A DNA stretch of 38,531 nucleotides from a virus: positions 1 to 38,531 of IMG/VR virus record IMGVR_UViG_3300039448_000025; one strand, given 5' to 3'. How positions within the stretch are numbered: the stretch's first letter is position 1; each line of letters opens with the position of its first letter. The notes below the pieces were generated by a model. It was not told the origin of the DNA, made no database searches, and saw only the letters and a program-made list of their open reading frames with translations. This document shows positions 1 through 38,531 of this stretch, piece by piece. The translations under genes were made by a program, and so were the position numbers.

Positions 1-19
1 ACGTTTTTTTTCGAGACGC

Positions 20-25
20 TATTAT
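20..25 (+). promoter_or_regulatory. Probable -10 box of the tRNA-Ser promoter
   Basis: The sequence TATTAT lies 10 bases before the mature tRNA start, a normal place for a -10 hexamer. The -35 region would fall at or beyond the window edge, so only half of the promoter can be judged. It belongs to the host and would still drive the tRNA after prophage insertion. Confidence 0.4.
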
Positions 26-35
26 AAGCGCCATT

Positions 36-126
36 GGAGGGATGGCTGAGCGGCTGAAAGCACCGGTCTTGAAAACCGGCATACGTTAGTAGCGTATCTA
101 GGGTTCAAATCCCTATCCCTCCGCCA
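36..126 (+). tRNA. tRNA-Ser(UGA), prophage insertion target
   Basis: A 91-nt class II tRNA with an encoded CCA end. The acceptor stem pairs GGAGGGA (36-42) with TCCCTCC (116-122), with G123 as discriminator. The anticodon loop reads CTTGAAA, giving anticodon TGA. There is a long variable arm and a T loop of the form GGTTCAAATCC. The 3' part (from 104) is the prophage attachment core, so the last third of this gene is supplied by phage DNA and the tRNA stays intact. Downstream of it now lies the integrase terminator and not its own terminator, which has been displaced to 38028. Confidence 0.97.
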
Positions 127-127
127 T
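104..127 (+). repeat. attL: attL core (24-bp direct repeat)
   Basis: The 24 bases covering the T-loop and 3' end of the tRNA, plus one base beyond CCA, recur exactly at 37991-38014. The identity stops on both sides (G103 against A37990, T128 against A38015). Insertion into the 3' end of a tRNA next to a tyrosine integrase is the standard arrangement, so this is the left attachment site. Confidence 0.95.
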
Positions 128-183
128 TATTTTTCCTTTAAAAACAGTATGTTATGTTTTTAAAGAGGCCTTGAAGGGCTAGT

Positions 184-214
184 AGGGAACGTTTCTGGGA
201 ACATACTTGGGAAC
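184..214 (+). repeat. Three 12-bp-spaced GGGAAC repeats, likely integrase arm sites
   Basis: Copies of the heptamer (T/A)GGGAAC start at 184, 196 and 208, spaced exactly 12 bp. Two further copies (TGGGAAT at 37888, TGGGAAC at 37899) lie on the other side, just inside attR, in the same orientation. In the circular phage both sets would flank the attP core. That is how arm-type sites bound by the N-terminal domain of tyrosine integrases are arranged. The function is inferred; the repeats are plain in the sequence. Confidence 0.6.
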
Positions 215-222
215 AAAACGTT

Positions 223-250
223 AAAAAGGCGACCTAGTGGTCGCCTTTTT
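223..250. terminator. Bidirectional terminator between tRNA-Ser and integrase
   Basis: The stem GGCGACC (228-234) pairs with GGTCGCC (239-245) around a TAGT loop, with five A before it and five T after it, so it works on both strands. It ends the leftward integrase transcript. In the lysogen it also ends the rightward tRNA transcript, whose own terminator was moved away by the insertion. Confidence 0.85.
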
Positions 251-252
251 CG

Positions 253-1413
253 TTATAGCTCTAAAGCCTTCTCGATAATCATTTGTACGTCCGGTCCGTC
301 TTGCTGTATCCACTTACCGTAGTTCTTCTGAATCATATCAATCGTTGTGTGGCCAACGTGGCCCGATATCCAGTGCATTGGTATAACGCCAAGCGTTAGC
401 ATCTGAGAAATGAACGTGTGGCGACACTGGCTGGGTGGGCGGTATCTAACACCTGCTTGTTCGCAGTGAACCCTGAAGAAATCATCTCTTAGTGATTTGT
501 CGAGAGTTTGCACGGATCCACTGTCTTTTCTGAATACAGGCCGTATTCGCATGCTCTTAATCGTTTTATTGTCCCGACCGACCACTTCAATTGTTATGGC
601 CTCCATGTGTGCTGTGCGCTTAAATTGCCGCTGGAGTACTTCACGTGCAGGCTTTAGAAGTCGATGTGTTCTAGTTGATCGCTTTGTTTTGGTGCCTTTC
701 CAGCGATTCACTACGCGGGCACGTTGGTATTTTATTATTCCCTGGTCGAGATCGATCACATCCTCCCAAGCCAACGCGATCGCCTCGGATGGCCGGCACC
801 CGTCCCAGATCATGTATTCGATCAATTCACGTTGCTGAATCTTCTCTGTTTCTGTTGACGTTAGCTTGCGGATTTCATCGAGCGTGAACGGATCCGGGTC
901 TTCAGCGTCCGGCAAACGGATCTTGATACCCTTTGTAGGGTTGAAGTGCTGCTTCTGCCGAGTGCTGTAAAGGTCGAACACTTGGCTCATTAGTGATAGA
1001 GACGATTTGATCATCTTGTTATGTAGATGAGCGAGATCCGTCGAGATCCACTGCTGCAGTGATATGTAGTCAATGTCTTGGATCTTAACGTCAGCCCATC
1101 GAGGCATGATTGTTGTTCGAAACTTACTGCGATCGGCGACAAGGGTCGAGTGCGCAACCTGTGTTGGTCGGATCTCTAGATACAGGTTGGCGTAATGGCC
1201 AAAGCTGTTCTCTTGGACCTTGTCCGACTCTGGAAAATGCCGCTTGTAATCGAATGTGCCGGATTCTTGTTCGAGTTTAATTATCGATGCCAGCCGCCGC
1301 GCTCGCTCTATATTCTCTGATGTGGCTTCGCCGATTTTCTCTCGGCACAACTCACCTTCGTATCTGAAATACACCCGGACCGATTTCCCTCGGACCTCGT
1401 AACCATCTGCCAT
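253..1413 (-). CDS. int: Site-specific tyrosine recombinase (integrase)
   Basis: A 386-residue phage integrase that would catalyse recombination between attP and the tRNA-Ser attB. An N-terminal arm-binding region (about 1-60) is followed by a SAM-like core-binding domain (about 70-155) and the catalytic domain. Visible catalytic residues are R207 (GCRPSEA), R331 in a CRHTF box, H352/H355 in GHVGH, and the nucleophile Y365 (KNYGKW). The usual His of the HxxR box is replaced by Ser328, a change also seen in other prophage integrases. The ATG follows a G-rich ribosome site. It points towards attL and ends at the terminator at 223-250. Length is normal for the family. Confidence 0.96.
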   Translation of the reverse strand: MADGYEVRGKSVRVYFRYEGELCREKIGEATSENIERARRLASIIKLEQESGTFDYKRHFPESDKVQENSFGHYANLYLEIRPTQVAHSTLVADRSKFRTTIMPRWADVKIQDIDYISLQQWISTDLAHLHNKMIKSSLSLMSQVFDLYSTRQKQHFNPTKGIKIRLPDAEDPDPFTLDEIRKLTSTETEKIQQRELIEYMIWDGCRPSEAIALAWEDVIDLDQGIIKYQRARVVNRWKGTKTKRSTRTHRLLKPAREVLQRQFKRTAHMEAITIEVVGRDNKTIKSMRIRPVFRKDSGSVQTLDKSLRDDFFRVHCEQAGVRYRPPSQCRHTFISQMLTLGVIPMHWISGHVGHTTIDMIQKNYGKWIQQDGPDVQMIIEKALEL

Positions 1414-1591
1414 ATTGTCCCCCCGGACGTTGATCCGTGAAGTTTAGCTGCGGATGCTTATGTTGTAACGTCCTGTGATCTGCGTATTCGGACGCACTTG
1501 CAGAGGAAATCGATACTGTTACTATCTGTTACTCATTCTTGAGCGTATTGAGTTGTTGCGTGATAGGAACAATTGAATACGAGGATGCAAA
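1414..1591. other. Intergenic region between integrase and the 94-aa gene
   Basis: No gene is seen here. The stretch should hold the integrase promoter (leftward) and a promoter for the 94-aa gene (rightward). For the latter, TTGAGC followed after 17 bases by GATAGG is a weak match. Two TGTTAC words 10 bases apart near 1516-1531 recall the GTTAC cluster at 37542-37812 and might bind the same protein. Confidence 0.35.
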
Positions 1592-1876
1592 ATGACTGTT
1601 AAAGTTGGTAAGAAAAATCTTTCTGGTAACTACACATACACTTGGAAGCGTGACAATGGTGATGGAGAATATACCGGAGTGCAGGATCGCATTCGCATTG
1701 ACAAAGATGAAGGTTATGAAGTTCTTTATTTTATTCAAACGCTTATGAATAAACATGGTTTAACGACTGAAACCGATGTTCATCGCATAGAAAAGTTTTT
1801 GCAGGCTCCAAGCCTCAGTGGTGTTGTTATGCGAGCTGAGCTTACGTCTATAGTTGAGAAGGCAATGGGGCTGTAG
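1592..1876 (+). CDS. Hypothetical protein, single-gene unit (94 aa)
   Basis: I do not recognise this family. The ATG is preceded by GAGG at a spacing of 7, and the gene is closed by its own hairpin at 1879-1896, so it forms a single-gene transcription unit running against its neighbours. The N-terminal half is basic and rich in aromatic residues (YTYTWKR). The C-terminal half looks helical, with alternating hydrophobic and charged residues. There is no signal peptide or membrane segment. A plus-strand gene with its own promoter and terminator, next to int and amid minus-strand early genes, could be expressed in the lysogen, but this is only inferred from its position. Confidence 0.7.
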   Translation: MTVKVGKKNLSGNYTYTWKRDNGDGEYTGVQDRIRIDKDEGYEVLYFIQTLMNKHGLTTETDVHRIEKFLQAPSLSGVVMRAELTSIVEKAMGL

Positions 1877-1878
1877 AA

Positions 1879-1902
1879 GCCCGGCTTTCGCCGGGCATTT
1901 GT
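1879..1902 (+). terminator. Hairpin terminator after the 94-aa gene
   Basis: GCCCGG (1879-1884) pairs with CCGGGC (1891-1896) around CTTTCG, followed by ATTTGT. The T-run is weak. The same GCCCGG/CCGGGC stem recurs at 5034-5052 and 37018-37040. Confidence 0.6.
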
Positions 1903-2126
1903 CATGAAATGCTCAAATAGCCAGCCACTAGTCTTTCTAGTGGCTGATTGCAATTTTCAGCTACAAGCACAACCATCTCCGTTTTTCCGCATTTAATCGT
2001 TTGGCGATTGTACGTTTCAGACCAATCAAGATTTTGTACTGTTATGTACTCTGCCTCCTGGTCGAACTCAATCAGATCACCATCAAACTTACCACCAATT
2101 AGTACCGTCTCTACCAAATTATCCAT
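1902..2126 (-). CDS. Hypothetical small acidic protein (74 aa)
   Basis: Family not recognised. The start is set at the ATG at 2126 because AGGAGGT lies five bases before it; the longer reading frame up to 2162 has no ribosome site at its first ATG. The product begins MDNLVETVLIGGKFDGD and is mostly beta-like, alternating short hydrophobic and acidic stretches. No membrane segment is visible. It is the last gene of a leftward group with the 60-aa gene and the antirepressor-like gene, with 13 bases separating it from the gene before it. Confidence 0.7.
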   Translation of the reverse strand: MDNLVETVLIGGKFDGDLIEFDQEAEYITVQNLDWSETYNRQTIKCGKTEMVVLVAENCNQPLERLVAGYLSIS

Positions 2127-2139
2127 GTGATACCTCCTT

Positions 2140-2322
2140 TTATGAATCGGGCCCGAAGCCACGCGAATTCATGAAATTATCTGTTTTGGCTGCCCATTCG
2201 CTTAGGGCCACAATTCGGTCGGTACCGGACATTTGATAGCGGATTCGAACGTACTCTTTCAACATATCGTCCGAGTGTTTTAGGTCGGCCACTTTTTCTG
2301 ATAGCTGGGTAACTTTAGCCAT
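2140..2322 (-). CDS. Small hypothetical protein, paralogue of the gene at 10438 (60 aa)
   Basis: The start is at the ATG at 2322, preceded by GGGAG. The ATG overlaps the end of the antirepressor-like gene by 8 bases, so the two are translationally coupled. The central part (LKEYVRIRYQMSG..RI.ALSEWAAK.D) matches the 55-aa product encoded at 10438-10605 (LQEYVRIRHEMAG..RI.ALIEWAAN.D). The family is unknown to me. It looks helical, without cysteines or membrane segments. Two copies in one prophage, each next to a regulatory gene, suggest a small accessory regulator, but this is a guess. Confidence 0.75.
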   Translation of the reverse strand: MAKVTQLSEKVADLKHSDDMLKEYVRIRYQMSGTDRIVALSEWAAKTDNFMNSRGFGPDS

Positions 2323-2860
2323 GGTGATCTCCCAGTAGTGGAAGCTGCTCAACGCCGGCCGTTCTCATTGTTAGGTCTGGCATCGGCCACCGAGCCATGC
2401 TGCAGTAATACTGGAGCTGTGCATGGCGTTGCTTGAAGAGCATGGCGTTTTTGGTATTCACGAGGGATTCAGTTAGGCGCTCAATCTCGTTGAGATACGA
2501 GTTGCGTTCTTTAACAGGCAGATCTCTGCTGCCACAAAATGCCCAAACAAACTCTGCAACAGCGACCTTCATTTCTTGCGCTTTGGGCTGGCCTGACTCC
2601 ATCACAATCAGTAAAAAACCGATAGGGTGATACACGCGAGTGTCGTAATTTTTGCCGTCAGTTGCGGTCAGATTGACCGGTACTGAGTAGTCTTCGATGT
2701 GTGGGTTCCTGCCTATCAGCCTTCTAATTCTGTCTGCTGGCTCATCTTGGTATTCAAGCCATTCCCCGACTGACTGGCGGCTTACATGTGGGGTTCCGTC
2801 TATATCGACGACTTGAGATAGGGCTATCTCGCCCCAGTGAAATGATGCTGCATTGGCCAT
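2315..2860 (-). CDS. Antirepressor-like protein, BRO-N-type (181 aa)
   Basis: Probably a phage antirepressor or related regulator. Residues about 1-120 resemble a BRO-N domain, including the segment YHPIGFLLIVMESGQPKAQEM and the following AVAEFVWAF. The C-terminal 60 residues look helical or coiled coil. AAGGAG lies seven bases before the ATG. Immediately upstream on the same strand is a structured element (2905-2990) resembling c4 RNA, which in phages P1 and P7 represses an antirepressor gene in exactly this arrangement. It forms a leftward group with the two small genes at 2140 and 1902. Similarity to BRO-N is judged by eye, so the family call is moderate. Confidence 0.6.
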   Translation of the reverse strand: MANAASFHWGEIALSQVVDIDGTPHVSRQSVGEWLEYQDEPADRIRRLIGRNPHIEDYSVPVNLTATDGKNYDTRVYHPIGFLLIVMESGQPKAQEMKVAVAEFVWAFCGSRDLPVKERNSYLNEIERLTESLVNTKNAMLFKQRHAQLQYYCSMARWPMPDLTMRTAGVEQLPLLGDHHG

Positions 2861-2895
2861 TTTGGCGCTCCTTACATTTACTTTGAGAAGTACCA

Positions 2896-2990
2896 GCGCC
2901 TGATTAAAGGCGCCGGGAGGCTCAAAACGGCTGTAAGCACCGCGGAGTTATTTCCCCGAAGGGTATTGTATTCCTCGCCCTCCCGGCATA
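2896..2990 (-). ncRNA. Candidate c4-like antisense RNA upstream of the antirepressor
   Basis: On the minus strand an outer stem pairs GCCGGGAGG (2987-2979) with CCTCCCGGC (2920-2912). Inside it are a UUCG-capped CCC/GGG hairpin and a CGG/CCG hairpin that encloses TGCTTACAG. A further stem, GCGCC/GGCGC (2913-2896), follows at the 3' side. The layout and several words (GGGGAAATAACTCCGCGG, GGTGCTTACAGCCG) resemble, as I remember them, C4 antisense RNAs, which base-pair with the leader of phage antirepressor genes. GGCGC of the 3' stem is complementary to GCGCC in the antirepressor ribosome site (2866-2874). Without a covariance search this stays a candidate. Confidence 0.5.
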
Positions 2991-3024
2991 ACGCAGGGAT
3001 GCATCCGATATAAATACCGGGCAC

Positions 3025-3050
3025 AAAAAAACCAACACTGTCGGGGTTGG
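3025..3050 (-). terminator. Possible leftward terminator before the c4-like element
   Basis: On the minus strand CCAAC and GTTGG (3050-3046 and 3036-3032) form a short stem followed by seven T. It could end leftward transcription from the early genes at 3544 onwards. The same bases could instead serve as a -35 region for a promoter of the c4-like RNA, since an AT-rich -10-like stretch (TATTTATAT) lies about 17 bases beyond. The two readings are not exclusive. Confidence 0.35.
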
Positions 3051-3122
3051 ATGGAATACCGCTTACAAGAGGTTTTGAGTCCTCAGCTATGGACGGTATA
3101 ACAAGTTTTAATTACTATCAAG

Positions 3123-3137
3123 TAGTAATAATTACTA
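3123..3137. promoter_or_regulatory. Operator-like palindrome TAGTAAT-A-ATTACTA
   Basis: A perfect 15-bp palindrome with half-site TAGTAAT, 21 bases before the start of the membrane WYL-like gene. The same half-site forms the large dyad in front of the phage repressor (9966-9990). This suggests that the repressor, or another immunity-region protein, also controls this gene. AT-rich flanks make some chance matches possible, but a perfect 15-mer in a promoter position is notable. Confidence 0.55.
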
Positions 3138-3157
3138 ACCAACTCTTTAGGTATCGC

Positions 3158-3547
3158 ATGGAAGCTCTTGTCGTATTTGTTATCCTCATCGTTTTTATCT
3201 TTCTAGTTAATCTTATTTTTGGGGGCAAAAAGCCACCTTCGGAAAATGGCTCATCTGAGTATTTCAAAACATCCAGCCATGCCAGTTCGAGCTATTCTGG
3301 CGACGATATATCTGTTATCTCATTGCCTGAAGCTCGGGTTCTTGCGCGAAGTTTCAATATCGGTGGCCGTTACCTAATTGAGTACACAGATTCATCGGGT
3401 AATGACTCTCAGCGTGAAATTACGGTTCGATCAGTCGATGGAATTACGATCAAGGCCGTTTGTCATCGCAGACGTTCTTTACGCACTTTTAAAGCTGACC
3501 GAATGTCTTTGGTTATTGATACTGAAACGGGTGAAGCACTTCTTTAG
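3158..3547 (+). CDS. Membrane-anchored protein with WYL-like domain (129 aa)
   Basis: The start is set at the ATG at 3158, where the protein begins with a strongly hydrophobic membrane segment (about residues 3-21, MEALVVFVILIVFIFLVNLIF). A reading frame from 3047 would add a non-hydrophobic tail and run through the operator palindrome. After a Ser-rich linker, residues about 55-129 look like a small WYL-type domain: Y-x-E-Y-x-D-x-x-G, then R-x-I-x-V, then C-x-x-R-x-x-x-R-T-F-x-x-D-R. WYL domains sense ligands or nucleic acids in several bacterial regulators and defence proteins. The gene is on the opposite strand from the early operon and overlaps the stop of the peptidase gene tail to tail. 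It is a candidate lysogenic-conversion or exclusion gene. Confidence 0.65.
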   Translation: MEALVVFVILIVFIFLVNLIFGGKKPPSENGSSEYFKTSSHASSSYSGDDISVISLPEARVLARSFNIGGRYLIEYTDSSGNDSQREITVRSVDGITIKAVCHRRRSLRTFKADRMSLVIDTETGEALL

Positions 3548-3951
3548 GTTGCGTTCTCGTAACGCTTCCACTCACCCAGTGGCAATTCTGAATAATCATA
3601 AAAACGATAATGAGTCATGTGTTCGATTGGTACCGGCTTGGCTTGGCGGTTGTCGAGCACTATACCGTCGTATATTGCGATCGCATGATCGAGGTTGTGG
3701 GATCTGTCGCCGACTTCGGTGAGTACTCTTGCAACTCGACACAGTTCTGGTTTGAACAAACCTCGACGAATACCGACAGTCAAAACAGTGAGTGCAAAGT
3801 CGTCACAGTCTCCAGAGAACTCTCTCCAATGAATCACATCATCAGCATAATCCTGCCAGTAATCTGGCTTTCCGAATTTTTCTGCATCCGCCACCCATGT
3901 AAATAAACCTTTTACTTGTTTGAATACCTGAGCTATTTCGAGGTGCTGCAT
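3544..3951 (-). CDS. Transglutaminase-like cysteine peptidase, BTLCP type (135 aa)
   Basis: A complete catalytic triad of the bacterial transglutaminase-like cysteine proteinase family is visible: C49 in GDCDDFA, H89 in LDHAIAIYDG, and D100 in VLDNR. The product is a minimal single domain without a signal peptide. GGAG lies upstream of the ATG at 3951, which overlaps the end of the lipoprotein gene by 19 bases. In host genomes such proteins process surface adhesins (LapG-like members). In prophages they occur as small orphan genes whose substrate is unknown. It ends tail to tail with the membrane WYL-like gene, sharing three bases. Confidence 0.8.
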   Translation of the reverse strand: MQHLEIAQVFKQVKGLFTWVADAEKFGKPDYWQDYADDVIHWREFSGDCDDFALTVLTVGIRRGLFKPELCRVARVLTEVGDRSHNLDHAIAIYDGIVLDNRQAKPVPIEHMTHYRFYDYSELPLGEWKRYENAT

Positions 3952-4115
3952 AGTACGCTCTCCGGGTTGCGGCGGCAGTAGTCGTCTGCCGCTGTGTTAG
4001 TTGATGCTTTTTGGCCTTCGATTGGTGCGGTACCACATGCAGTTAACTGTGCAACCGCGATCAGAATGATTACAACCGCAGGGATCAGTGCTGCGACTTT
4101 TAATCGTGAGTTCAT
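3933..4115 (-). CDS. Small lipoprotein (60 aa)
   Basis: A short lipoprotein. A basic start (MNSRLK), a hydrophobic stretch and the lipobox LTAC with C27 predict cleavage by signal peptidase II, leaving a mature peptide of about 34 residues with two further cysteines. The ATG overlaps the stop of the gene before it (ATGA). With the cysteine peptidase that follows, it makes two adjacent genes with envelope-related features inside an otherwise cytoplasmic early operon. An Rz1-like lysis role is unlikely, since a spanin pair is present at 28661-29201. Confidence 0.75.
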   Translation of the reverse strand: MNSRLKVAALIPAVVIILIAVAQLTACGTAPIEGQKASTNTAADDYCRRNPESVLCSTSK

Positions 4116-4267
4116 GGCTTCACCTTTTTCTTTTTTATCTCGATGTCGCCATAAAAGCTGGCATGTGCATTTTCGTCAGTCATCACTGCGCGCCGGATGA
4201 TTGCAGCAAGTAATCGATTGCGATCGGTTGGTACCGGTTTCGGGTTGTTAATCACTAGCTTGATCAT
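4112..4267 (-). CDS. Hypothetical basic protein (51 aa)
   Basis: The start is placed at the ATG at 4267, preceded by GAGGT and overlapping the Zn-ribbon gene by 20 bases. The longer frame to 4399 lies inside the Zn-ribbon gene and lacks a ribosome site. The product (MIKLVINNPKPVPTDRNR...) is basic and ends in a lysine-rich tail (KKKKVKP). No family is recognised. It sits in a chain of overlapping small early genes. Confidence 0.6.
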   Translation of the reverse strand: MIKLVINNPKPVPTDRNRLLAAIIRRAVMTDENAHASFYGDIEIKKKKVKP

Positions 4268-4607
4268 TCCATACCTCGTAGTCGCAGTAGTATTCGTGGT
4301 TGCTGCAGAATCTATGGCCGTTAGTTGTGACCAGCACCATTTTGCTATTGCAGCAAGGGCAGCGCTCGTCTGTAAGTTGGTGAATGCATTTACCATCACC
4401 GCAACCTCTTACTCCACACGTGAAGGAATTACTAACACGTATTCGGGGCACTAATACCCAGCCAGATTCTGGATTTGCTAATAATTCATTCGCAATACTT
4501 ACGCTTTCAGGGGTTAACAGTACTGCTGATAAGGTTGCGGGAAGAGGGGTTGTAACTTGTGATTCAATTTTGTCGCCATGTCGAGCTATATTGGATTTAG
4601 TTGTCAT
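4248..4607 (-). CDS. Hypothetical protein with cysteine-rich, zinc-ribbon-like C-terminus (119 aa)
   Basis: Residues about 64-110 hold a series of cysteine and histidine pairs (CGVRGCGDGKC, CPCCNSK, HRFCSNHEYYC) suited to bind one or two zinc ions. The N-terminal half has no recognisable features. Such small Zn-ribbon proteins are common in phage early regions and often bind nucleic acid, but no specific function can be given. Its ATG overlaps the end of the 141-aa gene by 11 bases. Confidence 0.7.
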   Translation of the reverse strand: MTTKSNIARHGDKIESQVTTPLPATLSAVLLTPESVSIANELLANPESGWVLVPRIRVSNSFTCGVRGCGDGKCIHQLTDERCPCCNSKMVLVTTNGHRFCSNHEYYCDYEVWNDQASD

Positions 4608-5022
4608 TTTCTAAAAGCTCCAATCTGTCTGACATTTCATCTAGCAAATACATGCAATCATTAACATCGGTCTGCGTTAATAGCAGTTGACTGCTTCGAG
4701 CAAAGCTCCAAGCGTTAGCTGCTCTGGTCGTTTCGAGGTTGCATACCATTGTGTTTCGATCCTCAACCTCAAATCCCATAGCGGCCAGAAACATCATTGC
4801 CAGTTGATTGGTTTGCAGGAGTATTTGCTCGTCGGTTCGGTTTCCGATGGTTGTTATTACTGATAACGGATTTTCTTCCAGCGCTTTTATCTGCTGCTCT
4901 GCCTTGGATCCTTTAATCCAAGTTTTGACCTGGTCTAATGTCAGGTGATCGATTTGACTCTCGTCGATAACAATCATGAGCAGACCTTTCTGCTGCAGCA
5001 TGTTGAATAATGGTTCTTTCAT
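4597..5022 (-). CDS. Hypothetical protein (141 aa)
   Basis: No family recognised. GAGG lies seven bases before the ATG at 5022. The protein is acidic and probably all-helical, with a hydrophobic central stretch (QLAMMFLAAMGFEV) and a leucine-rich acidic end (LLDEMSDRLELLENDN). There is no signal peptide. It overlaps the Zn-ribbon gene and is preceded by a hairpin at 5034-5052. Confidence 0.7.
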   Translation of the reverse strand: MKEPLFNMLQQKGLLMIVIDESQIDHLTLDQVKTWIKGSKAEQQIKALEENPLSVITTIGNRTDEQILLQTNQLAMMFLAAMGFEVEDRNTMVCNLETTRAANAWSFARSSQLLLTQTDVNDCMYLLDEMSDRLELLENDN

Positions 5023-5033
5023 TGTGCGTCCTC

Positions 5034-5052
5034 AGCCCGGAAGTTCCGGGCT
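5034..5052. repeat. GCCCGG hairpin between DUF3850 and the 141-aa gene
   Basis: A 19-bp perfect palindrome (AGCCCGGAA-G-TTCCGGGCT) followed on the plus strand by TTTATAAT. On the coding minus strand it has no T-run, so it may act as a processing or attenuation hairpin there. It belongs to the same stem family as the hairpins at 1879 and 37018. Confidence 0.5.
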
Positions 5053-5061
5053 TTATAATAT

Positions 5062-5328
5062 TTATAGCTTAGTTAGTAGGAGTACGTGATCAGGCAAAAT
5101 GCCGTACTTTTTACCGTGCACCATTGCGACGACTTCGCTGTCTTGTGTGCGTCCGGTGTACGCTAGTGGCATACCTTCAGACATTTGCTCAGCGCTGAAG
5201 CATGTTTCTTTTAATCGCAGCATGTCACCCACTTGAAAGTCTCTATCTAGCTTGCGAATTTCGAAGGGTTTTAATCCTGCGATCGTCAGTTCAAATACGT
5301 CTGGGTCTGTTTTTAATTCGTGAATCAT
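5062..5328 (-). CDS. DUF3850 (ASCH-like) domain protein (88 aa)
   Basis: The protein fits the DUF3850 family along its whole length: it opens with IHELKTDPDVFELTIAGLK, continues with FEIRKLDRDFQVGD and has a YTGR segment before its C-terminal strand. The family belongs to the ASCH/PUA-like folds, which are thought to bind RNA or modified nucleotides, and is common in phage early regions. No partner is known. Its ATG overlaps the stop of the 60-aa gene (ATGA). Confidence 0.85.
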   Translation of the reverse strand: MIHELKTDPDVFELTIAGLKPFEIRKLDRDFQVGDMLRLKETCFSAEQMSEGMPLAYTGRTQDSEVVAMVHGKKYGILPDHVLLLTKL

Positions 5329-5507
5329 TCGGTCACCACATACTCTGCTTGAAGCGCTGGTGACATCCAGCCGCCGTAAATTTCTTTAACTGCCATTACG
5401 GCCCCTGTATCTGTCTCGCAAAGCGTTTTTCCCTTTTCTACAACATCAATGCTTGGCTCGACAGGCAGGATCTCTCCATTCGAGCGTTTTATTCCGGTGA
5501 TTTTCAT
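5325..5507 (-). CDS. Hypothetical protein (60 aa)
   Basis: Not recognised. A short, mixed beta-like sequence (MKITGIKRSNGEILPVEPS...) with no cysteine motif or membrane segment; it ends by overlapping the DUF3850 start. A GGA-containing ribosome site lies about ten bases before the ATG. It belongs to the run of tightly packed leftward early genes. Confidence 0.65.
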   Translation of the reverse strand: MKITGIKRSNGEILPVEPSIDVVEKGKTLCETDTGAVMAVKEIYGGWMSPALQAEYVVTE

Positions 5508-5527
5508 GTGGTGGCGTCCTATTTGTA

Positions 5528-5728
5528 TTAAAGCTGTCGCTGTATAGCTTTATCGCTGTAAACAGCGGTTCGTAGATTTTTTGATTTTTTGCCCTGAATT
5601 TTCATCTCATTGCTCGGCACGACTGTGATATGTCCGCCGCGCTTCATGAATTCATCCATCAGCTGCTTAATTTCGGCTTGTTCAGCCGCTTTTTCTTCTG
5701 TGATTCTGCAGTCGGTGCACGTGGTCAT
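5528..5728 (-). CDS. Hypothetical protein (66 aa)
   Basis: Family unknown. The N-terminus has a CxxC-like pair (C4, C7) followed by a helical acidic segment, then GGHITVVPSNEMK and a basic C-terminus. The ATG overlaps the stop of the 47-aa gene and follows a GGGGT ribosome site. A single CxxC is not enough for a zinc site unless the protein dimerises. Confidence 0.65.
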   Translation of the reverse strand: MTTCTDCRITEEKAAEQAEIKQLMDEFMKRGGHITVVPSNEMKIQGKKSKNLRTAVYSDKAIQRQL

Positions 5729-5868
5729 ATCGTTACCCCCATCGCTTCGTTAAGCATTGCTCCAAGCTCGCGAGCGGCTTCTGTTATTGTTTTACCTTCG
5801 GCTATTAACAGGCGTCCGTTGTATCGATAGCTTCCAACCCATGACGTGCGTAAGAATTCAAAAACCAT
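5725..5868 (-). CDS. Hypothetical protein (47 aa)
   Basis: The start is set at the ATG at 5868, seven bases after GGAG. An in-frame ATG two codons earlier is too close to the ribosome site, and the long frame to 6054 lies inside the 100-aa gene. The product (MVFEFLRTSWVGSYRYNGRLL...) ends in a helix that repeats Ala and Glu. No family recognised. Confidence 0.55.
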   Translation of the reverse strand: MVFEFLRTSWVGSYRYNGRLLIAEGKTITEAARELGAMLNEAMGVTI

Positions 5869-5881
5869 GGTCATATCTCCA

Positions 5882-6181
5882 TTAATGAAGCGCGATCGCG
5901 CGGCGGTAATCGATTGCAGTTTCGTGCGGTAATTTGCTGAGTAGCTTTTCAAATTCGGCACTGTTTTCTCTGTGCAGTTTGCGCAGGTAAATACCGCGCA
6001 CTTCGTCATTCCATTCTGACAACCGCTCTGCTTGAGCCTCGAGTAAGAACTCACGCATCTTGCTTCGCAGGCCCGGCTTCATAGATGCCAGCAAGTCATT
6101 ACGACGACCGGCGGTTAATTTAAGTAGGTATCTGGCATAGCCTTTTTGCTTGCTACTCAGCTGGTTGTGGTGGTTTTGCAT
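5882..6181 (-). CDS. Hypothetical basic helical protein (99 aa)
   Basis: The start is placed at the second ATG (6181), six bases after AAGGAG; the first ATG at 6187 touches the ribosome site. The protein is rich in Lys, Arg, Leu and Glu and seems fully helical (QKGYARYLLKLTAGRRNDLL...). It lies 12 bases after the replication gene and is likely cotranscribed with it. DNA binding is possible because of the basic charge, but no family is recognised. Confidence 0.65.
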   Translation of the reverse strand: MQNHHNQLSSKQKGYARYLLKLTAGRRNDLLASMKPGLRSKMREFLLEAQAERLSEWNDEVRGIYLRKLHRENSAEFEKLLSKLPHETAIDYRRAIALH

Positions 6182-6193
6182 GTGCATCTCCTT

Positions 6194-8905
6194 TTATTTG
6201 CCTGTGGTCTTAATTTTTGGGGCTTCAAATATCCAGCACTTGAGTACGCGATCTGCATCGAGCTTGCTTCTTACTGTGCTATTCGCTTCGATGAATTTTC
6301 GGCCTTTGCTGGTCTTGAGTAGGTTTTTTAGTAATCGCATGTCTGGTACTCGGAGTTTGAAATCTCCGCACTTTGTTTCGAACTCTTTCAGGTTTATCGC
6401 CCAGCGCGTCGGGTCGCCTTGTGGGGTGTCGGTTTCAAAGCCGAAGTGGTTTAGCTTGTAGGTTTCTTTGTAGCCATCGATGTAATCCACGGCTTCCCAA
6501 AACTCTTGAACGAGCGGGTGATCTGAATTGATCGCTTGTTGTCGCTCGACTGCCATTTCTCGCACTCGATTTTTCGCATTGTTTATTTCGTCGGGGGTGA
6601 ATAAATTTAAACCTTCTGGTCCGAGGCAATCGACGAGTGCCATCATCTGTCCTTGATTTTTAGCGATACGCATCATGCGTATTTTTCCGTTATTCAATAA
6701 TTCGTTCTCGTAATCTGTGCTGCGAGAAAAGAACATTGGCATTAAGTTTTTTTCTGCTGATGTCGCTTGCAAGATGAAATTCGATACTGCTTCAACCGGT
6801 ACGCGCTCTAAATACTCGGCATGCTGTTTTGTGTCGGGGTTCTGAAATTCACGCGTTACTGTGATGTGGCAGATACGAGATAAAATTGCATCAGATGCCA
6901 TCACTTGCTCGTTCTGAGATATAACGATCGTGCCGCGAAAGGGCGGTTCGTATGTATCGTTACCTGAGTTTTTAACGCCTCGGCTGCGCATTGATCGGCC
7001 GTTGAATGCCGTCTTTAAATCATCCCAGTCAAACTGTTTTGCTTTAGCACTGTCGCTCGCTTCACGGTCTGATTCGATCAATACAACCGGCAGATTTGAT
7101 ACTTGGCTAAACAAACGTGCGCGGGCAGCGACTGTTGATTTTTGCGGATCGAAACCTTCGTGTTCATCACGCCCAAGCAGTTTCCACAAAAATTCAATCA
7201 GCGTTGTTTTACCGGCTCCGGCTTCACCGACCAATTCGAAAAATGGGTAGGATTTCTGTGTTTGTCGGATCTGCTCCGCAAATAAACTTCCAAAGAAATA
7301 TGCGCAGCTGATTATGCCAACGCTGCCAAAGGCACCTGCTAAGTGACGCGGCCATGTTGCGTCATGTAAGGCACTGTTAGTATTGATATCTAACTCAGGG
7401 CTTTGCGCTAAGGTTTTGAGCTGAAGTCTTCCGAATTGAAAATAGTCTTCGTTGTTTATTTTCTGGATGCGGCCTTCACGGACAGCAGCGTCGTTCCAGA
7501 CGTAGGTTTTGTGCTCCTTGCTGTAGCCGATGTAATCAATCGTCTCAACAGTTTTGAGGTTGTGAGTCATGTCCATTAATAAGCGTTCTAACTGCTTGGC
7601 TTCACCAACCCACCACGCATTTTTAACTGCCAGTAAGCGGTTTTTAAATTCACCGGGGGATGTAAGCTGCTTTGGTGTAAATGCAAGCTTTGTGTGGCCC
7701 TCGTCGGTTTCTACGCCGAAGTAATACCACTGCTCTTGCGTGACTCGATTTTCTTGGAAATAAAGTGGGCGTGGGATCGCTGTTGAAATTTTTCTAACGC
7801 CTCCTGCATTGCGCAATGCTTCGCCGCGATCGTCTTCACTTAAGTCGCCAAGCTTATCTTCCATTTGACGAACTTCTTTGTCATACGCTTCTAGATCTAG
7901 CTTGAACCAATAAAGCGAGCTGTAGAACGTGAACCAAAATTCGCGACGTTCTTTCCGCTCATACATTAATAACGCTTTTTCTGCTGCGGATTTTGCGAGC
8001 AGTAGCTCACCAAAATGGAAGTAGTCATCAATGTGATCTTTCTTCATCAGCCCCAGCTGATGCAGATCGTTCCAGTCGTGATTTCTGCGGCCAGCAGGCG
8101 GCTGCGCTGCACAAACATTCCAGCCATCACGTTTGGCCATTGCCGCAAACTTTCGGATTGCTTTTTGGCCTGCTTTATCTCCATCTTGTGCCCAGCATAT
8201 TTTCGGCAGTTTTGTGTTTGCGTCTGCGCAGGCTTTTTTGATTCGAGATAACAATGCCGATGGGTAGTTACTACTGCTGATATTTGATGCCGCTATGTGG
8301 CCAGCGGATATCCATGCGATTGCATCGAAAATCCCTTCTGTGATGACGACTCGCTCTGCATTTGCTAAATCGACATCGGTGAATATCGGAGCCAGCCATA
8401 CAAGCCCTTTGTAATCACCAACGGCACGGGCTTTTAATTTTCCGAAACGCTCTGGTTTATCAAGCACTCGCTCCCAGAATCCATTCGGCATCGGGAATCG
8501 CACCGTTGTACTGCCTTCGTTAATTTCTGGGCTTTGAAACCATTCCTGCGAGTACCAGCCTTTAATTGTTGATAGATCAAATCCTCGACCATCTTTTAGA
8601 TATCCGTCAGCAACTGCTGTTGGGTTTGCTATGCGTTCTGCCTCAGTCGCAGGCTGATAACGATCGGTCCAGCTTTCAAATAGCTGTGGGAATAGCTCTT
8701 TAATGTGGTGAGCTTCGCCACAGTTGTTTGCGCGTCCGCATTTAATTACCCATGGGTTTTCAGAGCTAGTGAATGCTTCTTTTTTACCGCAAGTTGGGCA
8801 CTCAATTTGATTGATGTATGCGCCTTTTACTTTTCCGCCGTAGTTAAATTCAATCTCGCGCAGAACGTCCGCCTGCAGCGATGGGTTCATCGTGTAGTCG
8901 GTCAT
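6194..8905 (-). CDS. Replication protein: CHC2/Toprim primase fused to helicase (903 aa)
   Basis: The likely replication initiator or primase-helicase of the phage. Residues 36-65 form a CHC2-type zinc site (CPTCG, then C..C..H). Residues 186-265 hold a Toprim domain (VVITEGIFDA, then WAQDGDKAG). The C-terminal half carries an ATPase with Walker A GEAGAGKT (560-567) and Walker B VVLIES (607-612), of the kind found in P4 alpha-like and DUF927-type phage helicases. P2 itself uses a rolling-circle nickase (gpA), of which there is no sign here, so the replication module differs from P2. The ATG overlaps the stop of the Ogr-like gene (ATGA). Confidence 0.92.
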   Translation of the reverse strand: MTDYTMNPSLQADVLREIEFNYGGKVKGAYINQIECPTCGKKEAFTSSENPWVIKCGRANNCGEAHHIKELFPQLFESWTDRYQPATEAERIANPTAVADGYLKDGRGFDLSTIKGWYSQEWFQSPEINEGSTTVRFPMPNGFWERVLDKPERFGKLKARAVGDYKGLVWLAPIFTDVDLANAERVVITEGIFDAIAWISAGHIAASNISSSNYPSALLSRIKKACADANTKLPKICWAQDGDKAGQKAIRKFAAMAKRDGWNVCAAQPPAGRRNHDWNDLHQLGLMKKDHIDDYFHFGELLLAKSAAEKALLMYERKERREFWFTFYSSLYWFKLDLEAYDKEVRQMEDKLGDLSEDDRGEALRNAGGVRKISTAIPRPLYFQENRVTQEQWYYFGVETDEGHTKLAFTPKQLTSPGEFKNRLLAVKNAWWVGEAKQLERLLMDMTHNLKTVETIDYIGYSKEHKTYVWNDAAVREGRIQKINNEDYFQFGRLQLKTLAQSPELDINTNSALHDATWPRHLAGAFGSVGIISCAYFFGSLFAEQIRQTQKSYPFFELVGEAGAGKTTLIEFLWKLLGRDEHEGFDPQKSTVAARARLFSQVSNLPVVLIESDREASDSAKAKQFDWDDLKTAFNGRSMRSRGVKNSGNDTYEPPFRGTIVISQNEQVMASDAILSRICHITVTREFQNPDTKQHAEYLERVPVEAVSNFILQATSAEKNLMPMFFSRSTDYENELLNNGKIRMMRIAKNQGQMMALVDCLGPEGLNLFTPDEINNAKNRVREMAVERQQAINSDHPLVQEFWEAVDYIDGYKETYKLNHFGFETDTPQGDPTRWAINLKEFETKCGDFKLRVPDMRLLKNLLKTSKGRKFIEANSTVRSKLDADRVLKCWIFEAPKIKTTGK

Positions 8906-9204
8906 TCTGTGTCTTCCTGATCTAACAGTTCATCAATATCAATTTGTCTATCATCGAAAACTGATGAGGCTTTAGCACGACGACGAACAGAACTTGGAGC
9001 ATCCGGCAATTTAATCGCTGGGTTTGCGATAGCGGGCGGTGACAGGCGATGTGTAATCTCAAGATTTCCACAAAATGTCGCACCACACGACACATTAGTG
9101 CATTCGAGGTAAACCTCTCGCAGTAGCTCATTCATACCGACGCTGTTTCGAACACGCAGCGGCACATAGCAATCTGGACAGACTTTCTTGTAAACAGAAG
9201 ACAT
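8902..9204 (-). CDS. ogr: Ogr/Delta-type zinc-finger late transcription activator (100 aa)
   Basis: The N-terminal 45 residues fit the Ogr/Delta family: CPDC (C9, C12), then a segment ending REVYLECTNVSCGATF with C35 and C40. P2 Ogr binds a dyad near -55 of the late promoters and contacts RNA polymerase. Four TGT-N13-ACA dyads in this prophage are plausible targets. The C-terminal half is basic, then acidic, and longer than in P2 Ogr (72 aa). The gene sits in the early operon between the CII-like and replication genes, not beside D and att as in P2, so late activation is tied to early transcription. Confidence 0.88.
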   Translation of the reverse strand: MSSVYKKVCPDCYVPLRVRNSVGMNELLREVYLECTNVSCGATFCGNLEITHRLSPPAIANPAIKLPDAPSSVRRRAKASSVFDDRQIDIDELLDQEDTE

Positions 9205-9692
9205 CAGCAGTCCTCCGTATGAAATTGCGCAGCAGTGGCATCCACTGATTTCATTTGCTTTGCTAAATTGAATAATGCTTGGTCAATTCGTGCGCGCTCA
9301 TCAGGATCTATCTCACCATCCTCTAGAGCACTTTCTAATTCAGTTATCACTGCCACGGCTCTGGCCATGAGGGTGGAAGAGGTTTTTAATAGGTCCAGTT
9401 CGCCGGGGTGCTGTGGCGTATCGGATTCAAAAATCCATACAGCACCAACGCTCCTGCAGATGCTGTCTATCAATCGTTCGTCTTTTGTGATTCTCAGAAT
9501 GTGCATTACTTCTGCATACTGAGGTTTGTGCGTTTCGTAGTCTGGATCCACTTTTTTGCGCAGTACGTCGGCACTCATATTCAATCGCACAGCCAGTGCT
9601 GGCAGACCGCCGTGCGGGTAGTCATGCACTGCAAAGTAAAGGGCTTCATTTGGGCTTATTAACCCGCCGTGGTGCTCTCTGCGTTTCGCCAT
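9204..9692 (-). CDS. CII-like phage regulatory protein, CP76 family (162 aa)
   Basis: Resembles the phage regulatory protein CII family (CP76) of P2-like phages. An N-terminal region (NEALYFAVHDYPHGGLPALAVRLNMSADVLRKKVDP) forms an HTH-like unit, followed by a helical C-terminal half with an acidic EF-like stretch (LEDGEIDPDERARI) common in the family. Members usually act on early promoters or on establishment of lysogeny. GGAG lies eight bases before the ATG, and the stop overlaps the ogr start (TGATG). It is the second gene of the leftward early operon. Confidence 0.82.
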   Translation of the reverse strand: MAKRREHHGGLISPNEALYFAVHDYPHGGLPALAVRLNMSADVLRKKVDPDYETHKPQYAEVMHILRITKDERLIDSICRSVGAVWIFESDTPQHPGELDLLKTSSTLMARAVAVITELESALEDGEIDPDERARIDQALFNLAKQMKSVDATAAQFHTEDC

Positions 9693-9734
9693 GTCCTTAC
9701 TCCTGTCTTATGTTTTTATGTGTAGGACGTGTGG

Positions 9735-9935
9735 TTACGCTGAGCGCTGTGTATTGTTTACACATGCTGTTGTGGTGGCGGCATCGAGCGCCTGCTGAAT
9801 CAGCTGTGAACCGGCTGTTGATTCGGACAGCAGCCGGTTCCCAGCGTGATCTTTAAAGCGTTCGTAAAGATCTTGAGGAAGGCAAACTTGTACGCGTACT
9901 CGATTAGGGCGGTCTGTGGTGGCTTTGCGTGCCAT
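9735..9935 (-). CDS. Ribbon-helix-helix-like DNA-binding protein (66 aa)
   Basis: A short basic protein whose sequence RVRVQVCLPQDLYERFKDHAGNR reads as the beta strand and first helix of an Arc/MetJ-type ribbon-helix-helix domain, with a second helix after it (SQLIQQALDAA). It is the first gene of the leftward early operon, right beside the operator dyad, where P2 has cox and lambda has cro. It may therefore be the Cro/Cox-type early regulator, possibly also the excisionase. GGAG lies eight bases before the ATG. Confidence 0.75.
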   Translation of the reverse strand: MARKATTDRPNRVRVQVCLPQDLYERFKDHAGNRLLSESTAGSQLIQQALDAATTTACVNNTQRSA

Positions 9936-9965
9936 GTGTAATACTCCGTGTTAATTACTTAAAAA

Positions 9966-9990
9966 TAGTAATAGTGTGTAACTATTACTA
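9966..9990. promoter_or_regulatory. Main operator dyad of the immunity switch
   Basis: Nine-base arms TAGTAATAG (9966-9974) and CTATTACTA (9982-9990) form a perfect inverted repeat around TGTGTAA. It lies in the 86-base gap between the divergent RHH and repressor genes, where both promoters must be. A TATACT -10-like word (9994-9999) lies just to its right for the repressor. The half-site TAGTAAT recurs as a palindrome at 3123-3137. It is most likely bound by the repressor or its antagonist. Confidence 0.75.
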
Positions 9991-10021
9991 ACTTATACTT
10001 ACTTTACACGGTGGTTACGCA

Positions 10022-10441
10022 ATGTCAAACGATAGTGTGGAATATTTACACACAAGGCTCGGTGAAGAGCTGAAAGCACGTGATATTTCCGCAGCGGAAG
10101 CGGCCCGTCGAGCTGACGAAAAGAATGGAAATCGAATGCGCGAGGTGTTGAATGGACGTCAGCGTTTATCTGCAGAGCTGCTGGGTAAAATAGTGCTGAC
10201 ATGTGGTGTGGATGCGAATTATGTTCTGACCGGTCAACGTAATGCTCACGCGATCACGATCGACCATGTTCGTGCCGCATTTCAAATGGTTGCTGATGCC
10301 GAGGTGCAGTTACCTGATGGTCAGTTTTTATCGAGTGAGCAGCGAGTGGGTGCAGTATGCTCGCTGCTAAAGACCGCGCAAGCGGTTGGTAAAATCCCTG
10401 ATGCCAGCGCTGCTGTTGCGGTTCTAATGGCACTGAATTAG
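10022..10441 (+). CDS. Phage repressor, HTH-type (139 aa)
   Basis: Likely the immunity repressor (the role of P2 C). Residues about 8-60 form a lambda-type HTH (LGEELKARDISAAEAARRAD, then a recognition region with NRMREVLNGRQ), and the rest is a helical dimerisation region without the Ser-Lys protease domain of LexA-like repressors. So induction by RecA-driven self-cleavage is not expected, and the antirepressor-like protein at 2315 may provide induction instead. It is divergent from the early operon, across the operator dyad. Its stop overlaps the stop of the 55-aa minus-strand gene. Confidence 0.82.
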   Translation: MSNDSVEYLHTRLGEELKARDISAAEAARRADEKNGNRMREVLNGRQRLSAELLGKIVLTCGVDANYVLTGQRNAHAITIDHVRAAFQMVADAEVQLPDGQFLSSEQRVGAVCSLLKTAQAVGKIPDASAAVAVLMALN

Positions 10442-10605
10442 GGAGCCTGCTCATTGGCTGCAACGTAGATTTTATCGACGTTGGCGGCCCATTCAATCAG
10501 AGCGCCAATTCGTTCCTCGCCCGCCATTTCATGTCGTATCCGTACGTATTCTTGGAGCAGTTTATCTGCTCGCACTTCCTGAAAATTGATTACTATAGAT
10601 TCCAT
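10438..10605 (-). CDS. Small hypothetical protein, paralogue of the gene at 2140 (55 aa)
   Basis: A short gene starting at the ATG at 10605 after AAGGA and ending in TAA at 10438, tail to tail with the repressor gene. The product starts MESIVINFQEVRADKLLQEY, and its core (EYVRIRHEMAG, RIGALIEWAANVDK) matches the 60-aa protein at 2140-2322. The matching protein pattern with diverged DNA shows that it is a real coding gene. Function unknown. It lies antisense to any transcript running past the repressor and could be a small immunity modulator. Confidence 0.75.
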   Translation of the reverse strand: MESIVINFQEVRADKLLQEYVRIRHEMAGEERIGALIEWAANVDKIYVAANEQAP

Positions 10606-10705
10606 GTGGTGAGTCCTTTTGTCTTTTTTTGTCCACCCGTAAATACTAAACGTAACCGTATGTAGTTGTCTTGGTTAACAAAAGTGCGATTTACCTGCGA
10701 CCGGC

Positions 10706-10720
10706 AAAATGCGACATTTT
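10706..10720. promoter_or_regulatory. Operator-like palindrome AAAATG-CGA-CATTTT
   Basis: A perfect 15-bp palindrome 32 bases before the second HTH gene. It is flanked by repeated words (TTTACC twice, GCGA three times between 10686 and 10714). It is the likely operator of the HTH-nuclease unit, possibly autoregulated, and differs in sequence from the TAGTAAT operators. Confidence 0.5.
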
Positions 10721-10752
10721 ACCTACTAGAGGTGAAATAGTGGGAGTATGAG

Positions 10753-11202
10753 ATGCTGACATCAATCGCAGGGTTAGGCCCGCGACTAAAATCAGCAAGG
10801 AAAGCTAAGAAGTTATCCGCGAAATGGATGGTGAATTTTTTGAACGGATATATGGTGAGTGATGGGTACCCAAGTATCTCGATGAGCACGTATTACGCTT
10901 GGGAGCGGATCGGTACTCATCAAGAGCATAAAAGAGGGCGTCGCTGGCCTCATATAAAAGAAATCAAGCTAATGCTGATTCCTCTTGGTATAACCGGTTA
11001 TTGGCTGGTGAATGGTGATATGGACGGCAAAATTGTACGTGACCGTTCGTCACTGCCTGATCTGCAAACGATCAACTACGGCATGGAGCAGTGGGCAGCT
11101 ATTCAAGGAGTAGACAAGCTGCGGCATGAAGTAAATCGTTTAATTTATCGGCTGGATGAGCGAAAACGAACAGCACTTTTTAATTTTGTGAGATTGATGT
11201 GA
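10753..11202 (+). CDS. Second HTH (XRE-like) regulator (149 aa)
   Basis: Residues about 5-75 look like a lambda/XRE-type HTH: GPRLKSARKAKKLSAKWMVNFLN as the first helices, then a recognition segment (SMSTYYAWERIGTH). The C-terminal part is helical and ends at a stop that overlaps the GTG of the nuclease gene. GGGAG lies six bases before the ATG, and a palindrome at 10706 may be its operator. The unit lies where P2-like phages often carry accessory genes, between the repressor and gene D, and probably controls its own operon and the nuclease. Confidence 0.75.
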   Translation: MLTSIAGLGPRLKSARKAKKLSAKWMVNFLNGYMVSDGYPSISMSTYYAWERIGTHQEHKRGRRWPHIKEIKLMLIPLGITGYWLVNGDMDGKIVRDRSSLPDLQTINYGMEQWAAIQGVDKLRHEVNRLIYRLDERKRTALFNFVRLM

Positions 11203-11696
11203 TTAGAATTTTATTACTATTAATTAGCCTTCCTGTATTTGCTGGGACTTATGAACGATCGGAGTTTGGACGCTGGCTGGATGAAGATCGTGATTGCCAA
11301 AACACCCGGCACGAATTGCTTATAGAGCAATCAACTGTTCCTACAACACTCAGTGAGAACGGCTGTAGGGTTGTGCACGGCAGATGGATATCAATGTTCA
11401 CCAGTGCTGTTAATTCTGACGCTAGCAAGCTCGATATTGATCATGTTGTTCCGCTGGCTTGGGCATGGGATCGGGGGGCTGATAAGTGGGATAAAAAACG
11501 TCGGATATCCTTTGCAAATGATCCGCGTAATTTAATCGTTGTGGAAGCATCGTTAAACCGATCAAAAGGTGCTAAGGGGCCTGACGAGTGGCTGCCCCCA
11601 GAAAACAGATGCCAGTATACGTTGCGTTTTATTCGTGTCGCGAGATCTTATGAATTAACGTTTGATCATGATGCATTACGCACTGCCGGTTGCTAA
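11199..11696 (+). CDS. Secreted HNH-type nuclease, DUF1524-like (165 aa)
   Basis: The GTG start overlaps the stop of the HTH gene (GTGA). Residues 1-16 form a signal peptide (MIRILLLLISLPVFAG). The mature part carries an HNH core: H82 in IDHVVPLAWAW, N111 in NDPRNL and N120 in LNRSKG, the pattern of secreted HNH/DUF1524 nucleases. Four cysteines (33, 56, 138 and the C-terminal one) could form two disulphides, which fits an exported enzyme. Possible roles are nutrient scavenging, competition, or destruction of DNA arriving in the periplasm. It runs convergent with gene D and overlaps its end by 21 bases. Confidence 0.85.
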   Translation: MIRILLLLISLPVFAGTYERSEFGRWLDEDRDCQNTRHELLIEQSTVPTTLSENGCRVVHGRWISMFTSAVNSDASKLDIDHVVPLAWAWDRGADKWDKKRRISFANDPRNLIVVEASLNRSKGAKGPDEWLPPENRCQYTLRFIRVARSYELTFDHDALRTAGC

Positions 11697-12647
11697 CTCT
11701 GCTTCAATATCTGTGCTGTAGCCATTTCCAATACGTCGTTTAATTCGGCTGATGATTAATCGTTGTTCTTTAAATTCGCTGGGCCAATCGTTAGAAAATT
11801 CTATGGGTGAATCGGGCAGGGCATAAGGATCTATAGTCGGTATTGTTACGCTGAATACTGATTGCGCGCGTTGCAGTTGTTTCCAACGTGATTCAACAGC
11901 GCTCTGGCATTGTTTTTCGCTACGAAATGTACCGCCAAGGTTAAGCGGATTTATGTCGGTACCAACGCTCACTTCATTGCGCGTTGCTCCGAATTTATCG
12001 TTCCAAAATCCGGTTACCCCTGTGTAACTGGAGCTTTCAAGTTTTAACCGTGCGTCTTCAACTTCAGTGAGTTCGATAATTACGGGCTTTAATTCTTTTC
12101 CACTTGCTGTTGTGCCAGTTCCGGCTTCTTTAAATATCACCCGCCCCGATTTTACTGTTGCGATTGCATCATACATATCCCCAAGTCTCTGAATTACTGA
12201 TAAATCACTTTCACCCGTTTGATCAAAGTGATCGATACCGATCGCGCTAAGTGCCGCGCTAACGACGGACTCCAACGCATTTCGAGACGCAATTTGTTGC
12301 AGAATATCGCCAAGAGTTGTGTCTTCATAACTGACTTCTCGCCTTACTCGCAAGCTGTCCGTTACATCTGCAGATCGAGCAGTGATTGTTATAATTCGAT
12401 CTCGAATTGCAAACTCTGATGTGTCGACGTGGTATGTACCCATTTCAACCAGGTCGCCTTGATTATCAGCCAGCCATAATTGGAGCTGAGCTTTTGGCGG
12501 TGGCATAGTGATTAAAAGATCGTGGTTGCTGATCTCTATATCCAGTTGATCAACATTACCGTCGCGTTCGTCTGTCAGTGTTAAATTTATCAAGCGGTTG
12601 ATGATTAACGATGTGATGTCGTTTCCGTCGACAATTAATTTAATCAT
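11676..12647 (-). CDS. D: Tail hub protein gpD (late control D family)
   Basis: A 323-residue member of the phage late control gene D family, a baseplate hub component related to gp27 of T4. The N-terminus has the typical beta-rich opening (LIVDGNDITSLIINRLINLTLTDERDGNVDQ), and the rest follows P2 D in length. It is the last gene of the F operon (FI-FII-E-T-U-D). Its ATG overlaps the end of U (ATGA). Despite the family name it is structural; late activation here is left to the Ogr-like protein. Confidence 0.93.
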   Translation of the reverse strand: MIKLIVDGNDITSLIINRLINLTLTDERDGNVDQLDIEISNHDLLITMPPPKAQLQLWLADNQGDLVEMGTYHVDTSEFAIRDRIITITARSADVTDSLRVRREVSYEDTTLGDILQQIASRNALESVVSAALSAIGIDHFDQTGESDLSVIQRLGDMYDAIATVKSGRVIFKEAGTGTTASGKELKPVIIELTEVEDARLKLESSSYTGVTGFWNDKFGATRNEVSVGTDINPLNLGGTFRSEKQCQSAVESRWKQLQRAQSVFSVTIPTIDPYALPDSPIEFSNDWPSEFKEQRLIISRIKRRIGNGYSTDIEAELATGSA

Positions 12648-13072
12648 GATAATAAACTTAGCGGTGATGTGACTAAAGAAAGCATGTCAGCTTTTGCGTT
12701 TGTTACTCGAGTTAAGCTAATAGTGAACTCAATGCGCCGGGGTTTGCCATTCGGGAAAAATGCCGAGGCAGTTTCTGTAATTGAGTCGATTTCGAACATG
12801 CCGACGACTTGCCCTGTACCGTAGATCAGTATGTACGGCTCGCCCCGGTCACCCATTTTTCGTAATACGTCGAGGGACAGCTCAGTACCGGCTATGTCGT
12901 GCGCAATAACGCCAGAAAGTGTAATTACATCGCCTCCGGGTCCGACATAAGTGCTAGGTGCCCGATTTCCCACGACTTCAGGTCGCGCGTGTCGCCAATC
13001 AGTTGAACGATTGCGATCGGTAATTGGCGCAGTGCGCAGATCAAAAATAAACAGTCCGAGTGCTGCTAGCAT
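12644..13072 (-). CDS. U: Tail protein gpU
   Basis: A 142-residue protein matching P2 U in size, position and sequence pattern (MLAALGLFIFDLRTAP at the start, a central YVGPGGDVITLSGVI, and EPYILIYGTGQVVGMFEIDSI). gpU takes part in forming the tail tube terminus and hub. It lies between T and D with start-stop overlaps at both ends. Confidence 0.93.
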   Translation of the reverse strand: MLAALGLFIFDLRTAPITDRNRSTDWRHARPEVVGNRAPSTYVGPGGDVITLSGVIAHDIAGTELSLDVLRKMGDRGEPYILIYGTGQVVGMFEIDSITETASAFFPNGKPRRIEFTISLTRVTNAKADMLSLVTSPLSLLS

Positions 13073-14856
13073 TAGTCTGTGTCCTTCATTCGAGACCGGC
13101 GTGAACGACGACTGCGACGGTTTTGCTCTTCCAGTGCTTTCGTAACCTCTCTCGCGACTGCGGCTTCATCCATTCCGGGTTGCGTTTGAATCGTCATTTG
13201 TTGCACCACGGTACTGCCGCTAGAACCTGCAATAGGGGTGAAGCCATTCACTGGCGCAGTGTTGTTTTTTATCTTGTTTCGTTGAGCGCGGCGTGTATTT
13301 GCAGATCCTGTAAAGTCATCACTGCCATCAAAGTTGAATCCCAATGTCTCCTTTACTTTGTCCCAGTTATTGAAGACCCATCTTAGACCAGTAAACGCAG
13401 CTACTACGCCTGTTACAACGAGACCCACAGGTCCCAATGCTGCAGCTAATGAAAAAACGCTAGCGATTAGTGGAGCAAGTGATAAGGCAGCCACCCCTAA
13501 AATTACATTTTTAACGCCACCAAAGGTCTCAATAATATCTTTGGTTGTTGTTACTATTGTCGTTCCTGCATCCCAAACATCTGATGCAAATTCTTGAATG
13601 TTTGCTCCCCACTGCTTTGCAACTATCTCCAGTGAGCCATCTGATGCCATTTGATCTATTTTATCGAGCAGGCCGGAAAGCTTTTCTTTCATCCAGTCGA
13701 ATAAACCATTATTCATAACTAGTAGTGCAAATTTATTCCAATGGTCAGACATATTTGAAGTCATACCTACCCAGGTGCGAGATCGCTCGCGCATCGCGCC
13801 AGCAAACTTCTCATTCCAGATGGTCTTTAATGTTTGCTCGATGGCTTTTCTGTCGTCGTCTTTAACTGACGCAGTCTGCTGCTTTCCTGCATTGTCTGTG
13901 TATTCGTATGTTATCTGACCGCCACTTTTTCTAGCTCGGACACCGAACTCTTTAAGGCGCTCGTTCTCACCGGTGATAGCGTCTGCAATAGCCTCAACCG
14001 CCTGCATTACATCTTTTCCCATAGCCGAAGATGTATCGCCAAGGGTTTGAAGTAGGCCGTTTGTAGGATCCATCCCATAGGCCCTAAGCTTTACGAAAGA
14101 CTCTGTTACTTGTTCGAGGTCATATGGCGTTTTTGCTGCAAAGTCGGTGATCCAGCTCATGCTAGACCTTGCCTTACTGGATGATCCTTCAATTGTTTTT
14201 AATGTTGACTCCAGTGTTTCAAAACTCGCGGCAACGTCAAGAAAGTGAGATTTAAATAGATATCCACCTGCCCCTAGAGCTGCCAAGCCTACTGCGCCTG
14301 TTTTTGCTGCGGTACGCAGTACTTTTCCGCCTGCAGCGCTGATTTTGTTAATACGTTCCTGAGCGTTCTTTAATCCGTGATACTTACTGCGAAGTTTTTC
14401 AACACTTTTTGTCTGACTCTCAATTGATTCAGTAAGGCGCTTCTGTTCGCTGGTCAGATCCGCAGTGTTTAGACCAGATTCTTTTAGTCGATCACGAAAC
14501 GCAGATAATTTTTCAGCTCCTTCGCTGTATTTCTTATTAGCCTTATTTAACTCGCGCTCTGCTTTTGCCAGTCCTTTGGTCATTGCTTTATTTGTTCCGC
14601 CAGTGCGGTCGAGCACACGCCGGTATCGATCAACCTTTGCTTGTGCCTGGTTAACTTCATTGCCGAGGTTTTCAGTTGCACTTTCGAGCGTTTTGAACGA
14701 TGAGATGTTGTCTTGTTGTTTTTGCAGTTTGCTGAGTTCTTTTCGCTGTTCACCTAACTGGCGACCTACACGCTTACTGCCTTTCATTACTGCAGATAAT
14801 GGCCCGGTCATACGCTCACGAGCAGACATTATCAAGCTGAGTTTTAAATCACTCAT
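13072..14856 (-). CDS. T: Tape measure protein gpT (594 aa)
   Basis: The tail length determinant. The N-terminal 200 residues are a long coiled coil with many Lys and Glu, followed by hydrophobic stretches (about 185-203 and 445-490) and a region (AKTPYDLEQVTESFVKLRAYGMDP) typical of tape measure proteins of P2-like and Mu-like phages. The C-terminus is very basic (RRSRRSRRSR). P2 T is 815 residues, so this tail is predicted to be shorter than that of P2. The ATG lies inside the last codons of E' (ATGAGTGA). Confidence 0.93.
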   Translation of the reverse strand: MSDLKLSLIMSARERMTGPLSAVMKGSKRVGRQLGEQRKELSKLQKQQDNISSFKTLESATENLGNEVNQAQAKVDRYRRVLDRTGGTNKAMTKGLAKAERELNKANKKYSEGAEKLSAFRDRLKESGLNTADLTSEQKRLTESIESQTKSVEKLRSKYHGLKNAQERINKISAAGGKVLRTAAKTGAVGLAALGAGGYLFKSHFLDVAASFETLESTLKTIEGSSSKARSSMSWITDFAAKTPYDLEQVTESFVKLRAYGMDPTNGLLQTLGDTSSAMGKDVMQAVEAIADAITGENERLKEFGVRARKSGGQITYEYTDNAGKQQTASVKDDDRKAIEQTLKTIWNEKFAGAMRERSRTWVGMTSNMSDHWNKFALLVMNNGLFDWMKEKLSGLLDKIDQMASDGSLEIVAKQWGANIQEFASDVWDAGTTIVTTTKDIIETFGGVKNVILGVAALSLAPLIASVFSLAAALGPVGLVVTGVVAAFTGLRWVFNNWDKVKETLGFNFDGSDDFTGSANTRRAQRNKIKNNTAPVNGFTPIAGSSGSTVVQQMTIQTQPGMDEAAVAREVTKALEEQNRRSRRSRRSRMKDTD

Positions 14857-15303
14857 CGTCGGAGTCTCCTGAGCGTTTTCGTGCGTGATGCCACCACGTG
14901 GCTAGTTCTTCTAAAGGCAAGACAATCAAGTCAGAGAGTGGCCAGTGGAAAATAGTCGCGATATCTGCGATCGCATCTTCCACTGAGTCCGGCAGGTCTA
15001 CTCCTGATCGGTCGATAATTCCGTTTTTAGATCCGTCTCTGGATCCGGATCGTCCATAAAAAAAGCCATTATCTCCCCAGTAACAGTACCGAGATCACGA
15101 GCGGACAATTGGCTGATTTCATGCTTTTGAATGGCAGGCGTTGAGATTCGAGGCAATACAGTCACAACGGCATCCACATCGCCATTCAACAAATCAGTCA
15201 GTCGCGTACCGCGCAGGCTGCCCGCGTTCGGCTCGATCAACTCAATTGAGTTGATCTCTGTTTCGCCGCGCTTAATTGCCCGTGTCAGTTTTACTGTTGC
15301 CAT
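14849..15303 (-). CDS. E': Tail protein E+E' made by -1 frameshift (151 aa)
   Basis: E and the overlapping frame E' are joined by a -1 frameshift, as in P2. The slippery run is seven T on the minus strand (15064-15058), after residue F82 of E. After slippage the frame reads YGRSGSRDGSKNG and continues to the TGA at 14849, adding 69 residues. The new part ends IFHWPLSDLIVLPLEELATWWHHARKR, a typical E' sequence. The 151-aa product is close to the 142 residues of P2 E+E'. It is a tail assembly chaperone, like lambda G/GT, acting with the tape measure that follows. Confidence 0.85.
14998..15303 (-). CDS. E: Tail protein gpE (101 aa)
   Basis: The unshifted product of the E/E' gene, matching P2 E in size, order and pattern. 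It starts MATVKLTRAIKRGE and has the central LRGTRLTDLLNGDVDA. It is a tail assembly chaperone that coats the tape measure together with the longer frameshift form. It lies directly after FII, with three bases between stop and start. Confidence 0.92.
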   Translation of the reverse strand: MATVKLTRAIKRGETEINSIELIEPNAGSLRGTRLTDLLNGDVDAVVTVLPRISTPAIQKHEISQLSARDLGTVTGEIMAFFMDDPDPETDLKTELSTDQE

Positions 15304-15306
15304 AAT

Positions 15307-15816
15307 TTATAACCCCAGCGCGTTGCGATGATCGGCGTATAGGTCCACGCCATTCACTTTGTAAACTAAGTTCATTACATCGATCTCGACGATATCTTTG
15401 CCGTCGATCGTGAGCCGGTAGTACGACAGTTCGGAGGTGACTTTAATGGCTGTGTCTTCTCCTTTTTTGGCGGTACCCGGAGCCATTTCACTGTGGCGAC
15501 CACGCGCGATAACTTGCACGGCTTGCACGGCTTCGCTGTCATCTGATTGATACGCACCAGAAAAGCGCAACGCGACTGCGTCGTGTTTTTGAGCGCCAAA
15601 CTGCCCAAAGATTTCGGGGACCATGCCTCCCAGCGTCCAGTCCATTGTTAGTGGTTGGCCGCCCATGTCGGATTTGATGGGGGAGTCCATGCCACCAGAT
15701 TGGTAATCCACCATGTTGCGTGCCAGCGGTGGCAGTGTTAGCTCTGGCACTTCATGCAGATAACCGACACCGTCTGCTGCGAGCTGAAAAAACTTTAATT
15801 TTTTTGGTAACGCCAT
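15307..15816 (-). CDS. FII: Major tail tube protein gpFII
   Basis: A 169-residue tail tube protein, almost the same length as P2 FII (172). Family features include the start MALPKKLKFFQLAADG and MVDYQSGGMDSPI. It builds the inner tube of the contractile tail. It is 11 bases downstream of the sheath gene in the F operon. Confidence 0.95.
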   Translation of the reverse strand: MALPKKLKFFQLAADGVGYLHEVPELTLPPLARNMVDYQSGGMDSPIKSDMGGQPLTMDWTLGGMVPEIFGQFGAQKHDAVALRFSGAYQSDDSEAVQAVQVIARGRHSEMAPGTAKKGEDTAIKVTSELSYYRLTIDGKDIVEIDVMNLVYKVNGVDLYADHRNALGL

Positions 15817-15827
15817 GGTTTAGCTCC

Positions 15828-16994
15828 TTAAGCAGCGATTTGCGACGCGAAGTCGAGCAGGTAGCGGTCTGTGATGCGCTGGCGTAACGTGAGGTCTTCC
15901 AGCGGTGGAATAGGGGTGTAGTCGTAATCGATCCACAGCTTGCCGTCTTTTAATGTATCTGCGGTATTTACGCCTTCGTCGTACCAGCACTGGCCACCGA
16001 GGATATATCCGAGAGAGGTCATTTCGCGCAGCTTGGCATTAATGCCTTCAATCATGTCAGTGACGAGACCGGGCGTCATGGGCTTATCCATTGCCCACAT
16101 ATGGGCCTCGGCTATCGTGTCTGCAATTACCTGAGCCGTGCGTGTGTAGTTTTCAAACGCGAACAGCGGATCATCAGAGCAGCTACGAGATCCCCAAAAT
16201 TTAAAGCCGTTTTTCTGAATCAGTGTGGTGACTTCATTGCTGTTCAGATACGTCGCATCTGATGCTGGATTTTGAAGATCAAAGAATACCGATCTACTGA
16301 CTCCGGTCACGCCGTTTACACCTACATTACTGAGTACTTTATGCCAGCCGGTTTCTTGATCGATTTTGGCTCGTAAGCCGAGCGCGCGAGCTGTGGCCGA
16401 CAGTGTAACTGTTGCGCTGGTAATTGTGTCCCAGCCTTCGAACTCTGGCCAGATAACCATCAGTTCGCGGGCAGAGAACTGCTCACGGTAGGTCACTGCA
16501 TCTTCTTTCGTTTCTGCTCCCCACGCTTGAACATAACCAAATGCACGGAGTTTTTGTGCGATCGTTACTAATTCTGTTGCTACGCCAAGGGTATCTAATC
16601 CCGGTGCGCCAAGAATGCGAGGTTTAACACCCAAGTCAGTCTCTGCAGATAGCAGCGCCTGTAATCCGGTGTAGTTACCACTTGTTGTACCACCGATAAC
16701 GTTGGTCGTGGTTGCTGCTTCGTCTGCGCCTTCTTCGACACGCACTACAACGCAAACAGGATTGGTTTGATCAGCGATGGCTTTCAGTGTTTTGAGTAGT
16801 GTTCCCGTTGTGCCTGCCGCAGCGATTGCGGCTTGCATATTTGTAACTAGCACCGCTTTATTGAGCGGGAAAAAATCGGTACTTGCATCGTCAGCAGTGG
16901 CAACAAAACCGACCACGGCAGTGGATACCGTACGGATCGGCCGAGTGCCGTTGCTGATCTCAATGACGCGGACGCCGTGGTGGTAATCGGGCAT
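15828..16994 (-). CDS. FI: Tail sheath protein gpFI
   Basis: The contractile sheath subunit, 388 residues against 396 in P2. The start (MPDYHHGVRVIEISNGTRPI) and the C-terminal SLGYILGGQCWYDEGVNTADTL are characteristic. It is the first gene of the F operon, behind a TGT-N13-ACA dyad (17073-17091). Its AGGAG ribosome site lies inside the 3' arm of a perfect 13-bp hairpin (17000-17033), which is unusual and may delay or tune translation. Confidence 0.96.
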   Translation of the reverse strand: MPDYHHGVRVIEISNGTRPIRTVSTAVVGFVATADDASTDFFPLNKAVLVTNMQAAIAAAGTTGTLLKTLKAIADQTNPVCVVVRVEEGADEAATTTNVIGGTTSGNYTGLQALLSAETDLGVKPRILGAPGLDTLGVATELVTIAQKLRAFGYVQAWGAETKEDAVTYREQFSARELMVIWPEFEGWDTITSATVTLSATARALGLRAKIDQETGWHKVLSNVGVNGVTGVSRSVFFDLQNPASDATYLNSNEVTTLIQKNGFKFWGSRSCSDDPLFAFENYTRTAQVIADTIAEAHMWAMDKPMTPGLVTDMIEGINAKLREMTSLGYILGGQCWYDEGVNTADTLKDGKLWIDYDYTPIPPLEDLTLRQRITDRYLLDFASQIAA

Positions 16995-16999
16995 GAGCT

Positions 17000-17033
17000 T
17001 AGCTCCTGAAAATAAGTGGTTTTTCAGGAGCTA
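17000..17033 (-). promoter_or_regulatory. 13-bp hairpin enclosing the sheath gene ribosome site
   Basis: Perfect 13-base arms (17000-17012 and 17021-17033) with an 8-base loop. On the mRNA the downstream arm contains CAGGAG, the Shine-Dalgarno sequence of FI, six bases before its ATG after the stem ends. The structure should therefore control translation of the sheath gene or protect the 5' end of its mRNA. As DNA it would also be a perfect operator. Confidence 0.7.
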
Positions 17034-17072
17034 GAGTGACACATGAACGTGATGCGAGCAGGTGATGTGTTG

Positions 17073-17091
17073 TGTAATTGCCGAGCTTACA
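17073..17091 (-). promoter_or_regulatory. Ogr-box candidate for the F late promoter
   Basis: TGT-N13-ACA dyad in the gap between H and FI, the place of the P2 F promoter. A start 55 bases downstream of its centre would fall near 17027, just where the 5' arm of the FI hairpin begins. Three other dyads with the same 13-base spacing lie at the other late operons. Confidence 0.55.
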
Positions 17092-18622
17092 TGGTACCAA
17101 GCGCCGGTGACGGAGGACGACTCGGTGCGTAATCAATAACGTAGTGATGGACCATGTCATCCTCGCTCAAAAAAACGAGCACTTCATTACCGCTGATCGC
17201 TAATAATGCTATTGATTGTGATACATCACCAACATTGATAGTGGTGGGGCGTCCTTTCTGAATCCAATCTGTTCCGTTAAATCTATAAACTCGAAGATCA
17301 TCAGAGGCGTTATTTACCACCACCACGTCGGTGCTATTGAGTGCGGCAACACCGCACCAATAATTATCAGGTATGTTTTTTACGTTACCGACTTGCGCCC
17401 AGTCTGTTCCATCGAATTCATAGGCAACCAAAACATCATTTGACGATGCAAATGCTATTCTATTGCTTGTCAGTGCGGTAATTCGTGACCGATATACATT
17501 CTGTCCAGAAAATGACAGCGGAAGTCTATTTCCAACTTGTGCCCAGTCGGTTCCATCAAATTCGTAAAAACCTAGATCGTTTCGGTTATCATTTACGATT
17601 GCAACGGTATTCGTAGAGAGAGCAACTATGCTTTTATGACTTAATACGGCAGATATTGGCAGTGCATTGCCGACTTCTATCCACGCAGTACCGTTCCAGC
17701 GTAACGTATTCAATACATCAGCATCGGATCTGATGACTGCAATATCAGTATCGGATAGAGCTGTGATTACAGGATTATCATTACTAGGATAGCTGAAACC
17801 AGTACCGACTTTTACCCACGCAGTCCCATTGAATTCGAAGCGCTGTATTGAACCGCCTACGGTTACGAACGCAGTTTCACTCATTACAGACATTTGTAAA
17901 ATAAAACCTACCGCAACATTGCTTTCATTCTTGATCTGGAACGGTGTTCCTATCTCACGCGCCCCCGTCCAGTGCCACGTTGGTTGTGAAAGTACGTGAG
18001 ATAGAGCGGCTGGTGTGATGACTTTTTGAGCTTCGCTTTCATCCAGTGCTTCATCGGGTGTAGCTAGTTCAACTAGTCCTGTTGTTTCTGTTGTTGCTGT
18101 GCGGTTATCAAACGCAGCTTTAACGCCTGCTGGGGTAACCGTTTTATTGTCGATGGTTCCCTCTTGCGCTTCTTCTACTGTTGCTTGCTTTGAAATACCC
18201 GCAACACTTTCTGTTGATTGCGGCAGCATGAATCCGGTACCACCAATCACAACGTTTGCATCTGCAAATGCTAGAAGGGGTAAGTCTGCAGAAATGAATC
18301 CGGTAGTACGAATTGCTTTCCCCGTAATGGGATCGCCATCGGCTGCAATTGCGAGGAGGGTACCACTGGATAGATAAATGCCAGCTTCGTAAATGGTGTA
18401 TTCATCTGTGCTGGCATCGGTAGCTGTGATATGAATTGTGGCATCTGCAGTTTTGTCGCCAGTGAGCGTTAAACGTTTAAGCTCTGTCATTAATGCAGTT
18501 GCATTTTCATCCGCTATCCAAACACCAGTACCTAGTGCTATTTCTGTTATTTGTACTGGATCACCCGCTGCGATCAGCGTTGCGATTTCGTCAAGACCTA
18601 CGGTCGTAAAGATGAGTTCCAT
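17087..18622 (-). CDS. H: Tail fibre protein gpH-like with propeller-like repeats (511 aa)
   Basis: Residues about 1-165 match the N-terminal, baseplate-attaching part of P2 H-like fibres (MELIFTTVGLDEIATLIAAGDPV onward), and a region rich in VTPA-type repeats follows. From about residue 215 there are at least five repeats of some 45-60 residues, each ending in a motif like F(D/N)GT(D/A)W(A/I)(Q/E)VG. They probably form a beta-propeller-like receptor-binding head. P2 H has a collagen-like distal part and a G chaperone; no G gene follows here. Strong repeat similarity suggests recent duplication. The fibre should determine host range. Confidence 0.85.
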   Translation of the reverse strand: MELIFTTVGLDEIATLIAAGDPVQITEIALGTGVWIADENATALMTELKRLTLTGDKTADATIHITATDASTDEYTIYEAGIYLSSGTLLAIAADGDPITGKAIRTTGFISADLPLLAFADANVVIGGTGFMLPQSTESVAGISKQATVEEAQEGTIDNKTVTPAGVKAAFDNRTATTETTGLVELATPDEALDESEAQKVITPAALSHVLSQPTWHWTGAREIGTPFQIKNESNVAVGFILQMSVMSETAFVTVGGSIQRFEFNGTAWVKVGTGFSYPSNDNPVITALSDTDIAVIRSDADVLNTLRWNGTAWIEVGNALPISAVLSHKSIVALSTNTVAIVNDNRNDLGFYEFDGTDWAQVGNRLPLSFSGQNVYRSRITALTSNRIAFASSNDVLVAYEFDGTDWAQVGNVKNIPDNYWCGVAALNSTDVVVVNNASDDLRVYRFNGTDWIQKGRPTTINVGDVSQSIALLAISGNEVLVFLSEDDMVHHYVIDYAPSRPPSPALGTM

Positions 18623-18623
18623 G

Positions 18624-19646
18624 TTATACCTCTGGCACTGTAGATAGCGTGGCGGTAATTAAGTCGTTGAATAGTTCTGTTGCTTCTTCCGCATTAAATT
18701 GCTGAAGCAGCCGCACTACGTTTGTTTGTGATGGTAATACCACTGTCGCAACGACCTGCGTGATGCCGACGTCATGTGCATCCGGGATATACACTCCTAA
18801 CGAATTACCAGCGCCATCAAATGCTTCTAGGCACACTTGCGCGTTGCTTGTGTCTGATGTCCAGTAGCTATACTCAATTTGTGCTGTACCTGCCTGAACT
18901 TCGCGACGAGCGCGCAGTGGGATTGTCCAATCTTGGTATGCGCTGCAGTACGAATTTTCATTCGCTGTAAATACACCAGGTGCGAAATATTCATACGGTG
19001 CATCGATGCGCTGAATACTGCCTGTGATAGTTGTCCAGTTATCTGAATTAACCTCAGCGTTTGGATTTAAAACAGGGATGGTTAGTGGTAAGTCGATTGC
19101 ATTACCTGTTGGAATTGCGTTACCGAGAGTAACTAAGTTGCCAGTGCGAAGTTGCCCTGCAATTCGAAGTGTTTTTGTTGCCGGAATTTCAACAATCAGA
19201 TCATACGAACTACGAAGATTTTTACTGGCATCGATGCTGGCAATAATATCTTCTTGAAAGTCGATATCGTTGGGCAGTGTTTGTGAGGGGGTGAATACAA
19301 CTTCAAAAGTAAATGGGTTGCCAAGTGGCTCCATTTCCCACCATTCAGTAACTTTTATGTTTGCACCTAGTGCATTAACTGCCTGCTTAACTGCCCCTGC
19401 TGTTCCTTTTTTACGATGCAGGTCCGAGGCATTACGAATAGCTTCACGCTTTACAGATTCAGGCCAAGTATCACGCCATACATCAACAGACAGCGCCCAC
19501 GCTAACCACGGCAAGAAATCGACAGGGCAGTCATCAGCGGACCATAGGGTGCGATGAGGGAGTGTTAATGCATCGATGTGCTCTGCGTCAATTTTTTCGA
19601 TCGCATATTCTAAGCTTGACGACGAAGGTGGCAATAACGTCGGCAT
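18624..19646 (-). CDS. I: Baseplate protein gpI with extra C-terminal domain (340 aa)
   Basis: Residues about 1-150 match P2 I (LPHRTLWSADDCPVDFLPWLAWALSVDVWRD). P2 I has only about 176 residues; here another 170 follow, starting near LPLTIPVLNPNAEVN. The extension is rich in Thr, Ser and aromatic residues and reads like a beta-sandwich (DNWTTITGSIQRI ... YSYWTSDTSNAQVCLEAFDGAGNSLG), as in carbohydrate-binding modules. It may bind surface glycans. Its start overlaps the last base of J. Confidence 0.9.
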   Translation of the reverse strand: MPTLLPPSSSSLEYAIEKIDAEHIDALTLPHRTLWSADDCPVDFLPWLAWALSVDVWRDTWPESVKREAIRNASDLHRKKGTAGAVKQAVNALGANIKVTEWWEMEPLGNPFTFEVVFTPSQTLPNDIDFQEDIIASIDASKNLRSSYDLIVEIPATKTLRIAGQLRTGNLVTLGNAIPTGNAIDLPLTIPVLNPNAEVNSDNWTTITGSIQRIDAPYEYFAPGVFTANENSYCSAYQDWTIPLRARREVQAGTAQIEYSYWTSDTSNAQVCLEAFDGAGNSLGVYIPDAHDVGITQVVATVVLPSQTNVVRLLQQFNAEEATELFNDLITATLSTVPEV

Positions 19647-20560
19647 TAGAAGGGTACCGGAGCCGATTCATTATAAATTGAGAGTGACGCGCTATTTACA
19701 ACAACAACGCCGGTTTCTCCCGGGTCAACGTTATAAGATGGCGCGATTAAATTAACCCGGCGTACACCTGCGACATGCAGTGCAGCATAAAGTCTCGATA
19801 CAGCTAAAACCTCTCCAATAATTCTTTCGCTTTTTAATGCATCAATGGCTGCTTGTGCATTTGCTAATACTTCGGCTTCACCTGCTGTATCAATTTCATC
19901 GGTGAGAGTTAATTCAGCGACTACATCTACCAAGCTGACCGTACTTGCCATACATGAAACGTAATCTGTCATAGGACGCAGATCATCCGCTCGACATGCG
20001 AACACAACGACATTTGTTAAGTCGATGCTGGCTTGGCCATTATTGCTGTGGCTGGTGATGTATATCTCGACACGGCCGTCTGAAGGCGAAATCGCCTCAG
20101 CATCTGCAACATCGATATCTGCAGACCGAGCGATGGCTTCGTACATTGCTTTTGGTCCTGCTGTACTTAATGCGTCTTTTGAGAGATACAAACGCTCGCG
20201 GTACGCGTCATCGGTTTCCATGATGGCTGGCGTAGGTGGATTAGTTGTTGTGTCTTCCTCGGTGAGAGTTAGCCGTGGCAAATTGTAGCGATCGCTATTG
20301 CCAATATAATCGAGATCTCCTTTTTCAGCGTATGCCAGAGTTAATGCGAGTGCGCTGTCGTTTATTCGTTTTCGCAGTATGAGCTCACGATAGGTTTGTT
20401 CTTGCAGGATGATATTGATCGGCTCAGCTTCATTGTCGATAACACTTGCATGCGTTGGACTCAGTTCGATAAAACGATCTTTTCTCGACTGTAGTATTTC
20501 CTCAAAATCAACTGACTCTATTAGGTCGGGCTTTGGTAGTTTTGAAAAGTCGATCGCCAT
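19646..20560 (-). CDS. J: Baseplate assembly protein gpJ
   Basis: A 304-residue baseplate wedge protein of the P2 J family (P2: 302), with the typical start IDFSKLPKPDLIESVDFEEILQ and the segment YRERLYLSKDALSTAGPKAMY. It attaches the fibre-side proteins to the baseplate. It follows W by two bases. Confidence 0.95.
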   Translation of the reverse strand: MAIDFSKLPKPDLIESVDFEEILQSRKDRFIELSPTHASVIDNEAEPINIILQEQTYRELILRKRINDSALALTLAYAEKGDLDYIGNSDRYNLPRLTLTEEDTTTNPPTPAIMETDDAYRERLYLSKDALSTAGPKAMYEAIARSADIDVADAEAISPSDGRVEIYITSHSNNGQASIDLTNVVVFACRADDLRPMTDYVSCMASTVSLVDVVAELTLTDEIDTAGEAEVLANAQAAIDALKSERIIGEVLAVSRLYAALHVAGVRRVNLIAPSYNVDPGETGVVVVNSASLSIYNESAPVPF

Positions 20561-20562
20561 AG

Positions 20563-20892
20563 TTAACTCTCCAGCCCGATGCGGGCATTAATCTCTTCAT
20601 CGTCAACAACAACTTGCAGATCAAGCACTGGTTTTTCATTTTCAATGTTTAATTGCAGGCCGCTTAATGTGACGCGAGGCTCCCATTTCACGATCGCGGT
20701 CGCAGTTGCAGAGTACAATCGCAGCATGGTTGCGGTATTGAGTGGCTGGTCGATTAAATCGGGGATGACACTGCCGTAGTCACGTCGCTTAATACGACTT
20801 CCGACGGGGGTTAACACAAGGGTGCGCAATGATTGCAGTATGTGCTCGCGCTCTGTAAGTGTTGTGCCGGTTTCTTTATTCATTCCTGCCAT
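20563..20892 (-). CDS. W: Baseplate assembly protein gpW
   Basis: A 109-residue protein of the gp25/W family (P2: 115). Characteristic features are EHILQSLRTLVLTPVGSRIKRRDYGSVIPDLID and the C-terminal beta strands. It forms part of the baseplate wedge. Its ATG touches the stop of the 146-aa gene. Confidence 0.95.
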   Translation of the reverse strand: MAGMNKETGTTLTEREHILQSLRTLVLTPVGSRIKRRDYGSVIPDLIDQPLNTATMLRLYSATATAIVKWEPRVTLSGLQLNIENEKPVLDLQVVVDDEEINARIGLES

Positions 20893-21332
20893 TAGCCAAC
20901 TTCCTGTTCAAAGCTTGCTAGGAACGCATTTGTTGCGGCTGCAGCAAGCGCTTGAGCACCTTCGCTCCAAACTGTTGGGCTTGCGGCTTGAATTTTTTCC
21001 ATGATCGATGCGGATGAAGGAACGTACAAATGGGTTGCGCTAGTTGAATTCCACGAAGCTGCCCAGAGGGCGGTTTCGGCATCGATACCAGTACCGATTG
21101 CTGTTAAGAACTCCAAGCCGTCAATCACAAAACCGGCAAACGCGACCGGGATAGTTGTTGCCATTGTTGTAACGGTTGAGGGGGATGCGCTAGTCCAGCC
21201 GTTATGCATCCCGCTCGCGAGTTTTTGCACGACCATGGATGCTTGCTTGATTTCTGTTTCAAAGCCGCCCTCAACGCTGTAGGGAACGTCGCCAATATTG
21301 GTAGCGATAGATTGTTGACCAGGAGAAGGCAT
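20892..21332 (-). CDS. Hypothetical protein between V and W (146 aa)
   Basis: An insertion relative to P2, in which V is directly followed by W. The start is set at the ATG at 21332 after GGAGGT; the frame up to 21407 overlaps V and lacks a ribosome site. The product is rich in Ala, Ser and Thr with a hydrophobic middle (IPVAFAGFVIDGLEFLTAIGTGI) and no clear signal. Its place among baseplate genes suggests a virion or assembly role. No family recognised. Confidence 0.75.
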   Translation of the reverse strand: MPSPGQQSIATNIGDVPYSVEGGFETEIKQASMVVQKLASGMHNGWTSASPSTVTTMATTIPVAFAGFVIDGLEFLTAIGTGIDAETALWAASWNSTSATHLYVPSSASIMEKIQAASPTVWSEGAQALAAAATNAFLASFEQEVG

Positions 21333-21922
21333 TACGCACCTCCTGTGCATGTCGTTGAACCTTGCGGATGCGGTGCACCGGTGAATGCACAAACGTGGGT
21401 TTGACAAACTAAACCACCGGCTGCGCCACCGTTTAATGTGACCGTCGCGCCTGTCGCTGCAACATCACCAACTGCATTGATTTCAACATTGCCGCCTGCA
21501 TCGATGACGGCGTTTTCTGATGCGGTAACCGATGCGTTTTTGCAGTTGACGACAACGGCATCGGGGCCATCGATAGTGAGTGTGCTGTTTTCTGAGTTGT
21601 ACGCGATGGTTGTGCCGTCGTTGTACTCGATGACATCAACGGATTCAGACGTTTCAGTTGCGCTAAAGTCTCCGCTATAAAGCATGCCTACGATTTGACC
21701 TTGCGATAAATCACCCGATGGGCAGAGCATCACGATTTGGGTATTGAGTGCGAGTGGACGCCAGCGAACATAATTCTTCCCCACGTCGGCGGGCCATGAC
21801 AGCCAAGCTGTTATGTTGTCGCCGGTTTTAACGCGCACTTTGCGCTCGCCATGATCTAATTCGGCAATGGTACCGATTCGGCAGAGGTTGTTGATCAGGC
21901 GGTGCAGTTCGGATGTTTTCAT
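21332..21922 (-). CDS. V: Baseplate spike protein gpV
   Basis: The central spike that punctures the outer membrane. The start MKTSELHRLINNLCRIGTIAELD and an OB-fold (HGERKVRVKTGDNITAWLSWPADVG) match P2 V. The middle is a triple-helix of beta repeats (SENSTLTIDGPDAVVVNC..., NAVIDAGGNVEIN...). The end (THVCAFTGAPHPQGSTTC) has His and Cys residues fitting a metal-binding tip. I chose the third ATG (21922); ATGs at 21931 and 21928 are also possible, since no strong ribosome site separates them. Confidence 0.92.
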   Translation of the reverse strand: MKTSELHRLINNLCRIGTIAELDHGERKVRVKTGDNITAWLSWPADVGKNYVRWRPLALNTQIVMLCPSGDLSQGQIVGMLYSGDFSATETSESVDVIEYNDGTTIAYNSENSTLTIDGPDAVVVNCKNASVTASENAVIDAGGNVEINAVGDVAATGATVTLNGGAAGGLVCQTHVCAFTGAPHPQGSTTCTGGA

Positions 21923-21983
21923 GACCATCATAATGCGATGGCCATGTTTTATAGGGTAGGGGGTTGTTATGTATGCAAGGGGG

Positions 21984-22379
21984 TTACAGGAAGTTATACG
22001 GCCTCATGTGCCAGTGTCGGTTTCGACCCACGTTCCAGTCGATCGAGTTTTTACAATGATTTTTGTCGACCTTATCCAGCATCCAGCCAATGCATTTATC
22101 AATGATTAGCCAATTAAATACTGGCGGATGTCCGTGATAAATAGCCTTCCCCAAACAGCTAGATATGGTTTCTCGATGATCGTGAAACCGCATCGCGTTC
22201 GCGAATTTATCAAATGCGATCCAGAGGTGGTACGCTTTTTTGAACGCCCACTTGCGAGACTGAGGAAACGCCGCTGCAAGTAAAAGCGCGGTACCCATAA
22301 GCGGGAATAGGATCGGCAGCAATATAACTGCGATGATAATTAATAACGCCAAACAGACGCCTGAGATGATTTTAAACAT
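21984..22379 (-). CDS. Membrane protein of unknown function (131 aa)
   Basis: Residues about 5-42 are two closely spaced hydrophobic segments (SGVCLALLIIIAVILLPILFPLMGTALLLAAAF), followed by a basic cytoplasmic-looking part with conserved-looking words (RETISSCLGKAIYHGHPP, IDKCIGWMLDKVDKNHC). Its start overlaps the 123-aa gene by 8 bases, and V follows after about 60 bases. A lysis role is possible from the membrane segments, but holins are already present at 29996 and 30277. Function unknown. Confidence 0.75.
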   Translation of the reverse strand: MFKIISGVCLALLIIIAVILLPILFPLMGTALLLAAAFPQSRKWAFKKAYHLWIAFDKFANAMRFHDHRETISSCLGKAIYHGHPPVFNWLIIDKCIGWMLDKVDKNHCKNSIDWNVGRNRHWHMRPYNFL

Positions 22380-22743
22380 CGGGGTTTTCCTCGGTGGGTG
22401 GTTCAGATTCTTTTCGGATTGAGATGATCATCGCATCGATGTCCTCCCATGATTTACCTTCCAGCGTTCCGTCTTCGATCATGCTGTTTAATAATCGAAA
22501 TTCAGAGTTCGACAAATAACCGATCGGCTCGATTGCAGTTTGATCGCCGGTATCAGGATCAATACTAAGCAGATCGAACCCACGAAAAAGCTCTAACGCT
22601 ATCGGAGTGCTAGCCTTAGGGATGGTTATCGATAAAGCCGGTGTAAGTAACGTGATCGCACCGGTTGATTCACGACGGTGGGTGGCTACACCTGCAGGGT
22701 TAATGCTGACGGTTTTGTTTGGAGTGCGCGTTGATAGGGTCAT
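22372..22743 (-). CDS. Hypothetical tail-fibre-associated protein (123 aa)
   Basis: The ATG overlaps the stop of the LamG-like gene (ATGA), so the two are coupled, as is usual for a fibre and its assembly protein. The N-terminal half is Thr/Ser-rich and beta-like; the C-terminal half is acidic and helical (NSEFRLLNSMIEDGTLEGKS) and ends in a Pro/Glu tail. I recognise no family; a chaperone role for the preceding protein is inferred from position only. Confidence 0.7.
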   Translation of the reverse strand: MTLSTRTPNKTVSINPAGVATHRRESTGAITLLTPALSITIPKASTPIALELFRGFDLLSIDPDTGDQTAIEPIGYLSNSEFRLLNSMIEDGTLEGKSWEDIDAMIISIRKESEPPTEENPDV

Positions 22744-24269
22744 TGTGCGATCTCCAGTTTTCGCTTGATACTGGTTGAGATAGAATTGAAATCAAATTTA
22801 ACCGTGGTATCCGTATCTAAGTTATCTAAATCTCCAGTGGCTTCATTTCTTGGTGATATATAAAAACTTAATCTCTGTGAAGTCTCAATTGAAACGTTGA
22901 TAACTAAATTATTACCTTCTACTTCAGCTGATAACTCATGAATCGCGATGTCAGTATCACCCGAAAAAGATACGGGTATATGAATTTCACCTTCTCTTGT
23001 AAAACTTACATCCATTCTAGCGGGGTATTGGCCTTGTAACCTAATAGGTATATAGAGTGCTGAATTCGATAAATTACTTATTATTATTTGAGATCTGATT
23101 AGGCGATCTTTTCCTTCGTCTTCAAACGTGATCAAGGTTTTACCTACATAGCACGATTGCTCGGTGCTATTTCTTGTATACGAATCTCCAGATTTTAAGC
23201 AATTTCTTGTTATATCTAAGTTTGTCGAAGTTGACACTGTAGCCAGTGAATCCTCTAACCAATATTCCCAACCAGGCTGGCGTTCATACTTAACCCAATC
23301 TTCTGGCATGCCGCCAACTATTTCACAGCCGTTGAATTCTTTAATTGATAGCTCAGAGATAGACCATAATGACGCAGCTCCATTTATACCCACCTTCCCA
23401 TCCGTGGTAGGATTGAATACAAATTCATAATTCTTTCCAGACGATTCCAGTGGACTCATTAAAGGAAAAACATACTGGTTATTAAATTGATCGCGTAAAT
23501 TTGGCGAGCCCGTCGAGTGCGAATTTTTCCGAAATGACAACCTATATTGCTTTCCAGCTTCTACGTTGGCTATGAATATAGTTTCTGATGTGGTGTCAGT
23601 TTTAGTAATTATGTTTCCGTCGCGCGAATAAAACTCGGGCAACGCAAAGCTATCGCTATATAGCTCAACACCCTGCGGCACCGCATGATTGCGCTGATAG
23701 ACAGAGTTAGGGTCGTCGAATTTGTACCAGTCTGTTAGTACGTCATTTATCCAAACCATAGTCGGCGGCATTATACCGACGTACTGTGAAGACGATCCGA
23801 TATTTGTACGCCCACAAAAACGAGAAATAATGAAATCATCAAGCGCGGGCGGTGCCACCATCTCCTCTTCCACGCCGTTTATAGATATAAATAAATCGCC
23901 AGCGGTGACACGAACCACCACGTTGTTTAATTTATTAAGATCAATAACTCCTGTCGTGGATCGAGAAACACTGCCGCCACTGAGAATAGGAAGAAATAAA
24001 GTAAGTAATCCAGTAGATGACTGCGTATTAAGCGTCGTTCTATCACCTGAAAAAATCTGATAAAACGTATCAAAATTATCAACATTGACCCAAGTTTGAA
24101 TCTTAAAGTCTGTTCCTGCTGGTATCACAATTGGGAATGCCAAGTCGCCAGAATCACCAACGCCGTTATTAAATCGGAAATATTGTTCGATGTATTTCGT
24201 GCTAGCGGTACCCGCCAGCCTCACCGCACTAACCAGCGGTGTCATTGATAAACCCAGCATGCCACGCAT
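22740..24269 (-). CDS. LamG/ConA-like putative receptor-binding protein (509 aa)
   Basis: Residues about 25-175 fit a concanavalin A-like (LamG) beta-sandwich, with DFKIQTWVNVDNF, VVVRVTAGDLFISINGVEEE and a FCGRTNIG segment. The rest is beta-rich and Ser/Thr-rich, with a section near 230-320 that reads like a second carbohydrate-binding domain (VEAGKQYRLSFRKNSH). There is no fibre-type N-terminus as in H. It probably binds cell-surface sugars as a second adhesion module besides H. Start overlaps the stop of the spike base gene (TAATG). Confidence 0.75.
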   Translation of the reverse strand: MRGMLGLSMTPLVSAVRLAGTASTKYIEQYFRFNNGVGDSGDLAFPIVIPAGTDFKIQTWVNVDNFDTFYQIFSGDRTTLNTQSSTGLLTLFLPILSGGSVSRSTTGVIDLNKLNNVVVRVTAGDLFISINGVEEEMVAPPALDDFIISRFCGRTNIGSSSQYVGIMPPTMVWINDVLTDWYKFDDPNSVYQRNHAVPQGVELYSDSFALPEFYSRDGNIITKTDTTSETIFIANVEAGKQYRLSFRKNSHSTGSPNLRDQFNNQYVFPLMSPLESSGKNYEFVFNPTTDGKVGINGAASLWSISELSIKEFNGCEIVGGMPEDWVKYERQPGWEYWLEDSLATVSTSTNLDITRNCLKSGDSYTRNSTEQSCYVGKTLITFEDEGKDRLIRSQIIISNLSNSALYIPIRLQGQYPARMDVSFTREGEIHIPVSFSGDTDIAIHELSAEVEGNNLVINVSIETSQRLSFYISPRNEATGDLDNLDTDTTVKFDFNSISTSIKRKLEIAQ

Positions 24270-24535
24270 TACGAAAGCCCCACGATATCAGCGGCAGTTG
24301 TGCCGTTGGCAAATACCTTTTTCAAACGAATCGGCAATATTGTGCCGCCAACAACATTATGGAACGTAACGGCGGTGTCATCGCCTACGAGGGTGCACGT
24401 TAGGTTGCCGCCGGTGCCAACGTAAACAGATCGTGTGGCAGACGGCAGGTCGTTTGCATCAGAGGGTGTCACTGCGAATGCATTTTCAGCGACGCTGTCG
24501 ATTGATTTTGTAGCGCGTTTAAATTTGTCGAACAT
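24269..24535 (-). CDS. Spike base protein-like (88 aa)
   Basis: A short beta-rich protein of a kind widespread in tailed phages: after a short basic lead, the segment DANDLPSATRSVYVGTGGNLTCTLVGDD, then VTFHNVVGGTILPIRLKKV and GTTAADIV. Such proteins are annotated as spike base or small structural proteins. It is the first gene of the V operon, preceded by a perfect late-type dyad at 24627. Confidence 0.75.
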   Translation of the reverse strand: MFDKFKRATKSIDSVAENAFAVTPSDANDLPSATRSVYVGTGGNLTCTLVGDDTAVTFHNVVGGTILPIRLKKVFANGTTAADIVGLS

Positions 24536-24672
24536 GAATCACCTCTTTAATTCGTTGAGGCCACTTCCTTGTAGGCCCGCTGAGTCAGTTTCGCGCGCGC
24601 GATGGCTTGCGTTAAGTCGTTGCTGTTGTAAAAGGTGGTTTTACATTATGCCGACGCTCCAGTGTCTCGCTT
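24536..24672. other. Leader region of the V operon
   Basis: No gene is seen in this 137-base gap between dam and the spike base gene. It holds the perfect dyad at 24627-24645 and a run of CGCG repeats (about 24590-24600). It is probably the late promoter and leader of the tail operon. Confidence 0.5.
24627..24645 (-). promoter_or_regulatory. Ogr-box candidate for the V late promoter
   Basis: Perfect dyad TGTAAAA-GGTGG-TTTTACA, i.e. TGT-N13-ACA, centred at 24636. A transcript starting 55 bases downstream would begin near 24581, 46 bases before the ATG of the spike base gene. It is the strongest of the four dyads with this spacing. Confidence 0.65.
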
Positions 24673-25452
24673 CTACCAGTTGCAGTAGATCAATTCAGTG
24701 ACTTTTTTCTGTTTGTTGTTGCCGCCAACGGTGTATGTGTGGTCGACATCGACGCGGCGGAATTCGGACATCAGTTCCATGATGTCTGGGTGGTCGTTGA
24801 TGCTGAGCACGACTTTGCCTTTTGCCTTACGCATGAACTCGCGGATCGCGACATATTCTTCCCATGGGAATTCGACGCCATAACCGACGGTGTCCCAGTA
24901 GGGCGGGTCGAGATAGAAGAGCGTGTGCTCTCGATCGTACCGTTGCGAGCATTCGAGCCATGGCAGGTGCTCTATCGTTGTTTGGCTGAGACGCATGTGT
25001 GCTTCAGCTAAGTCGTTTTCGATCGTTAGCAGGTTGAAGCGTGGGCGGGCTAGGGTGGCGGTACCAAAAGTCTGACGATCGACTTTGCCGCCAAAGGCGA
25101 GCTTTTGCAGATACAGAAATCGTGCTGCACGTTGGATGTCGGTCAGCACTTCAGGTGGGGTTTGCTGTAAGAGATGGAAGTTTTCACGACTGACGAGCAG
25201 CCATTTAAACTGTTTATACAGTTCTTCGAGGTGATGCTTTACGACACGGTATAAGTTAACTAGATCACCGTTTATATCGTTGATGACTTCTGCCTTGCTT
25301 GGCTCTTTCATAAAGAAGATCGCCGCCGCTCCACAGAACGGCTCGACGTAGCATTTGTGCTCAGGGAATAGTGGAAACAGGTGTTTTGCAAGACGGCGTT
25401 TGCCGCCTATCCACGGAACGATCGGGCGTGGCTTGGACTGGTTTTGTGACAT
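24673..25452 (-). CDS. dam: DNA adenine methyltransferase, D12 class (Dam-like)
   Basis: Probable N6-adenine DNA methyltransferase, 259 residues. Visible motifs are the N-terminal PWIGGKRRL, SAM-binding motif I YVEPFCGAAAI (35-45, with FCG for FxG), and the catalytic DPPY (182-185). The end (THTYTVGGNNKQKKVTELIYC) also fits the family. No endonuclease partner is nearby, so it is an orphan enzyme, likely protecting phage DNA or altering host regulation. It overlaps the com-like gene by 92 bases, and its ribosome site AAGGAG is inside a hairpin (25458-25473), a layout like com-mom of phage Mu. Confidence 0.9.
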   Translation of the reverse strand: MSQNQSKPRPIVPWIGGKRRLAKHLFPLFPEHKCYVEPFCGAAAIFFMKEPSKAEVINDINGDLVNLYRVVKHHLEELYKQFKWLLVSRENFHLLQQTPPEVLTDIQRAARFLYLQKLAFGGKVDRQTFGTATLARPRFNLLTIENDLAEAHMRLSQTTIEHLPWLECSQRYDREHTLFYLDPPYWDTVGYGVEFPWEEYVAIREFMRKAKGKVVLSINDHPDIMELMSEFRRVDVDHTYTVGGNNKQKKVTELIYCNW

Positions 25453-25579
25453 TATTGGCTCCTTGAATGGAGCTCTTGGCTCTCTCGATATGCTTACAGC
25501 GCGGGCACTTGATTTCTAATGTGACGAATTCAGCGCGCGCGAGCAGGCGACTGCATCGAGAGCAACGGACAGACTGCAT
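25361..25579 (-). CDS. com: Com-like zinc-finger translational regulator (72 aa)
   Basis: The start is set at the ATG at 25579 after GAGGT; the longer frame to 25687 has a low-complexity head and no ribosome site. The N-terminus (MQSVRCSRCSRLLARAEF, then IKCPRCKHIERA) matches Mu Com, a protein that binds mom mRNA through CxxC pairs (here C6, C9, C25, C28) and opens a hairpin over the mom ribosome site. The C-terminal 35 residues are unlike Mu Com and overlap dam. It likely controls translation of dam. Confidence 0.85.
   Translation of the reverse strand: MQSVRCSRCSRLLARAEFVTLEIKCPRCKHIERAKSSIQGANNVTKPVQATPDRSVDRRQTPSCKTPVSTIP
25458..25473 (-). promoter_or_regulatory. Hairpin sequestering the dam ribosome site
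   Basis: On the mRNA GCUCC (25473-25469) pairs with GGAGC (25462-25458) around a six-base loop AUUCAA. The downstream arm contains the AGGAG of the dam ribosome site, whose ATG follows six bases later. The stem is short, but it lies just where a Com-responsive inhibitory stem would be expected. Confidence 0.6.
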
Positions 25580-25852
25580 GATGAACCTCAGATAATTATC
25601 TGCTAGGCTCCACAAACCCTGAGCTCGGGGTGGGAGGCCTTGCTGGCTATGGCGGTCTGTTCGCTGTGGTTGGGGCTGATTTTGCATTGCAGTGCTTAAT
25701 CAGTCGCCTCTCTCTTTCTGGTTTTATAGTATCAGCTTGTCGTTTTATCTAAGCATAGAATTACTAGTAGATAGGCTGCTTACATTAAATATTAAAATAT
25801 GGGACGCTTTGGCTACCGAATGGTTAGTATCTGATAGAATGGAGTAAGTTTT
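25580..25852. other. Divergent promoter region between com and the accessory genes
   Basis: This 273-base gap holds no convincing gene. The right half (about 25720-25850) is AT-rich, and promoters for the plus-strand membrane gene are expected there. The left half should hold the promoter of com-dam. No TGT-N13-ACA late dyad was found, so com-dam may not be under Ogr control. A CTCAGATAATTATCTG near-palindrome lies at about 25586-25601. Confidence 0.4.
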
Positions 25853-26587
25853 ATGAGTAATAAGGATGGTGGATTTTATACTGTACGATCAATTGCAATG
25901 ACACTTTTTCTTGGAATATTGGTCGCTGCACTCTGGGATGTCTTAGTAAAAGATTTTATGTATTATCTGGGTGGGGAGTTCGCATCGACTGCAGCTTCTA
26001 TTTATTCTGGATATTTTGATCTTCTTTATGAAAATGTTGGTGTTGGTCATCAATCATTAATTTATTTTCCTGCTATTTTATCTCTTGTAGTATTTACCTT
26101 TTCGCCAGTTATACACTATTTTATTTTATCTCGATATTTCAAGAGAGATGGTGTTGTTATAGATGGACGATATAGGCCGTATAAGAGTTTACCTGCTAAT
26201 GAGGCTAATGAGGCTGATGAGGCTGATAAGTCTCGCGTAAGAAATATTAGCGAGAAAAATCTCAAACGTATTTTTTGGCTTTTTGATCAGATGAGGTTTC
26301 ATCCTGTTCGAACTAAAATTGCATTGTCATCTCCAATGTTAATATTTTCATTTATGTTTATGCATATCCTTATTCAGTTTACGTCTGGAATTTCAGCTCA
26401 ATTTCAGATTGAAAGAAATTTGCAAATTATAAGGCCTTATATAACTGAGACTGATTATTATAAACTTAACAGTGATTACAGAATGGTAGATGATCTTAGT
26501 AAGCTAACTTCTATTGTAGTAAGAATTGAAGAGGTAGCGAAGAATAATAAACTTGATTTGCCAGTATTTACTTTGTACGGAATTTGA
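25853..26587 (+). CDS. Accessory membrane protein of unknown function (244 aa)
   Basis: Not recognised. Three likely membrane segments are seen: residues about 12-30 (SIAMTLFLGILVAALWDVLV), 66-90 (SLIYFPAILSLVVFTFSPVIHYFIL) and 158-178 (ALSSPMLIFSFMFMHILIQF). Between the last two is a cytoplasmic-looking charged loop with a short ANEADEADK repeat, and the C-terminal 60 residues are soluble and helical. The gene is AT-rich compared with its neighbours and is on the opposite strand, so it was probably acquired separately. It lies with the DUF3800-like gene between S and the tail genes, the site of a nonessential gene in P2. A role in phage exclusion is possible. Confidence 0.75.
   Translation: MSNKDGGFYTVRSIAMTLFLGILVAALWDVLVKDFMYYLGGEFASTAASIYSGYFDLLYENVGVGHQSLIYFPAILSLVVFTFSPVIHYFILSRYFKRDGVVIDGRYRPYKSLPANEANEADEADKSRVRNISEKNLKRIFWLFDQMRFHPVRTKIALSSPMLIFSFMFMHILIQFTSGISAQFQIERNLQIIRPYITETDYYKLNSDYRMVDDLSKLTSIVVRIEEVAKNNKLDLPVFTLYGI
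26195..26230 (+). repeat. Four tandem 9-bp repeats inside the accessory membrane gene
   Basis: Four copies of GCTAATGAG or close variants (GCTGATGAG, GCTGATAAG) in frame, coding for three-residue units ANE/ADE/ADK in a loop between membrane segments. The number of units may vary between strains by slippage. Confidence 0.8.
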
Positions 26588-26685
26588 TTGTGTGTATTCA
26601 AATTTATACTACATTTAGCATATATTTTAATGATCGATAAGTTAAAAAACGTAAGTGAATCATCCTCCTGAAATAGGATTACGAT

Positions 26686-27738
26686 ATGATAGCGTACCCA
26701 CCATTTTTACCAGAGTCAGTTGCTGGCATTGAAAAAACCTGTCACAAGTGCGGGGCGATTGTTAAGCCGAACTTCTGGGAGGAGTTTGACGAACCATTTA
26801 CGCCAATTCATACAGAAGGAATTAATGGTGAAAAATTTGCATTGGTTCGAGTTGGTACCGTGAATTTTTGCGTATGTGGCGAGAAGGTTGACTTTCCACT
26901 TGATGCTAAAAGGCTAGTTCATCCCATCTACTTTTACGGGGATGATGCTGACCGATTGTTAGATCACTACCACCTCCACTCCTATAGTGTTATTGGCGGA
27001 ACAAGCGGCCCTATACAGGAAATCTCTGATGATCTCACAAGGCTAAAGATTAAATACATACCATCTGTCGATCCTAATAGTTGGCGTATCCATGTAACGG
27101 AAATGCTCAATTCTAGAAAAAGAATTACTCATGGTGTTTATAAAAATTTTAGTAGAGATTCATTGAATATGTTTTTTTTAGAGTGTGCAGAAATATTAAG
27201 AAGCCGAGAAAAAATGACTTGGAATCGTCACGTCACTGCAATAGTAAGAAATCCGAAGAATAAAAAGAATAAGGCAAAATCTCTTAATGAAGTTAAACAG
27301 CATGCTCATAATGCTTTGCTTTCATTATCAATATTTGATGCAACAAAACAGAAGTTGCGACCAGTATTCACTTTCGATGCATCAAAACCAGTTATGAAGT
27401 CTACATACATAGAAGGTTGGTCATTCAACTCATATAGTAATTCTCGTCGCTATATTGCGCATGCTTATTTGACTCACAGTAATGACATCTCTCCTCCTGT
27501 TTTTGTAAAGCCAGGAAGTCATCCTTGTCTAGAATTAGCAGATGTACATGCATACTTTTCGGCCAGATGCATATTTGAACGGTATCGTGGCGATGACCCT
27601 GAATTCCCATTGAGTAAATTTGGTACTTTTCGATATATGACAGTTCAAAATGGTGAGAAGATAATGTTTAAAGATGGAGATGATATTCCTATTAACTATC
27701 ATCCAGTAAAATCAACTAACACGAAATTTAAAGTCTGA
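26686..27738 (+). CDS. Accessory protein, DUF3800-like with zinc-ribbon head (350 aa)
   Basis: The N-terminus has two cysteine pairs (CHKCGAIVK at 19-22, then FCVCG near 62-65) that could form a zinc ribbon. The rest resembles DUF3800 proteins, an RNase H-like fold: WRIHVTEML in the middle, FTFDASKP, and a late ELADVHAYFSARCIFERY segment, whose Asp residues would be catalytic. The match is judged by eye. The gene is AT-rich, begins 99 bases after the membrane gene on the same strand and ends convergent with S. With the membrane protein it forms a candidate two-gene antiviral or exclusion locus. Confidence 0.6.
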   Translation: MIAYPPFLPESVAGIEKTCHKCGAIVKPNFWEEFDEPFTPIHTEGINGEKFALVRVGTVNFCVCGEKVDFPLDAKRLVHPIYFYGDDADRLLDHYHLHSYSVIGGTSGPIQEISDDLTRLKIKYIPSVDPNSWRIHVTEMLNSRKRITHGVYKNFSRDSLNMFFLECAEILRSREKMTWNRHVTAIVRNPKNKKNKAKSLNEVKQHAHNALLSLSIFDATKQKLRPVFTFDASKPVMKSTYIEGWSFNSYSNSRRYIAHAYLTHSNDISPPVFVKPGSHPCLELADVHAYFSARCIFERYRGDDPEFPLSKFGTFRYMTVQNGEKIMFKDGDDIPINYHPVKSTNTKFKV

Positions 27739-27821
27739 ATCGTTATGATTGGTACTCATGGGTTTTGGTAGTATTGAACGATAATTTCCGAGCTGCATGG
27801 ATTAAAGCGCTACCTAATGAG
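27739..27821. other. Gap between the accessory locus and gene S
   Basis: Short convergent gap. ATCGTT (27739-27744) and AACGAT (27777-27782) form a weak long-loop inverted repeat with inner TACT/AGTA pairing; there is no T-run, so it is at best a poor terminator for the two convergent transcripts. Confidence 0.3.
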
Positions 27822-28259
27822 TCAACGGGGAAGCAGAGTTGATTCTGCTAGATCCTTTATCGTTTCAATATCTTGTTTTGTGTATCCGAGTAGTTCACGT
27901 TTCTCATATCTAACTTTTTTCTGACCCGGTCCCGGTGATGATTGAAGCCCTTCTTGATGGACCTTTGCAATGCGGCCTACGCGGCCGCGAAATGCTACCC
28001 ATACTTCAGATTCACTATAGCGGCTTAACAGGTTTGGCCGCTTGCGTATTTTCTCGAACATGGCCTTGCGGCCTTTCTTGCGTGATTCAAATGGTGAGCC
28101 GTCAGGGTTTTTCTGATCGCGAATTCGGTTACTTTGGCTACGCCATAGGTAGCGTGAAACCGCTCGCCCAAATTCTCGACGGCCTTCTGCAGATGCTCCG
28201 TGAATGTAGGGCTTTAGCCATTCTTCCAGCTTGCTTTCAATATCAATGATGTCAGTCAT
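27822..28259 (-). CDS. S: Tail completion protein gpS
   Basis: A 145-residue member of the P2 S / phage virion morphogenesis family (P2: 150). Typical features are WLKPYIHGASAEGRREFGRAVSRYLWRSQSNRIRDQKNPDGSPF and a very basic centre. It is needed to finish the tail and join it to the head. It overlaps R by 8 bases and ends the O operon. Confidence 0.93.
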   Translation of the reverse strand: MTDIIDIESKLEEWLKPYIHGASAEGRREFGRAVSRYLWRSQSNRIRDQKNPDGSPFESRKKGRKAMFEKIRKRPNLLSRYSESEVWVAFRGRVGRIAKVHQEGLQSSPGPGQKKVRYEKRELLGYTKQDIETIKDLAESTLLPR

Positions 28260-28698
28260 TGAATTTATCCTGACCAGTTGTTTTGTTCAGCGTTGGGAAT
28301 GAGCCTTCCCACTCTGGCACTGGCTCGTCGGGATGTGTGGTGTTGTGGTTACCTTGGTCGTCAGTTGTGACGATAACTCGCTGATCGGTAGGGAATGTGA
28401 TACGTATGTCAGCGCGATCGTTGTCCAGTGGATCAAGCAAAAAACGTATGTCGTCACGTTTTAGGTCGCGTTGATTTTTTTGAAGCCAGATTATTAATGG
28501 CAAGAATAATTCGTCTGCATGGCCGCTGAATTCTTCGCAGATGACGGTGGTTTGCCATACGTATGAGAATGATAGAGAGCTGTCAAAGTCTCCTTGAATT
28601 TGGCCTTCGTCTGCAAAAATATGGATAGAGTCGGGGTTGTTTTTTAGACCGGGTACACGATCAATCAGGTGTTGTTTCAGGCTGTTGAGTTTGTCCAT
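28252..28698 (-). CDS. R: Tail completion protein gpR
   Basis: A 148-residue protein of the P2 R family (P2: 155), starting MDKLNSLKQHLIDRVPGLKNNPDSIHIF and containing DELFLPLIIWLQKNQRDL. It acts with S in tail completion. Its ATG lies inside the end of the Rz1-like gene (38-base overlap), so it is translated within the lysis-to-tail part of the O operon. Confidence 0.93.
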   Translation of the reverse strand: MDKLNSLKQHLIDRVPGLKNNPDSIHIFADEGQIQGDFDSSLSFSYVWQTTVICEEFSGHADELFLPLIIWLQKNQRDLKRDDIRFLLDPLDNDRADIRITFPTDQRVIVTTDDQGNHNTTHPDEPVPEWEGSFPTLNKTTGQDKFND

Positions 28699-28954
28699 TT
28701 TTCGCGTCTCGGAGTTGGCAGTTTACTATGCTGTCAATCTGGGCGGCACAATCTGCCCAGTCGCTTTCGGTGGTTGTTATTGCAGTTAACAGGTCACGGT
28801 GGTTGTTCAGCGTTAATTCGCTCAGGCTGCAAGGTGTGACGATGGGACACGTACTCACTGAAGGCGGTATGTCCGGTAATTGCTGGGCGCTGCAGGCGAT
28901 CAAGACCAGAAGGCAGAGGGCGATTAGCCCACATTTTAAGCGTTGCGTTTTCAT
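28661..28954 (-). CDS. lysC: Outer-membrane spanin subunit, Rz1/LysC-like lipoprotein (97 aa)
   Basis: A lipoprotein with signal MKTQRLKCGLIALCLLVLIAC and lipobox LIAC (C21), followed by a Pro-containing segment and two Cys pairs. It starts inside the Rz/LysB gene in another frame (161-base overlap), as is typical of P2 lysB-lysC. As the outer-membrane subunit of a two-component spanin it would fuse the inner and outer membranes in the last lysis step. Confidence 0.88.
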   Translation of the reverse strand: MKTQRLKCGLIALCLLVLIACSAQQLPDIPPSVSTCPIVTPCSLSELTLNNHRDLLTAITTTESDWADCAAQIDSIVNCQLRDAKNGQTQQPETTPD

Positions 28955-29201
28955 TGATTAGTGTCTCCAGTTCGTGCTGTTGTCTGTTTGCAGCGGCGCG
29001 ATTTGATGTCAGTAGTTCTGACAGTCGGCGTTGCTCTTCTTTCGCGCGTTGCGTTTTTGCTATCAAGTCATCGATGCGATGTTGTTTTGCCATTGCTGTT
29101 ACTTGAACTGCAGCGAGATCTTCGCGCAACGTTTGATTCTGATACGCGAGCAGGTACATGACTAAAGCGGCAATAATGGGGAGGGCGGCTTTTTTAAGCA
29201 T
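28794..29201 (-). CDS. lysB: Inner-membrane spanin subunit, Rz/LysB-like (135 aa)
   Basis: The start is set at the ATG at 29201, which opens with MLKKAALPIIAALVMYLLAYQNQ, a membrane anchor; the frame to 29291 lies in the endolysin gene. The middle is a long coiled coil (TLREDLAAVQV...RRLSELL), and the end holds LKMWANRPLPSGLDRLQRP, a LysB hallmark. It pairs with LysC across the periplasm. It overlaps the endolysin end by 8 bases. Confidence 0.9.
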   Translation of the reverse strand: MLKKAALPIIAALVMYLLAYQNQTLREDLAAVQVTAMAKQHRIDDLIAKTQRAKEEQRRLSELLTSNRAAANRQQHELETLINENATLKMWANRPLPSGLDRLQRPAITGHTAFSEYVSHRHTLQPERINAEQPP

Positions 29202-30003
29202 GAATGATCTCCTCCGCTGCTGCATATGCTGCTGCGAGTTTCTCGTCGTAACGGTTTTTCTTGTATGCCTTGCCGTTGTATCGGCGTGCAAATGAAGCCC
29301 AGTCTTTTTCTTTTAATGCTTTGTGCAGTTCAGGATCGGCAGTAATAAAACGTACAAATACTTCTAGCTGTAAACCTTCGCTTTCACTCATGTATTCAAC
29401 AAATGCTTTGATGCTTGTGAAGCCAAGGCGCTGCCAATGAAATCCCATGATTTGAAACTGGCCCCAGCTTGCTGATTCAAGTGCTGATTGTTCGTGGATC
29501 TCGCATGCGAGTTTAAGGCGGTAGTTTTCAGTCTGGCCGCCTTTATACCCCCCAGTTTGACGACTCACTAAGTTAGGCCATGCGTGCTCGGCGATTCCAA
29601 CGGCGTTCGCTTCTAGGCCATTTGCTAGCATGCGACGGCGCATTATGTGTCGTTCAAAGAGTACGATCGGCTTTCCGGTGCTATGAAATCCACGACCTCG
29701 GCTTTCGACCTGGTTAACTGCCATTATGGCGGCGAGTTCGCAGTCGAGGCTTGTGGCGGCACACTCAAGGTCTGACTGACGGAGAAACTTGCTAGCGTCT
29801 TTGCCTGATAGTTTTGCCAGAGTTTTAGCGCCAACAATTCCATCTTCGACCAGGTGAGAATCCCGCTGAAACGCGAGCACTGCTGTTCTTGTGTTTGCAG
29901 TGAATTCGCTAGCAATGATTACATCGTAACCCGCATTTTTTAGGCGATTAGTTAATGAGAGTACGTCGTCACCTGTGCTACCGAGTTCCAATAATTTAGT
30001 CAT
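29194..30003 (-). CDS. Endolysin: N-acetylmuramidase with peptidoglycan-binding domain (269 aa)
   Basis: Residues about 1-70 form a PG_binding_1 domain (LELGSTGDDVLSLTNRLKNAGYD, VLAFQRDSHLVEDGIVGAKT). The rest matches the N-acetylmuramidase (DUF3380) family, with the catalytic Glu in AVNQVESRGRGF and later SWGQFQIMGFHWQRLGF and FARRYNGKAYKKNRYDEKLA. There is no signal peptide, so it needs a holin for release. P2 uses a different small endolysin (gpK), so this lysis gene is a replacement. It overlaps the holin-like gene by 8 bases. Confidence 0.93.
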   Translation of the reverse strand: MTKLLELGSTGDDVLSLTNRLKNAGYDVIIASEFTANTRTAVLAFQRDSHLVEDGIVGAKTLAKLSGKDASKFLRQSDLECAATSLDCELAAIMAVNQVESRGRGFHSTGKPIVLFERHIMRRRMLANGLEANAVGIAEHAWPNLVSRQTGGYKGGQTENYRLKLACEIHEQSALESASWGQFQIMGFHWQRLGFTSIKAFVEYMSESEGLQLEVFVRFITADPELHKALKEKDWASFARRYNGKAYKKNRYDEKLAAAYAAAEEIIHA

Positions 30004-30280
30004 GTAATAATCTCCGTAGGTTTAGTAGTTGTGCGACGTTCCCGCGCGTGTACAGCAAGCCAAGTGTCAGCATGAGCATGATTGGCATTATGATCGGGAA
30101 CCGTTCGGTGCAGATTTCCCCACCTGCGGTGTAAATACCGATCGCTCCGATCGCCACGATCATGGCCCACGCTGCAAAACCATATTGGCGTTTAAATCGC
30201 GCACCATCGCGGCGATATGTCACTAGTCGAATGACGCAAACAATACAGAGCCAAATGATTATTAAATCGAGTGCTGTCAT
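29996..30280 (-). CDS. Putative holin or holin-associated membrane protein (94 aa)
   Basis: Three membrane segments are seen: about 4-22 (LDLIIIWLCIVCVIRLV), 36-53 (AAWAMIVAIGAIGIYTAG) and 62-80 (FPIIMPIMLMLTLGLLY), with a basic end. The size and its place just before the endolysin fit a class I-type holin. The neighbouring gene also encodes a membrane protein, so one may be a holin and the other an antiholin. ATGA overlap with that gene. Confidence 0.75.
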   Translation of the reverse strand: MTALDLIIIWLCIVCVIRLVTYRRDGARFKRQYGFAAWAMIVAIGAIGIYTAGGEICTERFPIIMPIMLMLTLGLLYTRGNVAQLLNLRRLLHD

Positions 30281-30630
30281 TTTCTCTTACCTCTGATCAG
30301 CTGTATTAAGTCTGTGTTGTGCATTTGTTTTAGCAGCAACTGACCGGCAGTTACGCCCAATAGTCCACCGATGAATCCTGCTACTGCCGGAACTTGAAGT
30401 AATGTATGTGTGATGATTTCAGGTGCAATGAAATAGCCGATAACAACGCTGGCGAGTAGATAGACCAATCGCGTAAATAGATTTAATTCTTTTGTACTTG
30501 CGACGAATACTGCTGCACCTGCCAATGCACCGATTGCGGTTTCTGTATCAAGGCCGAGAAGGGCGCTTCCAACAGTAATGCCTCCGCCTGCCATTGTTAT
30601 TATTGCTGCTGTGGTGTTCGGCTCTGCCAC
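30277..30630 (-). CDS. Putative holin, second membrane protein (117 aa)
   Basis: The start is a GTG at 30630, seven bases after AAGGAG. A TTG at 30651 in the same frame lies within gene X and is unlikely. The product has Gly/Ala-rich membrane segments (about residues 10-45, 58-76 and 85-103), e.g. AIITMAGGGITVGSALLGL and VPAVAGFIGGLLGVTAGQLLL. Its place between X and the endolysin is that of P2 holin Y. The end is basic (LIRGKRK), as in holins. Confidence 0.75.
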   Translation of the reverse strand: MAEPNTTAAIITMAGGGITVGSALLGLDTETAIGALAGAAVFVASTKELNLFTRLVYLLASVVIGYFIAPEIITHTLLQVPAVAGFIGGLLGVTAGQLLLKQMHNTDLIQLIRGKRK

Positions 30631-30641
30631 GAGCTCTCTCC

Positions 30642-30851
30642 TTAATCCCAAAGCGACGTGCGTTGTACCGTCGCTGTTTTGGTGGTGGTTTTTGCCGGTA
30701 CTTCTACCGATGTTCCGTGAGGTAAAAATGGACCTAGATCGGCTAAGTTTTGGTTCAATTCATAAACCAGTTCTACGGCATCTGTCGTACCGAGTACTCG
30801 ATGACAGAGCGCATCGATTGTTTCGTTTTGCTGAGCAATTACTGTTGGCAT
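30642..30851 (-). CDS. X: Tail protein gpX
   Basis: A 69-residue protein of the P2 X family (P2: 67), with ETIDALCHRVLGTTDAVELVYELNQNLADLGPFLPHG, a LysM-like fold. It is a baseplate or tail component. Its ATG overlaps the stop of L (TAATG). Confidence 0.94.
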   Translation of the reverse strand: MPTVIAQQNETIDALCHRVLGTTDAVELVYELNQNLADLGPFLPHGTSVEVPAKTTTKTATVQRTSLWD

Positions 30852-31294
30852 TAGATTAACTCGATGTGGCTACTGGATTTTCCCAGTATTGATCGGATGG
30901 CTAATGTCGATACACGGCGCTGGACATCAATACTGGCATTGACTTCATCTGCTCGATCTTGGCCACTCGATGTTGTGTCGTAGTCGCGCATGTCAGATAA
31001 AAGCTGGGCTTGAGCGCTGGCGTAAATGGCACGTCGATATTGGTGCTTTTTTGAATCCGGTATTTGTTCAAACGATATCTCAGCGGCTTGGTGTTCAGAC
31101 ACGTAGTCGACTAATTCTGCATTTACATCGATGATTGCATTTTGCAATAAAGCAGTTAGGCGAGCGGTTGTTATGTCGCTTTCTAGGCGCAAAATGCTTC
31201 TAGCATCTGCTGCGACAAAAGGTGGCCAGAATTCTGAGAAGTTATCTATGTCGTCTTCATCTGAAGGCGCGGCTGGGTTAGCGATGAATACCAT
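30851..31294 (-). CDS. L: Head completion protein gpL
   Basis: A 147-residue head completion protein (P2 L: 169). The start is set at the ATG at 31294, six bases after GGAG; the ATG at 31306 has no ribosome site. Features are NFSEFWPPFVAADARSILRLESDITTARLTALLQNA and the YRRAIYASAQAQLLSDMRDY helix. It seals the filled capsid and links it to the tail. Confidence 0.9.
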   Translation of the reverse strand: MVFIANPAAPSDEDDIDNFSEFWPPFVAADARSILRLESDITTARLTALLQNAIIDVNAELVDYVSEHQAAEISFEQIPDSKKHQYRRAIYASAQAQLLSDMRDYDTTSSGQDRADEVNASIDVQRRVSTLAIRSILGKSSSHIELI

Positions 31295-31394
31295 ACAACT
31301 CTCCATAAGAGCGGGTGATTGCGACCTTCAATAAGCAGTCCGGGGGAGGTTGCTTGTATCCAGTCGCAAGCCCGCGACGCGCGAGGACGCTCGG
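31295..31394. other. Noncoding gap between M and L
   Basis: A 100-base gap within the otherwise packed capsid operon. No reading frame with a ribosome site was found. It is fairly GC-rich (for example GCGACGCGCGAGGACGC near 31374) and may fold, but no clear terminator is seen. Confidence 0.4.
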
Positions 31395-32060
31395 TTATGC
31401 TTCCGGTTTGTCTCCGGAAACTGAATCTTGAAGTAGCTTTTCTAGAGCTTTGATCTGCGGTTTAACGCCTGCTTTACCGTTTAAATTAATGGCTTTCTTC
31501 AGGTGATCTAATGCGGTTTCTGGTGCTGACTCCATGAGTCCTAAGCCGCAGGCTTTTTCGAGTTTTACTCGCACCTGGTCGGGCATGTCGGTTTTACCAA
31601 CTAGTTCGTAAAGCGCTGTTAAGTGCTCAGGTGTTACTGGGCTGGCATCTTTTAAAGCTAACTCTGAAATTTGTTCTGCGATTGCAACATTCATCGTGCG
31701 TGTGAATTTGTCTGGGATGGTTAGTCCGTGACGCATCACATACGAAGATAATAAGATGGCTTGATCGATCAACTGTGCATCGATCGCCCACAAGGTTAGG
31801 GTGGTAATTACTTCATCTTGCTGTCCAGAATCTGCCTTTAAAACACCAGAGATGTAGGGTTCGTAATCAGGGAAAAACTCAGCTTTCTTATAGCCTTTTT
31901 GGCTGATTGACTGGATTTTTTTTAGCGTGCGTTTGTGCTCGTACATCATTGCTAGCATTTGCTGTGTGATGTTTATATCCGCACGTGTTGGTGCTGTATT
32001 TTTGCTTTGCAATGCGGCCATTTTTCGTGCTCGGGCTGCGGCAGCTGGTGTCATTGGCAT
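31395..32060 (-). CDS. M: Terminase small subunit gpM
   Basis: A 221-residue protein of the P2 M family (P2: 247), starting MPMTPAAAARARKMAALQSK and containing HKRTLKKIQSISQKGYKKAEFFPDYEPYISGVL. It acts with large subunit P in cos recognition and packaging. It follows N across an 82-base gap containing a strong hairpin. Confidence 0.93.
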   Translation of the reverse strand: MPMTPAAAARARKMAALQSKNTAPTRADINITQQMLAMMYEHKRTLKKIQSISQKGYKKAEFFPDYEPYISGVLKADSGQQDEVITTLTLWAIDAQLIDQAILLSSYVMRHGLTIPDKFTRTMNVAIAEQISELALKDASPVTPEHLTALYELVGKTDMPDQVRVKLEKACGLGLMESAPETALDHLKKAINLNGKAGVKPQIKALEKLLQDSVSGDKPEA

Positions 32061-32097
32061 TTTCGTTTCCTCGGGCGTTCAATTTTTTCTTAGATTC

Positions 32098-32127
32098 AAC
32101 CCCCGGCACTATTGAATGCCGGGGGTT
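32098..32127. terminator. Strong 11-bp hairpin between capsid gene N and M
   Basis: AACCCCCGGCA (32098-32108) pairs perfectly with TGCCGGGGGTT (32117-32127) around eight bases. On the minus transcript no T-run follows directly, so it is not a standard terminator. It is placed just after the major capsid gene and could stabilise its mRNA or lower expression of M and later genes. Confidence 0.55.
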
Positions 32128-32142
32128 GTCTTACGATGTTAG

Positions 32143-33171
32143 TTATACGGTTGGTGCTGTTGTGTTGATGTTTTCAATTAGGCAGCACTTGGTGTAATCC
32201 TGAACAACATAGGCGTCGTTTGAGCTTTCGTAGTTTTCAATACGATCAGCTTCTGGTACGTCTTTCAGGTGACGACGGCGACCACCGTTCTGGTAATAAA
32301 TTGAAAGGTTGTCAGAGGTTGTAATCAGAATAGTGTTTGCCGGGAAGAACGGCACACGCCATGCTGGTACTCCACCAACAGTTTTCTTGGAAATGATCAT
32401 GTCGCCAGCCAGTTTTTCTGAGTTCGGCTGGTTCTGATTGACGATTTCGAAGTATTTATTATTCAAAATACCTCGCCCCATAATTGCTACTAGCTTGGTG
32501 TTGTCACGGTGACGTTCATCGACATAGTTCTCGATGGCATCCATAACTAGTGCGTCGATATTTTCATAATCGCCGCCTTCATAAACATTAATCGTATTGC
32601 TGCTTTCAACCACTTCGGTGAAGTGACGAACAGGCGCATCCAATCGGATGTTTTCAAGCCAGCCAATGTTCACATCTTGAAGCATTGCATTGTTATCGCG
32701 GTCGGATGTTGCAGCGTAGCTTGTACCATTCCAACCGATAATAAGGCGATCTTGTGCCTGAGCTTCAAGAATGACGTCACGCACCATCTTCTGAAAACCG
32801 TCAAATTCAGACCAGTTATCGAGGTCTTCATAAGTGATCATTGTGTCGAAGTTGTTTTTGCGACACTTGTAGCCTTTATCATCAAGTTCGTGCACTGAAC
32901 GTGGCTTGCGAGTAGCTCCCGGCTGGCTGGTGTCTGTGTTGCCAGCAATGGTTGATCCAGCACCGACAGTCAGTTTTTTACCTTCGAGGTTTTTTACACC
33001 ACGAAAATTGATGTATTTAAGAAACTGGCTTTTTTGCTGCAGGTTCTTTTCTAAAGTCTGCTGAACGCTTGGTGCTACAGTGAACGAACGCACCGCGCTT
33101 GCAACTTTGTTAAGCTTTGCGACTTGGCTAAAGTAGCCTTGAATTGATTGTTCGAGTGCTTGGTCTGTCAT
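32143..33171 (-). CDS. N: Major capsid protein gpN
   Basis: The 342-residue major capsid precursor (P2 N: 357), with the family segments GYFSQVAKLNKVASAVRSFTVAPSVQQ at the start and GARRKPRSVHELD-like and YEDLDNWSEF stretches in the middle. It is normally cleaved near its N-terminus by the O protease. It lies between O and M. Confidence 0.96.
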   Translation of the reverse strand: MTDQALEQSIQGYFSQVAKLNKVASAVRSFTVAPSVQQTLEKNLQQKSQFLKYINFRGVKNLEGKKLTVGAGSTIAGNTDTSQPGATRKPRSVHELDDKGYKCRKNNFDTMITYEDLDNWSEFDGFQKMVRDVILEAQAQDRLIIGWNGTSYAATSDRDNNAMLQDVNIGWLENIRLDAPVRHFTEVVESSNTINVYEGGDYENIDALVMDAIENYVDERHRDNTKLVAIMGRGILNNKYFEIVNQNQPNSEKLAGDMIISKKTVGGVPAWRVPFFPANTILITTSDNLSIYYQNGGRRRHLKDVPEADRIENYESSNDAYVVQDYTKCCLIENINTTAPTV

Positions 33172-33210
33172 GGCTTTATTCCTTTTCGCTATCTCGGGTG
33201 TTTTTTAGTC

Positions 33211-34020
33211 TTAACAGTCGGTCAGTTCGCCGACATCACCGCCGACCGCAGGTGGGCGACCGGTGAACTTTTCAGAGTCTTCCATAGCTGCTGAGAGCTC
33301 TTTGTGTTCAGCTTCAATAGCTGAAAATTTTTCATTCAGTTCTGAGATCTGGGATTTCAGTTCTGAAACTGTAACGGCCTGATCAGTTGGAATCGTTTCA
33401 GCTAGTGCGGTGAATTCTTTGGCCAAAAGTTCGATAGCGCTTTCCAGCTCACCATTTTTGTTTTCGCTTACCTTTTTAAGACCTGAGAAAATTTCTTTGA
33501 TTCGCTCTAAAATTGAAGCGCCATTACTTTCTTCTGATTCGGATTCAATGAAATCCATTTCAGATTCGAAATATTCAGCGTAAAGGTTTTCTTTGTTTTG
33601 GGCTGAGGCTGAGAAACTTAATTGTTGAGTTCCCATTGATGCAGGGCTGTCAGTGATGGCTAGACCGACAAGATAGAAATCACCTTCGTTAGGGAAGTTT
33701 GGTTGGATTTCCATGCTGGTATAGATTTTTTGACGTTTTTTCGATAACTCAACTAGGTCTTCGGTTGGATCAATTTCAGCGTATAAGGCGAAGCGCTTTT
33801 CACCGCCAATAACTTCTTCTTTGACTTCAACAGAAATGACATCGCCATAGGATTTGAAGGCGCTATCTGGAATTATTCCGCGCAGATGCTCAAGATTGAT
33901 GCGAGCGCCATAAACAATGGGATCATACAAGGCACCCATTTTTTTAATGTATTCAGGTTTGATTTCACGACCATCGACGGTACGAGCAGCTACGCCGACG
34001 CGGAATTTTTTCTTAGGCAT
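33211..34020 (-). CDS. O: Capsid scaffold and maturation protease gpO
   Basis: A 269-residue scaffold-protease (P2 O: 284). The start is set at the ATG at 34020 (MPKKKFRVGVAARTVDGREI); the frame up to 34101 runs over the promoter region. The N-terminal half is the serine protease domain (YDPIVYGARINLEHLRG, ITDSPASMGTQQLSFSA), and the C-terminal half is a long helical scaffold (LKSQISELNEKFSAIEAEH). It is the first gene of the O operon. Confidence 0.93.
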   Translation of the reverse strand: MPKKKFRVGVAARTVDGREIKPEYIKKMGALYDPIVYGARINLEHLRGIIPDSAFKSYGDVISVEVKEEVIGGEKRFALYAEIDPTEDLVELSKKRQKIYTSMEIQPNFPNEGDFYLVGLAITDSPASMGTQQLSFSASAQNKENLYAEYFESEMDFIESESEESNGASILERIKEIFSGLKKVSENKNGELESAIELLAKEFTALAETIPTDQAVTVSELKSQISELNEKFSAIEAEHKELSAAMEDSEKFTGRPPAVGGDVGELTDC

Positions 34021-34177
34021 TTGGTGGTGTCCTTTTCTGTTGAGCATTGCTCGACAATTCGATAGGACTCCATGTTGCAGCCTCGGACGCGTGAGCGGCA
34101 AAGGGCTGTGGTTGTATGTGTTCTATTTACACTAGGTGGGGCAATAAGATAGTTGGCTGCACTAGTAATCTGGGCGA
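34021..34177. promoter_or_regulatory. Divergent late promoter region for O and P
   Basis: The gap between the divergent genes O and P holds two TGT-N13-ACA dyads: 34038-34056 (TGTTGAGCATTGCTCGACA, an almost perfect palindrome) and 34113-34131. If each activates transcription about 55 bases away, the first would serve the rightward P promoter (start near 34102) and the second the leftward O promoter (start near 34067). In P2 the O and P promoters also lie back to back. Confidence 0.6.
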
Positions 34178-35956
34178 ATGAATACAGTCGCTACCAAAGA
34201 AGATAACCAGCTCGATAACCGGCGACAGGCTAAATACCTGTACTGGACCGGGCTTCGCATTGCGCGAATTTCAGAAATGCTTGGCGAGAAAGATGCAACG
34301 GTACACAGCTGGAAAGCTCGTGACAAGTGGGACGATGCCAGTGCGATTGAACGAGTAGAAGGTGCGACTGAAGCTCGCTATATCTTACTAGTCCTGAAAG
34401 AGAACAAGGAAGGTAAAGACTTTAAAGAAATTGATTTGCTAAGCCGTCAGATGGAACGGTTTGCTCGTATAACAAAGTACAGCAACGGCGGAAATGAAGT
34501 AGATCTTAATCCTAAAATAGCTAATCGAAATTCAGGCCCGAAGAAAAAGCCATTAAAAAATGACTATACGCCAGAACAAGCTCAGCGACTTCAAGAGGCG
34601 TTTCTTGATGGTATGTTCGAATACCAGAAAAACTGGTACCGGGCAGGTCTTCTGAATGATGTTCGTAATATTCTGAAGTCTCGCCAGATAGGTGCAACAT
34701 ACTACTTTTCACATGAGGCTGCTGTTGATGCAGTCGTGAATGGTAATAATCAAATATTCATATCGGCATCTAAGGCTCAGGCTCACAATTTTAAAAAATA
34801 CATTGTTAAATTTTGTCGAGATGCTGCAGATATTGAATTGACTGGCGATCCAATCATTTTGCCAAATGGCGCTGAAATGCACTTTCTCGGGACTAATGCG
34901 AAAACAGCCCAAGGATATACCGGAAATTTATATTTTGATGAATACATGTGGACCCATAACTTTTTAGAAATGCAGCGAGTAACGTCAGGTATGGCTCTGC
35001 ATTCGCATTGGAAAGAAACTTATTTTAGTACGCCTTCGAGTATATCTCATGAGGGATATCTATTTTGGTCAGGTGCTACTTATAACGAAGGGCGTCCAAA
35101 ATCTGAGCTTGTTGATGTCGACATTAGAAAAGAGGTTTTAAGAAAGGGACAGCTTGGCGCTGACTTTCAATGGAGACAGGTAGTTACGATTCACGATGCT
35201 CTGGAAGGTGGCTGTACTCTTTTCAACATGGATAAGTTGAGAAGAAAATACAATAAGCATCAGTTCTCTAACCTTCTTGAATGTGAATTTATTGATGATT
35301 TGAGTTCGCTATTCCCAATGACAATGATGATGCGTTGCATGGTCGATTCTTGGGATGAGTGGGATTCATTTTTCAAACCATTTGCAAACCGTCCTGTTGG
35401 TCATCGACCCGTTTGGGTTGGGTATGATCCAAACGGTGAAGGTGAAGATGGTGATACAGCTGGTCTTGTTGTTGTTCTTCCTGCGAGGTCAGTAATGGAC
35501 AAGCATCGAATTATTGAAAAAGCTCAGTTTCAAGGCATGGATTACGAGGAGCAGGCTAAGGCAATTAAAGAAATAACATGCCGCTATAACGTCGAGCATA
35601 TTGGTATCGACTCGACTGGCATAGGTAGTTCTGTGCTGCAGCTAGTTAGAAAATTCTTTCCTCGTGTTACTGAGTATTCCTACACGGCTGAGCTAAAGGG
35701 CGGGCTGGTTAATAAAGCGTACAACATTATTAACAAGGGACGGTTGGAGTTTGATAGTGGCTGGACAGATGTTGCCAGTGCATTTGGTGCAATAAGAAAA
35801 ACAATGACCGCCTCAGGTCGTAAAGTAACTTACTCAGCAGGTCGCAATGGAAAAATTGGTCATGCTGATCTTGCGTGGGCAACTATGCATGCGCTAGACA
35901 AGGATCCGCTCGATGGCGATATCGATGCTACTGGATCAATAATGGAGATGTCGTAA
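34178..35956 (+). CDS. P: Terminase large subunit gpP
   Basis: The 592-residue packaging motor and nuclease (P2 P: 590). An N-terminal HTH (about 25-50) is followed by the ATPase with Walker A KSRQIGAT (167-174) and Walker B LYFDE (251-255), then a nuclease domain with Asp residues in GYDPNGEGEDGDTAG (about 414) and HIGIDSTGIG (about 477). It cuts at cos and drives DNA into the procapsid. A rightward gene, coupled to Q (TAATG). Confidence 0.95.
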   Translation: MNTVATKEDNQLDNRRQAKYLYWTGLRIARISEMLGEKDATVHSWKARDKWDDASAIERVEGATEARYILLVLKENKEGKDFKEIDLLSRQMERFARITKYSNGGNEVDLNPKIANRNSGPKKKPLKNDYTPEQAQRLQEAFLDGMFEYQKNWYRAGLLNDVRNILKSRQIGATYYFSHEAAVDAVVNGNNQIFISASKAQAHNFKKYIVKFCRDAADIELTGDPIILPNGAEMHFLGTNAKTAQGYTGNLYFDEYMWTHNFLEMQRVTSGMALHSHWKETYFSTPSSISHEGYLFWSGATYNEGRPKSELVDVDIRKEVLRKGQLGADFQWRQVVTIHDALEGGCTLFNMDKLRRKYNKHQFSNLLECEFIDDLSSLFPMTMMMRCMVDSWDEWDSFFKPFANRPVGHRPVWVGYDPNGEGEDGDTAGLVVVLPARSVMDKHRIIEKAQFQGMDYEEQAKAIKEITCRYNVEHIGIDSTGIGSSVLQLVRKFFPRVTEYSYTAELKGGLVNKAYNIINKGRLEFDSGWTDVASAFGAIRKTMTASGRKVTYSAGRNGKIGHADLAWATMHALDKDPLDGDIDATGSIMEMS

Positions 35957-36993
35957 TGTCAGACGAGAAAAACTCACAGAATGAAATGGCTGGACCTATG
36001 GCTTTCAGCTTCGGAGATCCACTGCCGGTAGTCGATGCTCGAGGGTGGCTCGATTATATCGAGTGTGCAGCTACAGACCGTTGGTATGAACCACCTGTCA
36101 GCACTGCAGGGCTAGCAAAGGCACTGCGAAGCGCGGTGCATCATGAATCTGCTGTGCATTTTAAAGTTAATATCTTAACCAGCTGTTTTAAGCCAACTCC
36201 ATTGCTAAGCCGTCAGTCATTCAAGCAATTGGCGTTGGATTATGTCGTGATGGCTAATGCTTATTTGGAAGAAGTGCAGAACTTATATAAGCGAACGAAG
36301 GTTTACAGGCCATCTCTTGCTAAGTACACACGTCGCGGCATCGATCTTGAGTCATTCTTTTTTGTTCAAAACTGGGCTGATCCTTACGAGTTTAAAAACA
36401 ACGTATTCCACATTCGTCAGGTTGATGTTGACCAGGAGATTTACGGTGTTCCGCAATACATGGCCAGCCTTCAGAGTGCCTTTCTTAATGAGAATGCAAC
36501 ACTGTTCAGGCGAAAGTACTACCTCAATGGCAGCCATGCTGGATTCATTCTTTATGTTAATGATACTGCACAAAGTCAGGCTGATATTGATTCTATGCGT
36601 GAAGCGCTTAAGGAATCCAAGGGCGTCGGTAATTTTAGAAATTTATTCATGTACAGCCCGAACGGTAAAAAAGATGGTGTACAGGTGATCCCAATTTCTG
36701 AGGTTGCTGCCAAGGATGAGTTCAGTCAGATCAAAGATGTCACCGCTCAAGATCAGCTTGCGTCTCATCGCATACCGCCTGCATTGATGGGGATCGTTCC
36801 CAAAACTAATGGGGGGTTTGGTTCAATAGAGCAAGCGGCGGCGGTTTTTGGTCGAAACGAGATAGCTCCATTGATGACTGACTTCGAAATGTTTAACGAT
36901 CAGGCGGGTGACGACATTATAAAATTTGATCGTTATTCGATAGAAACAGCGATACTTGATGGTGCTGGAGGTTTGGGAGTAGGCGCCAAATAG
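35956..36993 (+). CDS. Q: Portal protein gpQ
   Basis: A 345-residue portal protein (P2 Q: 344). The start is the ATG at 35956, overlapping the P stop (TAATG) after GGAG; the longer frame inside P is not needed. Family segments include FSFGDPLPVVDARGWLDYIEC, the central VYRPSLAKYTRRG, and IPPALMGIVPKTNGGFGSIEQAAAVF. It forms the dodecameric DNA entry ring. It ends shortly before the terminator at 37018. Confidence 0.95.
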   Translation: MSDEKNSQNEMAGPMAFSFGDPLPVVDARGWLDYIECAATDRWYEPPVSTAGLAKALRSAVHHESAVHFKVNILTSCFKPTPLLSRQSFKQLALDYVVMANAYLEEVQNLYKRTKVYRPSLAKYTRRGIDLESFFFVQNWADPYEFKNNVFHIRQVDVDQEIYGVPQYMASLQSAFLNENATLFRRKYYLNGSHAGFILYVNDTAQSQADIDSMREALKESKGVGNFRNLFMYSPNGKKDGVQVIPISEVAAKDEFSQIKDVTAQDQLASHRIPPALMGIVPKTNGGFGSIEQAAAVFGRNEIAPLMTDFEMFNDQAGDDIIKFDRYSIETAILDGAGGLGVGAK

Positions 36994-37017
36994 TTATTCT
37001 CCATCAGCCATGTAATT

Positions 37018-37040
37018 GCCCGGTACTTCCGGGCTTTTTT
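37018..37040 (+). terminator. Terminator of the P-Q operon
   Basis: GCCCGG (37018-37023) and CCGGGC (37029-37034) around TACTT, followed by six T. A clear intrinsic terminator 25 bases after the portal gene. Confidence 0.9.
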
Positions 37041-37541
37041 ACGCCTGAATTTTATTGGTAAGGCTGGTATTTGATGCTAGAAATTGGACTAAAAACGAGA
37101 GAGTTTTTGCTGTGGTTAGATATAAAGCTTCGCATGAATTATAACATGATTAGCAACTATATTCCTTATATAGATCAGTAGCTTATGCGTAAATTTAGGC
37201 ATTTTTAGATCTGTTAATTTTTGCTTGGTCCCTGTCAATCCAGCTACCTATGTAGTCTGACTCCCATCTAGCTCCGAACTGAGCGCAACAGCCCGTGCAG
37301 TCGCTGCTACCCACGGCGCGCGATCATCCCTCGCCACGCCTGCGGTGTTAAATGACCGGGTTTCCATTTGAAATGCGTGTGAGGCTAAACGTGCTGCGAT
37401 CTGCGCGGCGACTGGCGCGGTAGGGGGATAGTGTGTGGAAAAACAACCATGCAGTTCCATGCGGCCTCTGAGTGTCTTATCCACAGTCTTGGTTTTTTCG
37501 TGTGATTATTACTCAGTAATCATTGTTGCGTCGGAAAAAGG
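37041..37541. other. Noncoding region holding a candidate cos site
   Basis: No convincing gene. The 78-codon minus-strand frame at 37248-37484 lies in a GC-rich island with no good ribosome site. On the minus strand a GGCGTGGCGAGGGATGATC word (37340-37322) resembles P2 cos as I recall it. In P2 cos lies just beyond the end of Q, so this is the expected location. ATTACT-C-AGTAAT (37508-37520) is a 13-bp palindrome. Confidence 0.35.
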
Positions 37542-37812
37542 TAACAAGAGTTACTCGTATCATTGATTTGCTTGAAAGCCGCGCCATTACTAGCTTCCGC
37601 CTGTAACTTTGAATTGGTTACATTGAGTTACTTAAAAGGTTACAAATTTATAAGTAATTGATTTTTATAAGTTTTTATTTTTCTCTGAGTTACCTTTTAA
37701 TATAGTTACAAGTTACTTTTTAGTTACCACTATGTAACCTTTCTAGTTTTGCAGTTTGCCCAGTAATCGCGCGGTATAGTTCAAGAAATCCGGAGCGTGT
37801 AACCTTTGTTAC
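37542..37812. repeat. Cluster of 13 GTTAC/GTAAC words around an AT-rich core
   Basis: Thirteen copies of GTTAC in either orientation lie in 271 bases: at 37542, 37550, 37603, 37617, 37627, 37639, 37689, 37705, 37712, 37723, 37734, 37799 and 37808. About 0.5 would be expected by chance. Copies flank a 45-base AT-rich segment (37644-37688) that could unwind easily. With the primase-helicase gene in the phage, an iteron-type replication origin is the best guess; binding sites for integrase or excisionase are the main alternative. Confidence 0.6.
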
Positions 37813-37887
37813 TGTTTTCCGACGGCCTCCGGATTTTATAAAAAGTGTGGTTGTGCGCGTGTGTGTGCATGCGCGTATAACAATCGT

Positions 37888-37905
37888 TGGGAATATGTTG
37901 GGAAC
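37888..37905 (+). repeat. Two TGGGAA repeats near attR, likely integrase arm sites
   Basis: TGGGAAT at 37888-37894 and TGGGAAC at 37899-37905, starting 11 bases apart and 86 bases before attR. They match the three copies after attL (184-214) in sequence and direction. Confidence 0.55.
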
Positions 37906-37990
37906 AATATTTTCGATAATCACCTTTATTTAATGGGTGTAAGTGGCTTATTTACTGGTTTTTTTGTACTCTATTTTTCTAGTGCGAATA

Positions 37991-38014
37991 TTCAAATCCC
38001 TATCCCTCCGCCAT
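37991..38014 (+). repeat. attR: attR core (24-bp direct repeat)
   Basis: Exact copy of 104-127, i.e. the 3' end of the tRNA-Ser gene without its 5' part. It marks the right end of the prophage. A displaced tRNA terminator follows 14 bases later, which supports this as the original chromosomal tRNA end. Confidence 0.95.
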
Positions 38015-38027
38015 ATTTAACAGAGAA

Positions 38028-38051
38028 GCCTCGCGCAAGCGGGGCTTTTTT
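38028..38051 (+). terminator. Original host terminator of tRNA-Ser
   Basis: GCCTCGC (38028-38034) pairs with GCGGGGC (38039-38045) over a GCAA loop, with one G-T pair, followed by six T. Before the insertion it stood directly behind the tRNA gene. Confidence 0.85.
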
Positions 38052-38421
38052 GTGTCCGTTGAAAATACCCACTCCAAATTCAACTTCCTTTACCTTCTTA
38101 ATTACACCTGACCGTTCCAAGATTTGAGGTGCAGCGAAAAACCCTTCAGGTGAGACTGCGCCGAGTTGTTATCTTTTAAAATTAAACTCTTCGCGTAGTG
38201 GCAGGCTTAGTTATCGGATTGCTTGTTCGTTCCTTTTCTTCTCTTTTCGTTCAGCATTATTATTTGTCTTGGGCTTTTTTGATCAAGTCATTTTGGAGTG
38301 TTAAATTTTTGTGCTTAGAGTGTTCTTTGCGAGCCTGGTGTCGTAGTCTTTATCGAGCCCTGTAGTTTGTTGTGAATAATGCCTGCCTTTAGAGTGTGGG
38401 AATAAGCATCGGGATAAAAAA
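38052..38421 (+). other. Host intergenic region
   Basis: No gene, RNA or repeat that I can support lies in these 370 bases. The AT-rich 3' half probably holds the promoter of the MAPEG-like gene. A frame over attR (37861-38127) is a chance product of the junction. Confidence 0.5.
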
Positions 38422-38531
38422 ATGACCGAAGTTAATCAAGCTCAGATATTTCTGCCTGCACTCGCACTGGTTGGTTTGACTTTTATTGTCCTTTTGTTGA
38501 TTCCTTTTCGAAGATTCAAGGCAGCGTTGAA
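38422..38531 (+). CDS. MAPEG-like membrane protein, partial (first 36 codons)
   Basis: An open frame from ATG at 38422 runs off the window. It begins MTEVNQAQIFLPALALVGLT and continues with FIVLLLIPFRRFKAAL, a first membrane helix followed by a basic loop, as in MAPEG (membrane-associated eicosanoid/glutathione) family proteins of bacteria. A GGGAT ribosome site is seen. It is a host gene. With only 36 residues visible, the family call is tentative. Confidence 0.6.
   Translation, partial: MTEVNQAQIFLPALALVGLTFIVLLLIPFRRFKAAL

Follow-up and report, generated by a model that had tools for sequence, protein, structure and literature searches.

Do the two AT-rich genes that interrupt the late region of a P2-like prophage protect their host against other phages, and do they act together? 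The prophage is integrated in the DNA of a 38,531-bp virus record, the whole of which we refer to as the window. We find that the locus is probably best explained overall as an accessory anti-phage cassette that is expressed during lysogeny.

Anatomy of the locus

The prophage has P2-style genes (Int, replication protein, cII-like regulator, tail, lysis, head, terminase, and portal), and its late genes lie on the minus strand. Two plus-strand open reading frames run antisense to these late genes, between S and the com, dam, and tail-fibre genes. A preliminary description had reported two AT-rich plus-strand genes at 25853-27738 inside the minus-strand late region, and these coordinates prove exact. 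Gene 1 (25853-26587, +) encodes a predicted inner-membrane protein of 244 aa. Gene 2 (26686-27738, +) encodes a protein of 350 aa, a probable enzyme, with a zinc ribbon and a divergent domain of the DUF3800 (RNase H-fold) type. Both reading frames are intact, and they exceed chance expectation: across 500 base shuffles of this region, no open frame was longer than 148 codons, versus 244 and 350.

One border of the insert is the gpS-like tail completion gene S (27822-28259, -; PF05069, E 3e-21), next to gene R (28252-28698, -). The immediate neighbours on the other side are a Com-like zinc-ribbon gene (25361-25591, -; start approximate) and a D12 adenine methylase gene (24673-25452, -), followed by tail-fibre genes. 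The gpV-like baseplate spike gene V (21332-21931, -; Phage_base_V), the other border of the spot, lies beyond all of these; thus, the insert falls within the S-V interval without directly adjoining V. With both borders located, the position is that of P2 orf30, as the preliminary description had proposed.

The composition of the insert is foreign. The GC content is 0.329 in gene 1 and 0.377 in gene 2 versus 0.464 in the rest of the window, while GC at third codon positions is 0.22 and 0.30, respectively. Over the whole interval 25691-27822, it is 35%, against 46% elsewhere. The 98-nt intergenic region (26588-26685, +) contains no terminator-like site, and promoter-like sites in the gene 1/gene 2 region are no commoner than in shuffled sequence, so the two genes may or may not be co-transcribed. 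RNA folding in the intergenic regions at the locus is no better than in shuffles, and the locus has no CRISPR and no Rfam DUF3800-associated RNA motif. No insertion-scar-like repeats were seen flanking the cassette.

Contents of the S-V spot in P2-like prophages

We compared the late region of 67 P2-like loci from species genomes and two reference phages. We located both S and V in 51 of these loci, in 26 of which they lie more than 500 bp apart. Between R and S, a large insert occurred in only 1 of the 51 loci (L014; 2 kb; R ends at 6744 and S starts at 8762), and between V and J, beyond the W gene, in none of 49. Every S-V insert had a lower GC content than its flanks (26/26; mean difference, 12.6 points), and 16 of the 26 carried an open reading frame of at least 100 aa antisense to the late genes. 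The window insert has the same features: it lies between S and V, is absent or different in relatives, and is compositionally foreign. For example, L003, the most closely related phage contig (91% identity in the capsid), has different genes at the spot, on the late strand, which counts against our reading of the cassette; in Shewanella phage M16-3, among the closest named relatives, it holds five antisense genes, some of which encode membrane proteins.

Known defence genes are frequent at this spot. A P2-like prophage of [Erwinia] mediterraneensis carries the PARIS genes AriA/AriB there, antisense to the late genes (L017:15619-17713, -). Other S-V spots hold a TIR effector (L026), an EcoRII endonuclease with its methylase (L044), a caspase domain (L006), or an N6/N4 methylase (L019). 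In a marine Oceanospirillaceae metagenome-assembled genome (L007:15800-18594, +), the spot contains genes for a Cap12-like TIR protein, a DhiT-like toxin, a SLATT membrane protein, and an unknown protein, with the SLATT gene beside the TIR gene; this group may be an undescribed defence cluster. Furthermore, three S-V inserts match the PADLOC candidate family PDC-S31. These are probably the three enterobacterial prophages with antisense DUF2971 genes at the spot (L018:14599-15492, L022:15203-16111, and L031:14641-15531; all -), the first of which is paired with a DUF5677 gene. The earlier statement that P2-like prophages carry antiviral genes in variable spots is thus borne out for S-V by PARIS, TIR, EcoRII, caspase-like, and SLATT genes.

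The variability of the site was already known: foreign genes commonly replace orf30 in P2-like phages (PMC3091744). What we measure here is its defence content. The cassette also resembles the contents of P2-like accessory spots, namely, orf30/S-V, the TO region with old and tin, and Z/fun, in that it occupies the orf30 position of P2 and these spots are variable, AT-rich, and often antisense. In contrast, the best-studied defence hotspots of P2-like coliphages lie between the replication gene and the portal gene (PMC9122126) and at fun (PMC9519451). We found no paper that names S-V as a defence hotspot in the literature accessible to our search.

Because genes not recognized as defence genes occupy the spot as well, location suggests a defence function for the window cassette but does not prove it. 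These other genes favour an alternative, that both genes are accessory without any defence role, such as host-fitness genes or decaying morons. The extreme rarity of the two genes points the same way. However, both frames are intact, defence genes are frequent at the spot, and relatives of gene 2 with about 25% identity have retained its acidic and cysteine motifs, implying that the enzyme is under selection. We therefore regard a role outside defence as somewhat unlikely.

Gene 2 and the DUF3800 family

DUF3800 proteins (PF12686) have been described as RNase H-fold accessories of Cas12a2 (V-A2) and type VI-F CRISPR loci (PMC10910872, PMC12669027). The preliminary description had read gene 2 as a Zn ribbon joined to a DUF3800-like domain, and our comparisons uphold this reading, with a Pfam match that stays below threshold. 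The zinc ribbon (CxxC...CxC; codons Cys19 to Cys64, 26740-26877, +) has cysteines at positions 19, 22, 62, and 64, all four of which are invariant across the three full-length members of the subfamily. The three members also have in common the motifs GD[DE]A, Trp-x2-His, Gly-Trp, and E[LI]AD. Within the domain, Asp86, the acidic residue at position 87, Glu283, and Asp286 of gene 2 are kept in both full-length relatives.

Asp-Glu and Gln/Asp are invariant among 19 canonical DUF3800 proteins. Gene 2 has counterparts of both sites: Gly-Asp-Asp-Ala (codons 85-88, 26938-26949, +) corresponds to the N-terminal DES motif and Glu-Leu-Ala-Asp (codons 283-286, 27532-27543, +) to QxAD. The order of motifs is likewise that of DUF3800, with GD[DE]A in place of DES at the start of the domain, then a His, then a C-terminal E[LI]AD in place of QxAD. 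The acidic residues that characterize the family at the domain start and in the C-terminal [QE]xAD are therefore present, with Glu substituted for Gln. The Asp of the ELADVH segment, singled out earlier as a target for mutation, belongs to this conserved site.

Gene 2 nevertheless departs from canonical DUF3800 in three respects: it has an additional N-terminal C4 zinc ribbon, it has Glu rather than Gln before the final Asp, and it scores below the Pfam cut-off of 21 bits (16.4 bits, E 0.016). Its two full-length relatives also fall below this cut-off (17.5 and 19.4 bits), although all three subthreshold matches cover the appropriate section of the model. Profile-profile comparison with hhalign, using the 19 canonical proteins as the target and capsid profiles as controls, gave an E value of 3e-4 with a profile of two members and 2.6e-5 with a profile of three, one of which was an outgroup, versus 0.51-0.52 for the controls. 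The corresponding probabilities were 40% and 75%, from profiles that contain few sequences. The outgroup (L073) is a DUF3800-like protein of 258 aa that has no zinc ribbon and is a marginal match (6.4e-4), and it was used in this role only. In the resulting alignment, both invariant acidic motifs of DUF3800 pair in register with GD[DE]A and E[LI]AD.

Since gene 2 does not reach the Pfam cut-off, we call it a divergent, zinc-ribbon-bearing relative of DUF3800 and not a formal member. Its RNase H fold is predicted from this family relationship (PMC10910872, PMC12669027), because a structure model built without an alignment (AlphaFold; mean pLDDT, 32.7) was too poor for a fold search. No PADLOC model (PADLOC-DB 2.0.0) matches any member of the subfamily, and, unlike the CRISPR-linked DUF3800 genes, the window locus is accompanied by neither a CRISPR nor a DUF3800-associated RNA motif. 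Gene 2 is a probable anti-phage nuclease. It is also probably a defence gene, and the best functional evidence for this is its location.

Partnership of the two genes and proposed function

Full-length relatives of gene 2 were found in only two other places, an Acinetobacter baumannii plasmid and one proteobacterial genome. A search of 72,556 plasmid records returned a single matching protein, on plasmid pM175-3.1 (25% identity over 90%, E 3e-18). A two-member profile built from this protein and gene 2 then detected the third full-length member in genome G1175 (E 6e-28), a relative that is found in 1 of 11 genomes of its genus and 1 of 74 of its family. No relative was found in a first scan of genome contigs or in 739 genomes sampled from Moraxellaceae and the order of Marinobacterium. 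Single-protein and alignment queries of phage records and IMG/VR contigs likewise returned no relative of either gene. The subfamily, defined by a four-cysteine zinc ribbon and a divergent DUF3800 domain, is thus rare.

On pM175-3.1, the relative adjoins a type I restriction-modification operon that contains an "abortive infection" gene; an IS5 element, directly upstream of the relative, lies between them. On the other side are LeoA/LeoBC-like GTPase genes. Together with the defence content of the S-V spot, this restriction-modification neighbourhood supports the candidate status that the preliminary description had given to the locus. In G1175, the neighbours encode a 205-aa Arg-x4-His protein and a DUF2513 protein. 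The former (L102:842-1459, +) is directly upstream of the DUF3800 relative and appears HEPN-like by eye (Pfam E 0.14).

The gene 1 protein has hydrophobic segments at residues 7-36, 68-93, and 156-180, as expected from its earlier designation as a three-segment membrane protein, and is helical, with a soluble helical C-terminal tail. It matches no family or effector model, and its only match in PADLOC-DB 2.0.0 is at chance level (0.02). Its structure model (AlphaFold, built without an alignment; mean pLDDT, 57.4) was too poor for a fold search. Searches for gene 1 in phages, plasmids, and IMG/VR returned no relative, and neither did those in seven P2-like prophage hosts and in 340 genomes from the class of Marinobacterium; tblastn searches of plasmids with the protein or its C-terminal tail returned nothing. 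Gene 1 may be a membrane partner of gene 2 or a separate exclusion protein.

The preliminary description had treated the two genes as one system. The co-occurrence that this predicts was absent: neither of the two other gene 2 loci has a gene 1-like or multi-transmembrane neighbour, and no relative of gene 1 was found in any collection searched. This result weakens the pair model without ending it, because two loci are few, one of them is a contig of 4.7 kb, and IS5 could have removed a partner from the plasmid. An obligate system of gene 1 and gene 2 appears unlikely. The alternative that the genes are independent morons in one spot, with gene 2 as a nuclease-type gene that acts alone and gene 1 coding for a membrane protein unconnected with it, for instance one for superinfection exclusion, is a serious contender, to which we give almost as much credence as doubt. 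It would account for gene 2 relatives that have no multi-transmembrane neighbour, for the 98-nt spacing without overlap, and for the difference in GC content (0.329 versus 0.377), and in other phages (e.g., L007 and L044), genes with no relation to one another can occur together at the S-V spot. However, the two genes are adjacent on the same strand, both are AT-rich, no terminator-like site separates them, and the IS5 upstream of the plasmid relative leaves room for the loss of a partner there.

A more specific form of the pair model is the sensor nuclease with a membrane effector envisaged in the preliminary description. Here, the zinc-ribbon DUF3800 protein would sense or process phage nucleic acid, and the three-segment protein would permeabilize the inner membrane, giving an abortive system of two components. 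The DUF3800-like identity of gene 2 is supported, while the pairing is not, leaving this as one hypothesis among several. The genes are arranged as an adjacent pair, and membrane effectors occur beside enzymatic genes at S-V spots elsewhere, as with the Cap12-like TIR and SLATT genes of L007. Like SLATT and CBASS-type membrane effectors, gene 1 encodes a small, helical membrane protein and lies next to a catalytic gene; unlike them, its product contains three hydrophobic segments and is recognized by no SLATT or other effector model. Furthermore, the pair is seen nowhere else, gene 1 has no relatives and belongs to no known effector family, and the literature searched describes no sensor function for DUF3800. 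We consider such a two-component system rather improbable. More speculative still, and quite improbable, is that zinc-ribbon DUF3800 proteins form an undescribed family of stand-alone anti-phage nucleases that has here recruited a three-segment effector into a new two-gene abortive system.

The cassette resembles PARIS (AriA/AriB) in having two genes at the S-V spot that run against the late genes. The two systems have no domains in common, however, and neither of the window proteins has a match to AriA or AriB. We reject membership of the pair in PARIS, CBASS, or CRISPR, for which there was no model match.

Thus, we favour a horizontally acquired, host-benefit (moron-type) anti-phage insert in the S-V accessory spot. 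Because the genes lie opposite to the late genes, both would be expected to have a promoter of their own that is active in the lysogen. On infection by another phage, gene 2 would act as a metal-dependent RNase H-fold nuclease against phage or host nucleic acid, with the zinc ribbon recognizing a substrate or partner, and gene 1 would act as a membrane partner or as a separate exclusion protein. We think it fairly likely that at least one of the two genes confers protection. The anatomy, the foreign composition, the hotspot, and the conserved motifs are established, whereas expression, nuclease activity, trigger, and protection are inferred; for the pair and for any activity, the support goes no further than location and distant homology.

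DUF3800 is widespread: of 143 genomes sampled from the class of Marinobacterium, 21 contain it. Apart from its occurrence in rare CRISPR loci, however, little is known of its role in biology. A zinc-ribbon DUF3800 gene in a prophage defence spot provides a small, testable handle on that role, and the window locus is a real, well-placed candidate. Since, in many hosts, PARIS, TIR, EcoRII, caspase-like, and SLATT genes occupy the S-V (orf30) position of P2-like phages, uncharacterized S-V genes are good candidates for defence screens.

The window has further features of interest. A tRNA-Ser(TGA) gene lies at 36-126, and a near-identical 29-bp repeat of its 3' end is found at 104-132 and 37991-38018; these repeats fit the prophage attachment sites attL and attR, beyond which lies host DNA. 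The Com-like gene (Mu Com-like zinc ribbon, PF10122, E 8e-10) is directly upstream of, and overlaps, the D12 adenine methylase gene, which gives a com-mom-like arrangement in a P2-like phage (24673-25591, -). In the early region, there is a match to the Rfam family sRNA-Xcc1 (2904-2987, -; 69.9 bits, E 7.6e-11, above the gathering score). A second antisense cassette (10753-11696, +), between the cII-like gene and a tail gene (11676-12647), comprises overlapping genes of 149 and 165 aa, the second of which encodes a GmrSD C-terminal HNH domain (PF07510, E 3e-11). Upstream of it, a 139-aa gene (10022-10441, +) may encode a repressor (weak HTH_3 match).
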